Below, one piece after another: positions 1-64,000 of a stretch of 64,000 bases of DNA. The notes beneath the pieces are model-generated. The model ran no database searches and was not told the origin of the DNA. It was given only the letters and a program-made list of their open reading frames with translations. The position numbers and the translations under genes are program-made. Each line of letters begins with the position of its first letter. The stretch's first letter is position 1. Source of the DNA: Roseivivax halodurans JCM 10272 (GTDB lineage: Bacteria; Pseudomonadota; Alphaproteobacteria; Rhodobacterales; Rhodobacteraceae). Location of the stretch: the NCBI RefSeq assembly GCF_000521785.1, contig NZ_JALZ01000006.1:1-64000 (forward strand), in the 5' to 3' direction.

Positions 1-14
1 ACCTCAAGAAGAAG
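1..14 (-). repeat. possible edge copy of dispersed CTTCTTCTTG element
   Basis: On the minus strand the bases that end ispE read CCTTCTTCTTGAGG. This matches the opening CTTCTTCTTG of the intergenic repeat seen at 18385, 39324 and 50754. If it is a copy, the element supplies the ispE stop codon. The window edge cuts it off, so this rests on about ten bases only. Confidence 0.3.
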
Positions 15-837
15 GGGCGTGCGCCGCAAGGGTGGTCGCCCGCACCCACCACCCGGGCTCTGCGCGGGCGATTTCCTCCGCAGCCTGATCCGCTTCGGCC
101 CGTGTATCGTAGAGACCGAAGCAGGTCGCGCCGGAGCCCGACATGCGGGCGAGGCGCGCGCCGGAGAGGGCCGCGAGAACCGCACCGATCTCGGGCGCGA
201 TCGCCCGCGCCGGGCCGGCGAGGTCGTTTCGCTGCGTCGCGATCCAGTCGGCGGCGTCCGCGGGGCAGGACAGCAGCGGCAGATCGGTCGGCATGGGCGG
301 GTTCTCGCGGACAGTCAGGCGCTTGAACACCTCGGGCGTCGCAACCGGAACGCCGGGATTGACCAGAACGGTCGGCAGGGGCGGCAGGATGTCCACGGGC
401 CGGCGCTCGTCTCCGACGCCTCTGACGCGCTGCACGCGCGGATCGAGGCACATCGGCACGTCCGCCCCGAGCGCGACGGATCCCTCCGGCACCGGGAGGT
501 CCCAGAGGCGCGAGAGAAGACGCAGGGCTGCGGCCGCATCGGAGGAGCCGCCGCCGATCCCCGCCGCCGCGGGCAGGTGCTTGTCGAGGATGAGCCGCGC
601 CCCGCGGGGCGCATCGAAAAGGCGGGCTGCCGCAAGGACGAGGTTCTCCGGCCCGGTCGGGACATCCGCTCCCATCGGACCGGTCACCTCCAGCGTCAGC
701 GCATCCGCGGGTTCCGCCGTCACCGTGTCACCGACATCCGCGAAAGCCACCAGCGAATCCAGCAGGTGGTAGCCGTCGGACCGGCGACCGGTGACGTGCA
801 GCGTGAGGTTGACCTTGGCGGGGGCGTGTTCGCTCAC
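4..837 (-). CDS. ispE: 4-diphosphocytidyl-2-C-methyl-D-erythritol kinase
   Basis: ATP-dependent kinase of the non-mevalonate (MEP) isoprenoid pathway. It phosphorylates the 2-hydroxyl of CDP-methylerythritol in the cytoplasm. The protein opens with [20 protein letters not shown] and carries the GHMP-kinase ATP loop [16 protein letters not shown] near residues 88-103. A C-terminal [13 protein letters not shown] motif is also typical. I chose the GTG at 837 ([13 protein letters not shown]), which gives 277 aa, because family members begin just before APAK and a GGGAGA precedes it. An in-frame ATG at 858 would overlap the upstream TPR gene by 14 nt. The two genes are probably co-transcribed. Confidence 0.95.
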
Positions 838-844
838 CCGCGCA

Positions 845-2569
845 TCATTCTCCCGCATCGGCGGCAACGTCGAGCGGATCGGAGCCTTCCTCCGCGAGGA
901 CGCGATCGAGACCGACCTCGAGCTTGCGGCGGATGCGGTCAGGATCGGCGTCCTGGCTCACCTCCTCGTAATCCACGAAGGACAGCGCGCGCATCCACAT
1001 GAACTCCGCCTCGCGCTCGCGCCCGACGGCCCAGTAGACGTCGCCGAGATGGTCGTTCACCACAGGATCGATCGGCATCAGTTCCGCCGCGCGCTCCATG
1101 TGGCCGACGGCCTCCTCGTAGCGACCGAGACGGTAGAGCGCCCAGCCGAGGCTGTCGACGATGTAGCCGGACTCGGGCGAGAGATCGACCGCCTTCTCGA
1201 TCATGCCCAGGGCCTCGTCGAGCTTCTCCTGCTGCTCGACCAGGCTGTAGCCGAGATAGTTCAGGACCTGCGGCTGCTCGGGATTGAGCTCGAGCGCCTT
1301 GCGGAAATCGGCCTCCGAGGAGCCCCAGTCGCCCATGCGCTCGTGGCTGATGCCGCGGGCGTAGTAGAGGAACCATTGCGCGGGATCGGGTTCGGCGAAA
1401 TCGTCGAGCGCGGCACTGTAGGCCTCGATCGCCTCGTCATAGCGCTCGAGCTGGCGGTAGAGATCGCCGAGCGAGGACATCACGACCGGAAGATCCCCGT
1501 GGCTCTCGGAGAGCGATTCGAGCACCTCGACAGCGGCATCGACCCGGCCCGACTGGCGCAAGGAGGCGGCGCGGCCGAGCTCGGCGGCGTGGAAGGACGG
1601 ATCGTCACGGGGCACGCTGCGATAGGCCTCGACCGCGAGATCGTGCTGGCCCACCTCGTCGTAGAGCTCGGCGGTCAGCAGGATCGCGTCGACATGTTCG
1701 GGTCGCAGATGCGTCGCCACGCGGGCATAGATCAGGAGGAAGTCGCTCGACATCTCGGAGGCGAACGCCCCGGCGAGCGTGTAGAAGACCTCGGCCAGCC
1801 CGTCGCGCGCGCTGCGGGCATGGGTGAAGGGAACCTTCTCGCCGGAGGTGAGCTTGGCGCGGAGTCCGCGCAAGGCGGGATCGATGTCGGCGGTGAAGGC
1901 CTCGTCGATGAGATCGGCGGCCTGCGCCGACCGACCGAGCTGGCTCAGGATCTCCGCTCGGGCCATGATGGCGCGGCGCGTGCCCTGGACGGCTTCCATG
2001 GTGCCGGAAGCGAAGATCGCCTCGGCGCCCTCGTAATCGCCGACGGAGGCGAGCGCGAGCGCCTTGTGATAGGAGGCGAAGGGACCGAGCCCCTCGATCG
2101 ACTTGACCTCGTCGAAGGCGACGAGCGCGGCGGACATGTCGCCCTCGCCGAGTAGCGCCCACGCCTTCACGAGGCCGTCCACGAGCGCCCCGATGCCCTT
2201 GCCGCTATCGATAAGCGCGATGGCTCCGGCATAGTCGCCATTACCGAGCCTCTGCGAGATCAGCCCCATCTGCGCGATGCGGCTGCTTTCTCCGAGATCG
2301 AGGAGGCGCTGGCCGAGCGTGCCGGCCCGGTCGAACTCGCCGAGCGCCATATGCGCGAAGACGGCGTTTTCCAGAAGGCCGGGGCGGTCCTCGTCGCGGG
2401 CGATGGTGCGGGAATAGTAGCGCGCGGCGGCCTCGAAATCGCCTTCGATGCTGGCGGCGCGGGCAGCGAGGTAGTCGCCGGCAAAGCCTTGCGCGGTACC
2501 GAGGGATGGAGCGGCAAGGCTCGCGGCCAGCACCGCGCCAAGGGTCCAGTGGCGTGCCCGTCCGGCCAT
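845..2569 (-). CDS. exported tetratricopeptide repeat protein
   Basis: A 574-aa protein with an N-terminal signal peptide (hydrophobic [15 protein letters not shown], probable cleavage near residue 26) and many TPR helices. The clearest repeats lie in about residues 395-530, for example [19 protein letters not shown] and [22 protein letters not shown] arrays are protein-interaction scaffolds, and the signal peptide places this one in the periplasm. A GGAGAG ribosome site precedes the ATG. The stop codon lies 7 nt before the chosen ispE start, so the genes likely share an mRNA. The specific partner is not evident. The TPR assignment is firm, the function is not. Confidence 0.85.
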
Positions 2570-2683
2570 GTCGGTCTCTCCTCGTTGCCGCTCGATACCT
2601 GCCGGAGACTATCTGGCGCTGCGGGCGCACGCAACGCGGCGCTTTCGATGCGGTCCGGCGAGCGGTGTCACGGTTTCGTCATG

Positions 2684-2722
2684 CCAAAAATGCAGACGCC
2701 GGCCCAGCAGGGGACCGGCGCC
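2684..2722 (-). terminator. intrinsic terminator after ETF-QO gene
   Basis: On the minus strand an 11-bp GC-rich stem (GGCGCCGGTCCC paired with GGGCCGGCGTC, one bulged T, loop CTGCT) is followed by TGCATTTTT. It lies 26 nt beyond the ETF-QO stop codon. Confidence 0.7.
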
Positions 2723-2747
2723 TCGAGCGTCGCGTGACGAAGTGCCG

Positions 2748-4397
2748 TCACATGTTGGGATAGTTCGGCCCGTCTCCGCCCTGGGGCGTAGTCCAGACGA
2801 TGTTCTGCGCCGGATCCTTGATGTCGCAGGTCTTGCAGTGAACGCAGTTCTGGAAGTTGATCACGAAGCGCGGCTCGGTGTCGGTATCGACGAATTCGTA
2901 GACACCGGCCGGGCAGTACCGCTGGGAGGGCCCCGCGAATTCCTTCCAGTCGACCTCGACCTGCTTCTCGGGCTCCTTCAGCTTGAGATGCGAGGGCTGG
3001 CTCTCCTCGTGGTTCGTCATCGCGAAGGACACGTTCGTCAGCCGGTCAAAGCTGATCTTGCCGTCGGGCTTGGGGTAATCAATCTTGGGGAACTTGGACG
3101 CCTTGCCCGTCGCCGCGGCATCGCTCTTGCCATGCCCGAGCGTACCCAGCACCGAGACGCCGAAAAGCGAATTGGTCCACATGTCGAGCCCGCCGAGCGA
3201 CAGCGACGCCGATAGGCCGTATTTCGACCAGAGGGGCTTCACGTTGCGCACGGATTTAAGATCCTTGCCGATGGCACCGTTACGCACCTCGGTCTCGTAG
3301 GCGGTCAGCTCGTCCGAGACGCGCCCGGCCTTGATCGCGTCGAAGGCGGCCTCGGCCGCGGCCTTGCCCGAGAGCATCGCGTTGTGGTTGCCCTTGATGC
3401 GGGGGACGTTGACCATGCCCACCGAACAGCCCAGCAGCGCCACGCCCGGCGCGACCATCTTGGGCATCGATTGCCAGCCGCCTTCCGAGATCGCCCGCGC
3501 GCCATAGGCGACGCGCTTTCCGCCCTCGAGCAGGTCCTTGACCAGCGGGTGATGCTTGAAGCGCTGGAATTCCATGTAGGGGTAGAGGTGCGGGTTCTCG
3601 TAGTTGAGATGCACCACGAAGCCCACATAGACCTGGTTGTTGTCGAGATGGTAGATGAACGACCCGCCGCCCGCGTTCTTGCCGAGCGGCCAGCCCATCG
3701 TGTGGGTGACCGTGCCCTCGCGATGCTTGGCGGGGTCGATCTCCCAGATCTCCTTCATGCCGAGGCCGTATTTCTGCGGCTCGACGCCCTTGTCGAGCTC
3801 GTACTTGGCGATGACCTGCTTGGACAGCGATCCGCGCACGCCTTCGCCGAGGAAGACGTACTTGCCGTGAAGTTCCATGCCGGGCTCGTAGCCGTCACCC
3901 GGCGTGCCATCGGGGTTGAGGCCGAACTCCCCCGCGACGACACCCTTCACCTCGCCGTTCTCGCCATAGACGATCTCGGAGCAGGACATGCCCGGGAAAA
4001 TCTCCACGCCGAGCGCTTCGGCCTGTTCGGCCATCCAGCGGCAGACATTGCCCATCGAGACGATGTAATTGCCGTGGTTGTTCATCAGCGGCGGCATCGG
4101 CCAGTTCGGAACGCGGGCCTTTCCCTCCTCGCCGAGGAGGTAAAAGTTGTCCTCCTTCACCTTCACGGTGATCGGCGCGCCCTTTTCCTTCCAGTCGGGA
4201 ATGAGCGCATCGATGCCGCAAGGGTCGAGCACGGCGCCCGAGAGGATATGCGCACCCACTTCGGAGCCCTTTTCGAGCACGACGACCTCGAGCTCCGCGT
4301 CGAGTTGCTTGAGCCGGATCGCGGCGGACAGGCCAGCCGGCCCCGCGCCCACGATCACCACGTCGTATTCCATCGTCTCGCGCTGGATGTCGCTCAT
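2748..4397 (-). CDS. electron transfer flavoprotein-ubiquinone oxidoreductase
   Basis: Inner-membrane-associated FAD/[4Fe-4S] enzyme that passes electrons from reduced ETF (fatty- and amino-acid acyl-CoA dehydrogenases) to ubiquinone. The 549-aa length is normal. The N-terminal dinucleotide fold is DVVIVGAGPAGLSAAIRLKQ, at about residues 12-31. The C-terminal ferredoxin-like segment has the cysteine cluster CPAGVYEFVD followed by FQNCVHCKTCDIKDPAQNI. A GGGAGAG ribosome site is 6 nt before the ATG. It stands alone with its own terminator; etfAB are not in the window. Confidence 0.96.
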   Translation of the reverse strand: MSDIQRETMEYDVVIVGAGPAGLSAAIRLKQLDAELEVVVLEKGSEVGAHILSGAVLDPCGIDALIPDWKEKGAPITVKVKEDNFYLLGEEGKARVPNWPMPPLMNNHGNYIVSMGNVCRWMAEQAEALGVEIFPGMSCSEIVYGENGEVKGVVAGEFGLNPDGTPGDGYEPGMELHGKYVFLGEGVRGSLSKQVIAKYELDKGVEPQKYGLGMKEIWEIDPAKHREGTVTHTMGWPLGKNAGGGSFIYHLDNNQVYVGFVVHLNYENPHLYPYMEFQRFKHHPLVKDLLEGGKRVAYGARAISEGGWQSMPKMVAPGVALLGCSVGMVNVPRIKGNHNAMLSGKAAAEAAFDAIKAGRVSDELTAYETEVRNGAIGKDLKSVRNVKPLWSKYGLSASLSLGGLDMWTNSLFGVSVLGTLGHGKSDAAATGKASKFPKIDYPKPDGKISFDRLTNVSFAMTNHEESQPSHLKLKEPEKQVEVDWKEFAGPSQRYCPAGVYEFVDTDTEPRFVINFQNCVHCKTCDIKDPAQNIVWTTPQGGDGPNYPNM

Positions 4398-4517
4398 GTC
4401 TCTCCCTTCGGGCGGCGGCGCCCTTCTCCGTCGGTGTTCCGGTGAACTAAAGCGCGCCGCGCCGCAGGGTCAATCGTGACACGGCGTCCCGAGGACCCGG
4501 AACGCCCTGCGCACGGC

Positions 4518-5375
4518 TCAGGTGTTCACCACGTAGCCACCGTTCGGGTGCAGCGTCTGGCCGGTCATGTAGCTCGCATCATCGCAGGCGAGAAAGAGAT
4601 AGCTCGTCGCGATCTCCCACGGCTGGCCGGCGCGCCCCATCGGGGCCTGCGTTCCGAAATCGGCGACCATCTCGTCCGGCATCGATCCGGGGATGAACGG
4701 CGTCCAGACCGGCCCCGGCGCCACAGCGTTCACCCGGATGCCGCGATCGAGCAGCGCATTCGCCATGGAGCGGGACAGCGCCAGAGTCGCGCCCCGGGTC
4801 ACCGAATAGGTCACCAGCTTGTCGTTGCCTTTGAAGGCGTTGACCGAGGTCGTGTAGACGATCGCCGCGCCCTCCTTCAGGTGCGGCAGCGCCGCCTGCG
4901 TCAGGAACATCGGGTGCATGACGTTGCTGTCGATGGTCCGGCGGAGCCGCTCTTCCGAGATGTCCTCGAGCCCGTCGTCGAGCCATTGCTGCGCGGCGTT
5001 CACGACCAGCACGTCGAGCTTGCCGAAGCGGTCGAGCGTCTGGCGAATGGCGCTCTCGGCATGGTCCTTCTCGCCGAGATCGCCGGGGATGAGGAGTGCC
5101 TCAGATCCCTCTTCCTCCTCGACGAGGCGCTTCGTCTCCTCGGCGTCCTCGTGCTCGTCGAGATAGGCGATGGCCACCCTCGCCCCCTCGCGGGCGAAGA
5201 GATGGGCGGTCGCGCGCCCGATGCCGCTGTCGCCGCCCGAGATGAATGCGACGCGGTCCTTGAGCTTGCCGACGCCGGTATGGCGCGGCACGCAATCGGG
5301 CTCGGGGCGCATGTCGTGCTCGTCGGCGGGCATCCGGTCCTGGTGCTGCGGCGGAAAGGCGGTGTCGTCGGCCAT
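4518..5375 (-). CDS. SDR family oxidoreductase with altered YxxxK motif
   Basis: A 285-aa short-chain dehydrogenase of the long N-terminal-extension type (YhdF/general stress protein 39-like). The NAD(P)-binding motif SGGDSGIG is at residues 46-53, the structural NAA at 126-128, the catalytic-type Asn at 151 and Ser at 177. The catalytic Tyr190 is present, but the expected YxxxK reads YSVTR, so the lysine is Arg194 (CGG codon). The terminal [13 protein letters not shown] is typical of the family. The start is the ATG with AGGAG 8 nt upstream; the frame is open further upstream without a ribosome site. The substrate is unknown. Confidence 0.85.
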
Positions 5376-5574
5376 GGCGGGTCTCCTCATGAGGGCTTGC
5401 CGGTGGAAGTCGCGGCCCCCCGGCCCTGTTCCGCCCCGGACCGGTGGGTTCGCAAATGCGCATCGGCGGCCGCCTGCCCCCCTTGAACCGGCGCCTCCGA
5501 TCGGTTTCAGTAGCCAACTGACGCACCGGAGCCGCAACCTTGCGGCTCATCTGCCCCACGACGCTGGACCACCC

Positions 5575-6045
5575 ATGGACAAGATACCGATGACCCGCGC
5601 GGGCCACACCGCGCTCGAGACCGAATTGAAGACCCTCAAGTCCGAGGAACGCCCGGCCATCATCCGCGCCATTTCCGAGGCGCGCGAGCACGGCGATCTC
5701 TCGGAGAACGCGGAGTACCATTCCGCGCGCGAGAAGCAGAGCTTCATCGAGGGCCGCATCAAGGAGCTCGAGGGCATCCTGTCGCTGGCGGAGGTGATCG
5801 ACCCCAAGACGTTGTCGGGCGCGATCAAGTTCGGCGCGACCGTCACGGTCGTCGACGAGGACACCGACGAAGAGAAGACCTGGCAGATCGTCGGCGAACA
5901 CGAGGCCAATATCGAGAAGGGCCTTCTGAACGTGAAATCGCCGATCGCGCGGGCGCTGATCGGCAAGGAAGAGGGCGACAGCGTTGAAGTCCGCACCCCG
6001 GGCGGCGACAAGGCGTACGAGATTCTCAAGATCACCTACGTCTGA
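5575..6045 (+). CDS. greA: transcription elongation factor GreA
   Basis: A 156-aa factor that binds in the RNA polymerase secondary channel and stimulates cleavage of backtracked transcripts. An N-terminal coiled coil ([19 protein letters not shown] to about residue 75) contains the acidic tip in [20 protein letters not shown]-terminal FKBP-like domain ends [20 protein letters not shown] and beyond. MDKIPMT is the usual alphaproteobacterial start. It is transcribed divergently from the SDR gene and is followed after 18 nt by a membrane-protein gene. Confidence 0.97.
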
Positions 6046-6063
6046 CTTCTGGAGAGGCCGCCC

Positions 6064-7059
6064 ATGGCCGATGACACCAACGCCCGCCGTGCGCCCCTCG
6101 GCCTGAGCGACCACAGCACTCGCGGGGGCCCCTCCGGAGGAGAGACCCTCGCGGTGGCTCTGGGGGCGCTCTGGATCGCGCTGTCGGGCGGATATTTCCT
6201 CTTCTCCGGCGCGACGGGGCAGGACGGCCTGCGCTTCGTGCTCGTGCTGATGACGGTCTTCCTGCCGGTGGCAATGATCTGGGTCGCGGCGACGGCGATG
6301 CGGGCGACGCGGATCATGCGCGAGGAGAGCGCGCGCCTGCAGGCCACGGTCGATGCGCTGCGCCACGCCTATGTGGCGCAATCGCAAGGCGGCCGGAACG
6401 ATCCGCAGATCACGACCATTGCCCGGAACGTCGACGAGCTCCTGAAACGGCAGCGGCAGCGCGCCTCCGGCACCGACGAGCAGCCGCCGCAGCCCGGACC
6501 CTCCGCCGAGGCGAAGGACGGCAACGCCCAAGGCTCGCTCGCGTTCGGACCGGCCGCCGAAGAGACCGTGCCGCAGCTCTCGAATTCCGACCTGATCCGC
6601 GCGCTGAACTTTCCCAGGACCGCGGAGGACAAGGAAGGCTTCAACGCCCTGCGCCGCGCCTTCCGGGACCGGCCGGCGGCACAGCTCGTGCAGTCCGCGC
6701 AGGACGTTCTGACGCTTCTCTCCGAAGAGGGCGTCTACATGGACGATCTCTCCCCCGACCGGGCCCGCCCGGAGATCTGGCGCCGCTTTGCCCAAGGGGT
6801 GCGCGGCCGCGAGGTCGCGGCGCTCGGCGGCATACGAGACCGCTCCGCGCTCGAGCGGACGGCGAAGCGGATGCGCGAGGATCCGATCTTCCGGGACGCC
6901 GCGCATCACTTCCTGCGCCTCTACGACAAGGCGATCGCGCGGTTCGATCCGGTCGCGACCGACGCGGAGATCGCCGACTTCGCGGACACCCGGTCCTCGC
7001 GCGCCTTCATGCTGCTCGGCCGGGTCGCCGGGGCCTTCGACGGGCCACAGGGGACCTGA
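6064..7059 (+). CDS. conserved membrane protein of unknown function
   Basis: A 331-aa protein of a type common in Rhodobacteraceae, with no function I can name. Two closely spaced transmembrane helices are visible (about residues 31-50, WIALSGGYFLF, and 58-80, FVLVLMTVFLPVAMIWVAA). Then come a coiled-coil-like segment, a polar linker, and a helical cytoplasmic domain rich in Arg and Asp (about residues 170-331). GGAGAGGCCGCCC precedes the ATG. It is 18 nt after greA and probably co-transcribed. The topology suggests a membrane-anchored cytoplasmic domain. Confidence 0.8.
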   Translation: MADDTNARRAPLGLSDHSTRGGPSGGETLAVALGALWIALSGGYFLFSGATGQDGLRFVLVLMTVFLPVAMIWVAATAMRATRIMREESARLQATVDALRHAYVAQSQGGRNDPQITTIARNVDELLKRQRQRASGTDEQPPQPGPSAEAKDGNAQGSLAFGPAAEETVPQLSNSDLIRALNFPRTAEDKEGFNALRRAFRDRPAAQLVQSAQDVLTLLSEEGVYMDDLSPDRARPEIWRRFAQGVRGREVAALGGIRDRSALERTAKRMREDPIFRDAAHHFLRLYDKAIARFDPVATDAEIADFADTRSSRAFMLLGRVAGAFDGPQGT

Positions 7060-7071
7060 CGCCGCAGGCCC

Positions 7072-8610
7072 CTACCCCTCCGCGGCGTCCGTCTCGACCT
7101 CGAGAGCGAGCGGCGCGGCCTTGCGCGGCAGATCCTCGATCGTCAGCGGCGTCGTTGGCTTCGAAAGCCGGTTGCGCACCACCCAGTGCAGACGCGACGA
7201 GGCGCGCGTGATCGCGACATAGGCGAGGCGCTTCCAGAGCGGCTGCCCTGCCTCGACCCGGCCCATCCGGGCGGCCGCGTAGAGGTCCGGCGCGAAGACT
7301 TGCACGTCCTGCCATTGCGAGCCCTGCGCCTTGTGGATCGTCACCGCCGCGCCGTGCAGGAAGGTCGCCCCCATGCGCGCGGCGAAGGGAATGAACGGCT
7401 CCTCCTCGTCCGGCTTCTCGATCTTCACGATGGACGCGGCCGACATCCGCGGATCCTCCGCTCCCACGACGTGAAGCCGCGAGAACCCCGAACGCTTGCC
7501 AGGCCCGAGATAGATCACCTGCGCGCCCTTGATCAGGCCCCGCGCCTCGAGATCGAGCCGCTTCTTGCGGTGCTTGAGCGGCAGTTCGATCCCGTCGCAG
7601 ATGAGCGGCTCGCCGATCAGAAGCTCGGTCTCGGGCGCATCGTGCACCGCGCGGAAGGCGTTGATCAGGCGGATGCGCGTAGCGTTGCGCCATACGAGGA
7701 CCGGCGAGCGCGCCATGAGGTCGACCTCGACCCTCTGCGCCCAGACGACGCGGTCGTCCGCCCTCGCCTTCTCCTCCACCATCCGCTCGAAATCCTCGAA
7801 GCCGAGCTCAGGATCCGCGAGCGCATGGGCGAGATCGAGGATCGGGTTGTCCGCGGCCTGACGGTGGATGCGGCTGAGCTCGAGCGTCTCGTCTTCGGGC
7901 ACGTCGTCGAAGACCATCTTGCCCGACTGGTTGACCGGCGCGAGCTGCGCCGGGTCGCCGAAAAGGACGAGGTTCGGGAAGATCTCCTGGAGGTCCTCGA
8001 ACTGGCGCTCGTCGAGCATCGAGGCCTCGTCGACGAAGCCCACGTCCAGCGGCTCTTCCCGCCGCTTCCAGCCGGTGATGAAGTCCGATCCCCGCAGTCC
8101 CGCGGCCGCCAGCGCCGCCGGGACCGACTTGTGGCCCTGATACGAGGCGAAGGCGCGGTCGAGCATCTCGGGCGTCAGGTCCTCGATCTCGGGCTTTTCG
8201 ACATTGCCCATCAGCCATTCGGCGATCTTCTCGTATTCGGGATCGTAGACCGGCGTGTAGAGGATGCGGTGGATCGTCGTCGCGGGCACGCCGCGGGTCC
8301 GCAGCACGCTCGCCGCCTTGTTGGTCGGCGCGAGCACCGCCAGCGTCCGCCGCTCGCGCCGCTTGCGCGCCTCGTAATCGCCCGAAACGAGATCGACGCC
8401 GGCCGATTGCAGCGCTTTGCAGAGCTCGGCGAGCAGCAGCGTCTTGCCGGAGCCTGCCTTGCCGAGAAGCGCCAGTCGCTTCGACGCGCCGCCCCCCGGA
8501 GGCCGGGTTGTGCCGTCGGTGAGGTCGATGCCCGCCTCGCGCAGCATCTCGCTCACGCGGTCGTAGGCCTCTGCCTGGTCGTCGGAGAAGGTAAGCTGCG
8601 GCGTCGTCAT
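7072..8610 (-). CDS. RecD-like (Dda-type) superfamily 1 DNA helicase
   Basis: A 512-aa SF1 helicase. Walker A LLGKAGSGKTLLLAEL is at about residues 48-63. An AAA_30-type core follows, with motif Ia LAPTNKAASVLRTRG, Walker B VGFVDEASMLDE and motif III LFGDPAQLAPV. The C-terminal UvrD_C_2 segment has TIHKAQGSQWQDVQVF and YVAITRASSRLHWV. It is expected to translocate 5'-3' on single-stranded DNA. It lacks the long RecD N-terminal domain and no recB or recC is nearby, so it should act alone. It converges on the upstream membrane-protein gene with a 12-nt gap. Confidence 0.88.
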   Translation of the reverse strand: MTTPQLTFSDDQAEAYDRVSEMLREAGIDLTDGTTRPPGGGASKRLALLGKAGSGKTLLLAELCKALQSAGVDLVSGDYEARKRRERRTLAVLAPTNKAASVLRTRGVPATTIHRILYTPVYDPEYEKIAEWLMGNVEKPEIEDLTPEMLDRAFASYQGHKSVPAALAAAGLRGSDFITGWKRREEPLDVGFVDEASMLDERQFEDLQEIFPNLVLFGDPAQLAPVNQSGKMVFDDVPEDETLELSRIHRQAADNPILDLAHALADPELGFEDFERMVEEKARADDRVVWAQRVEVDLMARSPVLVWRNATRIRLINAFRAVHDAPETELLIGEPLICDGIELPLKHRKKRLDLEARGLIKGAQVIYLGPGKRSGFSRLHVVGAEDPRMSAASIVKIEKPDEEEPFIPFAARMGATFLHGAAVTIHKAQGSQWQDVQVFAPDLYAAARMGRVEAGQPLWKRLAYVAITRASSRLHWVVRNRLSKPTTPLTIEDLPRKAAPLALEVETDAAEG

Positions 8611-8691
8611 GGCGCGACCCTATCCGTGCCGATCCGCCGGGACCAGAGCCCGTGCTTGGCTCCGCCGCCGGGTCATATTACGGAGGTCGTC

Positions 8692-9441
8692 ATGCGTTTC
8701 CTGCCCCGCCTCCGCAGCTTCCTCGGCCGGCATATCGATGCTCCCCTCGACCCCGACGCCCCGTTCGCGGCCATCGGCGACGTGCACGGGCGCGACGACC
8801 TGCTGGAGAGGCTCCTCGGACGGCTCGAGGGGGAGCTTCCGGCAGGCGCGCCCCTGGTCCTGCTCGGCGATTACGTGGACCGCGGGGCGGCGAGCGCCGG
8901 GGTGCTGCGCCGCCTGCAGGCGCTTGATGCCGAGGCCCGCGTGACCTGCCTGTGCGGCAACCACGAGGCGATGCTGATCGAGTTTCTCGATTATCCGGTT
9001 CTGGCCGGACCGAGATGGCTGCGCAACGGCGGCGTTCAGACGCTTGAGAGCTTCGGCGTGACCGGAATGCCCGCCGGACCCGAGGCCTCCGACTGGGAGG
9101 CTCTGCGGGACCGGTTCCGGGGGGCGATGGGCGGCGACCTCGAAACCTGGCTGCGTGCCCGTCCGCTCCGCTGGCAGAGCGGCAATGTCGCGGCCGTCCA
9201 TGCCGGCGCGGACCCTGCCCGACCTTTGTCGGACCAGCGGGACGACGTCCTCCTCTGGGGGCATCCCAGCTTTGCGACCATGCGCCGCCGCGACGGAACG
9301 TGGGTCGTGCACGGCCACACGATCGTGCCGAGACCGGCCGCGGCGGGCGGACGCATCTCGGTCGACACCGGCGCCTATGCCACAGGCGTTTTGACGGCGG
9401 CCATCGTGGAGCCCGGATCCGTCCGCTTCGTCAGCACCTAG
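8692..9441 (+). CDS. PPP-family metallophosphoesterase (serine/threonine phosphatase-like)
   Basis: A 249-aa protein with all metal-binding signatures of the PPP/ApaH calcineurin-like fold: GDVHGR at residues 29-34, GDYVDRG near 62-68, GNHEAM near 88-93 and VVHGHTIVP near the C-terminus. Bacterial members hydrolyse phosphoproteins or dinucleoside polyphosphates, and the sequence alone does not separate these. GGAGG lies 5 nt before the ATG at 8692. The 3' end overlaps the convergent luxI 3' end by 4 nt. Confidence 0.9.
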   Translation: MRFLPRLRSFLGRHIDAPLDPDAPFAAIGDVHGRDDLLERLLGRLEGELPAGAPLVLLGDYVDRGAASAGVLRRLQALDAEARVTCLCGNHEAMLIEFLDYPVLAGPRWLRNGGVQTLESFGVTGMPAGPEASDWEALRDRFRGAMGGDLETWLRARPLRWQSGNVAAVHAGADPARPLSDQRDDVLLWGHPSFATMRRRDGTWVVHGHTIVPRPAAAGGRISVDTGAYATGVLTAAIVEPGSVRFVST

Positions 9442-10079
9442 GCAGCGCTCGCCGCCGCGGCGCGGAGCGGGGTCCGGCCGAAGGCATCGTCGAACCAGCG
9501 GCGCGACTGGTCCGGCGCGATGCCCGCGCTCTGGGCCACGCGCGCCTGCGCTTCGGGCGTGAATTCCCACAGGCCGATGGAGATCGCTCCGCGCCCCTCC
9601 CCGGTCGTGCCGAGCACCTCGGGCGAGGCGCCGATCCGGCGGTAGATCCGCACCATGCGCGCATCGAAGACGCCGACGTAATGCTCGACGCCGAAGCCGT
9701 GCATGACCTCGCCCCCCGCCAGCATCAGCGCGGCGGCGGTGCGTGGATCGGTCTCCCGCGCGAGGCAGAACCGCGTGCATTCCCAGATGAGCGGGCTGAC
9801 GATAGTGCCGCCGCCGATCAGGTCGGTGAAATGCTCGTTCACCATTGTCCGCCCGGTCGTCGGCAGAAGCCGCATGGAGCCGCCATGCGAGCCGTCCGCC
9901 TTTTCCCAGATGACGTAGAGCGGATCGAGCGCGTCGTATTGATCGACCTCCGCCCCGTCGGGCCGCAGGGGCAGATCCCACCCGAGCCGCGTGACGAACT
10001 GGTCGGCGCGGTCTCGGAACATGCCGTCGCGCAGGCGGGGGTGGCGAACGAGGTCGGTGCCGTAGATGTATCGGATCAT
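9438..10079 (-). CDS. luxI: acyl-homoserine-lactone synthase (LuxI family)
   Basis: A 213-aa autoinducer synthase joining acyl-ACP and S-adenosylmethionine. Family-invariant features are visible: an Arg-Phe-Trp set in FRDRADQFVTRLGWDLP, the acidic pair in EVDQYDALDP, the Arg in GGSMRLLPT, and Glu-Arg in WECTRFCLARE. The ribosome site GGAGGGACATTCC immediately precedes the ATG and lies inside an inverted repeat (10084-10112). luxR lies 77 nt upstream on the same strand, so the two may be co-transcribed or separately regulated. The acyl chain cannot be predicted. Confidence 0.95.
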   Translation of the reverse strand: MIRYIYGTDLVRHPRLRDGMFRDRADQFVTRLGWDLPLRPDGAEVDQYDALDPLYVIWEKADGSHGGSMRLLPTTGRTMVNEHFTDLIGGGTIVSPLIWECTRFCLARETDPRTAAALMLAGGEVMHGFGVEHYVGVFDARMVRIYRRIGASPEVLGTTGEGRGAISIGLWEFTPEAQARVAQSAGIAPDQSRRWFDDAFGRTPLRAAAASAA

Positions 10080-10083
10080 GGAA

Positions 10084-10112
10084 TGTCCCTCCGCAGACGT
10101 GATGCAGGGACA
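10084..10112 (-). promoter_or_regulatory. inverted repeat covering the luxI ribosome site
   Basis: Perfect 7-bp arms TGTCCCT and AGGGACA, 15 nt apart. In luxI mRNA the right arm contains the AGGG of the Shine-Dalgarno, 5 nt before the ATG. An inner GCA/TGC pairing can extend the stem. It could be a translation-inhibiting hairpin or a DNA operator. Confidence 0.5.
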
Positions 10113-10116
10113 CTCG

Positions 10117-10132
10117 CTTAAACGCGGTTAAC
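10117..10132 (-). promoter_or_regulatory. degenerate CtrA-like site upstream of luxI
   Basis: CTTA-N7-TTAAC on the plus strand differs from the CtrA consensus TTAA-N7-TTAAC at one half-site base (it also reads TTAA-N6-TTAA). It lies 38-53 bp upstream of the luxI ATG. Confidence 0.35.
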
Positions 10133-10156
10133 GGCCTCCAAGTCGCACGTGCGGCA

Positions 10157-10885
10157 TCACACCACGATCGCGCCGCGCTGCAACGCGCGGGCCACCGCAT
10201 GGGTGGTGTTGACGGCCCCGAGCTTGTGCCGCGCGCTCTCGATATAGACCCGCAGCGTGTGCTCCGAGATCGAGAGCGTGCTCGCCACCTGCGCCCGGCT
10301 GTATCCCACCGCGAGCAGCGTCAGGGCATCCACCTCGCGCGGCGAGAGCGTCACGGCACGGTCGGGCGTGCGATCGGGCTCGAGGTCCAGGGCCTTGCGA
10401 TTGAAGTCGTGCGCAAGGAGGATCATGTCGCGCCGGTTGCGCTCTATGAAATCGGCCCAGGTGGCGTCGTCGCAGGAATCGTTGCAGGTGAAGAGCGCGA
10501 ATTGCCCGTTCGGCCCGCGGATCGGGATCGAGTATCCCTGATTGCCCACCCCGTGCTCGATCGCATCGGCGAGAAAGCCCCGGGCGGCCCGGCTCGACCA
10601 GTCGAGGCGCTTCCACTCGACCGGGTGGAAGCGCTGGTAACAGCCGAGGATCACGGGATCTATCCGCACGTACTTGCGCTCGAGATAGCGTAGCACCCAG
10701 GCCTCGGAATAGGTGCCGCACCCGTATTGGTCGCCGTTGCTGTTGACCCAGTGATACACCACGTTGGTGATGCCGTATTCGTCGCGAATACGTTCGGACA
10801 GGGCCTGCAGATCGTCGATGCCCTCAGCGGAGTCCAACCCGGCGAGAACCCGGTCGATCGAGCCAATCGTGGAGACGTAGCCCAT
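10157..10885 (-). CDS. luxR: LuxR-family quorum-sensing transcriptional regulator
   Basis: A 242-aa regulator. The N-terminal autoinducer-binding domain (to about residue 165) has W-x3-Y (AWVLRYLE), the Asp-Pro of YVRIDPVILG, a later Trp and the Gly-Pro loop IRGPNGQFALF. The C-terminal GerE helix-turn-helix is LSPREVDALTLLAVGYSRAQ to about residue 235. AAGAGGAGG lies 6 nt before the chosen ATG (MGYVSTIGS). It is expected to bind the LuxI signal and control luxI. A small ORF in another frame overlaps its first 62 nt. Confidence 0.94.
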   Translation of the reverse strand: MGYVSTIGSIDRVLAGLDSAEGIDDLQALSERIRDEYGITNVVYHWVNSNGDQYGCGTYSEAWVLRYLERKYVRIDPVILGCYQRFHPVEWKRLDWSSRAARGFLADAIEHGVGNQGYSIPIRGPNGQFALFTCNDSCDDATWADFIERNRRDMILLAHDFNRKALDLEPDRTPDRAVTLSPREVDALTLLAVGYSRAQVASTLSISEHTLRVYIESARHKLGAVNTTHAVARALQRGAIVV

Positions 10886-11030
10886 CGTGGGCCTCCTCTT
10901 CGCGCGACGCGATCTCGATATGCGCGACGAGCCTTGTGTCGTCCAGCTGCACCGCAAGAGCCGACAGCCCGTTCTGGCGCGCATAATCTCCGAGATCGGA
11001 CAGAACGTCGATGATCCAGTCGTGTTTCAT
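10824..11030 (-). CDS. small conserved-looking protein preceding and overlapping luxR
   Basis: A 68-aa ORF beginning MKHDWIIDVLSDLGDYARQN and continuing GLSALAVQLDDTRLVAHIEI. As I recall, similar short helical proteins precede luxR genes in Rhodobacteraceae, which is why I call it real. It ends 62 nt inside luxR in a different frame, so its last third is constrained by overlap. Only a weak GGGGGCGAG precedes the ATG. A perfect CtrA box lies 20 bp upstream. The function is unknown; translational coupling to luxR is plausible. Confidence 0.6.
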   Translation of the reverse strand: MKHDWIIDVLSDLGDYARQNGLSALAVQLDDTRLVAHIEIASREEEAHDGLRLHDWLDRPGSRRVGLR

Positions 11031-11049
11031 CGTTCTCGCCCCCAAAAGG

Positions 11050-11064
11050 TTAACGTTGTGTTAA
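11050..11064 (-). promoter_or_regulatory. CtrA binding-site match TTAA-N7-TTAA
   Basis: TTAACGTTGTGTTAA is an exact match to the alphaproteobacterial CtrA consensus TTAA-N7-TTAA and also a 5-5-5 inverted repeat. It lies 20-34 bp upstream of the small ORF that heads the luxR unit. Confidence 0.6.
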
Positions 11065-11108
11065 TCGAAATTACCAATTCGTGGGGCCGCTGCCTATTCG
11101 CGGATTGT

Positions 11109-11130
11109 CCTTCCCCAGATCAGGGGAAGG
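11109..11130. other. 8-bp inverted repeat between luxR unit and ccr
   Basis: CCTTCCCC and GGGGAAGG arms around AGATCA form a perfect hairpin or operator. There is no adjacent T tract, so it is not a clear terminator. It sits in the 257-nt gap between the luxR unit and the end of ccr. Confidence 0.4.
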
Positions 11131-11233
11131 CGCGGCGCGCGAAGGCCTTCCTCCGATTGGGCGTCCGTCCCGGACCGAGCCAGCCCCCCGCGACCCGGAT
11201 CCATTCCCTGGGGCGAATCGCCTCGTCCGGACC

Positions 11234-11262
11234 AAAAAAAGGGGGCGCCGAGCGCGCCCCCC
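11234..11262 (-). terminator. intrinsic terminator of ccr
   Basis: On the minus strand, GGGGGGCGCG-CTC-GGCGCCCCC is followed by a run of seven T. It begins 26 nt beyond the ccr stop codon. Confidence 0.88.
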
Positions 11263-11287
11263 TTAACCTTCCGCTCACGCGTGTCCG

Positions 11288-12574
11288 TCACTTCCGAGCT
11301 TCGAGCGCGTCCTCCAGCGTCCGCAGGCCGGTCTTCGGGGATTGCACCAGCACCGACATGTTCCCCGGCTTGTGCTCGTTGCGCATCATCTTCATGTGCG
11401 CCGCGGGGATCTCTGCCCAGGGAAAGACCTCGGACATGCAGGGATCGAGCCGGCGCTCGAGCATCAGCTTGTTCGCCGCCGCCGCCTGCTTGAGATGGGC
11501 GAAGTGCGACCCCTGCAGGCGCTTCTGGTGCATCCACATGTAGCGCACGTCGAACGTCGTGTTGAACCCGCTGGTGCCGGCGCAGATGACGACCATGCCG
11601 CCCTTCTTCACCACCAGCGTCGAGACCGGGAAGGTCGCCTCGCCCGGATGCTCGAAGACCATGTCGACATTCACGCCCTTGCCGGTGATGTCCCAGATCG
11701 CCTTGCCGAACTTTCGCGCCTCCTTGAGCCACTCGTTGTATTCGGGCGTGTTGACCGTGGGCAGCTGCCCCCAGCAGTTGAAGTCCTTGCGGTTGATGAC
11801 GCCCTTGGCGCCCATCGACATGACGAAGTCGCGCTTGCTTTCGTCCGAGATGACCCCGATCGCATTAGCGCCCGCCGTGTTCGCCAACTGGATCGCGTAG
11901 GAGCCGAGCCCGCCCGACGCGCCCCAGACCAGCACGTTCTGGCCGGGCTTCAGCTCGTGCGGATGGTGACCGAACAGCATCCGGTAGGCTGTGGCGAGCG
12001 TCAGCGTGTAGCAGGCGGCCTCCTCCCAGGTCAGGTGCTTCGGGCGCGGCATGAGCTGCTGGGCCTGCACGTTGGTGAACTGCGCGAAGGAGCCGTCCGG
12101 CGTCTCGTAGCCCCAGATCCGCTGGGTCGGCGAGAGCATCGGGTCGCCGCCGTTGCACTCCTCGTCGTCGCCGTCGTCCTGGTTGCAGTGGATCACCACC
12201 TCGTCGCCGACCTTCCAGCGCCGCACCTTGTCCCCCACGGCCCAGACGATGCCCGACGCGTCGGAGCCCGCGATGTGGAACTCGGCCCCGTGCACGTCGA
12301 AGGGGGAGATCGGCACGCCCTTGCCCGCCCAGACGCCGTTGTAGTTCACGCCGGCCGCCATCACGAGCACGAGGACCTGATGGCTGTCGAGCGTCGGGAC
12401 GTCGACGACTTCCTCCTGGAACGACGTGTCCGGATCCCCGTGACGCTCCCGCCGGATGCACCAGCAGTACATCTTCTTCGGCACGTAGCCCATCGGGGGC
12501 ATTTCGCCGACCTCGTAGAGATCCTTCTCGGGCGCGTCGTACTGGGCGATGTCTGTCTGCGTGTCGAGAGCCAT
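11288..12574 (-). CDS. ccr: crotonyl-CoA carboxylase/reductase
   Basis: Key enzyme of the ethylmalonyl-CoA pathway: crotonyl-CoA + CO2 + NADPH gives ethylmalonyl-CoA. The 428-aa length and medium-chain reductase fold fit. The N-terminus contains EVGEMPPMGYVPKKMYCWCI, characteristic of Ccr. The nucleotide-binding loop is LVWGASGGLGSYAIQLA. Ccr-specific segments include NRKDFNCWGQLPTVNTPEYN and VFEHPGEATFPVS. The start has AAGGAGG 7 nt upstream. It has its own terminator. ecm lies on the opposite strand two genes away; mch and mcl2 are 12-14 kb further on. Confidence 0.97.
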   Translation of the reverse strand: MALDTQTDIAQYDAPEKDLYEVGEMPPMGYVPKKMYCWCIRRERHGDPDTSFQEEVVDVPTLDSHQVLVLVMAAGVNYNGVWAGKGVPISPFDVHGAEFHIAGSDASGIVWAVGDKVRRWKVGDEVVIHCNQDDGDDEECNGGDPMLSPTQRIWGYETPDGSFAQFTNVQAQQLMPRPKHLTWEEAACYTLTLATAYRMLFGHHPHELKPGQNVLVWGASGGLGSYAIQLANTAGANAIGVISDESKRDFVMSMGAKGVINRKDFNCWGQLPTVNTPEYNEWLKEARKFGKAIWDITGKGVNVDMVFEHPGEATFPVSTLVVKKGGMVVICAGTSGFNTTFDVRYMWMHQKRLQGSHFAHLKQAAAANKLMLERRLDPCMSEVFPWAEIPAAHMKMMRNEHKPGNMSVLVQSPKTGLRTLEDALEARK

Positions 12575-12705
12575 CGGAGCCTCCTTCGTGATGTCCTGAG
12601 GGGGCCCGGGACGCCTTTGCCGCGCCGCAGAATCGCCACCCGTTTGGTGACGGATAACTTTCGCCACGCAACAATTCAACACGAATGACGCGGCTGTTTG
12701 AAACT

Positions 12706-14097
12706 TTATGACCCCGCAGGTGCAGAAAGTTTCATCTTCGCGCCCGGGTCAGGGACCAGATGCGCAATGGAAGCGGCGTAATATTCCGCGAGCGCCCGGC
12801 CGCTCTCGGTGACGCGGTAGCCCCCTTCGGCCTCCTCCGCGATCTCGCGCTCGATGAGCGTCCGCAGCCCGAACTCCACCGCGTAATCGCGCTGGCCCCG
12901 TGGCAGGTGCACCGTCCCTCCCTTCAGGCCCTCGACGGCCTTGCCAAAGGCGCATTCGAGCCCCGCGCGGTCGAGCGGCCCCTCCGACAGCAGCAGATGC
13001 GCGACCATCGGCACCGGCAGGACGGGGGTCACGGCGCCGATCCGGCTCAGAAGTTCGGTCCCGAGGCGCTGCGGCGCATCCGCAAGTTCGGGCCTGTCCC
13101 GCAACGACAGAGGCGTTCCGAAACTCACCGCGGCATAGCCGAAGCGGTGGAACCGGCCCGTCAGCCGAAGCCAGAGCTGGCGCAACGCGAAGCGCGCGAC
13201 GACCCCGATGCGCGCATCGAACCGCCGCCCCCCCTCGGCCGCCGCCTTCACCAGGATGCGGTCCTCGAGCACACGGTCGTAATTGAGCGCGACCGGCACG
13301 AAGACGACGTCCCGCTCGTCGAGATCCGCGCCATCGGTGATGTATTTCAGAAGACCGACCTTCGGCGTCGAGAGCGCGCCGTCGAGGCTGAGACCACCCT
13401 CGGGAAAGATCGCCTGTGTCACCCCGCCGGTCGTCGCCATCTGCACGTAGCGCTGCAGCACCCGGCGATAGAGCCCGTTGCGCGACTTCCGCCGGATGAA
13501 ATAGGCCCCCATCGCGCGGATGAGGCGGGAGAGGGGCCAGACCTGCGCCCACTCGCCCACGGCATAGGAAAGCGCGGAGCGGTCGGCCGCGAGGTAGGTG
13601 ACCAACACGTAATCCATGTTCGAGCGATGGTTCATGACGAAGACCACCGTCGCGTCCTTGTCGATCGCCGAAAGCTCGCTCGTGTCGTGTCGCACCATCC
13701 GAACGCGGTAGAGCGCGTTGGAAAAGGCGCGCGCGGCCCGGATCGCTATGCCGAAATAGGCGACGGCCGAGAACGACGGCACGATCTCGCGCGCATAACG
13801 GCGCGCCTCCTCGAAGGCGACGTCCTCGCGCACGCCGGTCTCGCGGGCATGCTCCACGATCGCCTCGGTCACTTCCGGATCGTAGCAGAGCCGCTGGATC
13901 AGGTCGTAGCGCCGGGCGAGTTTGAAGGGCTGGATCGGCCGTTCGAGCCGCTGGTTGAGCCGCGCCACGGCCCGTTCGAGACGCCGCCGCAGGAACCAGC
14001 GCACCGACGGAAACAGGAAATGCGACGCGAAGGTCACCGCCGCGAACGCCAGGATCAGAACGAATAGCCAGACGGGAAGAGTGACGGTCGCGGTCAT
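12706..14097 (-). CDS. glycerol-3-phosphate acyltransferase-like (PlsB/PlsC superfamily)
   Basis: A 463-aa membrane-associated acyltransferase. An N-terminal hydrophobic segment (VWLFVLILAFAAVTFASHFL) is followed by the acyltransferase domain, with motif I NHRSNMDYVLV near residues 156-166 and motif III FPEGGLSLDG near 228-237. The C-terminal part resembles the long PlsB-type acyltransferases of alphaproteobacteria. It likely acylates glycerol-3-phosphate for phospholipid synthesis, though the acceptor is inferred. It is 131 nt upstream of ccr on the same strand, with no visible terminator between. Confidence 0.8.
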   Translation of the reverse strand: MTATVTLPVWLFVLILAFAAVTFASHFLFPSVRWFLRRRLERAVARLNQRLERPIQPFKLARRYDLIQRLCYDPEVTEAIVEHARETGVREDVAFEEARRYAREIVPSFSAVAYFGIAIRAARAFSNALYRVRMVRHDTSELSAIDKDATVVFVMNHRSNMDYVLVTYLAADRSALSYAVGEWAQVWPLSRLIRAMGAYFIRRKSRNGLYRRVLQRYVQMATTGGVTQAIFPEGGLSLDGALSTPKVGLLKYITDGADLDERDVVFVPVALNYDRVLEDRILVKAAAEGGRRFDARIGVVARFALRQLWLRLTGRFHRFGYAAVSFGTPLSLRDRPELADAPQRLGTELLSRIGAVTPVLPVPMVAHLLLSEGPLDRAGLECAFGKAVEGLKGGTVHLPRGQRDYAVEFGLRTLIEREIAEEAEGGYRVTESGRALAEYYAASIAHLVPDPGAKMKLSAPAGS

Positions 14098-14257
14098 TGC
14101 GGCAAGGTCGCAGGCGCGCGGGACGCTGGCAAGTGTGCGCGCCTCCGCACCGAGGTCTCGCTAGGTCGGCGCGCATGCGCCAGACGCCCCGGTCGTCGCC
14201 GGCATCGGGCACGCCGCGCCGCGATGGCAATCACGTCCCGTGCCGCAACGCAGCGAA

Positions 14258-14284
14258 TTGACATTGGCACAATATTTCTACTAT
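14258..14284 (+). promoter_or_regulatory. ecm: candidate sigma70 promoter of ecm
   Basis: A perfect -35 TTGACA is followed 15 nt later by TACTAT (or 17 nt later by CTATCC), in the AT-richer stretch 58-84 bp before the ecm ATG. The divergent acyltransferase gene starts on the other side. Confidence 0.5.
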
Positions 14285-14341
14285 CCCGACTGATACGAAA
14301 CAAAATTACTCTCTCAGTTCATCCAACAGGTGACGCCCGCC

Positions 14342-16321
14342 ATGACCGACACGCCAGCCCTGCCGACCCGCGACAAGCCGTGGCTGATCCGCACCTATGC
14401 CGGCCATTCCACCGCCGCGGCCTCGAACGCGCTCTATCGCGGCAATCTCGCGAAGGGGCAAACGGGTCTTTCCGTCGCCTTCGACCTGCCGACGCAAACC
14501 GGTTACGACAGCGATCACGAATTGGCCAAGGGCGAGGTCGGAAAGGTCGGCGTTCCCGTCTGCCATCTCGGCGATATGCGGACGCTCTTCGACCAGATTC
14601 CGCTCGAGCAGATGAATACGTCGATGACGATCAACGCGACCGCGCCCTGGCTGCTCGCGCTCTATATCGCGGTCGCCGAGGAGCAGGGAGCCGATATCTC
14701 GAAGCTCACCGGAACGGTCCAGAACGACCTGATAAAGGAATATCTCAGCCGCGGCACCTATATCTGCCCGCCGAAACCGTCGCTGCGCATGATCGGAGAC
14801 GTCGCGGAATATTGCTACAAGCATGTTCCGAAATGGAACCCGATGAATGTCTGTTCCTATCACCTGCAGGAGGCGGGCGCGACGCCCGAGCAGGAGCTGG
14901 CATTCGCCCTCGCCACCGCAACGGCGGTTCTCGACGAGTTGAAACCGCGCGTGCCGGAAGAGGATTTCCCGATCCTCGCGGGACGCATCTCGTTCTTCGT
15001 GAACGCCGGCATCCGCTTCGTCACCGAGATGTGCAAGATGCGGGCCTTCGTCGATCTCTGGGACGAGATCCTAGCAGAGCGCTACGGCATCGAGGATCCG
15101 AAATACCGTCGCTTCCGCTATGGCGTGCAGGTCAATTCCCTGGGCCTGACCGAGCAGCAGCCGGAGAACAACGTCTATCGCATCCTGATCGAGATGCTTG
15201 CCGTCACCCTGTCGAAAAACGCCCGCGCCCGGGCGGTGCAATTGCCCGCGTGGAACGAGGCGCTCGGCCTGCCCCGCCCCTGGGACCAGCAATGGTCGAT
15301 GCGGATGCAGCAGATCATGGCCTACGAGACCGACCTTCTGGAATACGACGACCTCTTCGACGGCAATCCCGCGGTCGACCGCAAGGTCGAGGAGCTCAAG
15401 ACCGGCGCGCGGGCGGAATTGTCGAACCTCGACGCCATGGGCGGCGCGATCGAAGCCATCGATTACATGAAGGGCCGGCTCGTCGAGTCCAATGCGGACC
15501 GAGTGGTGCGCGTCGAGCGCGGCGAGACGGTGGTGGTCGGCGTCAATCGCTATGTCGAAAGCGAGCGCTCGCCGCTTCTCGGCGAGGATGGCGGCATCAT
15601 GACCGTCGATCCGGCGGTCGAGGCGGATCAGGTCGGACGGCTGACCGAATGGCGCTCGAGCCGAGACGCCAGCGCAGTAACGGCGGCGCTCGCGAAACTG
15701 AGGGCGGCGGCGCGCGAGGGGCGCAACGTGATGGAGGCCTCGATTGCCGCGGCGAAGGCAGGCGTCACGACGGGCGAATGGGCCGGCGAGATGCGCGCGG
15801 CCCACGGCGAATATCGCGGTCCCACCGGCGTGTCCAAGGCGGTGTCGAACAAGGCCGAGGGTCTCGACGAGCTGCGCGACGCCGTCGAAGCGGTCTCGAG
15901 CCGACTGGGCCGCAGGCTCCGGTTCCTCGTCGGCAAGCCCGGCCTCGACGGCCATTCGAACGGGGCGGAACAGATTGCCTTTCGTGCCCGGGATTGCGGA
16001 ATGGACATCGATTACGAGGGTATCCGACTGACGCCGGCGCAGATCGTGGCCGCGGCAGAAAGCGGAAAAGCCCATGTCGTCGGTCTTTCCATTCTCTCGG
16101 GCAGCCATTTGCCACTTGTCGAGGAAACCCTCCGGAGGCTGCGCGACGCCGGTCTTGGCGATCTGCCCGTGATCGTCGGAGGCATCATTCCCGAGGACGA
16201 TGCCGACCGCCTCCGCAAAATGGGCGTCTCCCGCGTCTATACTCCGAAGGACTTCGAGTTGAACTCTATCATCCGCGATATCGTGACGCTGGTGGACTCG
16301 AAAGCGATTGCAGCCGAGTAG
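14342..16321 (+). CDS. ecm: ethylmalonyl-CoA mutase (B12-dependent)
   Basis: Converts ethylmalonyl-CoA to methylsuccinyl-CoA using adenosylcobalamin, the step after Ccr and epimerase. The 659-aa single chain has an N-terminal substrate barrel (KPWLIRTYAGHSTAAASNAL, LSVAFDLPTQTGYDSDH) and a C-terminal cobalamin domain. The cobalamin domain carries the DxHxxG motif in GKPGLDGHSNGAEQ and the loop VVGLSILSGSH. The ATG at 14342 was chosen over a GTG 12 nt earlier because AGGTGA is well spaced for it. A strong terminator follows. Confidence 0.96.
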   Translation: MTDTPALPTRDKPWLIRTYAGHSTAAASNALYRGNLAKGQTGLSVAFDLPTQTGYDSDHELAKGEVGKVGVPVCHLGDMRTLFDQIPLEQMNTSMTINATAPWLLALYIAVAEEQGADISKLTGTVQNDLIKEYLSRGTYICPPKPSLRMIGDVAEYCYKHVPKWNPMNVCSYHLQEAGATPEQELAFALATATAVLDELKPRVPEEDFPILAGRISFFVNAGIRFVTEMCKMRAFVDLWDEILAERYGIEDPKYRRFRYGVQVNSLGLTEQQPENNVYRILIEMLAVTLSKNARARAVQLPAWNEALGLPRPWDQQWSMRMQQIMAYETDLLEYDDLFDGNPAVDRKVEELKTGARAELSNLDAMGGAIEAIDYMKGRLVESNADRVVRVERGETVVVGVNRYVESERSPLLGEDGGIMTVDPAVEADQVGRLTEWRSSRDASAVTAALAKLRAAAREGRNVMEASIAAAKAGVTTGEWAGEMRAAHGEYRGPTGVSKAVSNKAEGLDELRDAVEAVSSRLGRRLRFLVGKPGLDGHSNGAEQIAFRARDCGMDIDYEGIRLTPAQIVAAAESGKAHVVGLSILSGSHLPLVEETLRRLRDAGLGDLPVIVGGIIPEDDADRLRKMGVSRVYTPKDFELNSIIRDIVTLVDSKAIAAE

Positions 16322-16345
16322 CGACAGAAACACCCGTCATAGCAG

Positions 16346-16378
16346 AAAGCCACCCGCCTCCGGGTGGCTTTTCTTTTT
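16346..16378 (+). terminator. intrinsic terminator of ecm
   Basis: A perfect 11-bp stem AAAGCCACCCG / CGGGTGGCTTT with loop CCTC is followed by a T-rich tract (TCTTTTT). It starts 25 nt after the ecm stop. Confidence 0.93.
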
Positions 16379-16476
16379 CGGATTGATATTAACCTCTTGG
16401 TGACACAAATTATGTCTTGTGAACGTTACGTGAATTCTGAACACACCAAGATTACTGAAAAAATTCGGAGGCAGTC

Positions 16477-16785
16477 ATGGAACTCAATCTCGACGAATAC
16501 TCGAAGGACGAACTCAAGAAGCTCAAGGTCGACGTGGATCGGGCATTGAAGACGATCGATCAACGCCGGAAAGCCGAAGCAAAGCGCGCTGCGGAAACGG
16601 CTGCTAAGGAATACGGCTTCTCCCTCGACGATCTCGTGGTCGATGGCGGCAAGGGATCGAAGGGGCTCCCGAAATACAAGAACCCGCTCGATCACTCGCA
16701 AACCTGGACCGGACGGGGTCGCAAACCCAACTGGGTGATTTCTGCCCTCGAGGACGGCCAATCGCTCGACGACCTGAAGATCTGA
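16477..16785 (+). CDS. H-NS family nucleoid protein (HvrA-like)
   Basis: A 102-aa protein. The N-terminal coiled-coil oligomerisation region ([20 protein letters not shown]) is followed by the C-terminal H-NS DNA-binding motif [20 protein letters not shown]. It is expected to bind curved AT-rich DNA; the Rhodobacter relative HvrA/Spb regulates photosynthesis and nitrogen genes. GGAGG sits 5 nt before the ATG, and the 98 bp upstream are markedly AT-rich, including CACAA-N8-TTGTG at 16406-16423, a possible autoregulatory target. deoD follows 4 nt later. Confidence 0.92.
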
Positions 16786-16789
16786 ACGA

Positions 16790-17494
16790 ATGACCATCCA
16801 TATCGGGGCCGCCCCGGGTGATATCGCGGAAACCGTGCTCATGCCCGGAGACCCGTATCGCGCGAAATGGGCGGCCGAGACTTTTCTCGACGATCCCAAA
16901 CTGGTCAACGACGTGCGGGGCATGCTGGGCTATACCGGCACGTGGAAAGGCCAACGGGTCACCATTCACGGCTCGGGCATGGGCATGCCCTCGCTTTCGA
17001 TCTATGCGAACGAGCTGATCCGCGACTACGGCGCGAAGACCCTGATCCGCATCGGCTCCTGCGGGGCGATGCAGGAGCAGGTCTCCCTGCGCGACGTGAT
17101 CATCGCGATGACGGCGAGCGCGCTCTCGACCCCGTCGCGCGGCATCTTTCGCGAGATCGGCTTCGCCCCCTGCGCCGACTGGTCCCTCCTGCGCGCCGCG
17201 ACCCTTGCGGCAGAAGCGCGCGGCGCGACCTACCATGTCGGTGGCGTCTATTCGGCGGACGTCTTCTACGACGAGCGCCCGGACCTCAACGAGATCATGA
17301 CCCGTCACGGCGTGCTCGGCGTCGAAATGGAGGCGGCGGAGCTCTACAATGTCGCCGCCCGCCACGGCGTACGTGCGCTGGCCGTGCTGACCGTGAGCGA
17401 CCATCTTCTCAGGGAAGAGGCACTGTCGTCGAAGGATCGGGAAACCGGCTTTTCGGAGATGGTCCAGATCGCCCTCGAGGCCGCCTTCCCCTGA
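16790..17494 (+). CDS. deoD: purine-nucleoside phosphorylase, DeoD type
   Basis: A 234-aa trimeric/hexameric-type phosphorylase cleaving purine (deoxy)nucleosides to base and pentose-1-phosphate. Family signatures are [20 protein letters not shown] at the start, the phosphate and ribose loop [22 protein letters not shown], and [13 protein letters not shown] near residue 180. It begins 4 nt after the H-NS-family gene, indicating a shared transcript. A GC hairpin separates it from the convergent DUF1989 gene. Confidence 0.96.
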
Positions 17495-17503
17495 CAGCGG
17501 GCG

Positions 17504-17521
17504 GCGCCCCTTCCGGGGCGC
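17504..17521. terminator. GC hairpin between convergent deoD and DUF1989 genes
   Basis: A perfect 7-bp stem GCGCCCC / GGGGCGC with loop TTCC, 10 nt after the deoD stop and 3 nt from the DUF1989 stop. There is no T tract on either side, so termination is possible but unproven. Confidence 0.45.
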
Positions 17522-17523
17522 GC

Positions 17524-18369
17524 CTACAGTCCGTGGCCGCGGTCGTAACCATTCGGGACCGTCGGCGCCCAGCCCTCGAGCGCCCCTGCCCGCGGCACGA
17601 GTATCTCGACGTCGAGCGGATGGCAGGCCGCGGTGTCGCTCGAATGCTCCGCCCCGCAATCCCCGCCCGGACAGGCGCTGAGCGCTCCCAGAAGGCCGAT
17701 TTCCGCGAAGAAGGTCAGCGCGTCGCCCGGCCGGACCGGCGAGGCCTTCATGAAGTACCGGCCCGCCTCACGTGTAAAGCCGGTGCACATGAAGACGTTG
17801 AGAACGTCGTGGACATGCGCTTCGGCCTCCTGCGGCGTCACGCCGATCTCTGCCGCCAGGGCGCGCGAGAGGTTCGAATGGCAGCAATGGTGATACTGCG
17901 CGCCCGAGAGGAGCTGCGCGGTATAGGGATCGCAGCGCGTCCCGATCACGTCGTGCACCGACCCGCCGTCGGCATCGATGCCGTACCAGCCGAGGTCGTC
18001 CGCCACGATCGTGGCCATGGCGCGCAAATAGGGAAAGGACGACCAGAGCCTGTCCCCTGTGCCGACATGCGTGCCGTGCAGCGCGCGGGTCTTGCCCGAG
18101 TAGAAGCGCTCCGCCAGATCGTCCGTGGCCCAGAGGTTCAGATCGCCGACCTGCGGCCCCTCGACCGACCGTATCCGGAAGAACGCCCCCGCAGGCACGC
18201 GGAACGTCGCCGCCTCGCGCGGAGCAACCCGGATGGTCTCGACGTGCTCCGCCCCGTCCAGAGCCGCGCGATACGCCTCCAGCGGTGGCGTCGGCAGTGC
18301 GTCTGGCGGATAGCAGATTACCGCAGGGGCGGACCGTCGCGCGTTTGCATCCTCCGGCTCTCGTGTCAT
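17524..18369 (-). CDS. DUF1989 (urea carboxylase-associated) family protein
   Basis: A 281-aa protein recognisable as DUF1989 by GDLNLWATDDLAERFYSGKT, the segment RCDPYTAQLLSGAQYHHCCHS, and VHDVLNVFMCTGF. Conserved Cys and His residues suggest a metal site. Family members are often found near urea carboxylase or nitrogen metabolism genes; none is here, but a basic-amino-acid decarboxylase gene is next. The reaction is unknown. The coding frame starts at MTREPEDANARRS; a downstream start cannot be excluded. Confidence 0.8.
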   Translation of the reverse strand: MTREPEDANARRSAPAVICYPPDALPTPPLEAYRAALDGAEHVETIRVAPREAATFRVPAGAFFRIRSVEGPQVGDLNLWATDDLAERFYSGKTRALHGTHVGTGDRLWSSFPYLRAMATIVADDLGWYGIDADGGSVHDVIGTRCDPYTAQLLSGAQYHHCCHSNLSRALAAEIGVTPQEAEAHVHDVLNVFMCTGFTREAGRYFMKASPVRPGDALTFFAEIGLLGALSACPGGDCGAEHSSDTAACHPLDVEILVPRAGALEGWAPTVPNGYDRGHGL

Positions 18370-18384
18370 CGCCGCGCCTCCCTG

Positions 18385-18406
18385 CTTCTTCTTGGCTCAA
18401 ATACTC
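18385..18406 (+). repeat. partial copy of dispersed CTTCTTCTTGG...AAATACTC element
   Basis: CTTCTTCTTGGC followed after 2 nt by AAATACTC matches the left half of the intergenic element at 39324. The right half has diverged. It lies between the DUF1989 start and the ODC terminator. Confidence 0.5.
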
Positions 18407-18421
18407 AAATCCCACCGGGCC

Positions 18422-18454
18422 AAAAAAGAAAAGGCCGGGACGGTGCCCGGCCTT
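18422..18454 (-). terminator. intrinsic terminator of ornithine decarboxylase gene
   Basis: On the minus strand a perfect 9-bp stem AAGGCCGGG / CCCGGCCTT with loop CACCGT is followed by TTCTTTTTTG. It begins 22 nt after the stop codon. Confidence 0.92.
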
Positions 18455-18476
18455 CAACACAGGTGACGTGACGCGA

Positions 18477-19658
18477 TCAGATCGCGACCACGTCCAGCGG
18501 CGGGAAGCCGTTGAAGCCGACCGAGGAATAGGTCGACGTGTAGGCGCCGCAGCTGCGGATGATGATCTTGTCCCCGGCTTTCAGACCGAGCGGCAGCTCG
18601 ACCGGGCGCTTTTCATACATGACGTCGACCGAGTCGCAGGAGGGCCCGGCAAGGACGCAGGGACCGAACTCCTCGTGGTCGCGCTCGGTGACGAAGGCGT
18701 AGCGGATCGCCTCGGCCTCGGTCTCGGCAAGGCCCGAGAAGCGGCCGATGTCGAGATAGACCCAGCGGTGGACGTCCGCATCCGACTTGCGGGAGACCAG
18801 CATCACCTCGGCAGCGATGGCGCCCGCCTCGGCGACGAGGCCGCGACCGGGCTCCGCCATGATGTGCGGCACGTGGCCGAAGCGCTCCTCGACCTGCGCC
18901 ATCACCAGCGCGGCATAGGCATTGGGCGCGTCGATTTCCTCGGTATAGTAGGCCGGAAAGCCGCCGCCGATGTTGAGGGTCGAGAGGTCGTGCCCGGCCG
19001 CCTTGGCCGTCCGCCAGACATCCGCCACCTGATCGAGGGTGCCGGCCCATCCCGCGGCACGCTTCGTCTGCGATCCGACGTGGAACGACATGCCGATCGG
19101 CTCGAGCCCGAGCTCGGTGGCGAGATCCATCAGCGACACGACCTTGCCTGGCGCGCAGCCGAACTTGCGGCTGAGCGGCCAGTCAGCTTCGGTCGAGCCG
19201 ACGAGGAGACGCACATAGACCCTCGATCCGGGCGCATGCTCGGCGATCTTCGCCATCTCCTCCTCGGCGTCCACGGCGAAGTGGCGGATGCCCTTCTCGT
19301 AGGCGAAGGCGATGTCGGAGGCGCGCTTGATCGTGTTGCCGAAGGAGATCCGGTCGGGCGCTGCGCCCATCGCCAGGCACAGCTCGATCTCGCCGCGCGA
19401 AGCCGCGTCGAAATTCGAGCCGAGCCCGACGAGGGTGCGGATGACCGCCGGGTCCGGGTTCGCCTTGACGGCGTAATGGATCGTGGCGCGGCCAAGCCCC
19501 TCTTTCAGCGAGCGGTACTGGGACGCGACCGCCTCGGTGTCGATCACGAGCGTCGGGCGGTCGAAGGTGGTTTCGCGGATATAAGCCTCGGCGCGGGAGA
19601 CAGCGCGCTCTGCGCGCACGACTTCGGTTGCCGAAAACTCGGTGACGTATGCGTTCAT
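18477..19658 (-). CDS. type III PLP-dependent ornithine (lysine/ornithine) decarboxylase
   Basis: A 393-aa fold-III decarboxylase of the eukaryotic-like ODC/alanine-racemase family, making putrescine (or cadaverine). The PLP lysine is in IHYAVKANPDP near residue 70. The phosphate-binding glycine loop is LNIGGGFPAYY, the PLP-contacting segment MAEPGRGLVAEAG, and the active-site cysteine is in GPSCDSVDV. The short N-terminus fits alphaproteobacterial enzymes. GGAG lies 8 nt upstream of the ATG, and a 19-bp palindrome lies 21 bp upstream. It is monocistronic, with its own terminator. Confidence 0.93.
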   Translation of the reverse strand: MNAYVTEFSATEVVRAERAVSRAEAYIRETTFDRPTLVIDTEAVASQYRSLKEGLGRATIHYAVKANPDPAVIRTLVGLGSNFDAASRGEIELCLAMGAAPDRISFGNTIKRASDIAFAYEKGIRHFAVDAEEEMAKIAEHAPGSRVYVRLLVGSTEADWPLSRKFGCAPGKVVSLMDLATELGLEPIGMSFHVGSQTKRAAGWAGTLDQVADVWRTAKAAGHDLSTLNIGGGFPAYYTEEIDAPNAYAALVMAQVEERFGHVPHIMAEPGRGLVAEAGAIAAEVMLVSRKSDADVHRWVYLDIGRFSGLAETEAEAIRYAFVTERDHEEFGPCVLAGPSCDSVDVMYEKRPVELPLGLKAGDKIIIRSCGAYTSTYSSVGFNGFPPLDVVAI

Positions 19659-19678
19659 GTTCCATCTCCAATAGGACC

Positions 19679-19697
19679 CGGTCCGAAGTTCGGACCG
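19679..19697 (-). promoter_or_regulatory. 19-bp palindrome in the ODC leader
   Basis: CGGTCCGAAGTTCGGACCG is a perfect 9-1-9 palindrome ending 21 bp before the ODC start codon. A GTTAC-N9-GTAAC inverted repeat follows at 19716-19734. It could be a repressor operator or a leader hairpin. Confidence 0.55.
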
Positions 19698-19859
19698 ACC
19701 AGTGCTGTCAGAGACGTTACCGTCGCTACGTAACCGTGGGGCGGACCCATGGGACAGAGGCGCGTGCGTTGGCGTCTGCGGTAGAGGCGGATATCGGGTA
19801 TCCGACGATTCTCTTCAAGACATCTTTTTGCGCGAATTTCCGAATTTTCCGTGAGCCGT

Positions 19860-20054
19860 TCAGACGTTGTTCTGAAAACACGTATCGGGCGTCTGCCCCG
19901 GGGATCCGGTGGTCTTCGCACCGCAATGGACACAGGTGAATGTGGCTTCCGTGTCACTCTGGCGGTATTCGCGCCAACGGCAGGCGCGTGTCGCACGGTT
20001 CGAGAACACGGCGATGAGCACGAAAGCGACGATGAGGCCGACGATCACGATCAA
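19860..20054 (-). CDS. small membrane-anchored zinc-ribbon-like protein
   Basis: A 64-aa protein: a single N-terminal membrane helix (MIVIVGLIVAFVLIAVFSNR), a basic stretch RATRACRWREYRQ, then a short Cys-rich domain with CVHCG and one further Cys. Similar small proteins occur in Rhodobacteraceae. I chose a TTG start at 20054 because AAGGAG lies 8 nt upstream; no ATG is available at this place. The function is unknown. The Cys-x2-Cys plus upstream and downstream Cys suggest metal binding. Confidence 0.6.
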   Translation of the reverse strand: MIVIVGLIVAFVLIAVFSNRATRACRWREYRQSDTEATFTCVHCGAKTTGSPGQTPDTCFQNNV

Positions 20055-20149
20055 GGGCAACTCTCCTTCCTGCTCGGGGCGGGCCACGCCCCCGCTCTTC
20101 GGGACCGTGACCCTAGTGTCATCCGGCGCGGCGCCAAGTGCCTGCGCGA

Positions 20150-20314
20150 TCAGGCGGCGGAGTGGTAGGGCAAGGTGCCGGGAGTGTCGTCCGATCTGGT
20201 CGTCTCCGTACGGGAAACGGGCGGCTCCGGTGTGAAATAGGCGAACTGCTCCTCGAGCAGCGCGAGGGCGGCTTTCGCCTTTGCCGTGACGTTGGTTTGT
20301 GTGGATGTGTACAT
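20150..20314 (-). CDS. small hypothetical protein
   Basis: A 54-aa protein beginning MYTSTQTNVTAKAKAALALL and continuing EEQFAYFTPEP. An N-terminal helix rich in Ala and Lys is followed by a polar tail. I recognise the sequence type as a small Rhodobacteraceae protein without assigned function. GAGG lies 8 nt before the ATG. It lies 96 nt upstream of the zinc-ribbon-like small gene on the same strand. Confidence 0.55.
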   Translation of the reverse strand: MYTSTQTNVTAKAKAALALLEEQFAYFTPEPPVSRTETTRSDDTPGTLPYHSAA

Positions 20315-20441
20315 GTGAGAGCCTCGAGCTTGCGATTGCTGTGGCCCCTCCCTGCCGAACGATATGATGCCGCGCTGCGGCATTGCCAACCTCTTTGGTC
20401 GCATGCGCGCCATGACCGGTCCGCAAACCTATGGTCGCGCA

Positions 20442-20467
20442 TAAAAAAACGCCGCCCGAAGGCGGCG
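20442..20467 (-). terminator. intrinsic terminator of the sdh operon
   Basis: On the minus strand a perfect 7-bp stem CGCCGCC / GGCGGCG with tetraloop TTCG is followed by seven T. It begins 24 nt after the sdhB stop. Confidence 0.92.
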
Positions 20468-20490
20468 CTTTCGTGTGCGTGAGGTCGCGT

Positions 20491-21270
20491 TCAGATGGAC
20501 CGCTCGACCATCGTTTTCTTGATCTGCGCAATCGCCTTGGCCGGGTTGAGGCCCTTGGGGCAGGTCTTGGCGCAGTTCATGATGGTGTGGCAGCGGTAGA
20601 GCTTGAACGGATCCTCGAGATCGTCCAGCCGCTCGCCCGTCGCCTCGTCGCGGCTGTCGATGATCCAGCGATAGGCGTGCAGAAGCGCGGCGGGCCCGAG
20701 GAAGCGGTCGCTGTTCCACCAGTAGGACGGGCATGCGGTCGAGCAACAGGCGCACATCACGCATTCGTAGAGGCCGTCGAGCTTCTCGCGATCCTCGATC
20801 GACTGGCGCCATTCCTTCGCCGGATTTGGACTCTTCGTCTCGAGCCAGGGATGGATCGAGGCGTGCTGCGCGTAGAAATGCGTGAGATCCGGGATCAGGT
20901 CCTTCACCACCGGCATGTGCGGCAGCGGGTAGATCTTCACGTCACCCTTCACCTCGTCCATGCCGTAGATGCAGGCGAGCGTGTTGATCCCGTCGATGTT
21001 CATCGCGCAAGACCCGCAGATCCCCTCTCGGCAGGACCGGCGGAAGGTCAGCGTCGGGTCGATCTTGGTCTTGATGTAGATCAGCGCGTCCAGGATCATC
21101 GGACCACAATCGTCGAGATCCACGAAATAGGTATCGACGCGCGGGTTCTCGCCATCGTCCGGCGACCAGCGATAGATCGAGAACTTGCGCAGGGTGCCGC
21201 CGGTCTCGGGCTTGGGCCACGTCTTGCCGGTGCGCATCTGGGAGTTCTTGGGCAGGGTCAGTTGGACCAT
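20491..21270 (-). CDS. sdhB: succinate dehydrogenase iron-sulfur subunit
   Basis: A 259-aa subunit of complex II that relays electrons from FAD to ubiquinone. The [2Fe-2S] ligands are in [13 protein letters not shown], the [4Fe-4S] ligands in [16 protein letters not shown], and the [3Fe-4S] ligands in [24 protein letters not shown] precedes the ATG. It is the last gene of sdhC-sdhD-sdhA-lipoprotein-sdhB and is followed by a terminator. Confidence 0.98.
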
Positions 21271-21373
21271 TTCAGCCTCCTTGGGACAGAAGGGCCGGCA
21301 GCCCCTCGGCTACCAGACAGATAAGTGTTTGCGGCGCAGGGACAAAGCCGTGCGACGATCCGCGCGGGGGCTG

Positions 21374-21691
21374 TCATATCGCCCCCGCCGCGCGCGCGTA
21401 TTCGGTGGCGAGGCAGCGCACGCTCTCGGGCTTCTGCACCACCTCGGAGACGATCTGCGCCGACGATTCCGTCGGGCCGCCAATCGAATCCGCGCCGAGC
21501 GCGTAGATCTGCTGGGCGCTCGCATTGTCGATCACGCAGTTGATCGCTGGTTCGAGCGGCAGGTTCGGGTAGCGCTCGAGCACCACCCGGTTGACCGTCG
21601 AGCGCGCGGCATTCCGCGCGATCTGGTCCTGCGTTTGCGGCGTGCAGGCCGCGCCGAGGCCGAGGATCGCGAGGAGTGCAAGCATCCGCAT
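21374..21691 (-). CDS. putative lipoprotein encoded inside the sdh operon
   Basis: A 105-aa protein with an N-terminal hydrophobic segment and lipobox-like LGLGAAC (Cys16; the -3 residue is Gly rather than Leu, so lipidation is probable, not certain). A helical mature domain contains a Cys pair (NCVIDNAS and VRCLATEYAR). Its ATG overlaps the sdhA stop (TGATG), implying translational coupling to sdhA. sdhB follows after 103 nt. I know no function. The position suggests a role linked to complex II or just co-expression. Confidence 0.75.
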   Translation of the reverse strand: MRMLALLAILGLGAACTPQTQDQIARNAARSTVNRVVLERYPNLPLEPAINCVIDNASAQQIYALGADSIGGPTESSAQIVSEVVQKPESVRCLATEYARAAGAI

Positions 21692-23496
21692 CAGAAGGTC
21701 CGCGCCTTCGGGGCGATCCGCTTGAGCTCGATGCCGCCCTTGTCTTCCTGCGTGAGCGGATCCTCGATCACCGGACGATAGGTCAGCTGCACCTCCGCGC
21801 CGTGCACGCGGCTGATCGTGTGGACCCGCCAGTTCTCGTCGTCGCGGTCGCCGAAATCCTCGTGCGCATGGGCGCCACGGCTCTCCTTGCGCGCCTCGGC
21901 CGACACGATGGTCGTGAGCGCATTCGGCATGAGGTTGGTGAGCTCGAGCGTCTCCATGAGGTCGGTGTTCCACACGAGGCTGCGGTCGGTCACCTCGAGA
22001 TCGTCGAGCTTGCCGGCGATCGCCTTCATCTTCTCGCAGCCCGAAGACAGCGTCTCGGAGGTGCGGAAGACGGCGGCGTCCTCCTGCATGGTCTTCTGCA
22101 TCTCGGCGCGCAGTTCCGCCGTGGGCGTGCCGCCCTTGGCGTGGCGGATGCCGTCGAACCGGTCGAGCGCCTTGTCGATCTGTGCGACGTTGATGTCGCG
22201 CGGCGAGGCCGCCCGGTCCACCGTCTTGCCCGCGCGGATCGCCGCGGCGCGGCCGAAGACCACGAGGTCGATCAGCGAGTTCGACCCGAGGCGGTTCGCC
22301 CCGTGCACCGATGCGCAGCCCGCCTCGCCCACGGCCATGAGCCCCGGCACGATGGCGTTCGGATCGTCCTCGGTCGGGTTCAGCACCTCGCCCCAGTAGT
22401 TCGTCGGAATGCCGCCCATGTTGTAGTGGACCGTCGGGATGACCGGGATCGGCTCCTTGGTGACGTCGACGCCCGCGAAGATCCGCGCGCTCTCGGAGAT
22501 GCCCGGCAGACGCAGCTGCAGCGCCTCCTTCGGCAGGTGCGAGAGGTTGAGGTGGATATGGTCGCCGTTCGGACCGACGCCCCGCCCCTCGCGGATCTCC
22601 ATAGTCATCGAGCGCGAGACGTAGTCGCGCGGCGCGAGGTCCTTGTAGGTGGGCGCGTAGCGCTCCATGAACCGCTCGCCCTCGGAGTTGGTGAGGTAGC
22701 CGCCCTCGCCGCGCGCGCCTTCCGTGATGAGGCAGCCCGCGCCGTAGATGCCGGTCGGGTGGAACTGCACGAACTCCATGTCCTGAAGCGGCAGACCCGC
22801 GCGCGCAACCATGCCGCCACCGTCGCCGGTGCAGGTATGCGCCGAGGTCGCAGAGAAATAGGCGCGTCCGTAGCCGCCGGTCGCCAGCACAACGGTCTTG
22901 GCGTTGAAGACATGGATCGTGCCATCGTCGAGCTTCCAGCACACCACGCCCTCGCAGGCGCCGTCCTCACCCATGATGAGGTCGATGGCGAAATACTCGA
23001 TGTAGAACTCGGCGTTGTGCTTGAGCGACTGGCCGTAGAGCGTGTGCAGGATCGCGTGGCCGGTCCGGTCCGCCGCTGCGCAGGTGCGCTGCACCGGGGG
23101 GCCCTCGCCGAATTCGGTCGTGTGCCCGCCGAAGGGCCGCTGGTAGATCTTGCCCTCCTCGGTCCGGCTGAACGGCACACCGTAATGCTCGAGCTCGTAG
23201 ACCGCCTCGGGCGCGTGCCGCGCGAGATATTCCATCGCGTCGGTGTCGCCGAGCCAGTCCGACCCCTTCACGGTGTCGTACATGTGCCACTGCCAGTGGT
23301 CGGGCCCCATGTTCGACAGCGACGCGGCGATGCCGCCCTGCGCCGCCACGGTGTGCGAGCGGGTCGGGAAGACCTTGGTGACGCAGGCGGTCTTGAGCCC
23401 CTGCTCGGCCATGCCGAGCGTCGCGCGGAGGCCCGAGCCGCCGGCGCCCACGACCACGACGTCGTAGTCGTGAACTTCGTATTCGTATGCAGCCAT
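21691..23496 (-). CDS. sdhA: succinate dehydrogenase flavoprotein subunit
   Basis: A 601-aa catalytic subunit oxidising succinate to fumarate. The FAD fold is [20 protein letters not shown]. The covalent FAD histidine is in [10 protein letters not shown]. Substrate and active-site segments are [31 protein letters not shown] and [18 protein letters not shown]. Ribosome site GGAGCG is 9 nt upstream. It sits 19 nt after sdhD and overlaps the following lipoprotein gene by one base. Confidence 0.98.
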
Positions 23497-23515
23497 ATGC
23501 TATTCGCTCCGTTTC

Positions 23516-23887
23516 TCAGAGGGCCAGGCGCGCGATGGCGAAGATCGCGACGACCGAGGCGCCCCAGCAGAGGCAGGTCATGCCGATGATCAGGACTTTC
23601 TCCCAGAGACCGTGGACATAGTCCTCGATCAGCGTCTGGAAGCCGTCGGCAAAGTGCAGGAAGGAGACCGTCAGCGTCAGCACGGCGATGATCGCCGGGA
23701 ACGGACGCGACAGGTGATCGGTGACGCCGGCATAATCCTTGCCGATGGCGGGTGCCACGGCGATGAGGAAAAGCGGGATCAGCACGAGCAGCGCGACGGA
23801 TTGCACCTTCATGCGCCAGAAATGCTGCGTGCCGGACTTGGCGCTGCCCCAGCGGTTCGCCCGCTTGCGGTCGGTGATGTAACTCAT
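23516..23887 (-). CDS. sdhD: succinate dehydrogenase membrane anchor subunit
   Basis: A 123-aa protein with three predicted membrane helices (VALLVLIPLFLIAV; AIIAVLTLTVSFLHFADGF; VLIIGMTCLCWGASVVAIFAI). The HFADGFQTLIEDYVHG segment contains the conserved His, Asp and Tyr of the heme/quinone region. The N-terminus (KRANRWGSAKSGTQHFWRMK) is typical of the alphaproteobacterial SdhD. It is 12 nt after sdhC. Confidence 0.95.
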   Translation of the reverse strand: MSYITDRKRANRWGSAKSGTQHFWRMKVQSVALLVLIPLFLIAVAPAIGKDYAGVTDHLSRPFPAIIAVLTLTVSFLHFADGFQTLIEDYVHGLWEKVLIIGMTCLCWGASVVAIFAIARLAL

Positions 23888-23899
23888 GTCGTCTCTCCC

Positions 23900-24292
23900 T
23901 CAGACCGCGAACAGGATGATCAGCGTCAGCAGCCACAGCACGAAGGATCCGCCGACCACCCCGTAGCCGAGCTTGTAGGCGGTATCGAGATCGAGCCCCA
24001 CGCCGGAATCCCAGATCAGGTGCCGCACGCCCGCAAGGAAGTGGTACCACAGCGCCCAGAGCGACAGGGCGAGGATCAGGATGCCGAACCAGCTGGTGAC
24101 GAAGCCGTCCGCCACCGCGAAGGCATCCGGTCCCGTCGCCGCCGCGATCAGCCACCACACGATCATCAGCATCGCCACGATGAGCGCGTTTCCGGTGATC
24201 CGCGTGAGGATCGAGGTGATCGACGTCAGCTGAGGGCGATAGACCTGGAGGTGGGGTGAGAGCGGCCGCGAGCCGCGGTTCACGTCTGCCAT
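23900..24292 (-). CDS. sdhC: succinate dehydrogenase cytochrome b556 subunit
   Basis: A 130-aa three-helix subunit that opens the operon. Family signatures are RPLSPHLQVYRPQLTSITSI and RITG at the N-terminus, and the heme-ligand region HFLAGVRHLIWDSG. AAGGAT lies 7 nt before the ATG (MADVNRGS). The leader is at least 147 nt long if the paired GTGATCAC boxes at 24411-24439 are part of the promoter. Confidence 0.96.
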   Translation of the reverse strand: MADVNRGSRPLSPHLQVYRPQLTSITSILTRITGNALIVAMLMIVWWLIAAATGPDAFAVADGFVTSWFGILILALSLWALWYHFLAGVRHLIWDSGVGLDLDTAYKLGYGVVGGSFVLWLLTLIILFAV

Positions 24293-24410
24293 GGGTGCAT
24301 CCTTTCGTGTCCCTTGCCCCGGGGTTCTAATGGTTTTTGCCGTGGTGTCACGTCGCGACCGTTTGGCGGGGCGCGGTTTTTTGGCGCAACGCCGGGTCTC
24401 CGGCAATGTC

Positions 24411-24439
24411 GTGATCACAGCCGCCGGAAGCGTGATCAC
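24411..24439 (-). promoter_or_regulatory. paired GTGATCAC operator upstream of sdhC
   Basis: Two perfect GTGATCAC palindromes (24411-24418 and 24432-24439) have centres 21 bp apart, two helical turns, and end 119 bp before the sdhC ATG. The same architecture occurs upstream of sucC at 30049-30077. Confidence 0.65.
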
Positions 24440-24522
24440 GAAATCGGCCGCGGGTGGTGTTCGCCCCTCGGGGGGACCGATTCTCTCCGCCGCGGCGCCG
24501 GGGCGCGCAGATCAGAGCTGGC

Positions 24523-25569
24523 CTAGACCGGCATCAGCGCCCAGTAATCGAGATCGAGAAGCACGCCCGGATGGTACCGTCCCGCCCCGTCCTTGAGCGA
24601 TCCGACGGTGCCGTCCGTCGTCGCGACGAGCCGCAGACGGATCGCGCCGACGCCCGGTCGGTCGGTATCCGCAGTCTCGATCACCTCGGACCAGGCCCGT
24701 ACGGTATCTCCGGCGAAACAGGGATTGGCATGGGCCCCGCCGTTCAGCCCGACGATCATCTGCGCGTTGGCAAGGCCGTTGAACGACAGCGCCCGCGCCA
24801 TCGAAATGACGTGCCCGCCATAGATCAGCCGCTTGCCGTCCTCGCGCATCGTGCCGTCGAAATGGGTCTTCGAGGTGTTCTGCCAGAGGCGCGTCGCCAT
24901 CATGTGCTCGGCCTCCTCGATCGTCACCCCGTCGACGTGGTCGACGATCTCGCCCGGCTGGTAATCTCCGAGCCGGTGCGGCTCTCCCGCAAGCTCGAAG
25001 TCGCAGCCGGAGAAATCGAGCCCCTCCGGGATGCACAGGTCGGAGACGTCGAGCGCCGGCTTGAGGTCGGGCACCACAGTCGGCGGCGCGTCGGATGCTT
25101 CGTCACGCTTCTTCACCATCACCCAGCGGACATAGTCGAGAACCACCTCGTCCGACTGGTCGAAGCCGCGCGTGCGCACCCAGACGACGCCGGTCTTGCC
25201 GTTCGAGTTCTGCTTGAGCCCGATCACCTCGGATTCGGAGCGCAGGGTGTCCCCTGGCCAGACCGGCTTCCGGAACCGCCCTTCCGCGTAGCCGAGATTG
25301 GCGCGTGCGTTCAGTGACACGTCGGGGACGGTCTTGCCGAACACGGTATGGAACGCGATCAGATCGTCGAGCGGCGCAGCGGGCAAACCGCAAGCCTGCG
25401 CGAAGGCGTCCGACGAATGGATCGCGTGCCGGGCGGGGTAGAGCGCGTGATAGAGCGCGCGCTCTCCTGCCCCGACCGTCCGCGGCACCGCATGCCGGAT
25501 GACCTGACCGACCTGGTAATCCTCGAAGAACCGGCCGGCATTGGTCTTGGCGGTACGGCCCGCGGCCAT
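24523..25569 (-). CDS. mch: mesaconyl-CoA hydratase
   Basis: A 348-aa double MaoC/hotdog-domain hydratase of the ethylmalonyl-CoA pathway (mesaconyl-CoA to beta-methylmalyl-CoA). The first hotdog has the opening GRFFEDYQVGQVIRHAVPRT and the segment RKPVWPGDTLRSESEVIGLK. The second has YGGHVISMARALSFNGLAN and NPCFAGDTVRAWSEV. The assignment is supported by the clustered mcl2. The ATG at 25569 overlaps the preceding DUF1737 stop (TGATG), with GGAGC upstream. It is last in mcl2-nnrU-DUF1737-mch. Confidence 0.9.
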   Translation of the reverse strand: MAAGRTAKTNAGRFFEDYQVGQVIRHAVPRTVGAGERALYHALYPARHAIHSSDAFAQACGLPAAPLDDLIAFHTVFGKTVPDVSLNARANLGYAEGRFRKPVWPGDTLRSESEVIGLKQNSNGKTGVVWVRTRGFDQSDEVVLDYVRWVMVKKRDEASDAPPTVVPDLKPALDVSDLCIPEGLDFSGCDFELAGEPHRLGDYQPGEIVDHVDGVTIEEAEHMMATRLWQNTSKTHFDGTMREDGKRLIYGGHVISMARALSFNGLANAQMIVGLNGGAHANPCFAGDTVRAWSEVIETADTDRPGVGAIRLRLVATTDGTVGSLKDGAGRYHPGVLLDLDYWALMPV

Positions 25570-25772
25570 CACTGGGCTCCGAGCTTGAGATCGGGGGAAT
25601 AGTCGCCGTCAACCTCCTTGATAACGGCCTGCCCGCAGCGCATCACGCCGTTCGCGGCGTCGAAGGCATAGGTCGGACCGTCGTAGAGCTCCCAGCCCTT
25701 CGAGAGCGCCTCGGACACCTTGTGACAGAAGGCCGACGTGTCGTCGGACGACAGGAAACGGTAGAGCTTCAT
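25569..25772 (-). CDS. DUF1737 domain protein
   Basis: A 67-aa protein, MKLYRFLSSDDTSAFCHKVS followed by EALSKGWELYDGPTYAFDA, matching the DUF1737 pattern of a short beta/alpha fold with GW-L-GPT. The function is unknown. It is translationally coupled to mch by a one-base stop/start overlap and begins 4 nt after the nnrU-like gene ends. Confidence 0.8.
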   Translation of the reverse strand: MKLYRFLSSDDTSAFCHKVSEALSKGWELYDGPTYAFDAANGVMRCGQAVIKEVDGDYSPDLKLGAQ

Positions 25773-25776
25773 CGGA

Positions 25777-26322
25777 TTACCCCGGGAACGGCCAGACGCC
25801 CAGCCAGGCGTGGATTGCGGTGATGATCGCGAACATCGCGACGGTGATGACGACGAGAAGGATGTCCTTCTTCGCCGGCCCCGGCTCGGGGCGCACCCAG
25901 TCCTCGGTGCGGTTGATGAGGATGACCTCGACCACCGCCCAGGCCAGCATCGCACCGAAGAGGATGATCGATGCGAGATCGCCGTTCACCAGGAGGTGCG
26001 CGACCGCCCAGATCTTGACCGCCGTGAGCTGCGGGTGCCGCAGCTTGCCGCGCAGTCGGCCCTTGGTTGCGCTCATGCCGTAGACGAACACGGCCACGAT
26101 CATCAGCAGGTTGTTGATGTGGACCATGAAGGCCGGGGGCGTCCAGACGGGGATGAAGGCCGCACCGCGATAGCCGATGACGATCAGCACGAGGCCCGCG
26201 AGGATGGCGACGGCCATGATGCCCTTGCCGGCACTGCCCATGGAGGCCCGTTGCCCCGGCGCGAGACGCTTGAAGAGATGCGCACCGACCCAGAGGGCGA
26301 TGCCGAGGATGAGAAGGATCAT
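25777..26322 (-). CDS. NnrU family membrane protein
   Basis: A 181-aa protein with about five membrane helices. The NnrU hallmark is the N-terminal WVGAHLFKRLAPG and the later GKLRHPQLTAVKIWAVAHLL. NnrU was named from denitrification clusters and is related to zeta-carotene isomerases; its reaction in this setting is unclear. Its GGAG ribosome site overlaps the last codons of mcl2, 4 nt away. The location between two ethylmalonyl-CoA pathway genes is noteworthy. Confidence 0.88.
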   Translation of the reverse strand: MILLILGIALWVGAHLFKRLAPGQRASMGSAGKGIMAVAILAGLVLIVIGYRGAAFIPVWTPPAFMVHINNLLMIVAVFVYGMSATKGRLRGKLRHPQLTAVKIWAVAHLLVNGDLASIILFGAMLAWAVVEVILINRTEDWVRPEPGPAKKDILLVVITVAMFAIITAIHAWLGVWPFPG

Positions 26323-26326
26323 TGGC

Positions 26327-27178
26327 TTACTCCGCTGCGATCTGCCCTATCGCCTCGGCTTGTGCCAGAATCTTGCGGGCAGTGTCCACGTGCAGGTTCT
26401 CGACGATCTTGCCGTCGACCACCGCGACCCCCTGCCCCGAGCGCCTGACTTCCTCGTAGGCCTCGATCTGGCGCTTGGCGAGTTCGACCTCGGCCTCCGA
26501 CGGTCCGAAGCTCGCGTTGGTCACGGCGATCTGCGCGGGATGGATCAGGCTCTTGCCGTCGAACCCCATGTCCCGCCCCTGCCTGCACTCCGCGGCAAGC
26601 CCCTCCTCGTCCTTGAAGGCGTTGTAGACCCCGTCGAGGATCACCCGTCCATGGGCCTTCGCCGCGATCAAGCAAAGGCCGAGCCCTGTTATCACCGGCT
26701 GCCGGTCAGCTGTCGCCCGCGCGCCGAGATCCTTCACCAGATCGTTCGTGCCCATGACCATGCCCTTCAGCCTGGCATGCGCCGCGATGGCCGGGGCCTC
26801 GATCATGCCGAGCGGCGTTTCCATCATCGCCCAGATCGGCAGATCGCCGGTAATTTCGGCAAGCGCATCGAGCTGGCCGGGGCTTTCGACCTTCGGCAAC
26901 AGGACCGCGTCGCAGTCCATGCCGGCGACCATCTCGGCATCGGCGCGGCCCCATTCGGTGTCGAGCCCGTTAATCCGCACGATCCGGTAGCGGGGGCCGA
27001 ACCCGCCGGCCGCAAGTTCCGCCGCCAGCGTCTCGCGCGCCGCGCCCTTTTCGCCGGGCGACACCGCGTCCTCGAGATCGAAGAGGATCGCGTCCACCGG
27101 CAGGCCGCGCGCCTTCTCGATCGCGCGCGGCTTCGATCCGGGGATGTAGAGGGCAGAGCGGAAGGGGCGGACCATCAT
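26327..27178 (-). CDS. mcl2: (3S)-malyl-CoA thioesterase
   Basis: A 283-aa member of the citrate-lyase beta/malyl-CoA lyase family. The sequence VRPFRSALYIPGSKPRAIEK, AILFDLEDAVSPGEK and GMVMGTNDLVKDLG matches the Rhodobacter Mcl2 type, which hydrolyses (3S)-malyl-CoA to malate and CoA, rather than the longer Mcl1 lyase. The C-terminal VAVVDGKIVENLHV is typical. Two adjacent ATGs (27178, 27175) are possible; GGAG favours the first. The upstream gap contains GCAAC-AAA-GTTGC, a small palindrome. Confidence 0.88.
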   Translation of the reverse strand: MMVRPFRSALYIPGSKPRAIEKARGLPVDAILFDLEDAVSPGEKGAARETLAAELAAGGFGPRYRIVRINGLDTEWGRADAEMVAGMDCDAVLLPKVESPGQLDALAEITGDLPIWAMMETPLGMIEAPAIAAHARLKGMVMGTNDLVKDLGARATADRQPVITGLGLCLIAAKAHGRVILDGVYNAFKDEEGLAAECRQGRDMGFDGKSLIHPAQIAVTNASFGPSEAEVELAKRQIEAYEEVRRSGQGVAVVDGKIVENLHVDTARKILAQAEAIGQIAAE

Positions 27179-27384
27179 GGAGGGCTCTCCGGGAAAGCAA
27201 CAAAGTTGCGCGATATGGGGCATTTCTTGGCGAAATGTTCAAGCGGAAAATGCCGCGATGCAGCGGACCCGGAAGAAACCGTTAACCAAGAGATGAGAAA
27301 GCGCGCGGCGCGGTTAACCGGGTGGAGAGGGCGGCATGAGATGCTCTGCCATCGATGGATCGTCACGATTGGAGCGATGAAGCG

Positions 27385-27693
27385 ATGATCAGGCAGACCT
27401 TGGCACTTGCGGCTCTGGCCGCCCTCACCGCAGCCGGCGCAGCCTCCGCGCAGCAGGGGCGCGCCTGCGGCCCGCGCGACACCGTGCTTGAAAAGCTCGA
27501 GAAGAGATACGGCGAGACGCGGCAATCGGTCGGGCTCGCCGCGAACGAGCAGATGGTCGAGGTCTACGCCTCGCCCGAGACCGGGACATGGACGATCCTG
27601 ATGACCTCGGCCGCGGGCGTGACCTGCCTCATGGCCACGGGCCAGGCCTTCGCCGAATGGACCGAGACCGAGGCGGCGGGCGACCCCGCCTGA
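27385..27693 (+). CDS. secreted hypothetical protein
   Basis: A 101-aa protein with a clear signal peptide (LALAALAALTAAGAASAQQG). The mature domain has two Cys (ACGPRDTVLEKLEKRYGETR and VTCLMATGQAF). This pattern occurs in small Rhodobacteraceae periplasmic proteins; the function is unknown. It is convergent with the TauE/SafE gene with a 4-nt gap and divergent from mcl2. Confidence 0.75.
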   Translation: MIRQTLALAALAALTAAGAASAQQGRACGPRDTVLEKLEKRYGETRQSVGLAANEQMVEVYASPETGTWTILMTSAAGVTCLMATGQAFAEWTETEAAGDPA

Positions 27694-27697
27694 TGCA

Positions 27698-29568
<1,871 letters not shown>

Positions 29569-29575
29569 TCCCTGC

Positions 29576-29605
29576 CCCGGCGGCGCGACCTACCGCGCCG
29601 CCGGG
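29576..29605. terminator. strong hairpin after mdh
   Basis: A perfect 12-bp stem CCCGGCGGCGCG / CGCGCCGCCGGG with a 6-nt loop begins 8 nt after the mdh stop. There is no T tract, so it may be a factor-assisted terminator or a 3'-end stabiliser. It overlaps the end of the small antisense ORF at 29590. Confidence 0.6.
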
Positions 29606-29766
29606 ATGTCCCGGATGAGCCCTTCGAGCGAGCGGCTGCTTCCGTACCGACGCGAATATTGCCAGACCGGCGAGCGCGCCGTCGCATTATTCCTAAAGAG
29701 TATGTCCAGGTAGACGCGCGACCCGTCGTGATGGGTTGCCCCGTGCCAGCGTGTCTTCGCCCCCAC
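29590..29766 (-). CDS. candidate 58-aa Arg-rich protein or gene remnant
   Basis: A GTG-initiated minus-strand ORF. Its translation looks protein-like: GSRVYLDILFRNNATARSPV, then WQYSRRYGSSRSLEGLIRDI. A GGGGGAT lies 2 nt upstream of the GTG. The frame stays open 27 more codons upstream without ATG, so it could be the 3' end of a decayed gene. Its third codon positions are less GC-rich than neighbouring genes. I do not recognise a family. Confidence 0.35.
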   Translation of the reverse strand: MGAKTRWHGATHHDGSRVYLDILFRNNATARSPVWQYSRRYGSSRSLEGLIRDIPAAR

Positions 29767-30048
29767 CGATCCCCCACATGAACCGGTGGTGCAGGAAGGC
29801 AGCGATGCTGTCCGAATAATAACGACGGCCGGCAGATCGACCGGTAGCGACTAAGAAACTCCCGAAGGATGTTTGCCTCGCTACGGGCGAGCGCGACGAC
29901 CGGCACGGCTCCCGGGGCAGACCGGCCCGGGCCGGCACGGCAGAGCGTCTTCGTGGGCGGGCCTCGTCATACATGACACCGGGCCAGACAAGTTGCCGGT
30001 GCCGCTCAAGCGCGACTCGGTCAAAGGCGCCAACCGGCGCTCCAGTTT
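29767..30048. other. long intergenic stretch before sucC without a convincing gene
   Basis: Most of the 621-nt mdh-sucC gap. All frames are interrupted or low quality. One minus-strand frame contains the phrase YYSDSIAAFL near 29820-29790, reminiscent of DUF2075-type helicase N-termini, but nothing continues it. It may hold decayed sequence and the distal part of the sucC promoter. Confidence 0.4.
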
Positions 30049-30080
30049 GTGATCACAGCCTGCAAACCTGTGGTCACAAA
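30046..30080 (+). promoter_or_regulatory. paired GTGATCAC/GTGGTCAC operator upstream of sucC
   Basis: GTGATCAC at 30049-30056 and GTGGTCAC at 30070-30077 are 21 bp apart centre to centre and end 112 bp before the sucC ATG. With flanks they form a 13-bp imperfect inverted repeat (TTTGTGATCACAG and CTGTGGTCACAAA, one mismatch). The architecture matches the sdhC leader. Confidence 0.65.
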
Positions 30081-30189
30081 GGTTCGAATTCGGCGAAAAT
30101 CGGCATTCGGGCTGGAAAAACCGGTTCATCCCGCCCTAGCTGCATGCCTATACCAAGGGCAACCGCAGCAATACGGGGACAGGATTTCC

Positions 30190-31383
30190 ATGAACATCCA
30201 CGAATATCAGGCCAAGCAGCTTCTGCGCAGCTACGGCGCGCCGGTCTCGGACGGCCGTGTCGTCCTCCGCGCCGAGGAGGCCAAGACGGCCGCCGGCGGT
30301 CTCGACGGCCCGCTCTGGGTCGTGAAGGCACAGATCCACGCAGGCGGCCGCGGCAAGGGGTCGTTCAAGGAAGCCGATGCCGGCGAGAAGGGCGGCGTCC
30401 GCCTCGCCAAGTCCGTCGAGGAGGCGGCCGAGGAAGCCAAGAAGATGCTGGGCAAGACGCTGGTCACGCACCAGACCGGCCCGGCAGGCAAGCAGGTCAA
30501 CCGCATCTACATCGAGGAAGGCTCGGACATCGAGACCGAGCTCTACCTCGCGCTCCTCGTCGACCGCGTCACCAGCCGCGTCTCCTTCGTCTGCTCCACC
30601 GAGGGCGGCATGGACATCGAGGAGGTCGCGGCCAGCACCCCCGAGAAGATCCTGTCCTTCAGCGTCGATCCCGCGACCGGCTACCAGGCCTTCCACGGTC
30701 GCCGCATCGCCTTCGCGCTCGGCCTCGAGGGCGCGCAGGTCAAGCAATGCGTCAAGCTGATGGGCCAACTCTACACCGCGTTCATCGAGCGCGACATGGA
30801 GATGCTCGAGATCAACCCGCTGATCGTGACCGACAAGGGCGATCTCAAGGTACTCGACGCCAAGCTCAGCTTCGACGGCAACGCGCTCTACCGCCAGTCG
30901 GACGTCGCCGAGCTGCGCGACGAGACCGAGGAGGACCCGAAGGAACTCCAGGCGTCCAAGTACGACCTCAACTACATCGCGCTCGACGGCGAGATCGGCT
31001 GCATGGTGAACGGCGCGGGCCTCGCCATGGCGACGATGGACATCATCAAGCTCAACGGTGCGGAGCCGGCGAACTTCCTCGATGTCGGCGGCGGCGCCAC
31101 CAAGGAGAAGGTCACCGAGGCGTTCAAGATCATCACGTCCGACAAGAACGTGAAGGGCATCCTCGTGAACATCTTCGGCGGCATCATGCGCTGCGACGTC
31201 ATCGCCGAGGGCGTGATCGCCGCGGTGAAGGAAGTGGGCCTTCAGGTTCCGCTGGTGGTGCGCCTCGAGGGCACCAATGTCGAGCAGGGCAAGAAGCTCA
31301 TCAACGAGAGTGGCCTCAACGTGATCGCGGCGGACGACCTCAAGGACGGCGCGCAGAAGATCGTGGCCGAGGTGAAGGGCTGA
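30190..31383 (+). CDS. sucC: succinyl-CoA synthetase beta subunit (ADP-forming)
   Basis: A 397-aa ATP-grasp subunit of the TCA enzyme that makes ATP from succinyl-CoA. It opens [23 protein letters not shown]-grasp elements are [14 protein letters not shown] and [14 protein letters not shown]. The CoA-ligase domain has [17 protein letters not shown] and [17 protein letters not shown] lies 6 nt before the ATG. A small gene separates it from sucD. Confidence 0.98.
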
Positions 31384-31609
31384 GCGGCGGCCGGGCGACT
31401 GGTCCGTCAGGGCCTTCGTCCGGCCCGGCGGCGGGCCGAGGAACGGGAGTTACGTCAGGAATGGCGATCGGCGTGAACAAAGCAGCGCTTTCGGGGGTTT
31501 CCCCGACATGCGTCCAGGCCCTTGCGGGGCCGGCTGCCTTTGTCCCGCGCCACGATTCCGGGCCGTCCGGCCCGGCGCTCATGCCAACCTGACCCACAAG
31601 GGATCCGAC

Positions 31610-31984
31610 ATGTCGATCTTCTCCCGTACTTCAAGCCACCTGCCCAGCGTCCGCGACCTGCCGGACGTGCACCTGCCCGACATGAGTCGCATCTCGCCCT
31701 ACACCCCGCTTCTCGCGGGTGCGGCGATGATCGGTGCGGGCATCCTGCTGCGCCGCACGGCGCCAGACACGCTGCGCCTTCCCGAACCCGCTCGGCAGCC
31801 GAAGGCGCTGCGCGACGTGCGCACGCGCTCCGACGCGGCCCGTGCGGCGCGGGACGGCATCGCCCGTTTCATGCCGAACAACCTGACCAAGACGCTCGGC
31901 CGGTCGCTCGTCCTGATGGGCGCCGCGACCATCGCCGTGCGGATGCTCGACGAACTCGTGGACGACGATTCCGCGCGATACTGA
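31610..31984 (+). CDS. small hydrophobic protein between sucC and sucD
   Basis: A 124-aa protein. A polar N-terminus ([20 protein letters not shown]) precedes a glycine-rich hydrophobic segment [17 protein letters not shown] (about residues 31-47), a basic middle region, and a second moderately hydrophobic helix [22 protein letters not shown] lies 7 nt before the ATG. It is 226 nt after sucC and 55 nt before sucD, so it is part of the suc operon. I know no function. A membrane-associated role is suggested by the helices. Confidence 0.75.
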
Positions 31985-32039
31985 CGAACACCGGGCGGGC
32001 CAATGCGCCCGTCCCGAGGGACAAAGGACCAAGGATACG

Positions 32040-32927
32040 ATGGCAATTCTTGTCGACGCGAATACCAAGGTGATCTGCCAGGGCCTGACCGGCAGCCAGG
32101 GGACATTCCACACCGAACAGGCGATCGCCTACGGCACCAAGATGGTCGGCGGCGTAACCCCCGGCAAAGGCGGTCAGACCCATCTCGACCTGCCGGTCTT
32201 CAACTCCGTGCATGAGGCCAAGGCCAAGACCGAGGCGAACGCCTCGGTGATCTACGTGCCGCCGCCCTTTGCCGCCGACTCGATCTGCGAGGCGATCGAC
32301 GCCGAGATGGAGCTGATCGTCTGCATCACGGAGGGCATCCCCGTGCTCGACATGATGAAGGTCAAGCGTGCGCTTGAAGGCTCGAAGTCGACGCTGATCG
32401 GCCCCAACTGCCCCGGCGTGATCACGCCCGACGCGTGCAAGATCGGCATCATGCCCGGTCACATCCACAAGCGCGGCAAGGTCGGGGTGGTCTCGCGCTC
32501 GGGAACGCTTACCTACGAGGCCGTGAAGCAGACCACCGATGTCGGTCTCGGCCAGTCGACCTGCGTCGGCATCGGCGGTGACCCGATCAAGGGGACGGAG
32601 CATCTCGACGTGCTGAAATGGTTCCTCGACGACCCCGAGACCGAGGCGATCATCATGATCGGCGAAATCGGCGGCTCGGCGGAAGAGGACGCGGCGCAGT
32701 TCCTCGCCGACGAGAAGAAGAAGGGCCGCTGGAAGCCGACCGCCGGCTTCATCGCCGGCCGCACGGCGCCTCCGGGCCGCCGCATGGGCCACGCGGGCGC
32801 GATCGTCGCCGGCGGCAAGGGCGGCGCCGAGGACAAGATCGAAGCCATGAACTCGGCCGGCATCGTCGTGGCGGACAGCCCCGCGACGCTGGGCGAGGCC
32901 GTGCTCGCGGCGATCGAGAAGGGCTGA
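32040..32927 (+). CDS. sucD: succinyl-CoA synthetase alpha subunit
   Basis: A 295-aa subunit carrying the phosphohistidine. It starts [20 protein letters not shown], with the CoA-binding loop [17 protein letters not shown] and the active His in [14 protein letters not shown] near residue 247. AAGGATACG precedes the ATG. sucA follows after 145 nt. Confidence 0.98.
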
Positions 32928-33072
32928 GGCAAGCCGAGGGCGGGTGCACCGGCATCCACCCCGCCCCGACGCGGCACCGTCCGCTCCGGGGATACGACAT
33001 CATCCGGAGGCCCCGGCCATGCGCCGGGGCGCGTCCGTGCCCGAAACCCGGGCGGATATGGAGACAGAGAGA

Positions 33073-36048
33073 ATGACCGACCAATCTCCGAATGACCTCT
33101 TCCACGCCTCGTCCTTCATGCAGGGGGCGAATGCCGATTACCTCGAGCAGATGTACGCCCGGTATGCGAACGACCCCAATGCGGTCGACGAGGCATGGCA
33201 GGCCTTCTTCCAGGGCCTCGGCGACGACGAGATTGCGGTCAAGAAGGAGGCCGCGGGCCCGTCCTGGGCGCGGCGCGACTGGCCGCAGCAGCCGCAGGAC
33301 GAGATCACCTCGGCGCTGACCGGCGACTGGCCGATGCCGATGATGCCCGCCGAGGCCAAGGGCGCGGCGCAGAAGATCGAGGCGAAGGCCGAAGAGAAGG
33401 GCGTCAAGCTCACCGACGACGAGGTCCAGCGGGCCGTGCTCGACTCGATCCGGGCGCTGATGATCATCCGCGCCTACCGGATCCGCGGCCATCTCGACGC
33501 GCAGCTCGACCCGCTCGGCATGCGCAACGTCGACCAGGAGCATCCCGAGCTCGATCCGAAGTCCTACGGCTTCACCGAGCGCGACATGGACCGGCCGATC
33601 TTCATCGACAACGTGCTGGGGCTCGAGATCGCCTCGCTGCGCGAGATCGTCGGCGTGCTCAAGCGCACCTATTGCGGCACCTTCGCGCTCCAGTACATGC
33701 ACATCTCCGACCCCGAGCAATCGGCCTGGCTCAAGGAGCGGATCGAGGGCTACGGCAAGGAGGTGAAGTTCACCCGCGAGGGCCGCAAGGCGATCCTCAA
33801 CAAGATGGTCGAGGCCGAGGGCTTCGAGAAGTTCCTGCACGTCAAGTACACCGGCACCAAGCGCTTCGGCCTCGACGGCGGCGAGAGCCTGATCCCCGCG
33901 ATGGAGCAGATCATCAAGCGCGGCGGCAATCTCGGCCTCAAGGAGATCGTCGTCGGCATGCCGCACCGCGGACGCCTTTCGGTGCTGGCCAACGTGATGG
34001 GAAAGCCCTACCGCGCGATCTTCAACGAGTTCCAGGGCGGCAGCTTCAAGCCCGACGACGTCGACGGCTCGGGCGACGTGAAGTACCACCTCGGCGCCTC
34101 GAACGACCGCGAATTCGACGGCAACACCGTGCACCTGTCGCTGACCGCGAACCCCTCGCATCTCGAGGCGGTGAACCCGGTCGTCCTCGGCAAGGTCCGC
34201 GCCAAGCAGGACCAGTACAAGGACGCGACCCGCACGCAGGTCCTGCCGATCCTGCTGCACGGCGACGCGGCCTTCGCGGGCCAGGGCGTCGTGGCCGAAT
34301 GCTTCGCGCTCTCGGGACTGCGCGGCCACCGCACCGGCGGCACGATCCATCTCGTGGTGAACAACCAGATCGGCTTCACCACCGCCCCGCACTTCTCGCG
34401 CTCCTCGCCCTACCCGACGGACAACGCGCTGGTGGTCGAGGCGCCGATCTTCCACGTCAACGGCGACGACCCCGAGGCGGTGGTGCATGCCGCCAAGGTC
34501 GCGACCGAGTTCCGCCAGAAATTCGGCAAGGACGTGGTCATCGACATCTTCTGCTACCGCCGGTTCGGTCACAACGAGGGCGACGAGCCCATGTTCACCA
34601 ACCCGCTGATGTACAAGCAGATCAAGGGTCACAAGACGACCCTGACGCTCTACACCGAGCGGCTGGTGAAGGACGGCCTCATCCCAGAAGGCGAGATCGA
34701 GGACATGAAGGCCTCGTTCCAGTCCCACCTCAACGAGGAATTCGAGGCCGGCAAGAACTACAAGCCGAACCGAGCCGACTGGCTCGACGGGCGCTGGTCG
34801 CATCTCGACCGGCAGAAGGAGGGCAAGTACCAGCGCGGCAAGACCTCCATCAAGAAGAAGACGATGGAGGCGATCGGCAGCGCCATCTCGAACGCGCCGG
34901 ACGGCTTCCCGCTCCACCGCACGGTCGGCCGCCTTCTCGACAACCGCAAGCAGATGTTCGAGACCGGCAAGGGCTTCGACTGGGCAACCGCCGAGGCGCT
35001 CGCCTTCGGCTCGCTTCTGACCGAGGGTTATCCGGTGCGCCTCTCGGGCCAAGACTCGACCCGCGGCACCTTCTCGCAGCGCCACTCGGCCTTCATCGAT
35101 CAGGAGACGGAGGAGCGCTACTACCCGCTCAACCACATCCGTGACGGACAGGCGCGCTACGAGGCGATCGACAGCGCGCTCTCGGAATACGCGGTGCTCG
35201 GGTTCGAATACGGCTACTCCCTCGCCGAGCCGAACGCGCTGACGGTCTGGGAGGCGCAGTTCGGCGACTTCGCCAACGGCGCGCAGATCATGTTCGACCA
35301 GTTCATCTCGTCCGGCGAATCCAAGTGGCTGCGCATGTCGGGCCTCGTCTGCATGCTGCCCCACGGCTACGAGGGCCAGGGCCCCGAGCATTCCTCGGCC
35401 CGCCTCGAGCGCTGGCTGCAGCTCTGCGGTCAGGACAACTGGATCGTCGCGAACTGCTCGACCCCGGCGAACCTCTTCCACATCCTGCGCCGCCAGCTGC
35501 ACCGCTCCTACCGCAAGCCGCTGATGCTGATGACCCCGAAATCGCTCCTGCGTCACAAGCTCTGCGTCTCGGATGCCGAGATGTTCCTCGAGGGCTCGTC
35601 CTTCCACCGCGTCCTCTGGGACGACGCGGACCACAAGGATTGGGAGCACGACCTCAAGCCCGACAACGAGATCAAGCGCGTCGTGATGTGCTCGGGCAAG
35701 GTCTACTACGACCTGCTCGAGGAGCGCGACAAGCGGGGCATCGACGACGTCTACCTGATCCGCGTCGAGCAGTTCTATCCGTTCCCCGCGGTCTCCGCGG
35801 TCAAGGAGCTCGAACGCTTCAAGCAGGCCGAGGTGATCTGGTGCCAGGAAGAGCCCAAGAACCAGGGCGCCTGGACGTTCATCGAACCCAACATCGAATG
35901 GGTGCTCAACCGCATCGAGGCCGATCATCGACGGCCCCGCTATGTCGGTCGCGCCACCTCGGCCTCGCCCGCCACGGGCCTGGCCTCGACCCACAAAGCC
36001 CAGCAAGAGGCGCTCGTCGACGAAGCGCTGACGATCGAAGGAAAGTGA
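33073..36048 (+). CDS. sucA: 2-oxoglutarate dehydrogenase E1 component
   Basis: A 991-aa thiamine-diphosphate decarboxylase that reductively succinylates the E2 lipoyl groups. The N-terminal E2-binding stretch is [20 protein letters not shown]. The core has [16 protein letters not shown], the TPP-region [37 protein letters not shown] and [16 protein letters not shown]. The C-terminal transketolase domain contains [20 protein letters not shown] chose ATG 33073 with GGAGA 8 nt upstream; an ATG 15 nt earlier is also in frame. sucB follows 4 nt later. Confidence 0.98.
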
Positions 36049-36052
36049 TCCC

Positions 36053-37681
36053 ATGACCGAAGTGCGCGTGCCCACCCTGGGCGAATCCGTGACCGAGGCC
36101 ACCGTCGCCACCTGGTTCAAGAAGCCGGGAGACAGCGTCGAGGCGGACGAGATGCTGTGTGAGCTGGAAACCGACAAGGTGACGGTCGAGGTGCCCTCCC
36201 CCGCGGCCGGGACCCTGTCCGAGATCGTGGCCGAAGAGGGCGAGACCGTCGGCGTCGACGCCCTTCTCGCCAATATCGAGGAAGGCGCGTCGGGCGGAGG
36301 CTCATCCTCCGGCGGCGGCGAGGCCAAGGAGGAGAAGTCCGAAGCCAAGGAAGAGCCCGCGAAGGAAGAGGTCGCCGATGACGGCGGGTCCCAGGGCGAC
36401 AACACCGGCACCAAGGTCGACGTGATGGTCCCGTCGCTCGGCGAGAGCGTCTCCGAGGCGACCGTCGCCACCTGGTTCAAGAAGGCCGGCGACGCGGTCG
36501 AGGCCGACGAGACCCTCTGCGAGCTCGAGACCGACAAGGTCTCGGTCGAGGTGCCCTCGCCCGCGGCGGGCACGCTGTCCGAGATCATCGCCGAGGAAGG
36601 CTCCACCGTCGAGGCCGGCGGCAAGCTCGCCGTCATCGCCAAGGACAGCGCCGGCGCGGGCCCCGACAAGGGCGGCGAAAAGCCGAAAGCCGGCACCGAG
36701 GATGGCGGCGATGCGCCCGCCAAGGCCAAGGGCGCGACGCAGTACGACACGCCCCCCGCGGGCGATGGCGGCCCCGGCCGCTCGGATGTGGAGGACGCGC
36801 CCTCGGCCAAGAAGGCGATGCAGGAAAAGGGCGTCAGCCGCGACGACGTTCAGGGCTCGGGCCGCGACGGCCGCGTCATGAAGGAAGACGTCTCCAAGGC
36901 GCTCGAGGCCACCAAGTCCGCCCCGCAGGGCCAGTCCGAGACCAAGAAGGCGCCCCGAGCGCCGGTCGCAGCCGAGGACGAGAGCCGCGAAGAGCGCGTG
37001 AAGATGACGCGCCTGCGCCAGACCATCGCGCGCCGCCTTAAGGACGCCCAGAACACCGCGGCCATGCTGACGACCTACAACGAGGTCGACATGACCGAGG
37101 TCATGGCGCTGCGCTCCGAGTACAAGGACCTCTTCGAGAAGAAGCACGGCGTCCGCCTCGGCTTCATGTCCTTCTTCACCAAGGCCTGCTGCTTTGCGCT
37201 GAAGGAAGTCCCCGAGGTCAATGCCGAGATCGACGGCACCGACATCGTCTACAAGAACTTCGTGCACATGGGCATCGCCACCGGCACGCCCACGGGCCTC
37301 GTCGTTCCGGTGATCCGCGACGTCGACGCAATGTCCTTCGCCGATATCGAGGCGGCCATCGCCGAGAAGGGCAAGCGCGCCCGCGACAACAAGCTCTCGA
37401 TGGCCGAGATGCAGGGCGGCACGTTCACGATCTCGAACGGCGGCGTCTACGGCTCGCTGATGTCCTCGCCGATCCTCAACCCGCCGCAATCGGGCATCCT
37501 CGGCATGCACAAGATCCAGCAGCGGCCCATGGTCGTCGACGGCAAGATCGAGGCGCGCCCGATGATGTACCTCGCCCTCAGCTACGATCACCGCATCGTC
37601 GACGGCAAGGGCGCGGTGACCTTCCTCGTGCGCGTGAAGGAAGCCCTCGAGGATCCGCGCCGGATGCTGATGGACCTGTGA
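36053..37681 (+). CDS. sucB: 2-oxoglutarate dehydrogenase E2 (dihydrolipoamide succinyltransferase) with two lipoyl domains
   Basis: A 542-aa E2 core subunit, longer than the usual roughly 400 aa because the lipoyl domain is duplicated. Domain 1 spans about residues 1-77 (lipoyl Lys42 in [11 protein letters not shown]). Domain 2 spans about 121-197 (Lys162 in [11 protein letters not shown]). A Gly/Glu/Lys-rich linker joins them. An E3-binding domain follows ([20 protein letters not shown], about 255-290), then the acetyltransferase-type catalytic domain ending with the active site [16 protein letters not shown]. The ATG is 4 nt after sucA. Confidence 0.97.
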
Positions 37682-37688
37682 TGCGCAG

Positions 37689-37723
37689 GCGGGCGCCGGT
37701 GCGGTTTTCGCGCCGGCGCCCGC
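37689..37723. other. large hairpin between sucB and cupin gene
   Basis: A perfect 11-bp stem GCGGGCGCCGG / CCGGCGCCCGC, extendable by inner pairs to a GTTTT loop, begins 7 nt after the sucB stop. There is no terminal T run. It may attenuate read-through into the small-gene block. Confidence 0.5.
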
Positions 37724-37783
37724 CGCTAGCTTCTCCGGAAAGCGCCCGGGATCCTCTCCGGGCCCGAAAGGAGACCACGCCCC

Positions 37784-38167
37784 ATGACCCAACCGATCCA
37801 CATCCCCGGCGAACGCCCCGAAGTGAGGGTGATGCACGAATCGCAGCACGGCGGCCTTCAGTACCGTCTGATGGTCGACGCCGATTACGGCCCGTCGGGC
37901 GGTGTCTGCCAGGGGATCTTCCACCTCTATGGCGGCCACACCGAGAAGGTGCACCGCCACGGTCTCGACGAGACCGTGCACGTCATCGACGGCACCGGGA
38001 AGGTGTCCCTCGAGGACCGCGAGATCGAGATCAAGACCGGCGACACGCTCTTCATCCCCGCAGGCCACCGTCACGGCTTCGACGCGGACGACGACATGAC
38101 GCTGTTCTTCACCTTCCCGACCGACCGCTTCACCAAGGTCGATTACGATTACGACGGAGCCGCCTGA
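37784..38167 (+). CDS. cupin-domain protein
   Basis: A 127-aa single-domain cupin. The two motifs are visible: HRHGLDETVHVIDGTGKVSL (with metal-ligand His and Glu) and GDTLFIPAGHRHGFDADDDM. Small cupins bind metal and may be dioxygenases, isomerases or sugar/ligand sensors, and this one cannot be narrowed down. AAAGGAGA lies 11 nt before the ATG. Its stop overlaps the next start by one base (TGATG). Confidence 0.88.
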   Translation: MTQPIHIPGERPEVRVMHESQHGGLQYRLMVDADYGPSGGVCQGIFHLYGGHTEKVHRHGLDETVHVIDGTGKVSLEDREIEIKTGDTLFIPAGHRHGFDADDDMTLFFTFPTDRFTKVDYDYDGAA

Positions 38168-38754
38168 TGCGCGACGCGCGCGGAGACATGACGCAGCTCG
38201 TCGCCGCGCGCCGCGCCCTGCCGCGCATGGCGGGCCTGACCCCGCTCGCCGAGGTCGGCCTCGACGTCGATCTCGTCTCGCCCTACCAGATCTCCTGCGG
38301 CGCGCCGGACGGCCCCGCGCTCCTTTCCTACAACTTCCTCGACGCGCCCACCGCCCGGGCGCGCCGGGCCGAGCTCGCCCGTGCCGGCTACCTTCCGGCC
38401 ATGCTCTTCAACCGCGTGCTCGACGCCGCGCTCTCGCTGGCGGGGCTCGCTCGCGGGGACATCTACCTCACCCATTCGTGCCACCTCCTGCCGCCGGCGC
38501 GATCCGCGACCGTCCCCCGGGCCGCCATCGACGCCAGCATGGATGCGGTGACCCGGCACGAGCTCGCATCCCGCCCAGTCATCGCCCTCGGCCGTGCCGC
38601 CGCCGATGCCTGCCGCCGCTTCGGCCTGCCCCATGTCGCGCTCCCGCATCCCTCCGCCCGCGGGCTGACCGCAAAGGACAAGGCCCGCCGCCTTGCGGAC
38701 GCGCTCCTGCGCGCCCATGCTGGGCCCGGATGCCGGAGGCCCGCACATGCCTGA
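38167..38754 (+). CDS. uracil-DNA-glycosylase-superfamily-like protein
   Basis: A 195-aa protein. The C-terminal segment VIALGRAAADACRRFGLPHV followed by ALPHPSARGL resembles the LG-x-A...HPS-x-R region of the UDG superfamily. The middle DIYLTHSCHLLPPARS fits the family's F/Y-x-T-N-like strand, but the catalytic N-terminal GxxPG/YQ motif is not clear, so activity is uncertain. It is coupled to the cupin gene and overlaps the next small gene by 8 nt. Confidence 0.5.
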   Translation: MRDARGDMTQLVAARRALPRMAGLTPLAEVGLDVDLVSPYQISCGAPDGPALLSYNFLDAPTARARRAELARAGYLPAMLFNRVLDAALSLAGLARGDIYLTHSCHLLPPARSATVPRAAIDASMDAVTRHELASRPVIALGRAAADACRRFGLPHVALPHPSARGLTAKDKARRLADALLRAHAGPGCRRPAHA

Positions 38755-38929
38755 CGACACGCTCTCCCCGCTCCGTCGCTTCGGCCTCGGAGCCATCGTC
38801 ACGATGCCGGCGCAGATAAGCGCCGCGACCACGCCCTCCGCCCATGAGGGCGGCATTCCCGTCCTGCGCACCCTCGTCCCAGGCGCGGGCTTTCTCGCCA
38901 CCCTCCGGCTCTATCTGCAGGCCCCATGA
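38747..38929 (+). CDS. small hypothetical protein
   Basis: A 60-aa protein, MPDDTLSPLRRFGLGAIVTM followed by PAQISAATTP, mildly hydrophobic. GGAGG sits 7 nt before the ATG inside the preceding gene. The stop overlaps the MAPEG start as ATGA. Good translation signals and the overlaps argue that it is expressed. No family recognised. Confidence 0.55.
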   Translation: MPDDTLSPLRRFGLGAIVTMPAQISAATTPSAHEGGIPVLRTLVPGAGFLATLRLYLQAP

Positions 38930-39321
38930 CCCCAGAACTCACCGCCCTCGTCCTCGCCGCTTTGCTCCAGATGGTGCAATTCGCGCTCTTCGCGATCCCC
39001 GCCAACCGCGAGCTGGGCCCCGGTTACACCATGTCGCCCCGCGACCGCGAACCGTCCCGCGGGCTCAGCACCGGCACGAGCCGCCTCCAGCGCGCGATGA
39101 ACAACCATTTCGAGGGGCTCATCCTCTTCTCGATCGCGGTCTTCGCCGTGACGCTCGGCGACGCGTCGAACACGCTCACAGCGCTCGCCGCCTGGACCTA
39201 TCTCGGTGCCCGCATCCTCTACGTGCCGGCCTATTATCTCGGCTGGCGCCCCGGCCGCTCATTCATCTGGATGATCGGCTTCCTCGCGACCGCGCTCCTG
39301 TTGCTCGCGGCGCTCTTCTGA
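38926..39321 (+). CDS. MAPEG family membrane protein
   Basis: A 131-aa protein with four membrane helices and the MAPEG signature RLQRAMNNHFEGLILFS. Bacterial members are related to microsomal glutathione transferases, but the substrate is unknown. It is translationally coupled to the previous small gene by ATGA. A copy of the dispersed repeat begins 2 nt after its stop codon. Confidence 0.9.
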   Translation: MTPELTALVLAALLQMVQFALFAIPANRELGPGYTMSPRDREPSRGLSTGTSRLQRAMNNHFEGLILFSIAVFAVTLGDASNTLTALAAWTYLGARILYVPAYYLGWRPGRSFIWMIGFLATALLLLAALF

Positions 39322-39323
39322 TG

Positions 39324-39391
39324 CTTCTTCTTGGCGAAAATACTCCGGGGTGAATTGGCCGCGAGGCCAAGAGGGGCAGCGCCCCTCCCCC
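39324..39391 (+). repeat. dispersed intergenic repeat, best copy
   Basis: CTTCTTCTTGGC, then GAAAATACTCCGGGGTG, followed by two hairpins: TTGGCC-GCGA-GGCCAA (39355-39370) and GGGGC-AGC-GCCCC (39373-39385). The copy at 50709-50754 (opposite strand) shares the left block, the CCGGGGGTG and the GGGGCAGCGCCCC. Confidence 0.65.
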
Positions 39392-39421
39392 GTTCCAAAA
39401 AACCTGAAAGGACAGTGACCC

Positions 39422-40810
39422 ATGGCAAGCTACGACGTCATCGTGATCGGCTCCGGCCCCGGCGGCTACGTGGCGGCGATCCGCGCCGCGCAACTGGGGC
39501 TCAAGACCGCCTGCGTCGAAGGACGCGAGACCCTCGGCGGCACCTGCCTCAATGTCGGCTGCATCCCGTCGAAGGCGCTGCTGCATGCCACCCACCAGCT
39601 GCACGAGGCCGAGCACAACTTCGCCAAGATGGGCCTCAAGACCTCCGCGCCCAAGGTCGACTGGGACCAGATGCTCACCTACAAGCGCGAGACCATCGAG
39701 ACCAACACCAAGGGCATCGAGTTCCTCTTCAAGAAGAACAAGATCGACTGGCTGAAGGGCTGGGGCTCGATCCCCGAGAAGGGCAAGGTCAAGGTCGGTG
39801 ACGAGACCCACGAGGCCAAGAACATCATCGTCGCCACCGGCTCCGAGGTCGCGCCGCTGAAGGGCGTCGAGATCGACGAGAAGACCATCGTGTCCTCCAC
39901 CGGTGCGCTCGAGCTCGGCAAGATCCCCAAGAAGATGATCGTGATCGGCGCCGGCGTCATCGGGCTCGAGATGGGCTCGGTCTATTCCCGCCTCGGCGCC
40001 GAGGTGACCGTGCTCGAATACCTCGACACCGTCACCCCGACGATGGACGGCGAGGTCCAGAAGCAGTTCCAGAAGATCCTCGGCAAGCAGGGCCTCAAGT
40101 TCGTTCTCGGCGCCGCCGTGCAGGGCGCGGAGGTCAAGAACGGCAAGGCCCGCGTCACCTATAAGCTCAAGAAGGACGACAGCGAGGAGACGCTCGACGC
40201 CGACGTCGTTCTCGTCTCCACTGGCCGCCGTCCGGTGACCGAGGGTCTGGGCCTCAAGGAACTCGGCGTCGAGGTCAGCGACCGCGGCTTCGTGCAGACC
40301 GACAAGCACTGGATGACATCGGTCGACGGCGTCTACGCCATCGGCGATGCGACCGAGGGCCCGATGCTCGCCCACAAGGCCGAGGACGAAGGCATGGCCG
40401 CCGCCGAGGTCATCGCCGGCAAGGCGGGCCACGTGAATTACGGCGTCATCCCGAGCGTGATCTACACCCACCCCGAGGTTGCCGCGGTCGGCCAGACCGA
40501 GGAGGAGCTCAAGAAGGAGGGCCGCGACTACAAGGTCGGCAAGTTCTCCTTTATGGGCAACGGACGCGCCAAGGCCAACTTCGCCGCCGACGGCTTCGTC
40601 AAGATCATCGCCGACAAGGAAACGGACCGCATCCTCGGCGCGCATATCATCGGCCCGATGGCGGGCGATCTGATCCACGAGCTTTGCGTCGCGATGGAGT
40701 TCGGCGCGGCGGCCGAGGACGTGGCGCTCACCTGCCACGCCCACCCGACCTATTCCGAGGCCGTGCGCGAGGCGGCGCTGGCCTGCGGCGACGGCCCGAT
40801 CCACATGTGA
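39422..40810 (+). CDS. lpdA: dihydrolipoyl dehydrogenase (E3)
   Basis: A 462-aa FAD disulfide oxidoreductase that reoxidises the lipoyl groups of the 2-oxo-acid dehydrogenase complex. FAD motif [20 protein letters not shown]. Redox cysteines in [18 protein letters not shown] (about Cys42 and Cys47). NAD motif [19 protein letters not shown]. Second FAD site [20 protein letters not shown]. Catalytic His-Glu in [23 protein letters not shown] precedes the ATG. It closes the sucC-lpdA cluster and may also serve pyruvate dehydrogenase. Confidence 0.98.
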
Positions 40811-40811
40811 T

Positions 40812-40846
40812 CAAGAAAAGACCCGGGCGCGATCAGCGCCCGGGTC
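40812..40846 (-). terminator. hairpin terminator between lpdA and helicase gene
   Basis: A perfect 11-bp stem GACCCGGGCGC / GCGCCCGGGTC with a 5-nt loop. On the minus strand it is followed by TTTTCTTGA, so it is a good intrinsic terminator for the helicase gene. For lpdA it is a hairpin without a T tract. Confidence 0.75.
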
Positions 40847-40899
40847 CCTCTCGCGCGGGCACCACAGGCGCCGCGCAACCTTTCCCGAAAATCCGGCTC

Positions 40900-43158
40900 T
40901 CAGGTCCGGCCGCGCTTCGGCGGCTGATCGCCGCCCTTGCGGGGCGCGGCCTTGGCACCCTTCGGCGGGCTGAAGCGCTTCGACGTGTCCGAGGCATCCG
41001 CCCGCGGCTTGGGCTTGCCGGCAGGCTTGCCGAACTTGCCCTCGCCCGCGGGTTTGCCGAACTTGCCTTCCGGCTTTCCGAACTTCCCCTCGGGCTTGCC
41101 GAACCCGCCGCGCTTCTGCGGCGCGCCGTCCTTGCCGGGCTTGCGGGGAGCATCGCCGGGCGACTTGCGCGCAGGTCCGCCCTCGCGGGCCGCGCCCCCA
41201 TCCTTGCGCGGCCCCGGCTTGCCGAAACCCTCGCGTTTGCCCTGCGGCCGGTCGCTCTCCCAAGGCTTGCCCCGGGGTTTGCCCTCGTCCCGGGACCTGT
41301 CCCGAGGCTTGTCGTCCTCCCAGCGCTTCTTCCGGGGCGCGTCGCCGTCCTCACGGCGGGCACGCGGCTTGTCGTCGTCCCACCGCTTGGCACGCGGCGC
41401 GTCGCCATCCTCGTGGCGGCCGCGCGGCTTCTCGTCGTCCCACCGCTTGGACTTCGGCTTGTCGTCATCCCAACGCTTGGCACGCGGCTTGTCCTCGCCC
41501 CGGTCCGGCCCGCCGGTGCGCGGCCCGTCGCCCTTGCGGTGTTTCGCCGGGGGCCGTCCGCCCTCGGGTCGCGACGGTCCCATGTCCGGCACGCCGTCGA
41601 GGCGCTTCGCCGTGAGCCCTTCCTCGAGCACGCCGTCCGCTCCGAGCGCCGAGACGAGAGCCGGTGCCGACGCCTCTGCGACCTCGACGAAGGTTTCCGA
41701 CTTCTGCACCCGGATCGCGCCGATGGCGTCCTTCTCGAGCCCGCCCGTGCGCAGCAGGATCGGCAGGAGCCAACGCGGCTCGGCGCGGTCGTCGCGACCG
41801 ACCGACAGGCTGAACCAGACGCTCGGCCCGAACGGCGCGCGCTCCTTGCGCACCGGAGCCGCAGCGGGATCCGACAGTTCCTCGGGCGCGGAATGCTTTG
41901 TGCGGTAGAGCCTCAGATAGGCCGCCACGATCGCCTCCGGCCCGTGTTCGGCGAGCAGGCGTCCGGCAAAGGACGCCTCGTCCTCGGTGATCTCCTCGGC
42001 CCACACGGGATCGGTGAGCAGCCGCTCCTCGTCGCGCGCGCGCACCTCGTCGGCGCTCGGCGGGGCCATCCACTCGGCGGTGATCCGGGCGCTCTGCAGA
42101 AGGCGCTCGGCCTTCTTCGCGACCTTCGGCGGCACCACCATCGCCGAGATGCCCTTGCGGCCCGCGCGACCCGTGCGGCCCGACCGGTGCAGCAGCGTCT
42201 CGCCGTTCGAGGGCAGCTCGGCATGGATCACCAGCTCGAGGTTCGGCAGGTCGATGCCCCGCGCCGCCACATCCGTCGCGATGCAGACCCGTGCCCGCCC
42301 GTCGCGCATCGATTGCAGCGCGTTCGACCGCTCGGACTGACTGAGCTCGCCCGACAGCGTGACGACCGCGAATCCCCGGTTGCCGAAACGCGCCGCGAGC
42401 CGGTTCACCGTTGCGCGGGTATTGGCAAAGACGATGGCGTTCTGCGCCTCGTGGAAGCGCAGCAGGTTGATGATCGCGTTCTCGGTGTCGTGCTGCGCCA
42501 CCTGCAGCGCCTGGTACGAGATGTCGGCATGCTGGCTGCGCTCGGAGACCGTGTTCACCCGCACCGCATCGTGCTGGTACTGCTCGGCGAGCTTGGCGAT
42601 CATCGGCGGCACGGTCGCCGAGAACATCAGCGTGCGCTTGTCCTCGGGCGCCTCGCCCAGCATGTATTCCAGATCCTCGCGGAAGCCGAGGTCGAGCATT
42701 TCGTCGGCCTCGTCGAGCACCACCGCGCGGATCGACGAAAGGTCGAGCGAGCCGCGCTGGATGTGGTCGCGCAGACGGCCCGGCGTTCCGACGACGATAT
42801 GCGCCCCGCGCTCCAGCGCCCGCCGCTCGTCGCGCATGTCCATGCCGCCGACGCAGGAGGCGACACGCGCATTCGCGCCCTCGTAGAGCCACGACAGCTC
42901 GCGCATCACCTGGAAGGCAAGCTCCCGCGTCGGGGCCACGATCAGCGCGAGCGGCGCGCCCGCCTCGCCGAAGGTCTCCTCGTCATCAAGCAGCGTCGGC
43001 CCGATGGCGAGCCCGAAGCCCACCGTCTTGCCCGACCCGGTCTGCGCGGACACCAGAAGGTCGGCCTCGACGAGATCCGGGTCGATCACCGCCTCCTGGA
43101 CGGGCGTCAACGTGTCATAGCCGCGCTTCGAGAGCGCATCGGAGAGGGTCTTGATCAT
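40900..43158 (-). CDS. DEAD-box RNA helicase with DbpA-type domain and repetitive basic tail
   Basis: A 752-aa ATP-dependent RNA helicase. The core (about residues 1-370) has the Q motif YDTLTPVQEAVI, Walker A AQTGSGKT, PTRELAFQ, DEAD in VLDEADEMLDLGF, SAT in LMFSATVPP, and HRSGRTGRAGRKG. A DbpA-type RNA-binding domain follows at about 475-550 (AIRVQKSETFVEVAE). The last roughly 190 residues are disordered and repetitive: several KRWDDDKPR units, then KFGKPEG/KFGKPAG units, rich in Lys, Arg, Gly and Pro. The likely role is ribosome assembly or RNA decay. The ATG start has only a weak ribosome site. Confidence 0.93.
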   Translation of the reverse strand: MIKTLSDALSKRGYDTLTPVQEAVIDPDLVEADLLVSAQTGSGKTVGFGLAIGPTLLDDEETFGEAGAPLALIVAPTRELAFQVMRELSWLYEGANARVASCVGGMDMRDERRALERGAHIVVGTPGRLRDHIQRGSLDLSSIRAVVLDEADEMLDLGFREDLEYMLGEAPEDKRTLMFSATVPPMIAKLAEQYQHDAVRVNTVSERSQHADISYQALQVAQHDTENAIINLLRFHEAQNAIVFANTRATVNRLAARFGNRGFAVVTLSGELSQSERSNALQSMRDGRARVCIATDVAARGIDLPNLELVIHAELPSNGETLLHRSGRTGRAGRKGISAMVVPPKVAKKAERLLQSARITAEWMAPPSADEVRARDEERLLTDPVWAEEITEDEASFAGRLLAEHGPEAIVAAYLRLYRTKHSAPEELSDPAAAPVRKERAPFGPSVWFSLSVGRDDRAEPRWLLPILLRTGGLEKDAIGAIRVQKSETFVEVAEASAPALVSALGADGVLEEGLTAKRLDGVPDMGPSRPEGGRPPAKHRKGDGPRTGGPDRGEDKPRAKRWDDDKPKSKRWDDEKPRGRHEDGDAPRAKRWDDDKPRARREDGDAPRKKRWEDDKPRDRSRDEGKPRGKPWESDRPQGKREGFGKPGPRKDGGAAREGGPARKSPGDAPRKPGKDGAPQKRGGFGKPEGKFGKPEGKFGKPAGEGKFGKPAGKPKPRADASDTSKRFSPPKGAKAAPRKGGDQPPKRGRT

Positions 43159-43304
43159 TCGGGAAACCGTTCTGCGTAGGTCGAGCGGCGCAGCGGCGCC
43201 GCGATCTGTCATCTGGACAGGAGGAGAGGCCGCCCTCCTAACGTAAAGCGTGCCCGATGTATACGGAAAATCGCGTGCCGGAACGTCGCGGCGCCGCGAG
43301 AAGC

Positions 43305-44045
43305 CTATTCGGCAGCGACGACCGCATCCCGCGCCTCGGCGAGCAGCTTGTCGGAAGCGAGCTCCACCTCGTATTCCAGCCGCGCCAGCATCGTCGCCTT
43401 GGGCGCATCGGCGGGGATGCGCGGCAGGAACTCGACGACGCCGAGCCCGGGCCGCTTCATGATCCCGCTCCGCGGCCAGAAGAGACCCACATTCGTCGCG
43501 ACCGGCACGCAATCCTGCCCGAGCTCGCGGAAGAGCGCAGCGGTGCCGGTCTTGTACTTGACCTTGTCCTCCGGCGCGACGCGGGTGCCCTGCGGATAGA
43601 TGACCAGCTGCCCCGGCAGCGCCTTTCCCTTGTCGACGTCCGCCAGCATCTTCGAGATCGCCTGCCCGCGCTTGCCCCGGTCGACCGGCACGCAGCCCAC
43701 GCGGTAGGCGTAGAGCCCGATCGCCGGCGTCCAGAGAAGCTCGCGCTTCATGATGAACTTCGCCCGCGGCAACGCCGCGAATATCATCAGGATGTCGAGG
43801 AAGGACTGGTGCTTGGCCGCGACCATCACCTCGTCCGTCGGGATCTCGCCGCGCACCTCGGTGCGCAGGCCCACCATCCAGCGTAGGCTCCACATCGCGT
43901 AGCGGGCGTAGGACCGGCAGGCGAAGCGCGCCGCCTGCCGCGACACCAGGGCCGCCGGCAGGAACACGATCCCCCAGACCAGCATCAGGAAATAGACATG
44001 CACCGTGTAGATCAGCGAGCGCGTCCATTGCAGGGCGTCTTTCAT
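43305..44045 (-). CDS. plsC: 1-acyl-sn-glycerol-3-phosphate acyltransferase
   Basis: A 246-aa membrane acyltransferase making phosphatidic acid. An N-terminal membrane helix (VYFLMLVWGIVFLPAALV) is followed by motif I KHQSFLDILMIF (H-x4-D, near residue 78), the acceptor-region CVPVDRGKRGQA and motif III YPQGTRVAP. AGGAGA is 6 nt before the ATG, which overlaps the ftsX stop as ATGA. It is therefore the third gene of ftsE-ftsX-plsC. Confidence 0.93.
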   Translation of the reverse strand: MKDALQWTRSLIYTVHVYFLMLVWGIVFLPAALVSRQAARFACRSYARYAMWSLRWMVGLRTEVRGEIPTDEVMVAAKHQSFLDILMIFAALPRAKFIMKRELLWTPAIGLYAYRVGCVPVDRGKRGQAISKMLADVDKGKALPGQLVIYPQGTRVAPEDKVKYKTGTAALFRELGQDCVPVATNVGLFWPRSGIMKRPGLGVVEFLPRIPADAPKATMLARLEYEVELASDKLLAEARDAVVAAE

Positions 44046-44947
44046 GGAAGGTCTCCTAGTACACTTGTGGTGGCGATGCGCGTCGCGAGGAAGGCCACCG
44101 CGCCGGCGAGGAGCGGCACGAGAAGCGGCCAGAGCCAGTGCAGCCCGCGGAACCCCAGGCCCGTGAGCACGCCCCCCGTGTCGCCGGTGTCGGGCATCAG
44201 GGCCACCGCCGCAAGTCCGACGGCCGTGCCGAGCGCGGCGCCCGCGACGGCGCGCAGAGTGAACCGCCGCACGAAGGCGGCGGCGATGTAATCGTCCGTC
44301 GCGCCGACCAGCCGCAGCACGGAGATCACCTGCGCATTGGCGGCAAGCGAGGCGTTCGCCGCGAGGCTCACCATCGCGCCGAGCGCCCCGAAGATGAGCG
44401 CCAGCGCGCTCCAGCCCATGACGCGCAATCCCGAGGCCGCCGCGAGCAGCGGACGCCGCCATCGCCGGTGGTCGTCGAGGACGGCGCCCGGCACCTCCGC
44501 CTGCAGGCGCAGCCGCAGACCGTCGGGATCGTAGCCGCCGCCGGTCTCCTGGAAGGTGATGAGCCGCGGCACCGGCAGGCTCTCGAGCGGCAGGTCGGGC
44601 CCGAACCACGGCTCGAGCAGCGCGCGCTGCTCGTCATCCGTGAGCGGTTGCACCTCCGTCACGCCCGGTGTTGTCTCCAGCACCCGCAGCGCCGCCGCGA
44701 GCTGCTGCTCCATCTCGCCCGCCGGAGCCGAGACGCGCAAGGTGGCGCCCCGCGCCAGCTCCTCGCTCCAGCGGTCGGCGAGCCGGCCGGCGGCAAGCGA
44801 CAGCGCCAGCGCGAAGACCGCGAGAAACGCCATCGCGGCGGCGGTGAAAAGCGTCAGCCTGGCCGTGATCCCGGTCGGCGGCACCACGCGGTCCGCGGCC
44901 GGATCACCGCGCAGGATCTCGGCGGCCTGTCGGACAAAGCGCCTCAC
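44042..44947 (-). CDS. ftsX: cell-division protein FtsX
   Basis: A 301-aa integral membrane partner of FtsE that controls septal peptidoglycan hydrolases. There is one N-terminal helix (LFTAAAMAFLAVFALALSL), a periplasmic domain of about 120 residues, and three C-terminal helices with the FtsX-type segment ANAQVISVLRLVGATDDYIA. The GTG start overlaps the ftsE stop (GTGA), a coupling typical of this pair. It is diverged but unmistakable in context. Confidence 0.9.
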   Translation of the reverse strand: MRRFVRQAAEILRGDPAADRVVPPTGITARLTLFTAAAMAFLAVFALALSLAAGRLADRWSEELARGATLRVSAPAGEMEQQLAAALRVLETTPGVTEVQPLTDDEQRALLEPWFGPDLPLESLPVPRLITFQETGGGYDPDGLRLRLQAEVPGAVLDDHRRWRRPLLAAASGLRVMGWSALALIFGALGAMVSLAANASLAANAQVISVLRLVGATDDYIAAAFVRRFTLRAVAGAALGTAVGLAAVALMPDTGDTGGVLTGLGFRGLHWLWPLLVPLLAGAVAFLATRIATTSVLGDLP

Positions 44948-45630
44948 AGATCCGCCCCCGCAGCCGTGACCTGCCGGTTCGCGATCCGCAGCACCCGCGC
45001 CGGGACCTGCTTTTTGGCCACGCGCACGAGGCCGAGGTCGTGCGTCGCGACGATCACCGCGCGCCCCATCCGGTTGAACTCGACGAGCAGCTGCAGAAGC
45101 CGCTGCGACATCTCCCAGTCGACATTGCCGGTGGGCTCGTCGGCGAGGATCGCGTCGGGCGAGACGATGACCGCCCGGGCCAGCGCGGCGCGCTGCCGCT
45201 CGCCACCCGAGAGCTCCGGCGGACGCGCATCCGCCCGTTTCGAGAGCCCCACCCATCCGAGCAGGTCGTCCAGATCCCGCCGCGCCGCCGGCCCGTCCCG
45301 GCCCGCCACGGTCAGCGGCAGGGCCACGTTGTCGGCAACGCTCAGATGGTCGAGAAACCGGCAATCCTGATGCACGACCCCGATCCTCTGGCGGATCGCC
45401 GCGATGCCGTCGCGCCCGAGCTCCTGGGCAGGGCGGTCGAACAGACGCACCTCGCCCGCGGTCGGCTGCAGCGCGGCATAGCAGAGGCGCAGGAAGGTCG
45501 TCTTGCCCGCCCCCGAGGGCCCGGTCAGGAAATGGAACGACCCCGGCGCGATATCGAGCGAGACACCGGTCAGAAGCTCCCCGCCGCCATAGCTGTAGGC
45601 CACATTGTCGAACGTGATCACCAGGTCCAT
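44944..45630 (-). CDS. ftsE: cell-division ATP-binding protein FtsE
   Basis: A 228-aa ABC ATPase of the FtsEX complex at the septum. Walker A LTGPSGAGKTTFLRL near residue 38, Q-loop VVHQDCRFLDHLSV, signature LSGGERQRAALARA, Walker B ILADEPTGNVD and switch ATHDLGLV are all present. The start is MDLVITFDNV; the ribosome site is weak. A 174-nt gap separates it from the divergent zinc-ribbon gene. Confidence 0.94.
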   Translation of the reverse strand: MDLVITFDNVAYSYGGGELLTGVSLDIAPGSFHFLTGPSGAGKTTFLRLCYAALQPTAGEVRLFDRPAQELGRDGIAAIRQRIGVVHQDCRFLDHLSVADNVALPLTVAGRDGPAARRDLDDLLGWVGLSKRADARPPELSGGERQRAALARAVIVSPDAILADEPTGNVDWEMSQRLLQLLVEFNRMGRAVIVATHDLGLVRVAKKQVPARVLRIANRQVTAAGADL

Positions 45631-45804
45631 CCGCAGCTGGGAAGAGGGCGTGCCGCGGTCCGCGGTCGCCCGCGTTTGTGCCCGAGCAACGGTTCGGTTG
45701 CAATCCGCCGCCCTTGACCGGATTGGACTTTCGGCTGCACTGACGGCACCATAATGTGCGCCGGACCAGCCGGCGGCGACCGGTGACAGAGGCAGGACTA
45801 AAAG

Positions 45805-46749
45805 ATGCGGCTGATCTGCCCCAAATGCGAGGCCCAGTACGAGGTCCCCACGGACGTCATTCCCGACGAGGGGCGCGACGTGCAATGTTCGAATTGCGGC
45901 ACGACGTGGTTCCAGGCCCATCCGCGGGCCTCGGCGGCGAACGACCACGCCGCCCCGGCGGTCGAGCCGCCCCGTGCCGAGCCCGCCCCCGACACCGACA
46001 CATCCCCCGCGGGAGCCACGCCCGGTGCGGGGCAGCCCTCCGCCCCAGCCCCGGATGAGAGCGGCGCAGAGACGCTTTCCGAAACGCCCGCGCCGGCAGA
46101 TCCACAGGCGACCCCGCCCGAGCAGCCCCGCGCCCGCCGTCTCGACCCGGCCGTGGCCGAGGTCCTTCGGGCCGAAGCCGAACGCGAGTCGCGCCAGCGC
46201 GCGACCGCAGGGGCAGCGCCCGCGCCCGGACCGCATGGCGCATCGGGCAGCGATCCCGCGCCCGGCGCTCCCAAGGCCGATCCGCACAGCGCGCCGAAGG
46301 ACGAGACCGGACGTGCCCGTGTCGCCGCCGCCTCGACCGGAGATGTGGGCGGCCGCGGCCGCTACGACCGCGCCGAAGACAGGCTCGGCGACCAGGGACC
46401 GACACCGGCCGAGATCGCATCGCGCCGCGGCCTGCTCCCGGATGTGAACGAGATCAACCAATCCCTGCGGCCTGGCGAAAAGCGCCCGAAAGAGGCGCCC
46501 CTGTCCCGCGGCCGCGTCATCGAACAGAAGAAATCGAGCGGGTTCGGCCGCGGATTCGTCACGATCCTCGTGATCGGCATCCTGCTGATTGCGCTCTACC
46601 TCGCCGCGCCGGCGATCGCCGAGGCCGTCCCGGCGCTCGCCGATCCGCTCGCCCTCTATGTCGCCGGGGCGGATGCCGCCCGCGTCTGGCTCGATGCGCA
46701 GATAACAGCCCTGCTCGCCTGGCTGAACGGGACGACCTCCGGGGCGTAA
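45805..46749 (+). CDS. membrane-anchored MJ0042-type zinc-ribbon protein
   Basis: A 314-aa protein. The N-terminal zinc ribbon is MRLICPKCEAQYEVPTDVIP followed by VQCSNCGTTWF (two CxxC). A roughly 170-residue Ala/Pro/Glu-rich disordered linker follows, then a basic stretch and one membrane helix near residues 248-270 (TILVIGILLIALYLAAP). Such proteins are widespread in alphaproteobacteria without a settled function. AGGA lies 7 nt before the ATG. It is divergent from ftsE. Confidence 0.85.
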   Translation: MRLICPKCEAQYEVPTDVIPDEGRDVQCSNCGTTWFQAHPRASAANDHAAPAVEPPRAEPAPDTDTSPAGATPGAGQPSAPAPDESGAETLSETPAPADPQATPPEQPRARRLDPAVAEVLRAEAERESRQRATAGAAPAPGPHGASGSDPAPGAPKADPHSAPKDETGRARVAAASTGDVGGRGRYDRAEDRLGDQGPTPAEIASRRGLLPDVNEINQSLRPGEKRPKEAPLSRGRVIEQKKSSGFGRGFVTILVIGILLIALYLAAPAIAEAVPALADPLALYVAGADAARVWLDAQITALLAWLNGTTSGA

Positions 46750-46772
46750 CGGCGGCGCGCGTCCGCGACGCC

Positions 46773-47942
46773 TCAGACCAGCTCTATCGCCACCGCGGTT
46801 CCCTCGCCGCCGCCGATGCAGATCGCCGCGACGCCGCGCTTGAGGCCCCGCGCCTCGAGGGCGTGGATCAGCGTGACGATGATGCGCGCGCCCGAGGCGC
46901 CGATCGGATGGCCGAGCGCACAGGCCCCGCCTGCGACGTTCACCACCTCGGGGTCGAGCCCCATCTCGGCCATGAACGCCATCGGCACCACCGCAAAGGC
47001 CTCGTTCACCTCCCAGAGATCGACATCCGCCGCGTCCCAGCCGACGCGCTCCAGCACCTTCCGCGCCGCCGGAACCGGCGCGGTGGTGAAGAGCCCCGGA
47101 GCTTGCGCGTGGCTTGCATGGCCGAGCATCCGCGCCCGCGGCGCGCGCCCGGCCGCCTCGGCCGCGGCACGGCGCTCCATCACCAGCGCGGCGGCGCCGT
47201 CCGAGATCGAGGAGGAATTCGCCGGTGTCACCGTCCCGCCCTCGCGGAAGGCGGGCTTCAGCTGCGGGATCTTGTCGGGCCGCGCCGCTCCCGGCTGCTC
47301 GTCGATGCGCACCTCCGTGTCGCCCTTCCGGCCCTTCACCCTGACCGGCACGATCTCGGCGTCGAAGGATCCCTCCTGCGCCGCGAGCGCGCGTGTCAGC
47401 GAGCGCAGCGCGTATTCGTCCTGCGCCTCGCGCGTGAACTGGTAGGCCTCGGCGCAATCCTCGGCGAAGGTGCCCATCAGGCGGCCCTTGTCGTAGGCGT
47501 CCTCCAGCCCGTCGAGGAACATGTGGTCGATCACCTGCGCGTGCCCGATCCGCGCGCCCCCGCGCATCTTCGGCAGAAGGTACGGCGCGTTCGTCATGCT
47601 CTCCATGCCCCCCGCCACGATGACGTCCGCATGGCCCAGCGCAAGCCGGTCCCAGGCCATCATCGCCGCCTTCATGCCCGAGCCGCACATCTTGTTCACC
47701 GTGGTGGCGGGCACGCCCTCGCCGAGCCCTGCGGCAAATCCCGCCTGGCGTGCCGGTGCCTGCCCCTGCCCCGCGGGCAGCACGCAGCCCATCAGGAGCT
47801 CGTCCGGCTCGGCCCCCGGCGCATCGCCGAGCGCGGCGCGGATCGCCGCGCCGCCAAGATCGGACGCGCTTGCGCCCGACAGGCTGCCCTGGAAGCCGCC
47901 CATCGGCGTGCGCCGCGCTGCGGTGATCACGATCTCGTCCAT
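46773..47942 (-). CDS. acetyl-CoA C-acetyltransferase (thiolase)
   Basis: A 389-aa type II thiolase condensing two acetyl-CoA, or cleaving 3-ketoacyl-CoA. The nucleophilic Cys is in TVNKMCGSGMKAAMMAWDRL. The active-site His is in NVAGGACALGHPIGASGAR and the second Cys in AAICIGGGEGTAVAIEL. A GGGGGAG ribosome site precedes MDEIVITAARRTPMGG. In an ethylmalonyl-CoA organism it can supply acetoacetyl-CoA to PHB or Ccr, but degradative use is equally possible. Confidence 0.93.
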   Translation of the reverse strand: MDEIVITAARRTPMGGFQGSLSGASASDLGGAAIRAALGDAPGAEPDELLMGCVLPAGQGQAPARQAGFAAGLGEGVPATTVNKMCGSGMKAAMMAWDRLALGHADVIVAGGMESMTNAPYLLPKMRGGARIGHAQVIDHMFLDGLEDAYDKGRLMGTFAEDCAEAYQFTREAQDEYALRSLTRALAAQEGSFDAEIVPVRVKGRKGDTEVRIDEQPGAARPDKIPQLKPAFREGGTVTPANSSSISDGAAALVMERRAAAEAAGRAPRARMLGHASHAQAPGLFTTAPVPAARKVLERVGWDAADVDLWEVNEAFAVVPMAFMAEMGLDPEVVNVAGGACALGHPIGASGARIIVTLIHALEARGLKRGVAAICIGGGEGTAVAIELV

Positions 47943-48033
47943 GTCTCCCCCCTGACGAAATATTCCCAATCACGAATTGGAAAGGATTTGCCCCTAGCCT
48001 GCCCAAAGGTTGGCAAGGGAGCCTCGCGAAGTC

Positions 48034-48372
48034 ATGCACCTCGACACCGAAACACGCAACGGCACGCGTCTGGTCCGCGTCGGCGCTCCGCGGATCGACG
48101 CCGTCGTCGCGATCGAGTTCAAGGACCGGATGCGCGAGGCCACGACGGGGGAAGAGCCGGTGATCCTGCTCGATCTCGAAGAGGTCGAGTTCGTCGATTC
48201 GAGCGGCCTCGGCGCCATCGTCGCCGCCATGAAGCAGCTCGGCCCCGGACGCCGCCTCGACCTCGTGAACCTGCAGCCCAACGTGGACAAGGTCTTCCGC
48301 CTCACCCGCATGGACACGATTTTTGCGATCCATGCCTCGCTCGAGGCGGCCTCCGGCGCCGATGCCCGGTAA
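48034..48372 (+). CDS. STAS-domain anti-sigma factor antagonist
   Basis: A 112-aa SpoIIAA/RsbV-like protein. The phosphorylation site motif EVEFVDSSGLGAIVAAM (Ser56/Ser57) is intact, and the C-terminal KVFRLTRMDTIFAI is typical. It should switch partners with the HATPase encoded next. It overlaps that gene by 11 nt with the chosen starts. The start codon is uncertain because the nearest GGGAG is 12 nt away. Confidence 0.88.
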   Translation: MHLDTETRNGTRLVRVGAPRIDAVVAIEFKDRMREATTGEEPVILLDLEEVEFVDSSGLGAIVAAMKQLGPGRRLDLVNLQPNVDKVFRLTRMDTIFAIHASLEAASGADAR

Positions 48373-48868
48373 CGCGGTCATGTGCGCGGAGGCGGAGCGC
48401 CCCGATCACCGCAAGAGCCCGCTGACCGCGACCGAACGGGTCTGGCCAACCGCCGCCTCGGTACGCAACGCGGTGATGCGCATCGAGGCGCTGCTTCGCA
48501 ACCACGGCATCGGTGCAGCTGAGGCCGGCCTCGCCGCCCTTGCCCTGGCCGAAGTGCTCAACAACGTCACCGAACATGCCTATGCCAACGCGCCCGCGTC
48601 CTGGATCCGCATCGATCTTGCGCTCGACGGGCCGAGTCTCGACCTCACGATCGCGGATCGCGGCTCGGCCATGCCGGGTCTGGTCCTGCCGGCAGGTTCC
48701 CCGGCGGATCTCGACGTGGCGCGCGAGGACCTTCCCGAAGGCGGCTTCGGCTGGTTCCTGATCAGGCAATTGGCGAGCGACATCCGGTATGTCCGCGACG
48801 GCGGGACAAACCGCCTGACGCTCGCCTTCGACCTGCCGGCGCTCGGCCGGCTCGACGGTCCCGTCTGA
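48362..48868 (+). CDS. RsbW-like ATP-binding anti-sigma/regulatory kinase
   Basis: A 168-aa HATPase_c_2 protein. The N-box is LAEVLNNVTEHAY. The G1/G2 boxes are IADRGSAMPG and PEGGFGWFLIRQL. It is expected to phosphorylate and inhibit the adjacent STAS protein and to bind a third, unknown target. Start choices are 48362 (overlapping) or 48380. No PP2C phosphatase, sigma factor or response regulator lies next to it. Confidence 0.87.
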   Translation: MPGNAVMCAEAERPDHRKSPLTATERVWPTAASVRNAVMRIEALLRNHGIGAAEAGLAALALAEVLNNVTEHAYANAPASWIRIDLALDGPSLDLTIADRGSAMPGLVLPAGSPADLDVAREDLPEGGFGWFLIRQLASDIRYVRDGGTNRLTLAFDLPALGRLDGPV

Positions 48869-49006
48869 GGCCGGGACGCGCCCCTCGCTGCCTCCGCGCA
48901 GCGGCGCGTTAACCCTGCCATGATCGATCTCGGAAACGCCCGGCCGATTGCGCAAAGAGGCCCGATTGGCCTCGCATAGTCATCCTCGTAGCTGCAAACG
49001 GCTTCC

Positions 49007-49051
49007 CTCGGCGCCGCGTGGAATTGCCCCCACCCATCGCGCGGCGCCGAG
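49007..49051. other. 12-bp perfect inverted repeat upstream of ggt
   Basis: CTCGGCGCCGCG and CGCGGCGCCGAG with a 21-nt loop, in the 260-nt gap between the HATPase gene and ggt. There is no T tract. It is a candidate 3' hairpin of the STAS/HATPase transcript or an operator. The rest of the gap shows no gene. Confidence 0.45.
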
Positions 49052-49081
49052 GTCTACCTCTCCGGCACGGTGACCCGTTGA

Positions 49082-49095
49082 CCCCGCGCGCGGGG
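49082..49095. other. 14-bp GC palindrome just before the ggt ribosome site
   Basis: CCCCGCGCGCGGGG is self-complementary and sits 21 bp upstream of the ggt ribosome site AGAGGAGG. Possible operator or leader structure. Confidence 0.35.
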
Positions 49096-49128
49096 CCTCT
49101 AGGCTGCGCCGCGCAAGAGGAGGCCCCC

Positions 49129-50697
49129 ATGAGAGATTTCCAGCGTCCCGGCCGGTCGGCCGTCTATGCCGGCAACGGCATGTGCGCGACGTCGCACCCG
49201 CTCGCCGCTCAGGAGGCGGTCCGCATCCTGCAGGCCGGGGGTAACGCGGTCGACGCGGCCATCGCCGGCGCGGTGCTCCTCGGGGTCTGCGAGCCGCACA
49301 TGACCGGCATCGGCGGGGATTGCTTCGCGCTGGTGGCGCGCCCCGGCGAGCCCATCGCCGCCGTCAACGGCTCGGGCCGCGCCCCCGCCTCCGCCGACGC
49401 GCAGGCGATGCGCGACGCCGGTCACGAGGTCATGCCCCTGAACGCGCCGCACGCGGTGACGGTCCCCGGCGCGATCGACGGCTTCTGCACCCTCTCCGAC
49501 CGCTGGGGCAAGCTCGGACTCGACGCGAGCCTCGCGCCCGCCATCCGCTATTTCGACGAGGGCGTGCCCGTCGCCCCCCGCGTGGCGAACGACTGGGCCG
49601 GCCTGACGGGCGCCCTGCAGGGCGCGGCACGCGAGCACTTCCTGAGCGGCGGTCACGCGCCCTCCGTCGGCGACCGCTTCCGCCTGCCGGGCCAGGCCGA
49701 GGTGCTGCGCCGCGTGGCGGCGAAGGGCCGCGCCGCCTTCTACGAGGGCGAGGTGGCCGAGGACATGATCTCCGCCCTCGCCGCCGCGGGCCATACCGGC
49801 GAGGACTTCGCCGCCTCGAAGACGAGTCTCGGCGAGCCCATCTCCGGTCAATACGCGGGCGCGACGCTGTCGGAGCATCCGCCCAACGGTCAGGGCGCGA
49901 CCGCGCTTCTGCTGCTGAACATCCTCTCGCACTTCGACCTCGCATCGCTCGATCCGTTCGGCGCCGAGCGCGTCCATCTCGAGGCCGAGGCGACCAAGCT
50001 CGCCTACGACGCCCGCAACCGCTTCATGGCCGACCCCGATCACACCGCGCGGCTCGATCACATGCTGTCGATGGAGACCGCCAAGCGTCTCGCCGCGCTG
50101 ATCGAGCCGGACCGCGCCCTGCCCTCGCCCACCGAGGCCTCCGAGGCCGTCCACCGCGACACCGTCTACATCACGGTGGTCGATCGCGACCGCATGGCGG
50201 TGTCGCTGATCTACTCGATCTTCCACGGCTTCGGCTCGGGCCTCGCCTCGGAGAAGTTCGGGATCCTTTTCCAGAACCGCGGCGCGGGCTTCTCGCTCGT
50301 GCCCGGGCACCCGAACGAGTACGGGCCCCGAAAACGGCCGATGCACACGATCATCCCCGGACACCTCGCCGAGCCCGATGGCGCGACCGTGCCGTTCGGC
50401 GTCATGGGCGGGCAGTACCAGTCCGCGGGCCACGCCCGGTTCGTCACGAACCTGCGCGATTTCGGCCTCGACCTGCAGACGGCCCTCGACGCCCCGCGGA
50501 GCTTCGTCGAAGCTGGGCAGCTCCAGCTCGAGCGCGGCTACGATCCGGCGCTCGCGAGGACGCTCGCCGAAAAGGGCCACGATGTCGCAGAGGCTCCGTC
50601 CGCCATCGGCGGCGCGCAGGCGATCCGCATCCGGCCCGACGGCGTGCTCGAAGGCGCGTCCGACCCCCGCAAGGACGGCTGCGCGATCGGCCACTGA
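49129..50697 (+). CDS. ggt: gamma-glutamyltransferase family protein
   Basis: A 522-aa Ntn-hydrolase of the GGT family (glutathione or gamma-glutamyl amide hydrolysis, or related acylase activity). The large-subunit signature is GGNAVDAAIAGAVLLGVCEP with HMTGIGGDCFALV. The likely autocleavage Thr begins the small subunit at DTVYITVVDRDRMAVSLIYS. The small-subunit tail has RKRPMHTIIPG. No signal peptide is visible, unlike classical periplasmic GGT, so a cytoplasmic role is likely. AAGAGGAGG precedes the ATG. It is convergent with gshA. Confidence 0.88.
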   Translation: MRDFQRPGRSAVYAGNGMCATSHPLAAQEAVRILQAGGNAVDAAIAGAVLLGVCEPHMTGIGGDCFALVARPGEPIAAVNGSGRAPASADAQAMRDAGHEVMPLNAPHAVTVPGAIDGFCTLSDRWGKLGLDASLAPAIRYFDEGVPVAPRVANDWAGLTGALQGAAREHFLSGGHAPSVGDRFRLPGQAEVLRRVAAKGRAAFYEGEVAEDMISALAAAGHTGEDFAASKTSLGEPISGQYAGATLSEHPPNGQGATALLLLNILSHFDLASLDPFGAERVHLEAEATKLAYDARNRFMADPDHTARLDHMLSMETAKRLAALIEPDRALPSPTEASEAVHRDTVYITVVDRDRMAVSLIYSIFHGFGSGLASEKFGILFQNRGAGFSLVPGHPNEYGPRKRPMHTIIPGHLAEPDGATVPFGVMGGQYQSAGHARFVTNLRDFGLDLQTALDAPRSFVEAGQLQLERGYDPALARTLAEKGHDVAEAPSAIGGAQAIRIRPDGVLEGASDPRKDGCAIGH

Positions 50698-50708
50698 TCC
50701 GGCGCGGC

Positions 50709-50754
50709 GGGGGCGCTGCCCCCGCACCCCCGGGATATTTCCAATAAGAAGAAG
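50709..50754 (-). repeat. dispersed intergenic repeat, second copy
   Basis: On the minus strand: CTTCTTCTTATTGG, AAATATCCCGGGGGTG, then GGGGGCAGCGCCCCC. It has the same order of blocks as the copy at 39324. It starts about 15 nt after the gshA stop codon, between convergent ggt and gshA. Confidence 0.65.
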
Positions 50755-50769
50755 GGGCGCCGGGGCGCG

Positions 50770-52140
50770 TCAGTAGCTGTATTCGGCGAAGATCCGGTCG
50801 AGATTGCCGTCCCAGTCGCCGCGATACTTGGCGAGAAGCTCGTCCGCGGGCACCTGACCGGTCTCGACGCTGTCCTTGAGCGCATTGAGGAAGTGGGTCT
50901 CGTCCGGCAGGAGGCCGCCCGCGCCCTGCCGCGCGCGTGCCTTGAGACCCGCCTCGGCAAGCTCGAGAATCTGGCGGGCGAGCTCGCGCATGTCTATGTC
51001 GCCGACCTTGGCCTGCAGCCCGTCGACCGAGGCCGCGACGCGGAGCGCCTCGCGGGTCGCCGCGTCCCAGCCCTTGGCGATGTCCCACGCGGCATCGAGC
51101 GAGGGCTGGTGGTACATGAGCCCGACCCAGAAGGCCGGCAGCGCGCAGAGCCGGCGCCACGGGCCGCCATCGGCGCCGCGCATCTCGAGGAACTTCTTGA
51201 TCCGCGCCTCGGGGAAGATCGTGGTGAGATGGTCCGCCCAGTCGCTGAGCGTCGGCTTCTCGCCCGGCAGCGCCGGCAGCTCGCCCTTCAGGAAGTCGCG
51301 GAAGGACTGGCCCGACGCATCGACGTAGCGCCCGTCGCGGTAGACGAAGTACATCGGCACGTCGAGCGCGTATTGCGCCCAGGATTCAAAGCCGAAGCCC
51401 TCGTCGAAGACGAAGGGCAACATGCCGGTCCGATCCGCATCGAGATCGCGCCAGACCCGCGCGCGCCAGGACTTGTGACCGTTCTCCTCTCCGTCGAGGA
51501 AGGGCGAATTGGCGAAGAGCGCGGTCGCGACCGGCTGCAGCGCGAGCGCGACCCGCAGCTTCTTGACCATGTCCGCCTCGGATCCGAAGTCGAGGTTCAC
51601 CTGCACCGTGCAGGTGCGGAACATCATCGTCTTCCCCATCGTGCCGACGCGGTCCATGTAGTCCCGCATGATCTTGTAGCGGCCCTTGGGCATGATCGGC
51701 ATGTCCTCGAAGGACCATGTCGGCGCCGCGCCGAGCCCGATATAGCCCGCGCCCACCGCGTCCGCGACGTCGCGCACCTCGGCGAGGTGGGCGTTCACCT
51801 CGTCGCAGGTCTGGTGGATCGTCTCGAGCGGCGCGCCCGAGAGCTCGAGCTGCCCGCCGGGTTCGAGCGAGACGTTGGCGCCGTCCTTCTCGAGACCGAT
51901 CAGCGCCTCGCCCTCGTAGACGCCGGTCCAGCCGTGCTTGTCGCGCAGGCCCTCGAGCACCGCGCGCACCGAGGTCGGCCCGTCATAGGGCAAGGGTTCG
52001 TGCGTCTTCTTGATATAGCCGAACTTCTCGTGCTCCGTGCCGATCCGCCAGTCGGATTCGGGCTTGCAGCCGGCTTCGAGATACTCGGCCAGCTGACCCT
52101 CGTGCTCGATGGGCCCGCCGCCGGATTGTGGGATGGACAT
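50770..52140 (-). CDS. gshA: glutamate-cysteine ligase
   Basis: A 456-aa plant/alphaproteobacterial-type GCL, first step of glutathione synthesis. Typical motifs are WRIGTEHEKFGYI near residue 31, SLEPGGQLELSGAPLETIHQ, MPKGRYKIMRDYM and TCTVQVNLDFGSEADM. GGAG lies 9 nt before MSIPQSGGG. The neighbouring, convergent ggt encodes a gamma-glutamyl-cleaving family enzyme. gshB is not in the window. Confidence 0.95.
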   Translation of the reverse strand: MSIPQSGGGPIEHEGQLAEYLEAGCKPESDWRIGTEHEKFGYIKKTHEPLPYDGPTSVRAVLEGLRDKHGWTGVYEGEALIGLEKDGANVSLEPGGQLELSGAPLETIHQTCDEVNAHLAEVRDVADAVGAGYIGLGAAPTWSFEDMPIMPKGRYKIMRDYMDRVGTMGKTMMFRTCTVQVNLDFGSEADMVKKLRVALALQPVATALFANSPFLDGEENGHKSWRARVWRDLDADRTGMLPFVFDEGFGFESWAQYALDVPMYFVYRDGRYVDASGQSFRDFLKGELPALPGEKPTLSDWADHLTTIFPEARIKKFLEMRGADGGPWRRLCALPAFWVGLMYHQPSLDAAWDIAKGWDAATREALRVAASVDGLQAKVGDIDMRELARQILELAEAGLKARARQGAGGLLPDETHFLNALKDSVETGQVPADELLAKYRGDWDGNLDRIFAEYSY

Positions 52141-52205
52141 GTCTGGCGGCTCCGCTGGTTCGTCTCGTTGATCGTTCCGAGGGATGTAGGGAACCGCGCG
52201 GGGTG

Positions 52206-52718
52206 TCAATGCAACGGAAGTCGGCGCTCGCGCAGGTCGGGTCTGCGCCAGATCACCACCGGGTGATCTGGCCGGTGGCGCATGCGGCGCAGCATCGCCT
52301 CGGTGTCGAGGCCGGGCAGCGCCGCGAAGGCGTCGAAGAGATCGTCCGCCCCGGTCGCGGTGAGCGGAATCGCGAGCGGCGGCTCGCCGGGCCGCGCGAG
52401 GATCCAGTGGGCGGGCTTGCCGGTCGGATCGAGCGTGAGCTTCCGCAGCGCGTCGATATCCGCGATCCCGCCGTCGAGCGGCCCGAAATAGGCGATCCGC
52501 CCCTCGGTCACCTGCACGACGCCCGGCCCGCCACCGCCCGACCGGAACCGCGCACGCTGGATGCCCGCCCCCGCGAGCGCCGCGCCGGCGATCGCGACGG
52601 TCCACCCTAGAATGCCGCCCCAGCCCTGCGCCCAGAGGATGCCGAGCACGATCACGCCGCCGCCGATCAGGGCCTCGGCCCAGCGGGAGAGCGCCGCGCG
52701 GGCTCCCGGGCGGATCAT
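52206..52718 (-). CDS. small two-helix membrane protein of unknown function
   Basis: A 170-aa protein with two close N-terminal membrane helices (WAEALIGGGVIVLGILWAQG and GILGWTVAIAGAALAGAGI). A cytoplasmic domain follows with VTEGRIAYFGPLDGGIADID and a C-terminal basic tail. The ATG overlaps the rsmE stop (ATGA), so the two are translationally coupled. It is a Rhodobacteraceae-type conserved protein; I know no function. Confidence 0.78.
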   Translation of the reverse strand: MIRPGARAALSRWAEALIGGGVIVLGILWAQGWGGILGWTVAIAGAALAGAGIQRARFRSGGGGPGVVQVTEGRIAYFGPLDGGIADIDALRKLTLDPTGKPAHWILARPGEPPLAIPLTATGADDLFDAFAALPGLDTEAMLRRMRHRPDHPVVIWRRPDLRERRLPLH

Positions 52719-53437
52719 CGCCAGTCTCCGAACCGCGTCTGCCAGAGCGTCAGAGCGGCGACCGCCGCGGTATCCGCCCGCAGGATCCGCGGCCCGAGCG
52801 CGGCGACATGGGCCTGCGGCATCGCGTCGAGGCGCGACCGCTCGGCCTCGGAAAAGCCGCCTTCGGGACCGACGAGAATCGCCCAGGGACCGTCCCCCGT
52901 TGCCGACGCGAACGCCCCGGCGCCGCCCGCGCGGGCCTCGTCGCAGAACATCAGGCGCCTTTCCTCGGGCCAGTCCGACAGCAGCGCCGGCAGCTTCGCC
53001 AGCTCCGTCACCTCCGGCACAAAGGTCGCGCCGCATTGCTCCGCCGCTTCCTTGGCATGGGCCTGCAGGCGATCCTGCCGGATGCGCTCGGAATTGGTGA
53101 AATCGGTCGCGACCGGCACCAACCGCCGCACGCCCATCTCGACCGCCTTCTCGACGATGAAGTCGGTGCGCGCCTTCTTGACCGGCGCGAAGAGCAGCCA
53201 GACATCCGGCGGCAGGGACTGCGGCGCGGCCTGCGCCACGGGCTCGAGCGAACCGCCGCGCTTGCCCGCCTCGGCCACCCGCGCGGTCCATTCCCCGTCC
53301 TGCCCGTTGAAGACCGCGACCTCGGCGCCCTGCCCGAGCCGCATCACCCCGAAGAGGTAATGCGCCTCCTCGCGGGACAGGGGAACCGGTTGTCCCTCGG
53401 CAAGGGGGTGATCTACATAGAGCCGGACACGAGCCAT
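52715..53437 (-). CDS. rsmE: 16S rRNA (uracil1498-N3)-methyltransferase
   Basis: A 240-aa SPOUT methyltransferase. The trefoil-knot SAM motifs are AILVGPEGGFSEAE and AALGPRILRADTAAVAALTL. The N-terminal PUA-like part has REEAHYLFGVMRLGQGAEV. Its start codon is 11 nt from the divergent ubiA start, so leaders and promoters must overlap. No clear ribosome site precedes the ATG. Confidence 0.95.
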   Translation of the reverse strand: MARVRLYVDHPLAEGQPVPLSREEAHYLFGVMRLGQGAEVAVFNGQDGEWTARVAEAGKRGGSLEPVAQAAPQSLPPDVWLLFAPVKKARTDFIVEKAVEMGVRRLVPVATDFTNSERIRQDRLQAHAKEAAEQCGATFVPEVTELAKLPALLSDWPEERRLMFCDEARAGGAGAFASATGDGPWAILVGPEGGFSEAERSRLDAMPQAHVAALGPRILRADTAAVAALTLWQTRFGDWR

Positions 53438-53448
53438 GGAGCCGACAT

Positions 53449-54408
53449 ATGTCCGATGCCAGCGAAGGGCCAGAGGGCGCCGTCGCCGACGCCTACAAGG
53501 GCAACTGGGTCGATCGGTACGCGCCGGAGGCCTTCAAACCCTATTTCCGCCTGTCGCGCCTCGACCGTCCCATCGGGACGTGGCTCCTTCTGCTGCCGTG
53601 CTGGTGGGGGCTCTTCCTGTCGATCGCGGCGACCGGCGATCCACGGTTTTTCGACATCTGGATCTTCGCGGGCTGCGGCATCGGCGCGATCCTGATGCGC
53701 GGCGCCGGGTGCACCTGGAACGACATCACCGACCGCGGCATCGACGGATCGGTGGCGCGGACCGCCTCTCGGCCCATCCCCTCGGGCGCGGTCAGCGCGA
53801 AACAGGCGCTCGGCTGGGCGGTAGCGCAGTCGCTGACGGCCTTCCTGATCCTCCTCACCTTCAACTGGGCGGCCATCGGGCTTGGCGTGCTGTCGCTCCT
53901 GCCGGTCGCGGTCTACCCCTTCGCCAAGCGCTTCACCTACTGGCCGCAGATCTTCCTCGGCCTAGCCTTCAACTGGGGCGCGCTGCTCGTCTGGACGGCC
54001 CATGGCGGATCGCTCGGATGGCCGGCGGTGCTGCTCTACGTCGCGGGCATGGCGTGGACGCTCTTCTACGACACGATCTACGCGCATCAGGACAAGGAGG
54101 ACGACGCGCTCATCGGGGTGAAGTCCACCGCCCGCCTCTTCGGCGACGCGACCCCGGCGGCGCTGCGCGTCTTCCTCGTGGCGTGTGTCCTGCTGATGGG
54201 CCTCGCGGTGATCGTCGCCTCCCCCGCCGGGGGAACCCTCGCGCTCGTCATCGCGCTCGGCGCACCTCTGGCCATGGGGGCCCACATGCTCTGGCAGCTC
54301 GGGCGGGTGAAGCTCGACGATCACGACCGGCTCCTCAGCCTCTTCCGCTCGAACCGCGATGCGGGGCTCCTCGCGGTGCTGTTTTTCGCCGCCGCCTGCC
54401 TCGTCTGA
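53449..54408 (+). CDS. ubiA: 4-hydroxybenzoate polyprenyltransferase
   Basis: A 319-aa integral membrane prenyltransferase that attaches the polyprenyl tail to 4-hydroxybenzoate in ubiquinone synthesis. The two Asp-rich motifs are NDITDRGIDGSVARTASRPI and YDTIYAHQDKEDDALIGVKS. About eight membrane helices are present. GGAG lies 7 nt before the ATG, inside the divergent rsmE leader. Confidence 0.95.
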   Translation: MSDASEGPEGAVADAYKGNWVDRYAPEAFKPYFRLSRLDRPIGTWLLLLPCWWGLFLSIAATGDPRFFDIWIFAGCGIGAILMRGAGCTWNDITDRGIDGSVARTASRPIPSGAVSAKQALGWAVAQSLTAFLILLTFNWAAIGLGVLSLLPVAVYPFAKRFTYWPQIFLGLAFNWGALLVWTAHGGSLGWPAVLLYVAGMAWTLFYDTIYAHQDKEDDALIGVKSTARLFGDATPAALRVFLVACVLLMGLAVIVASPAGGTLALVIALGAPLAMGAHMLWQLGRVKLDDHDRLLSLFRSNRDAGLLAVLFFAAACLV

Positions 54409-54470
54409 TTGCAGAGATTGCGTGTCGCGCGTATCACGTCGCGACAGACGATGACACAAACGGTCTTGAC

Positions 54471-56423
54471 ATGCGCCTTTCCTCCGTCGCGATCCTCGCC
54501 GGCACCTTCACGACAGCAGCCGCAGCCTGCGCCGTCGCCGCGGTCTTTTCGGTCCGCATGGTCGAGCAGGGCTCGATCGCCGGCGTCGAGAACCGGCTGA
54601 CGAGCGAGGGAATCGACTGGGCCGGGGTCGATGCGAACGGACTTCAGGTCTTCGTGCACGGCACCGCTCCCTCCGAATCCGAACGCTTCCGCGCCGTCTC
54701 GGCCGCCGGCAAGGTCGTCGACGCCGCCCGCGTCATCGACGAGACGCTGGTCGAGGAGGCCGAGGACATCAAGCCGCCGCGCTTCTCGGTCGAGATCCTG
54801 CGCAACGGCGACGAGGTGCAGCTGATCGGTCTCGTGCCCGCCGATTACGACCGCGAGATCCTGATCAAGACCGTGGCCGGCATCATCGGCGACCCCGAGG
54901 GCGTGTCGGACCTGCTCGAAACGGCTGATTTTCCCGTTCCCGAGGGCTGGGATGCTGCCATGGATCTCGCGACGCAGGCGCTCGAAGACCTGCCCCGCGC
55001 CAAGATCTCCGCCGCGACCGGCGTAGTGTCGGTCCAGGCCATGACGAACAGCGTCGAGGAACGGCGCGAGGTCTCCGCCGCTCTCGAAGGCGCGGCCCCC
55101 GAAGGCATCGCGCTCGCCCTCGACCTGACCGCCCCCCGGCCGGTCATCTCGCCCTTCACTCTGCGCTTCGTCATCGACGATCGGGGCGCCCGCTTCGACA
55201 GTTGCTCGGCCAATACCGAAACCGCCAGGGACGCGATCCTCGCCGCGGCCCAAGAGGCCGGCGCCAAGGGCACTCCCGGCTGCGTCATCGGCCTCGGCGT
55301 TCCCTCGCCTTCCTGGGGCGACGCCGCCTCGGCCGGCATCGCCGCGCTCGCGCGCCTCGGGGGCGGCGAGCTGACGCTCTCGAATGCGGACGTCTCGCTG
55401 ATCGCCGCGCAGGGCACCGCGCCCGACACGTTCGACACGGTTGTCGGCGACCTCGAAGCCGCCCTGTCGGCGCCCTTCGTGCTCGACGCGGTCCTGCCCG
55501 AACCCGAGGATCCCGAGGATGACGGGCCGACGGAGTTCGTCGCGACGCTCGGCACCGAGGGCAAGGTGCAGCTGCGCGGCCGCATGGAATCGGAAATGTC
55601 GCGCACCACCGCCGACAGCTACGCCCGCGCCCGCTTCGGATCCGAGGCGGTTCGCGTCGGCACCCGCATCGACGACGATCTGCCCGACGGCTGGTCCGCC
55701 CGCGTTCTCGCCGGGCTCGAGGCGCTGTCGATGCTCGCCGACGGCGAGGTGCGCGTCACCCCCGAGATCGTCACCGTCGGCGGCCGCACCGGCAATGCCG
55801 AGGCCAATTCCGAGATCACGGCGCTCCTGTCGGAAAAGTTCGGCCCCGACGCCTTCGAGATCGACTTGACCTACGAGGAGAAGCTCGATCCGACGCTCGG
55901 CATCCCGACGCCCGCGGAATGCGTCGATCAGGTCCGCCAGATCATCGGCGCCCGCAAGATCACCTTCGAGCCCGGCTCGGCCACGCTCGACGTCTCCGCC
56001 AAGGAGATCCTCGACGAGGTCGCCGACCTTCTGAAGATCTGCGGCGACATCCCGCTCGAGATCCAGGGCCACACCGACAGCCAGGGCCGCGAGGTGATGA
56101 ACCAGCAGCTGTCACAGCAGCGCGCCGAAGCGGTGCTCGACCAGCTGCGCCAGCGCCGCGTTCTGACCGCCTCCTACGACGCCGAAGGCTACGGCGAGGC
56201 AGAGCCCATCGCCGACAACGACACCGAAGCGGGCCGCGAGGCGAACCGCCGGATCGAGTTCCACCTCATCGAGCCGGAGACGCCCGAAACTCCCGAGGGC
56301 GAGACACCGACGGAAGACATTGAATATCCTGCCCCGACGGGCGAAGAAGCCTTGACGGAGGCCACGGCCACCGACGAGGCTGAAACAAGCGCCGAGGAAG
56401 GGCCGGAGGATGAACAGGACTGA
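54471..56423 (+). CDS. BON/OmpA-domain outer-membrane-associated protein
   Basis: A 650-aa exported protein. An N-terminal signal or membrane segment (VAILAGTFTTAAAACAVAAV) is followed by BON-like regions (for example VNGLQ-type segment DANGLQVFVHGTAPSESERF near residue 58). A C-terminal OmpA peptidoglycan-binding domain spans about residues 500-605 (ITFEPGSATLDVSAKEILDE, IQGHTDSQG, NRRIEFHLIE). An acidic Glu/Thr/Pro tail closes it. No ribosome site is visible before the ATG. The next gene overlaps by 14 nt. Confidence 0.88.
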   Translation: MRLSSVAILAGTFTTAAAACAVAAVFSVRMVEQGSIAGVENRLTSEGIDWAGVDANGLQVFVHGTAPSESERFRAVSAAGKVVDAARVIDETLVEEAEDIKPPRFSVEILRNGDEVQLIGLVPADYDREILIKTVAGIIGDPEGVSDLLETADFPVPEGWDAAMDLATQALEDLPRAKISAATGVVSVQAMTNSVEERREVSAALEGAAPEGIALALDLTAPRPVISPFTLRFVIDDRGARFDSCSANTETARDAILAAAQEAGAKGTPGCVIGLGVPSPSWGDAASAGIAALARLGGGELTLSNADVSLIAAQGTAPDTFDTVVGDLEAALSAPFVLDAVLPEPEDPEDDGPTEFVATLGTEGKVQLRGRMESEMSRTTADSYARARFGSEAVRVGTRIDDDLPDGWSARVLAGLEALSMLADGEVRVTPEIVTVGGRTGNAEANSEITALLSEKFGPDAFEIDLTYEEKLDPTLGIPTPAECVDQVRQIIGARKITFEPGSATLDVSAKEILDEVADLLKICGDIPLEIQGHTDSQGREVMNQQLSQQRAEAVLDQLRQRRVLTASYDAEGYGEAEPIADNDTEAGREANRRIEFHLIEPETPETPEGETPTEDIEYPAPTGEEALTEATATDEAETSAEEGPEDEQD

Positions 56424-56733
56424 GTTCATTTTCACCACAGCGATCATCCTGTTCGTGGCATTCTGCCTCGGCTGGTTCGCCAACTGGCTGGTGCACCGCT
56501 TCACGCGCGTCAGCCAGGCGGACGTGAACGAGCTCGAGCGCATGAGCCAGGAGCTGCACGAGGCCGAGGAGACGCGCGATCAGGCGATCACCTACCTCCA
56601 GCAGCGCGAGGCCGAGCTCACCAACCAACTCGCCCAGACCGAGGCCGAGCTGGCCGCCGCGATGGAGGGTCTGCGCGATGCCCGCCACGAGGCCGAAGAG
56701 ATGCGCTCCCGCGTCGAGCGGATGAGCATCTGA
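56410..56733 (+). CDS. single-pass coiled-coil membrane protein
   Basis: A 107-aa protein with an N-terminal membrane helix (IFTTAIILFVAFCLGWFANW) and a long acidic coiled coil (ELERMSQELHEAEETRDQAI onward to the C-terminus). A ribosome site (GAGGA) lies in the end of the OmpA-like gene, which it overlaps by 14 nt. Co-expression with the envelope protein suggests an envelope or division role; this is inference. Confidence 0.8.
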   Translation: MNRTEFIFTTAIILFVAFCLGWFANWLVHRFTRVSQADVNELERMSQELHEAEETRDQAITYLQQREAELTNQLAQTEAELAAAMEGLRDARHEAEEMRSRVERMSI

Positions 56734-56736
56734 TCC

Positions 56737-57624
56737 TCACGCCTGCGCCGCGGCCCGGGTCTTGGCCTGGGCGCGGCTGATCTGCACCGCCAGGATGCCG
56801 CCCGCGATGACCGCGACGCCGAGAGCGTCGAGCGGGCCCATCTGCTCGCCGAGAAAGAGCGCGGCGATCGCGACCCCGAAGAACGGGTTGAGGAAGTGGA
56901 AGGTCGCCGCCCGCGTCGCGCCGATCTGCCCGACGAGCCAGAACCAGACCAGCGTGGCGAGCAGCCCCGGCACCAGCGTCGTGTAGAGGAACGCCCAGAA
57001 GAGCGGCCAGGACATCGCGACCACATGCTCCTCGAACGCCGCGGGGACCGCGAGCGCGGCCGCTCCGACCAGCATCTGCAGCCCGACGACCATCAGAAGG
57101 TTTCCGCCCGAACTTGCCGTGCGCAGCGCCAGCGTCGCCACCGTCAGGGACATCGCGCCGAGCAGGCAGAGCATCAGCCCGAAGCCGTCGATCCCGCCCG
57201 AGAGCCGCGCGCCCATGATGAGCCCGACGCCGGTGACCCCCGCCACGAGCCCCGCGACGCCCAGCGGCGGAAGCTTCTCGCGGAACACGACCCAGCTTGC
57301 GAAGGCCACCATGAGCGGCATGGTCGAGGCGATGATCGCCGCCAGCGACGCCTGAACCGTCTGCATCGCAACGAAGTTGAGCCCCAGATAGAGCGTGTTC
57401 TGGCAGATCCCGAAGACGATCGTCGCCCGCCATTGCTGGCGCGTCAGCCGCATCGACTGGCCCAGCGCCCTGGCGATGACCACGGCGATCAGTCCCGACA
57501 GCAGGAAGCGCAGCGCCAGTGCCGAGAGCGGCGGCGCCGCGGTGACGATGATCCGTGCGGATGTGAAGGCGGATGACCACATCGCCGCAAAGGCGAGACC
57601 TGCGAGAATGGCGCGAATGTCCAT
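56737..57624 (-). CDS. EamA/DMT family permease
   Basis: A 295-aa drug/metabolite-superfamily transporter with about ten membrane helices and two EamA repeats (AFAAMWSSAFTSARIIV near the N-terminus; LGAMSLTVATLALRT and ATFHFLNPFFGVAIAALFLG in the second half). The substrate is unknown; many relatives export amino acids or metabolites. GGGAG precedes MDIRAILAGL. It is convergent with the coiled-coil gene, with a 3-nt gap. Confidence 0.9.
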   Translation of the reverse strand: MDIRAILAGLAFAAMWSSAFTSARIIVTAAPPLSALALRFLLSGLIAVVIARALGQSMRLTRQQWRATIVFGICQNTLYLGLNFVAMQTVQASLAAIIASTMPLMVAFASWVVFREKLPPLGVAGLVAGVTGVGLIMGARLSGGIDGFGLMLCLLGAMSLTVATLALRTASSGGNLLMVVGLQMLVGAAALAVPAAFEEHVVAMSWPLFWAFLYTTLVPGLLATLVWFWLVGQIGATRAATFHFLNPFFGVAIAALFLGEQMGPLDALGVAVIAGGILAVQISRAQAKTRAAAQA

Positions 57625-57752
57625 GACGGCTCCCGTGACGTTCGGCCGCACGAGACAGCGCTGGCGCGCCGGGGTCAAGCAAGTGACCCGGGAAGGCGCC
57701 CCGAAGGCCACACCGCTCCCCGAAGGCGCGTACCGACACGGCAGCGCCGGCA

Positions 57753-57784
57753 CAAAAAACCCCGCCTGCAACGCGCAGACGGGG
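57753..57784 (-). terminator. intrinsic terminator of ccrM
   Basis: On the minus strand a 10-bp stem CCCCGTCTGC / GCAGGCGGGG (one mismatch) is followed by TTTTTTGTG, 65 nt after the ccrM stop. Confidence 0.85.
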
Positions 57785-57848
57785 CGAGTGGCGCCGCGGG
57801 CCGCGAGGCCGGGCGCTGGCGGTAACCGAATTCTCCTGAAGGCGAGGG

Positions 57849-58994
<1,146 letters not shown>

Positions 58995-59017
58995 CTAATG
59001 CGGTTCGAGACGAGAAT

Positions 59018-59056
59018 GAGTCATTGGTGATTCGCGGTCAATTAGGTTTTTGAATC
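59018..59056 (-). promoter_or_regulatory. cluster of three GANTC methylation sites upstream of ccrM
   Basis: GAGTC (59018-59022), GATTC (59029-59033) and GAATC (59052-59056) fall within 39 bp, 60-98 bp before the ccrM ATG. The third overlaps the rnhB stop codon. This is consistent with feedback by CcrM methylation. Confidence 0.6.
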
Positions 59057-59684
59057 AGGGACTTGGCAAATCTTCTTGATACAAGATGTTGCGCACGGGC
59101 GCAAAGCTCCGTCTATGGTGTGGGGTCACACCGAGATTTTGCAGCGCCGATCTGTGGTTTTTAGACGGGTATCCCATGTTGGTCTCCCAGCCGTAGCCGG
59201 GAAATTGTTGCGCCAAATCCCGCATGAGGGCATCGCGCACCACCTTGGCGAGAATGCTCGCCGCCGCGATCGACACCGAGCGCCCGTCCCCCTTCACGAG
59301 GCAGGTGTTCGGCAGCTCGCAGGTCCGCGGGCAGAGCGGCCCGTCGATGAGCAGATGTGCCGGCACGCGCGGCAGCGCCGCGACCGCCCGCATCATCGCG
59401 ATGTGGCTGGCGCGGAGGATGTTGTGCGCATCGATCTCCTCGACCGAGGCGACGCCGACCCCGCTCTCGCAATGATCGCGGATATGCGCGGCGAGCGCCT
59501 CGCGCCGCTTCGGGCCGAGCGCCTTGGAATCCATCAGCCCCTCGGGCAGCGCCGCGGGATCGAAAAGCACCGCCGCCGCGATGACCGGACCGGCCAGCGG
59601 CCCGCGTCCCACCTCGTCGACCCCGGCCACCGGGGCGTCCCCGCGCGCGATGAGCGCACGCTCGAATGTGTCGTCCGGCTCCAT
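59055..59684 (-). CDS. rnhB: ribonuclease HII
   Basis: A 209-aa endonuclease cleaving RNA in RNA-DNA hybrids and at single ribonucleotides. The active-site Asp-Glu opens GVDEVGRGPLAGPVIAAAVL. Further conserved segments are DSKALGPKRREALA, HLLIDGPLCP (Asp) and SIAAASILAKVVRDALM. The start at MEPDDTFERAL gives the normal length; the ribosome site is weak. The frame stays open upstream but without family similarity. Confidence 0.95.
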   Translation of the reverse strand: MEPDDTFERALIARGDAPVAGVDEVGRGPLAGPVIAAAVLFDPAALPEGLMDSKALGPKRREALAAHIRDHCESGVGVASVEEIDAHNILRASHIAMMRAVAALPRVPAHLLIDGPLCPRTCELPNTCLVKGDGRSVSIAAASILAKVVRDALMRDLAQQFPGYGWETNMGYPSKNHRSALQNLGVTPHHRRSFAPVRNILYQEDLPSP

Positions 59685-59725
59685 GCCGCGCGGGGTAGCG
59701 CAAGACGCAAGGCCGCGCCAGACGC

Positions 59726-60349
<624 letters not shown>

Positions 60350-60524
60350 GTCTGGATCTCCTTGTTCGGAAGCGCGGCGCGCCGTCGCGGCCGCCGCCGG
60401 AATGTCCCGAAAGCCTCACCCTCCCCGCGCCGCCTCGCAATTTCACCCGGGCGCTATGGAATAACGGCCCGCTCGGCGCCGCGCGGTTATTGTCTTTCCG
60501 CCGCCCCGCCGCCACTCTCGCCGC

Positions 60525-60800
60525 ATGTTGAGACCATTGCTCTTCCTGGCGCTCATGGCGCCCGCCACCGCACAGGCGGCCTGCTACGCCGATTACAAGG
60601 CCAAGCAGGACGATCCCCTGCGGCTCCATTACGGCGTCGCCGAGATCGCAGGCGCCTGCAACGCCAACGCCGCCGCGGCCGAACTCCGGCCCCGCCTCGC
60701 CGAGGCCGGCTGGCAGCTTCTGAACATCGTGTCGGTCTTCGACGACAACGGCCTCGAGGAGAGACGGGACAGTGCCGGCCAGAACTTCCTCCGCTACTGA
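60525..60800 (+). CDS. small secreted protein preceding the membrane wHTH regulator
   Basis: A 91-aa protein with signal peptide (LLFLALMAPATAQAACYADY). The mature part has two Cys (CYADY, GACNANA) and a predicted alpha/beta fold including WQLLNIVSVFDDNGLEERRD. Its last 29 nt overlap the next gene, so the products are co-produced. It could be a periplasmic partner of that protein's 48-residue periplasmic loop, but that is inference. Confidence 0.7.
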   Translation: MLRPLLFLALMAPATAQAACYADYKAKQDDPLRLHYGVAEIAGACNANAAAAELRPRLAEAGWQLLNIVSVFDDNGLEERRDSAGQNFLRY

Positions 60801-61476
60801 CGCGCGGCGCTCGGGCACGCGGATCGTCGCCTTCGGCATCGCCGCCATCGTGGCGCTGCTGCTCGGCGCGGGCGCGTGGCTGCTGCTCACCCTGCCCGAC
60901 GCGGGCGCCTTCAACGCGCGGGTCGAGCAGCTCTTCATCGCGAACGACGATCTCACCACGCAGGCCGAGGTCAAGCTTCTCGAGATCCTCGCCCAGTCCG
61001 GCACCGCCTTTTCGGAGACGCTCGCCTCCTACCGGATGACGATCTTCGTGCTGATGGTCTTCGCCACCGCGCTGATGATCGCCGCACTGGTCTTCCTCGT
61101 GATGCTGGTCACGCTCAACCGCCGCATGGCCGAGATCGAGCGCTCGGGCATCGACATCTCCTCACTGATCGTCAGCCGCGAGGAGAACACGGTCTATCTC
61201 AACACGATGGGCTTCAAGCTCACCGAGGCGATGATGGAGACGCTGGCCATCCTCGCCGAGGCCCGGCTCGACGGCGACATGCTCACCGGCGCGCAGATCG
61301 AGGGCATGATCTCGGGCCGCCCGGCCGAGGATTGCGACGAGGCCGCCGGCGCCACCCGCATCAAGCGCCTGCGCGACGGGCTCGGAAACCAGCTCGTCTC
61401 GGAGCTCATCGTCAAGACGATCGCCCGCCGCGGTTACGTGCTCGCGGTCGACAAGGGCGTCATCGAAATGGTGTGA
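60772..61476 (+). CDS. membrane protein with C-terminal OmpR-type winged-helix domain
   Basis: A 234-aa protein. Helix 1 spans about residues 18-40 (IVAFGIAAIVALLLGAGAWL). A periplasmic loop of about 48 residues follows, then helix 2 at about 89-113 (MTIFVLMVFATALMIAALVF). The cytoplasmic part from about 132 looks like an OmpR/PhoB effector domain: a small sheet ending SREENTVYLNTMGFKLTEAM, a helix METLAILAEA, then TRIKRLRDGLGNQL and VKTIARRGYVLAVD, matching the recognition helix and the hairpin 'GRGY' of OmpR-type wHTH. The GTG start overlaps the preceding gene; no later start keeps helix 1. Confidence 0.7.
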   Translation: MPARTSSATDARRSGTRIVAFGIAAIVALLLGAGAWLLLTLPDAGAFNARVEQLFIANDDLTTQAEVKLLEILAQSGTAFSETLASYRMTIFVLMVFATALMIAALVFLVMLVTLNRRMAEIERSGIDISSLIVSREENTVYLNTMGFKLTEAMMETLAILAEARLDGDMLTGAQIEGMISGRPAEDCDEAAGATRIKRLRDGLGNQLVSELIVKTIARRGYVLAVDKGVIEMV

Positions 61477-61513
61477 TCGCGCAAATTTCAGAGAGACTGT
61501 CCCGACGTCAGCG

Positions 61514-61550
61514 GGAACTTGCGCATTTCTATCGGAACAATCGGCGGAAC
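61514..61550 (+). promoter_or_regulatory. three GGAAC repeats upstream of membrane protein/PQQ operon
   Basis: GGAAC occurs at 61514, 61534 and 61546. GGAAC is the -35 element of EcfG general-stress promoters, but no well-placed CGTT -10 was found. The 113-nt gap otherwise holds a TCCCG/CGGGA mini-repeat. Confidence 0.3.
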
Positions 61551-61589
61551 CCGTGATTTTCCTAATGCAGACACATTGGGGAGTCTCAC

Positions 61590-61949
61590 ATGCCTGACCG
61601 CCTGAAACGCCGCTCTCCCCTGGGCTCGGGGCTCATCGTCCTCGCCGGCCTCGCGGGAGCAGCCATCGCGCTTTATCTCTTCCTTACGCCGCTGAGCGGC
61701 GTGACCGGCACGATCGGCGCGCTCATCGTGCTCGCCGCCTCTCTCGCCGTCGCGCTCGGCGGCCTCCTCATGATGGCCACAGGCAGCGCGGTCTGGCGCT
61801 GGCTCACGGTGCTCGGCATCCTCGGCACGGCGCTCGCGGCCTTCTTCCTCCACGGCTGGTGGATCATGCTGGCGATGCTCGTCGCCCTCGTGGGTGTGGT
61901 GCTCGCGGGCATCGGTCCCGTCCGCAAGACCCAAGGAGCCACAGCATGA
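61590..61949 (+). CDS. four-helix membrane protein, possible anchor of the PQQ dehydrogenase
   Basis: A 119-aa protein that is nearly all membrane helix: GLIVLAGLAGAAIALYLFL, IGALIVLAASLAVALGGLLM, WLTVLGILGTALAAFFLHGW and MLAMLVALVGVVLAGIG. Its size and topology resemble the membrane domain fused to the N-terminus of membrane glucose dehydrogenases. It is directly followed, with an ATGA overlap, by a PQQ enzyme lacking its own membrane domain. A separate quinone-interacting anchor is therefore plausible; no sequence motif proves it. Confidence 0.72.
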   Translation: MPDRLKRRSPLGSGLIVLAGLAGAAIALYLFLTPLSGVTGTIGALIVLAASLAVALGGLLMMATGSAVWRWLTVLGILGTALAAFFLHGWWIMLAMLVALVGVVLAGIGPVRKTQGATA

Positions 61950-64000
61950 TCCGCACGACCAGCGTCATCGCCCTCACCGCCGCACTCGGCTTCGCCCCCA
62001 TCGCCCTTCCCGCGCAGGAGGAGCAGCCCGCCCAGGACCTACCGTCGGACACCGGTTCCGGCGACGCGCAGCAGGACGGCGATCAGGCCCCGTCGAGCGA
62101 TGCCACCGAGGATACCGGGATCCAGGACAGCGCGGACGACAACGACACGTCCGGGCAGCCGGACGCCGCCTCGGATGAGGACGACGCGACCACCGACGAG
62201 GCCACCGGCGACGGCGCAGATTCCGGCAGCGCCACGTCCCCGGAGGCGCAAGAGACCAATCCCGACGAGGGCAGCGCGACGGAAACCGGCACGCCCGAGG
62301 CCGACCAAGCCCCGACCGGGACGGCCACCGACGCATCCGAGGGCACGGAGCAGGCACGAGCGCCGCGCACGCCCTCCCCGATCGTTCCCACGGAACCCAC
62401 CTGGACCGGCTTCCACGGCCAGCTCAGCGCGCAGAAATATTCGCCTCTCGACCAGATCAACGCGGACAATGTCGGCGATCTCGAGAAGGTGTGGGACTAC
62501 CATACCGGCGACGTCTCGGACGGCTCGGGCGAGCGCCCCGCCACCGTCTGGTCCGCCACTCCGATCTATGCGAACGGCCTGCTGATCATCGGCACGCCCT
62601 TCTACCGCGTCATCGCCCTCGATCCTGCGACGGGCGAGGAGGTCTGGAGCTTCGACAGCCAGTCGACGCTCGAGGCCCTGACCCAGCCCGCCCTCAAGAA
62701 CCGCGGCGTCTCCTACTGGGAGGCCGAGAACCCGGTCGATGGCGAGGCCTGCCAGAAGATCGTCTATCTCGGCACGATGGACGCGCAGCTCTTCGCCATC
62801 GACGCGGAAGACGGACAGCCCTGCGAAAGCTTCGGCGAGAACGGCGTGCTCAACGTCAACCAGTGGAACGAGACCGAGGACCGCTGGCCCCTCTCGCTCC
62901 TGCAGCCGCCGACCATCGTCGGCGACCACGTCGTCATCGGCTGGGCCGGCAAGGACTGGGAATGGGAAACCGCGCCTCCGGGCACCGTCTTCTCGGTCGA
63001 TCCGCGGACCGGCGAGCTCGAATGGACGGTCGAGCTTCTGCCCGAGGACGTGCGCGAGCGCACCGGCACCGCGAATGTCTGGACGCATATGAGCGCCGAC
63101 GAGGAGCTGGGGCTCGTCTACCTGCCGGTCTCCTCGCCCTCCCCGAACTACTGGGGCGGCAACCGCACCGAGGACATCCCGCTCGCCACCTCGACCACCG
63201 CCGTGGACGTCGAGACGGGCGAGGTCGTCTGGTCCTACCAGTACGTGCATCATGACGTCTGGGATTACGACACCAACGCGGCCCCGACCCTCATGGACAT
63301 CACGGTCGACGGCGAGGAGATCCCGGCTCTCCTGCAATCGACCAAGATGGGCACGCTCTGGGCGCTCAACCGCGAAACCGGCGAGCCGATCTGGCCCGTC
63401 GAGGAGATCGAGGTTCCGACCGACCAGAACATCGAAGGCGAGGAGCTGAGCCCGACCCAGCCGGTGCCCACCGTTCCCGAACCGGTCGTCGATCTCGAGA
63501 ACCGGCCCGAGGCCTGGTGGATCGCCGACCTCTTGTCGCTCGGCAAGTGCAGCCGCATCTTCGACAACGCCCGCTACGAGGGCGTCTTCACCCCGCTCAC
63601 CACCGAAGGCTCCGGCACGCTCGTCTATCCGGCGACCTTCGGCGGCCAGCAATGGGGTGGCGTCGGTTACGATCCCGAGAACCAGATCGCGATCGTGAAC
63701 TCGTCCCGCGCGGTGCAGATGCTCAAGCTCTACGAGCGCGAGGAATACGACGAAGAGGCGGGCGGCTCCGGCAACGAGGTCGGCTTCTACCCGCAGACCG
63801 GATCGCCCTACGGCTTCGAGCTCTACGTGCCGCTCAACTGGCTCGGCATGCCCTGCTGGGAGCCGCCCTACGGCGACATCCGGGCCATCGACATGAAGAC
63901 CGGAGAGACGCTCTGGACCCGCCCCATGGGCGCGTCGCAGAAATACGGCTTCTACATGCCCGAGAGCATGGGCTCGCCCACCATCGGCGGTCCGGCCGTC
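61946..64000 (+). CDS. PQQ-dependent dehydrogenase, glucose/quinate type (3' end cut by window)
   Basis: 685 codons are visible and the frame is open at the window end. Residues 1-24 form a signal peptide (TSVIALTAALGFAPIALPAQ). Residues 25-150 are an acidic Asp/Glu/Ser/Thr/Gly linker. The eight-bladed quinoprotein domain begins near 152: FHGQLSAQKYSPLDQINADN, GTPFYRVIALDPATGEEVW, NYWGGNRTEDIPLATSTTAV and YVHHDVWDYDTNAAPTLMDI match membrane glucose/quinate dehydrogenases. It is expected to oxidise a polyol or sugar in the periplasm and reduce ubiquinone. AAGGAG precedes the ATG, which overlaps the membrane-protein stop. Confidence 0.9.
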   Translation, partial: MIRTTSVIALTAALGFAPIALPAQEEQPAQDLPSDTGSGDAQQDGDQAPSSDATEDTGIQDSADDNDTSGQPDAASDEDDATTDEATGDGADSGSATSPEAQETNPDEGSATETGTPEADQAPTGTATDASEGTEQARAPRTPSPIVPTEPTWTGFHGQLSAQKYSPLDQINADNVGDLEKVWDYHTGDVSDGSGERPATVWSATPIYANGLLIIGTPFYRVIALDPATGEEVWSFDSQSTLEALTQPALKNRGVSYWEAENPVDGEACQKIVYLGTMDAQLFAIDAEDGQPCESFGENGVLNVNQWNETEDRWPLSLLQPPTIVGDHVVIGWAGKDWEWETAPPGTVFSVDPRTGELEWTVELLPEDVRERTGTANVWTHMSADEELGLVYLPVSSPSPNYWGGNRTEDIPLATSTTAVDVETGEVVWSYQYVHHDVWDYDTNAAPTLMDITVDGEEIPALLQSTKMGTLWALNRETGEPIWPVEEIEVPTDQNIEGEELSPTQPVPTVPEPVVDLENRPEAWWIADLLSLGKCSRIFDNARYEGVFTPLTTEGSGTLVYPATFGGQQWGGVGYDPENQIAIVNSSRAVQMLKLYEREEYDEEAGGSGNEVGFYPQTGSPYGFELYVPLNWLGMPCWEPPYGDIRAIDMKTGETLWTRPMGASQKYGFYMPESMGSPTIGGPAV

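Follow-up and report, generated by a model that had tools for sequence, protein, structure and literature searches.

The succinate dehydrogenase and succinyl-CoA synthetase operons of Roseivivax halodurans JCM 10272 are each preceded by two short palindromic boxes set 21 bp apart, and both elements are very probably operators for AkgR, the GntR/FCD regulator controlling the sdh and suc operons in the Rhodobacteraceae, serving as paired-dimer activator sites. The regulon and the regulator are already known from a relative, and since the boxes match the reported AkgR binding site, most of what is seen here is established biology; the unusual point is how strict the two-box layout is, and no new regulator is revealed. 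For a family of abundant bacteria, a central switch of the TCA cycle thereby gains an operator that is sharply defined and easy to test, and the likely range of the AkgR operator, previously R. sphaeroides, now takes in most of the 198 genera sampled. No description of the two-turn pairing, or of its joint absence with the regulator, was found in the available parts of the literature on AkgR and GntR operators; the original AkgR study may contain one.

The window analysed is a stretch of 64,000 nucleotides (contig NZ_JALZ01000006.1, positions 1 to 64,000 of the forward strand), in which reading of the sequence and a motif scan located the following boxes:

24411..24418, no strand assigned: AkgR-type box GTGATCAC, sdhC-proximal copy
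24432..24439, no strand assigned: AkgR-type box GTGATCAC, sdhC-distal copy, 21 bp from the proximal one
30049..30056, no strand assigned: AkgR-type box GTGATCAC, sucC-distal copy
30070..30077, plus strand: sucC-proximal AkgR-type box, GTGGTCAC, which has one mismatch and stands 21 bp from its distal partner

The sdhC leader reads GTGATCAC-N13-GTGATCAC at 24411-24439 and the sucC leader GTGATCAC-N13-GTGGTCAC at 30049-30077, the fourth box being the palindrome but for one base and the other three perfect. The box starts are 21 bp apart in both leaders, and the gap from pair to ATG is 118 bp for sdhC (ATG at 24292, minus strand) and 112 bp for sucC (ATG at 30190), so that the two spaced boxes before each gene stand as the initial annotation had described them. 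Many pairs at the same spacing elsewhere would have counted against a shared operator, yet the whole genome (4,490,619 bases in 149 contigs) holds the pair at the sdhC and sucC leaders only, and none appeared in 100 shuffles of the window. The remaining exact boxes of the window (32418, which is inside sucD, 45614 and 47923) are single, as are 92 GTGATCAC sites genome-wide. The extended motif TGTGATCAC gives 11 strand-matches in this genome, among them sdhC, sucC and the regulator gene discussed below, and six further places lie in coding sequence or at its end, as judged by open frames. Recurrence of the pair by chance or through coding sequence was ruled out by the two-place genome scan together with the spacing controls.

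The genes around the two operators are as follows:

23900..24292, minus strand: sdhC, succinate dehydrogenase membrane subunit (Sdh_cyt), from Pfam
23516..23887, minus strand: putative sdhD, from its position and tblastn matches in relatives
21691..23496, minus strand: sdhA, flavoprotein subunit, from Pfam
20491..21270, minus strand: sdhB, iron-sulfur subunit, from Pfam
30190..31383, plus strand: sucC, succinyl-CoA synthetase beta chain, from Pfam
32040..32927, plus strand: sucD, succinyl-CoA synthetase alpha chain, from Pfam
33073..36048, plus strand: putative sucA, 2-oxoglutarate dehydrogenase E1, its start read from the sequence, from N-terminal likeness

Pfam support extends to SdhC, SdhA, SdhB, SucC, SucD and a malate-dehydrogenase-type protein, while the N-terminus of the putative SucA resembles the protein of a relative (locus L045) that matches 2-oxogl_dehyd_N. 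Between the sdh and suc operons lie genes for a mesaconyl-CoA hydratase and an HpcH/HpaI-type lyase, both from Pfam.

The placement of the pair recurs in relatives. An SdhC or SucC match lies downstream at 28 of 30 pair loci, and in 40 larger regions, which were picked for holding a pair, 37 of the 77 pair positions immediately precede sdhC and 39 sucC (76 together), the last one being before sucA; the 77 positions include those of L244, which duplicates part of L217, and of L245, which is about the same as L214. In a set of leaders with duplicates merged, into which only those carrying a pair were taken, the gap from pair to ATG is 107-191 bp for sdhC (median 137, n=44) and 96-150 bp for sucC (median 109, n=46). 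GTGATCAC boxes before the sdh and suc operons, as expected for the AkgR regulon, are found both in the genome of the window and in relatives. The proposal that one regulator is common to sdh and suc is supported, as are the uniqueness of the pair in its genome and its conservation in relatives. As for the other two of the 30 loci, in one (L042:1501-1529) an extra pair lies 124 bp before the fumarase C gene, fumC, a further step of the TCA cycle, and in the other (L045:1501-1529, genome G177) the pair precedes sucA, with no sucC in the adjoining stretch examined.

The survey of the family covered 198 Rhodobacteraceae genomes, one per genus, with GTGRTCAC occurring twice at 21 bp as the pattern. 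Such a scan of relatives had been proposed for GTGRTCAC-N13-GTGRTCAC, and the pair proved to be kept in 164 of the 198 genomes, most often twice per genome, with no match to the reversed control pattern in any of them; when a spacing of 20 bp is also allowed, the count rises to 174. The spacing controls used GTGATCAC without the R and were slightly stricter than the 21-bp family scan. The 31 spacings of 22-52 bp together yielded 39 sites in 35 of the 198 genomes, with at most five at any one spacing, and the spacings of 8-20 bp yielded 46 sites in 37 genomes, 32 of these at 20 bp, in 29 genomes. Because other spacings are rare in these controls, the box spacing is taken to be 20 or 21 bp, i.e., two helical turns, and the strict two-turn spacing that had been proposed is supported. 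Three GTGATCAC boxes at 21-bp steps precede sucC in Tabrizicola aquatica (L223:1545-1594, genome G589), and similar three-box arrays appear, from the matched strings alone, in genomes G135 and G191; arrays of this kind would fit repeated dimers.

We take AkgR to be RSP_0981, and the original AkgR study is said to have made this identification and to have reported direct activation of TCA-cycle genes. RSP_0981, a GntR protein, is predicted at sucCD (RSP_0967-6), sdh (RSP_0974-6) and 2-oxoglutarate dehydrogenase (RSP_0965-62) in the available part of PMC4344238, and GTGATCAC is given among the sites of AkgR of R. sphaeroides, there termed a transcriptional activator, in the available part of PMC6365646. 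The initial annotation's view that this site belongs to no alphaproteobacterial regulator described so far is therefore not supported, as the box has been reported for AkgR and RSP_0981 has been predicted at the same operons.

The genome of R. halodurans yields 24 GntR matches, and its other GntR proteins were rejected as binders, as an exact box immediately preceding the gene start is found at only one of the 24 loci, L021; the check considered exact boxes within flanks of about 1.5 kb, some of which end at contig ends. In a second locus (L025), a weak GntR match, a box lies about 600 bp downstream of the domain. The regulator encoded at L021 (C6:179807-180478) has 224 aa, and the neighbours of its gene, as named by eye, are an accA-like gene on one side and a YgjP-like gene on the other; its protein, P0001, matches PF00392 with 45.5 bits and PF07729 with 64.5 bits, and belongs with the GntR/FCD regulators, in which FCD is the ligand domain. 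Its best solved relative by sequence is E. coli McbR (PDB 4p9f, E 5.5e-21). E. coli McbR differs from AkgR in its targets and its site.

There is a strong inferred case that P0001 is the ortholog of AkgR. All ten named genomes examined have an ortholog of the regulator (69-77% identity) together with at least one pair, and five of them have a second match at E <= 1e-30, 32-38% identical. The ortholog of Cereibacter johrii, a close relative of R. sphaeroides, is 75% identical to P0001; it lies 0.7 kb from sdhB and faces it, which fits the locus number of RSP_0981. The same arrangement, at 0.5-0.8 kb, is seen in C. johrii, in Luteovulum (Cereibacter) azotoformans and in the near-copy G051 (0.5 kb in L215, 0.8 kb in L245, which is nearly the same as C. 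johrii), while the distance is 2.3 kb in C. changlensis, and the regulator and the pairs are on different contigs in C. ovatus and R. capsulatus. The regulator is orthologous to the sdh-linked GntR gene of the R. sphaeroides group as represented by C. johrii, and it shares with AkgR the GntR/FCD architecture, the box GTGATCAC and the sdh and suc targets, but its gene is 156 kb from sdh, near the accA-like gene.

The start codon of the regulator is preceded at 8 bp by a single GTGATCAC (L021:1734-1741, i.e., G000:C6:180487-180494), which suggests autoregulation. All 30 of the closest orthologs, a biased sample that leaves out L196 at a contig edge, have an exact box in the leader of the regulator gene itself, but it is present in just one of nine assessable named genomes; the eight without it include three Cereibacter/Luteovulum genomes.

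The regulator ortholog and the 20/21-bp pair tend to be present or absent together. Among the 198 genomes 171 have both, six the ortholog alone, three the pair alone and 18 neither (Fisher p 1e-17, with kinship ignored). The cut-off for an ortholog, E 1e-50, was set after seeing the search results, with at most 14 candidates scored per genome, and G054 (5.8e-46), G033 (9.8e-55) and G122 (1.6e-60) lie near it. The pair occurs without a detected ortholog in G019, G096 and G114, the last of which is rated 100% complete in 320 contigs. The sucC leader was readable in 26 of the 34 genomes that have no 21-bp pair: ten of these come from genomes with an ortholog, and nine of them carry a perfect pair at a 20-bp spacing, the remaining one a one-mismatch 21-bp pair; the other 16, from genomes without an ortholog, contain no perfect box. 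On a SucC tree of 72 rows, on which G040, with its one-mismatch pair, was scored as having the operator, the regulator status changes nine times (at least four of them forced by well-supported branches) and the operator status eight times. Four well-supported independent contrasts were obtained, of which three agree and one is neutral, too few for significance (sign test p 0.25). Seven genomes that lack the regulator cluster on this tree, so that some of the absence may be ancestral and not due to loss.

The predicted promoter elements of the two leaders are:

24347..24351, minus strand: predicted sdhC -35 element (GTGAC), separated from the operator by 59 bp
24324..24329, minus strand: predicted -10 of the sdhC promoter, TAGAAC, the leader consensus being near TATnAA
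30149..30154, plus strand: predicted sucC -10 element (TATACC), 71 bp downstream of the operator

GTGAC follows the pair by 55-62 bp in 35 of the 44 sdhC leaders, and by 58 or 59 bp in 30 of them; the offset was measured only within 55-62 bp, which bounds its spread, and nine leaders have no GTGAC there. The order in the sdhC leaders is GTGAC, 16 bp and a TATnAA-like element, which plausibly make up a sigma-70 promoter, and within the bounded search range the distance from GTGAC to the operator is steadier than that to the ATG. The best TATAAT-like match lies 70-72 bp from the pair in 19 of 46 sucC leaders and 79-82 bp from it in 30 of 44 sdhC leaders, in a scan that breaks ties towards 71 bp for sucC and 82 bp for sdhC. 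Subject to this tie-breaking, the promoter offsets of the two genes are about one helical turn apart, and the -10 offset would place the sucC pair about 48 bp upstream of its -35. By the predicted promoters the centre of the pair is near -98 (sucC) or -108 (sdhC), which fits an activator.

Most likely one AkgR dimer occupies each 8-bp palindrome, and two dimers would then sit two helical turns apart on the same face of the DNA, some 48-59 bp upstream of the predicted -35, where they may aid RNA polymerase at weak promoters. That neighbouring dimers bind cooperatively is plausible from the 20/21-bp phasing and the few three-box arrays. The geometry of the operator and the account of AkgR in the available part of PMC6365646 both suggest that AkgR would activate its targets in R. 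halodurans. The strict 20- or 21-bp spacing, and the fact that the regulator gene and its site go missing together, open the two-dimer hypothesis to a direct test by altering the spacing. A broader proposal is put forward tentatively, as one that may well fail: that AkgR and its wider GntR/FCD relatives use a phased two- or three-box GTGATCAC operator, that activation needs cooperative dimers at a fixed, phased distance from the promoter, and that the arrangement arose in the Rhodobacteraceae and decayed where the regulator was lost.

The boxes are unlikely to be the operator of a repressor instead of an activator site. Many GntR/FCD proteins are repressors, and in the closest orthologs the regulator gene has a single box near its start codon, as might that of an autorepressor. 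However, the pair is 58-59 bp upstream of the -35-like GTGAC in 30 of the 44 sdhC leaders, and about 48 bp upstream of the inferred -35 of sucC, rather than over the promoter, and AkgR has been termed an activator (PMC6365646, available part). Somewhat less probable again is that the pair is bound by some other factor, be it a GntR/FCD paralog or a transcription factor of another kind, and that the AkgR ortholog only travels with it. Related proteins may share the box, as PS417_07240 of Pseudomonas simiae, a GntR-like protein 32% identical to AkgR, is proposed to use the same palindrome GTGATCAC; it differs in that a single conserved palindrome is named for it, between -47 and -40 relative to its own gene, and in governing genes of deoxyribonate oxidation and not of the TCA cycle (PMC6365646, in the part available). 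In addition, an out-of-family genome carries the pair before a GntR/FCD gene whose product is just 31% identical to P0001, and three genomes have the pair without an AkgR ortholog. Against another binder speak the position of L021 as the sole GntR locus out of 24 with an exact box just upstream, and the 18 of 198 genomes, across several branches, from which ortholog and pair are missing together.

A role of CceR, of the LacI family, as the binder of these boxes is so improbable that it can practically be dismissed. CceR (RSP_1663) is, like NtrC, predicted at succinate dehydrogenase alongside RSP_0981 (PMC4344238, available part), and sdh belongs to the CceR regulon of R. sphaeroides, though not to that of Paracoccus denitrificans (PMC11323563, available part). 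The printed CceR motif, [A/G/T]GTT N6-8 AAC[A/C/T] (PMC4344238, same part), is nevertheless unlike GTGATCAC, and it is absent from the sdhC, sucC and mdh leaders of the window, where one looser N9 match occurs at 24376. The stretch from operator to promoter contains a GCGCCAA(AA) block (24370-24390), which is shared by 10 of the 44 sdhC leaders including that of the window; the block differs from the printed CceR motif and may be the site of a second regulator.

A scan across the class found the pair in 16 of 385 genomes, comprising four of five of the same family and 12 of 380 outside it, while the reversed control was matched in two of the 385. Ten of the 13 out-of-family sites are inside open frames of at least 200 aa, which is no proof of coding; two (L170 and L183) are unplaced, and one (L169) lies upstream of a GntR gene. 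In this last alphaproteobacterium GTGATCAC-N13-GTGATCAC, with the 21-bp spacing, is just upstream of the GntR/FCD gene with 31% identity to P0001 mentioned above, but the gene faces that of a TonB-dependent receptor and neither sdh nor suc. The pair is found between these two genes at L169:992-1020, and a near-box, ATGATCAC, can be made out by eye 20 bp further out.
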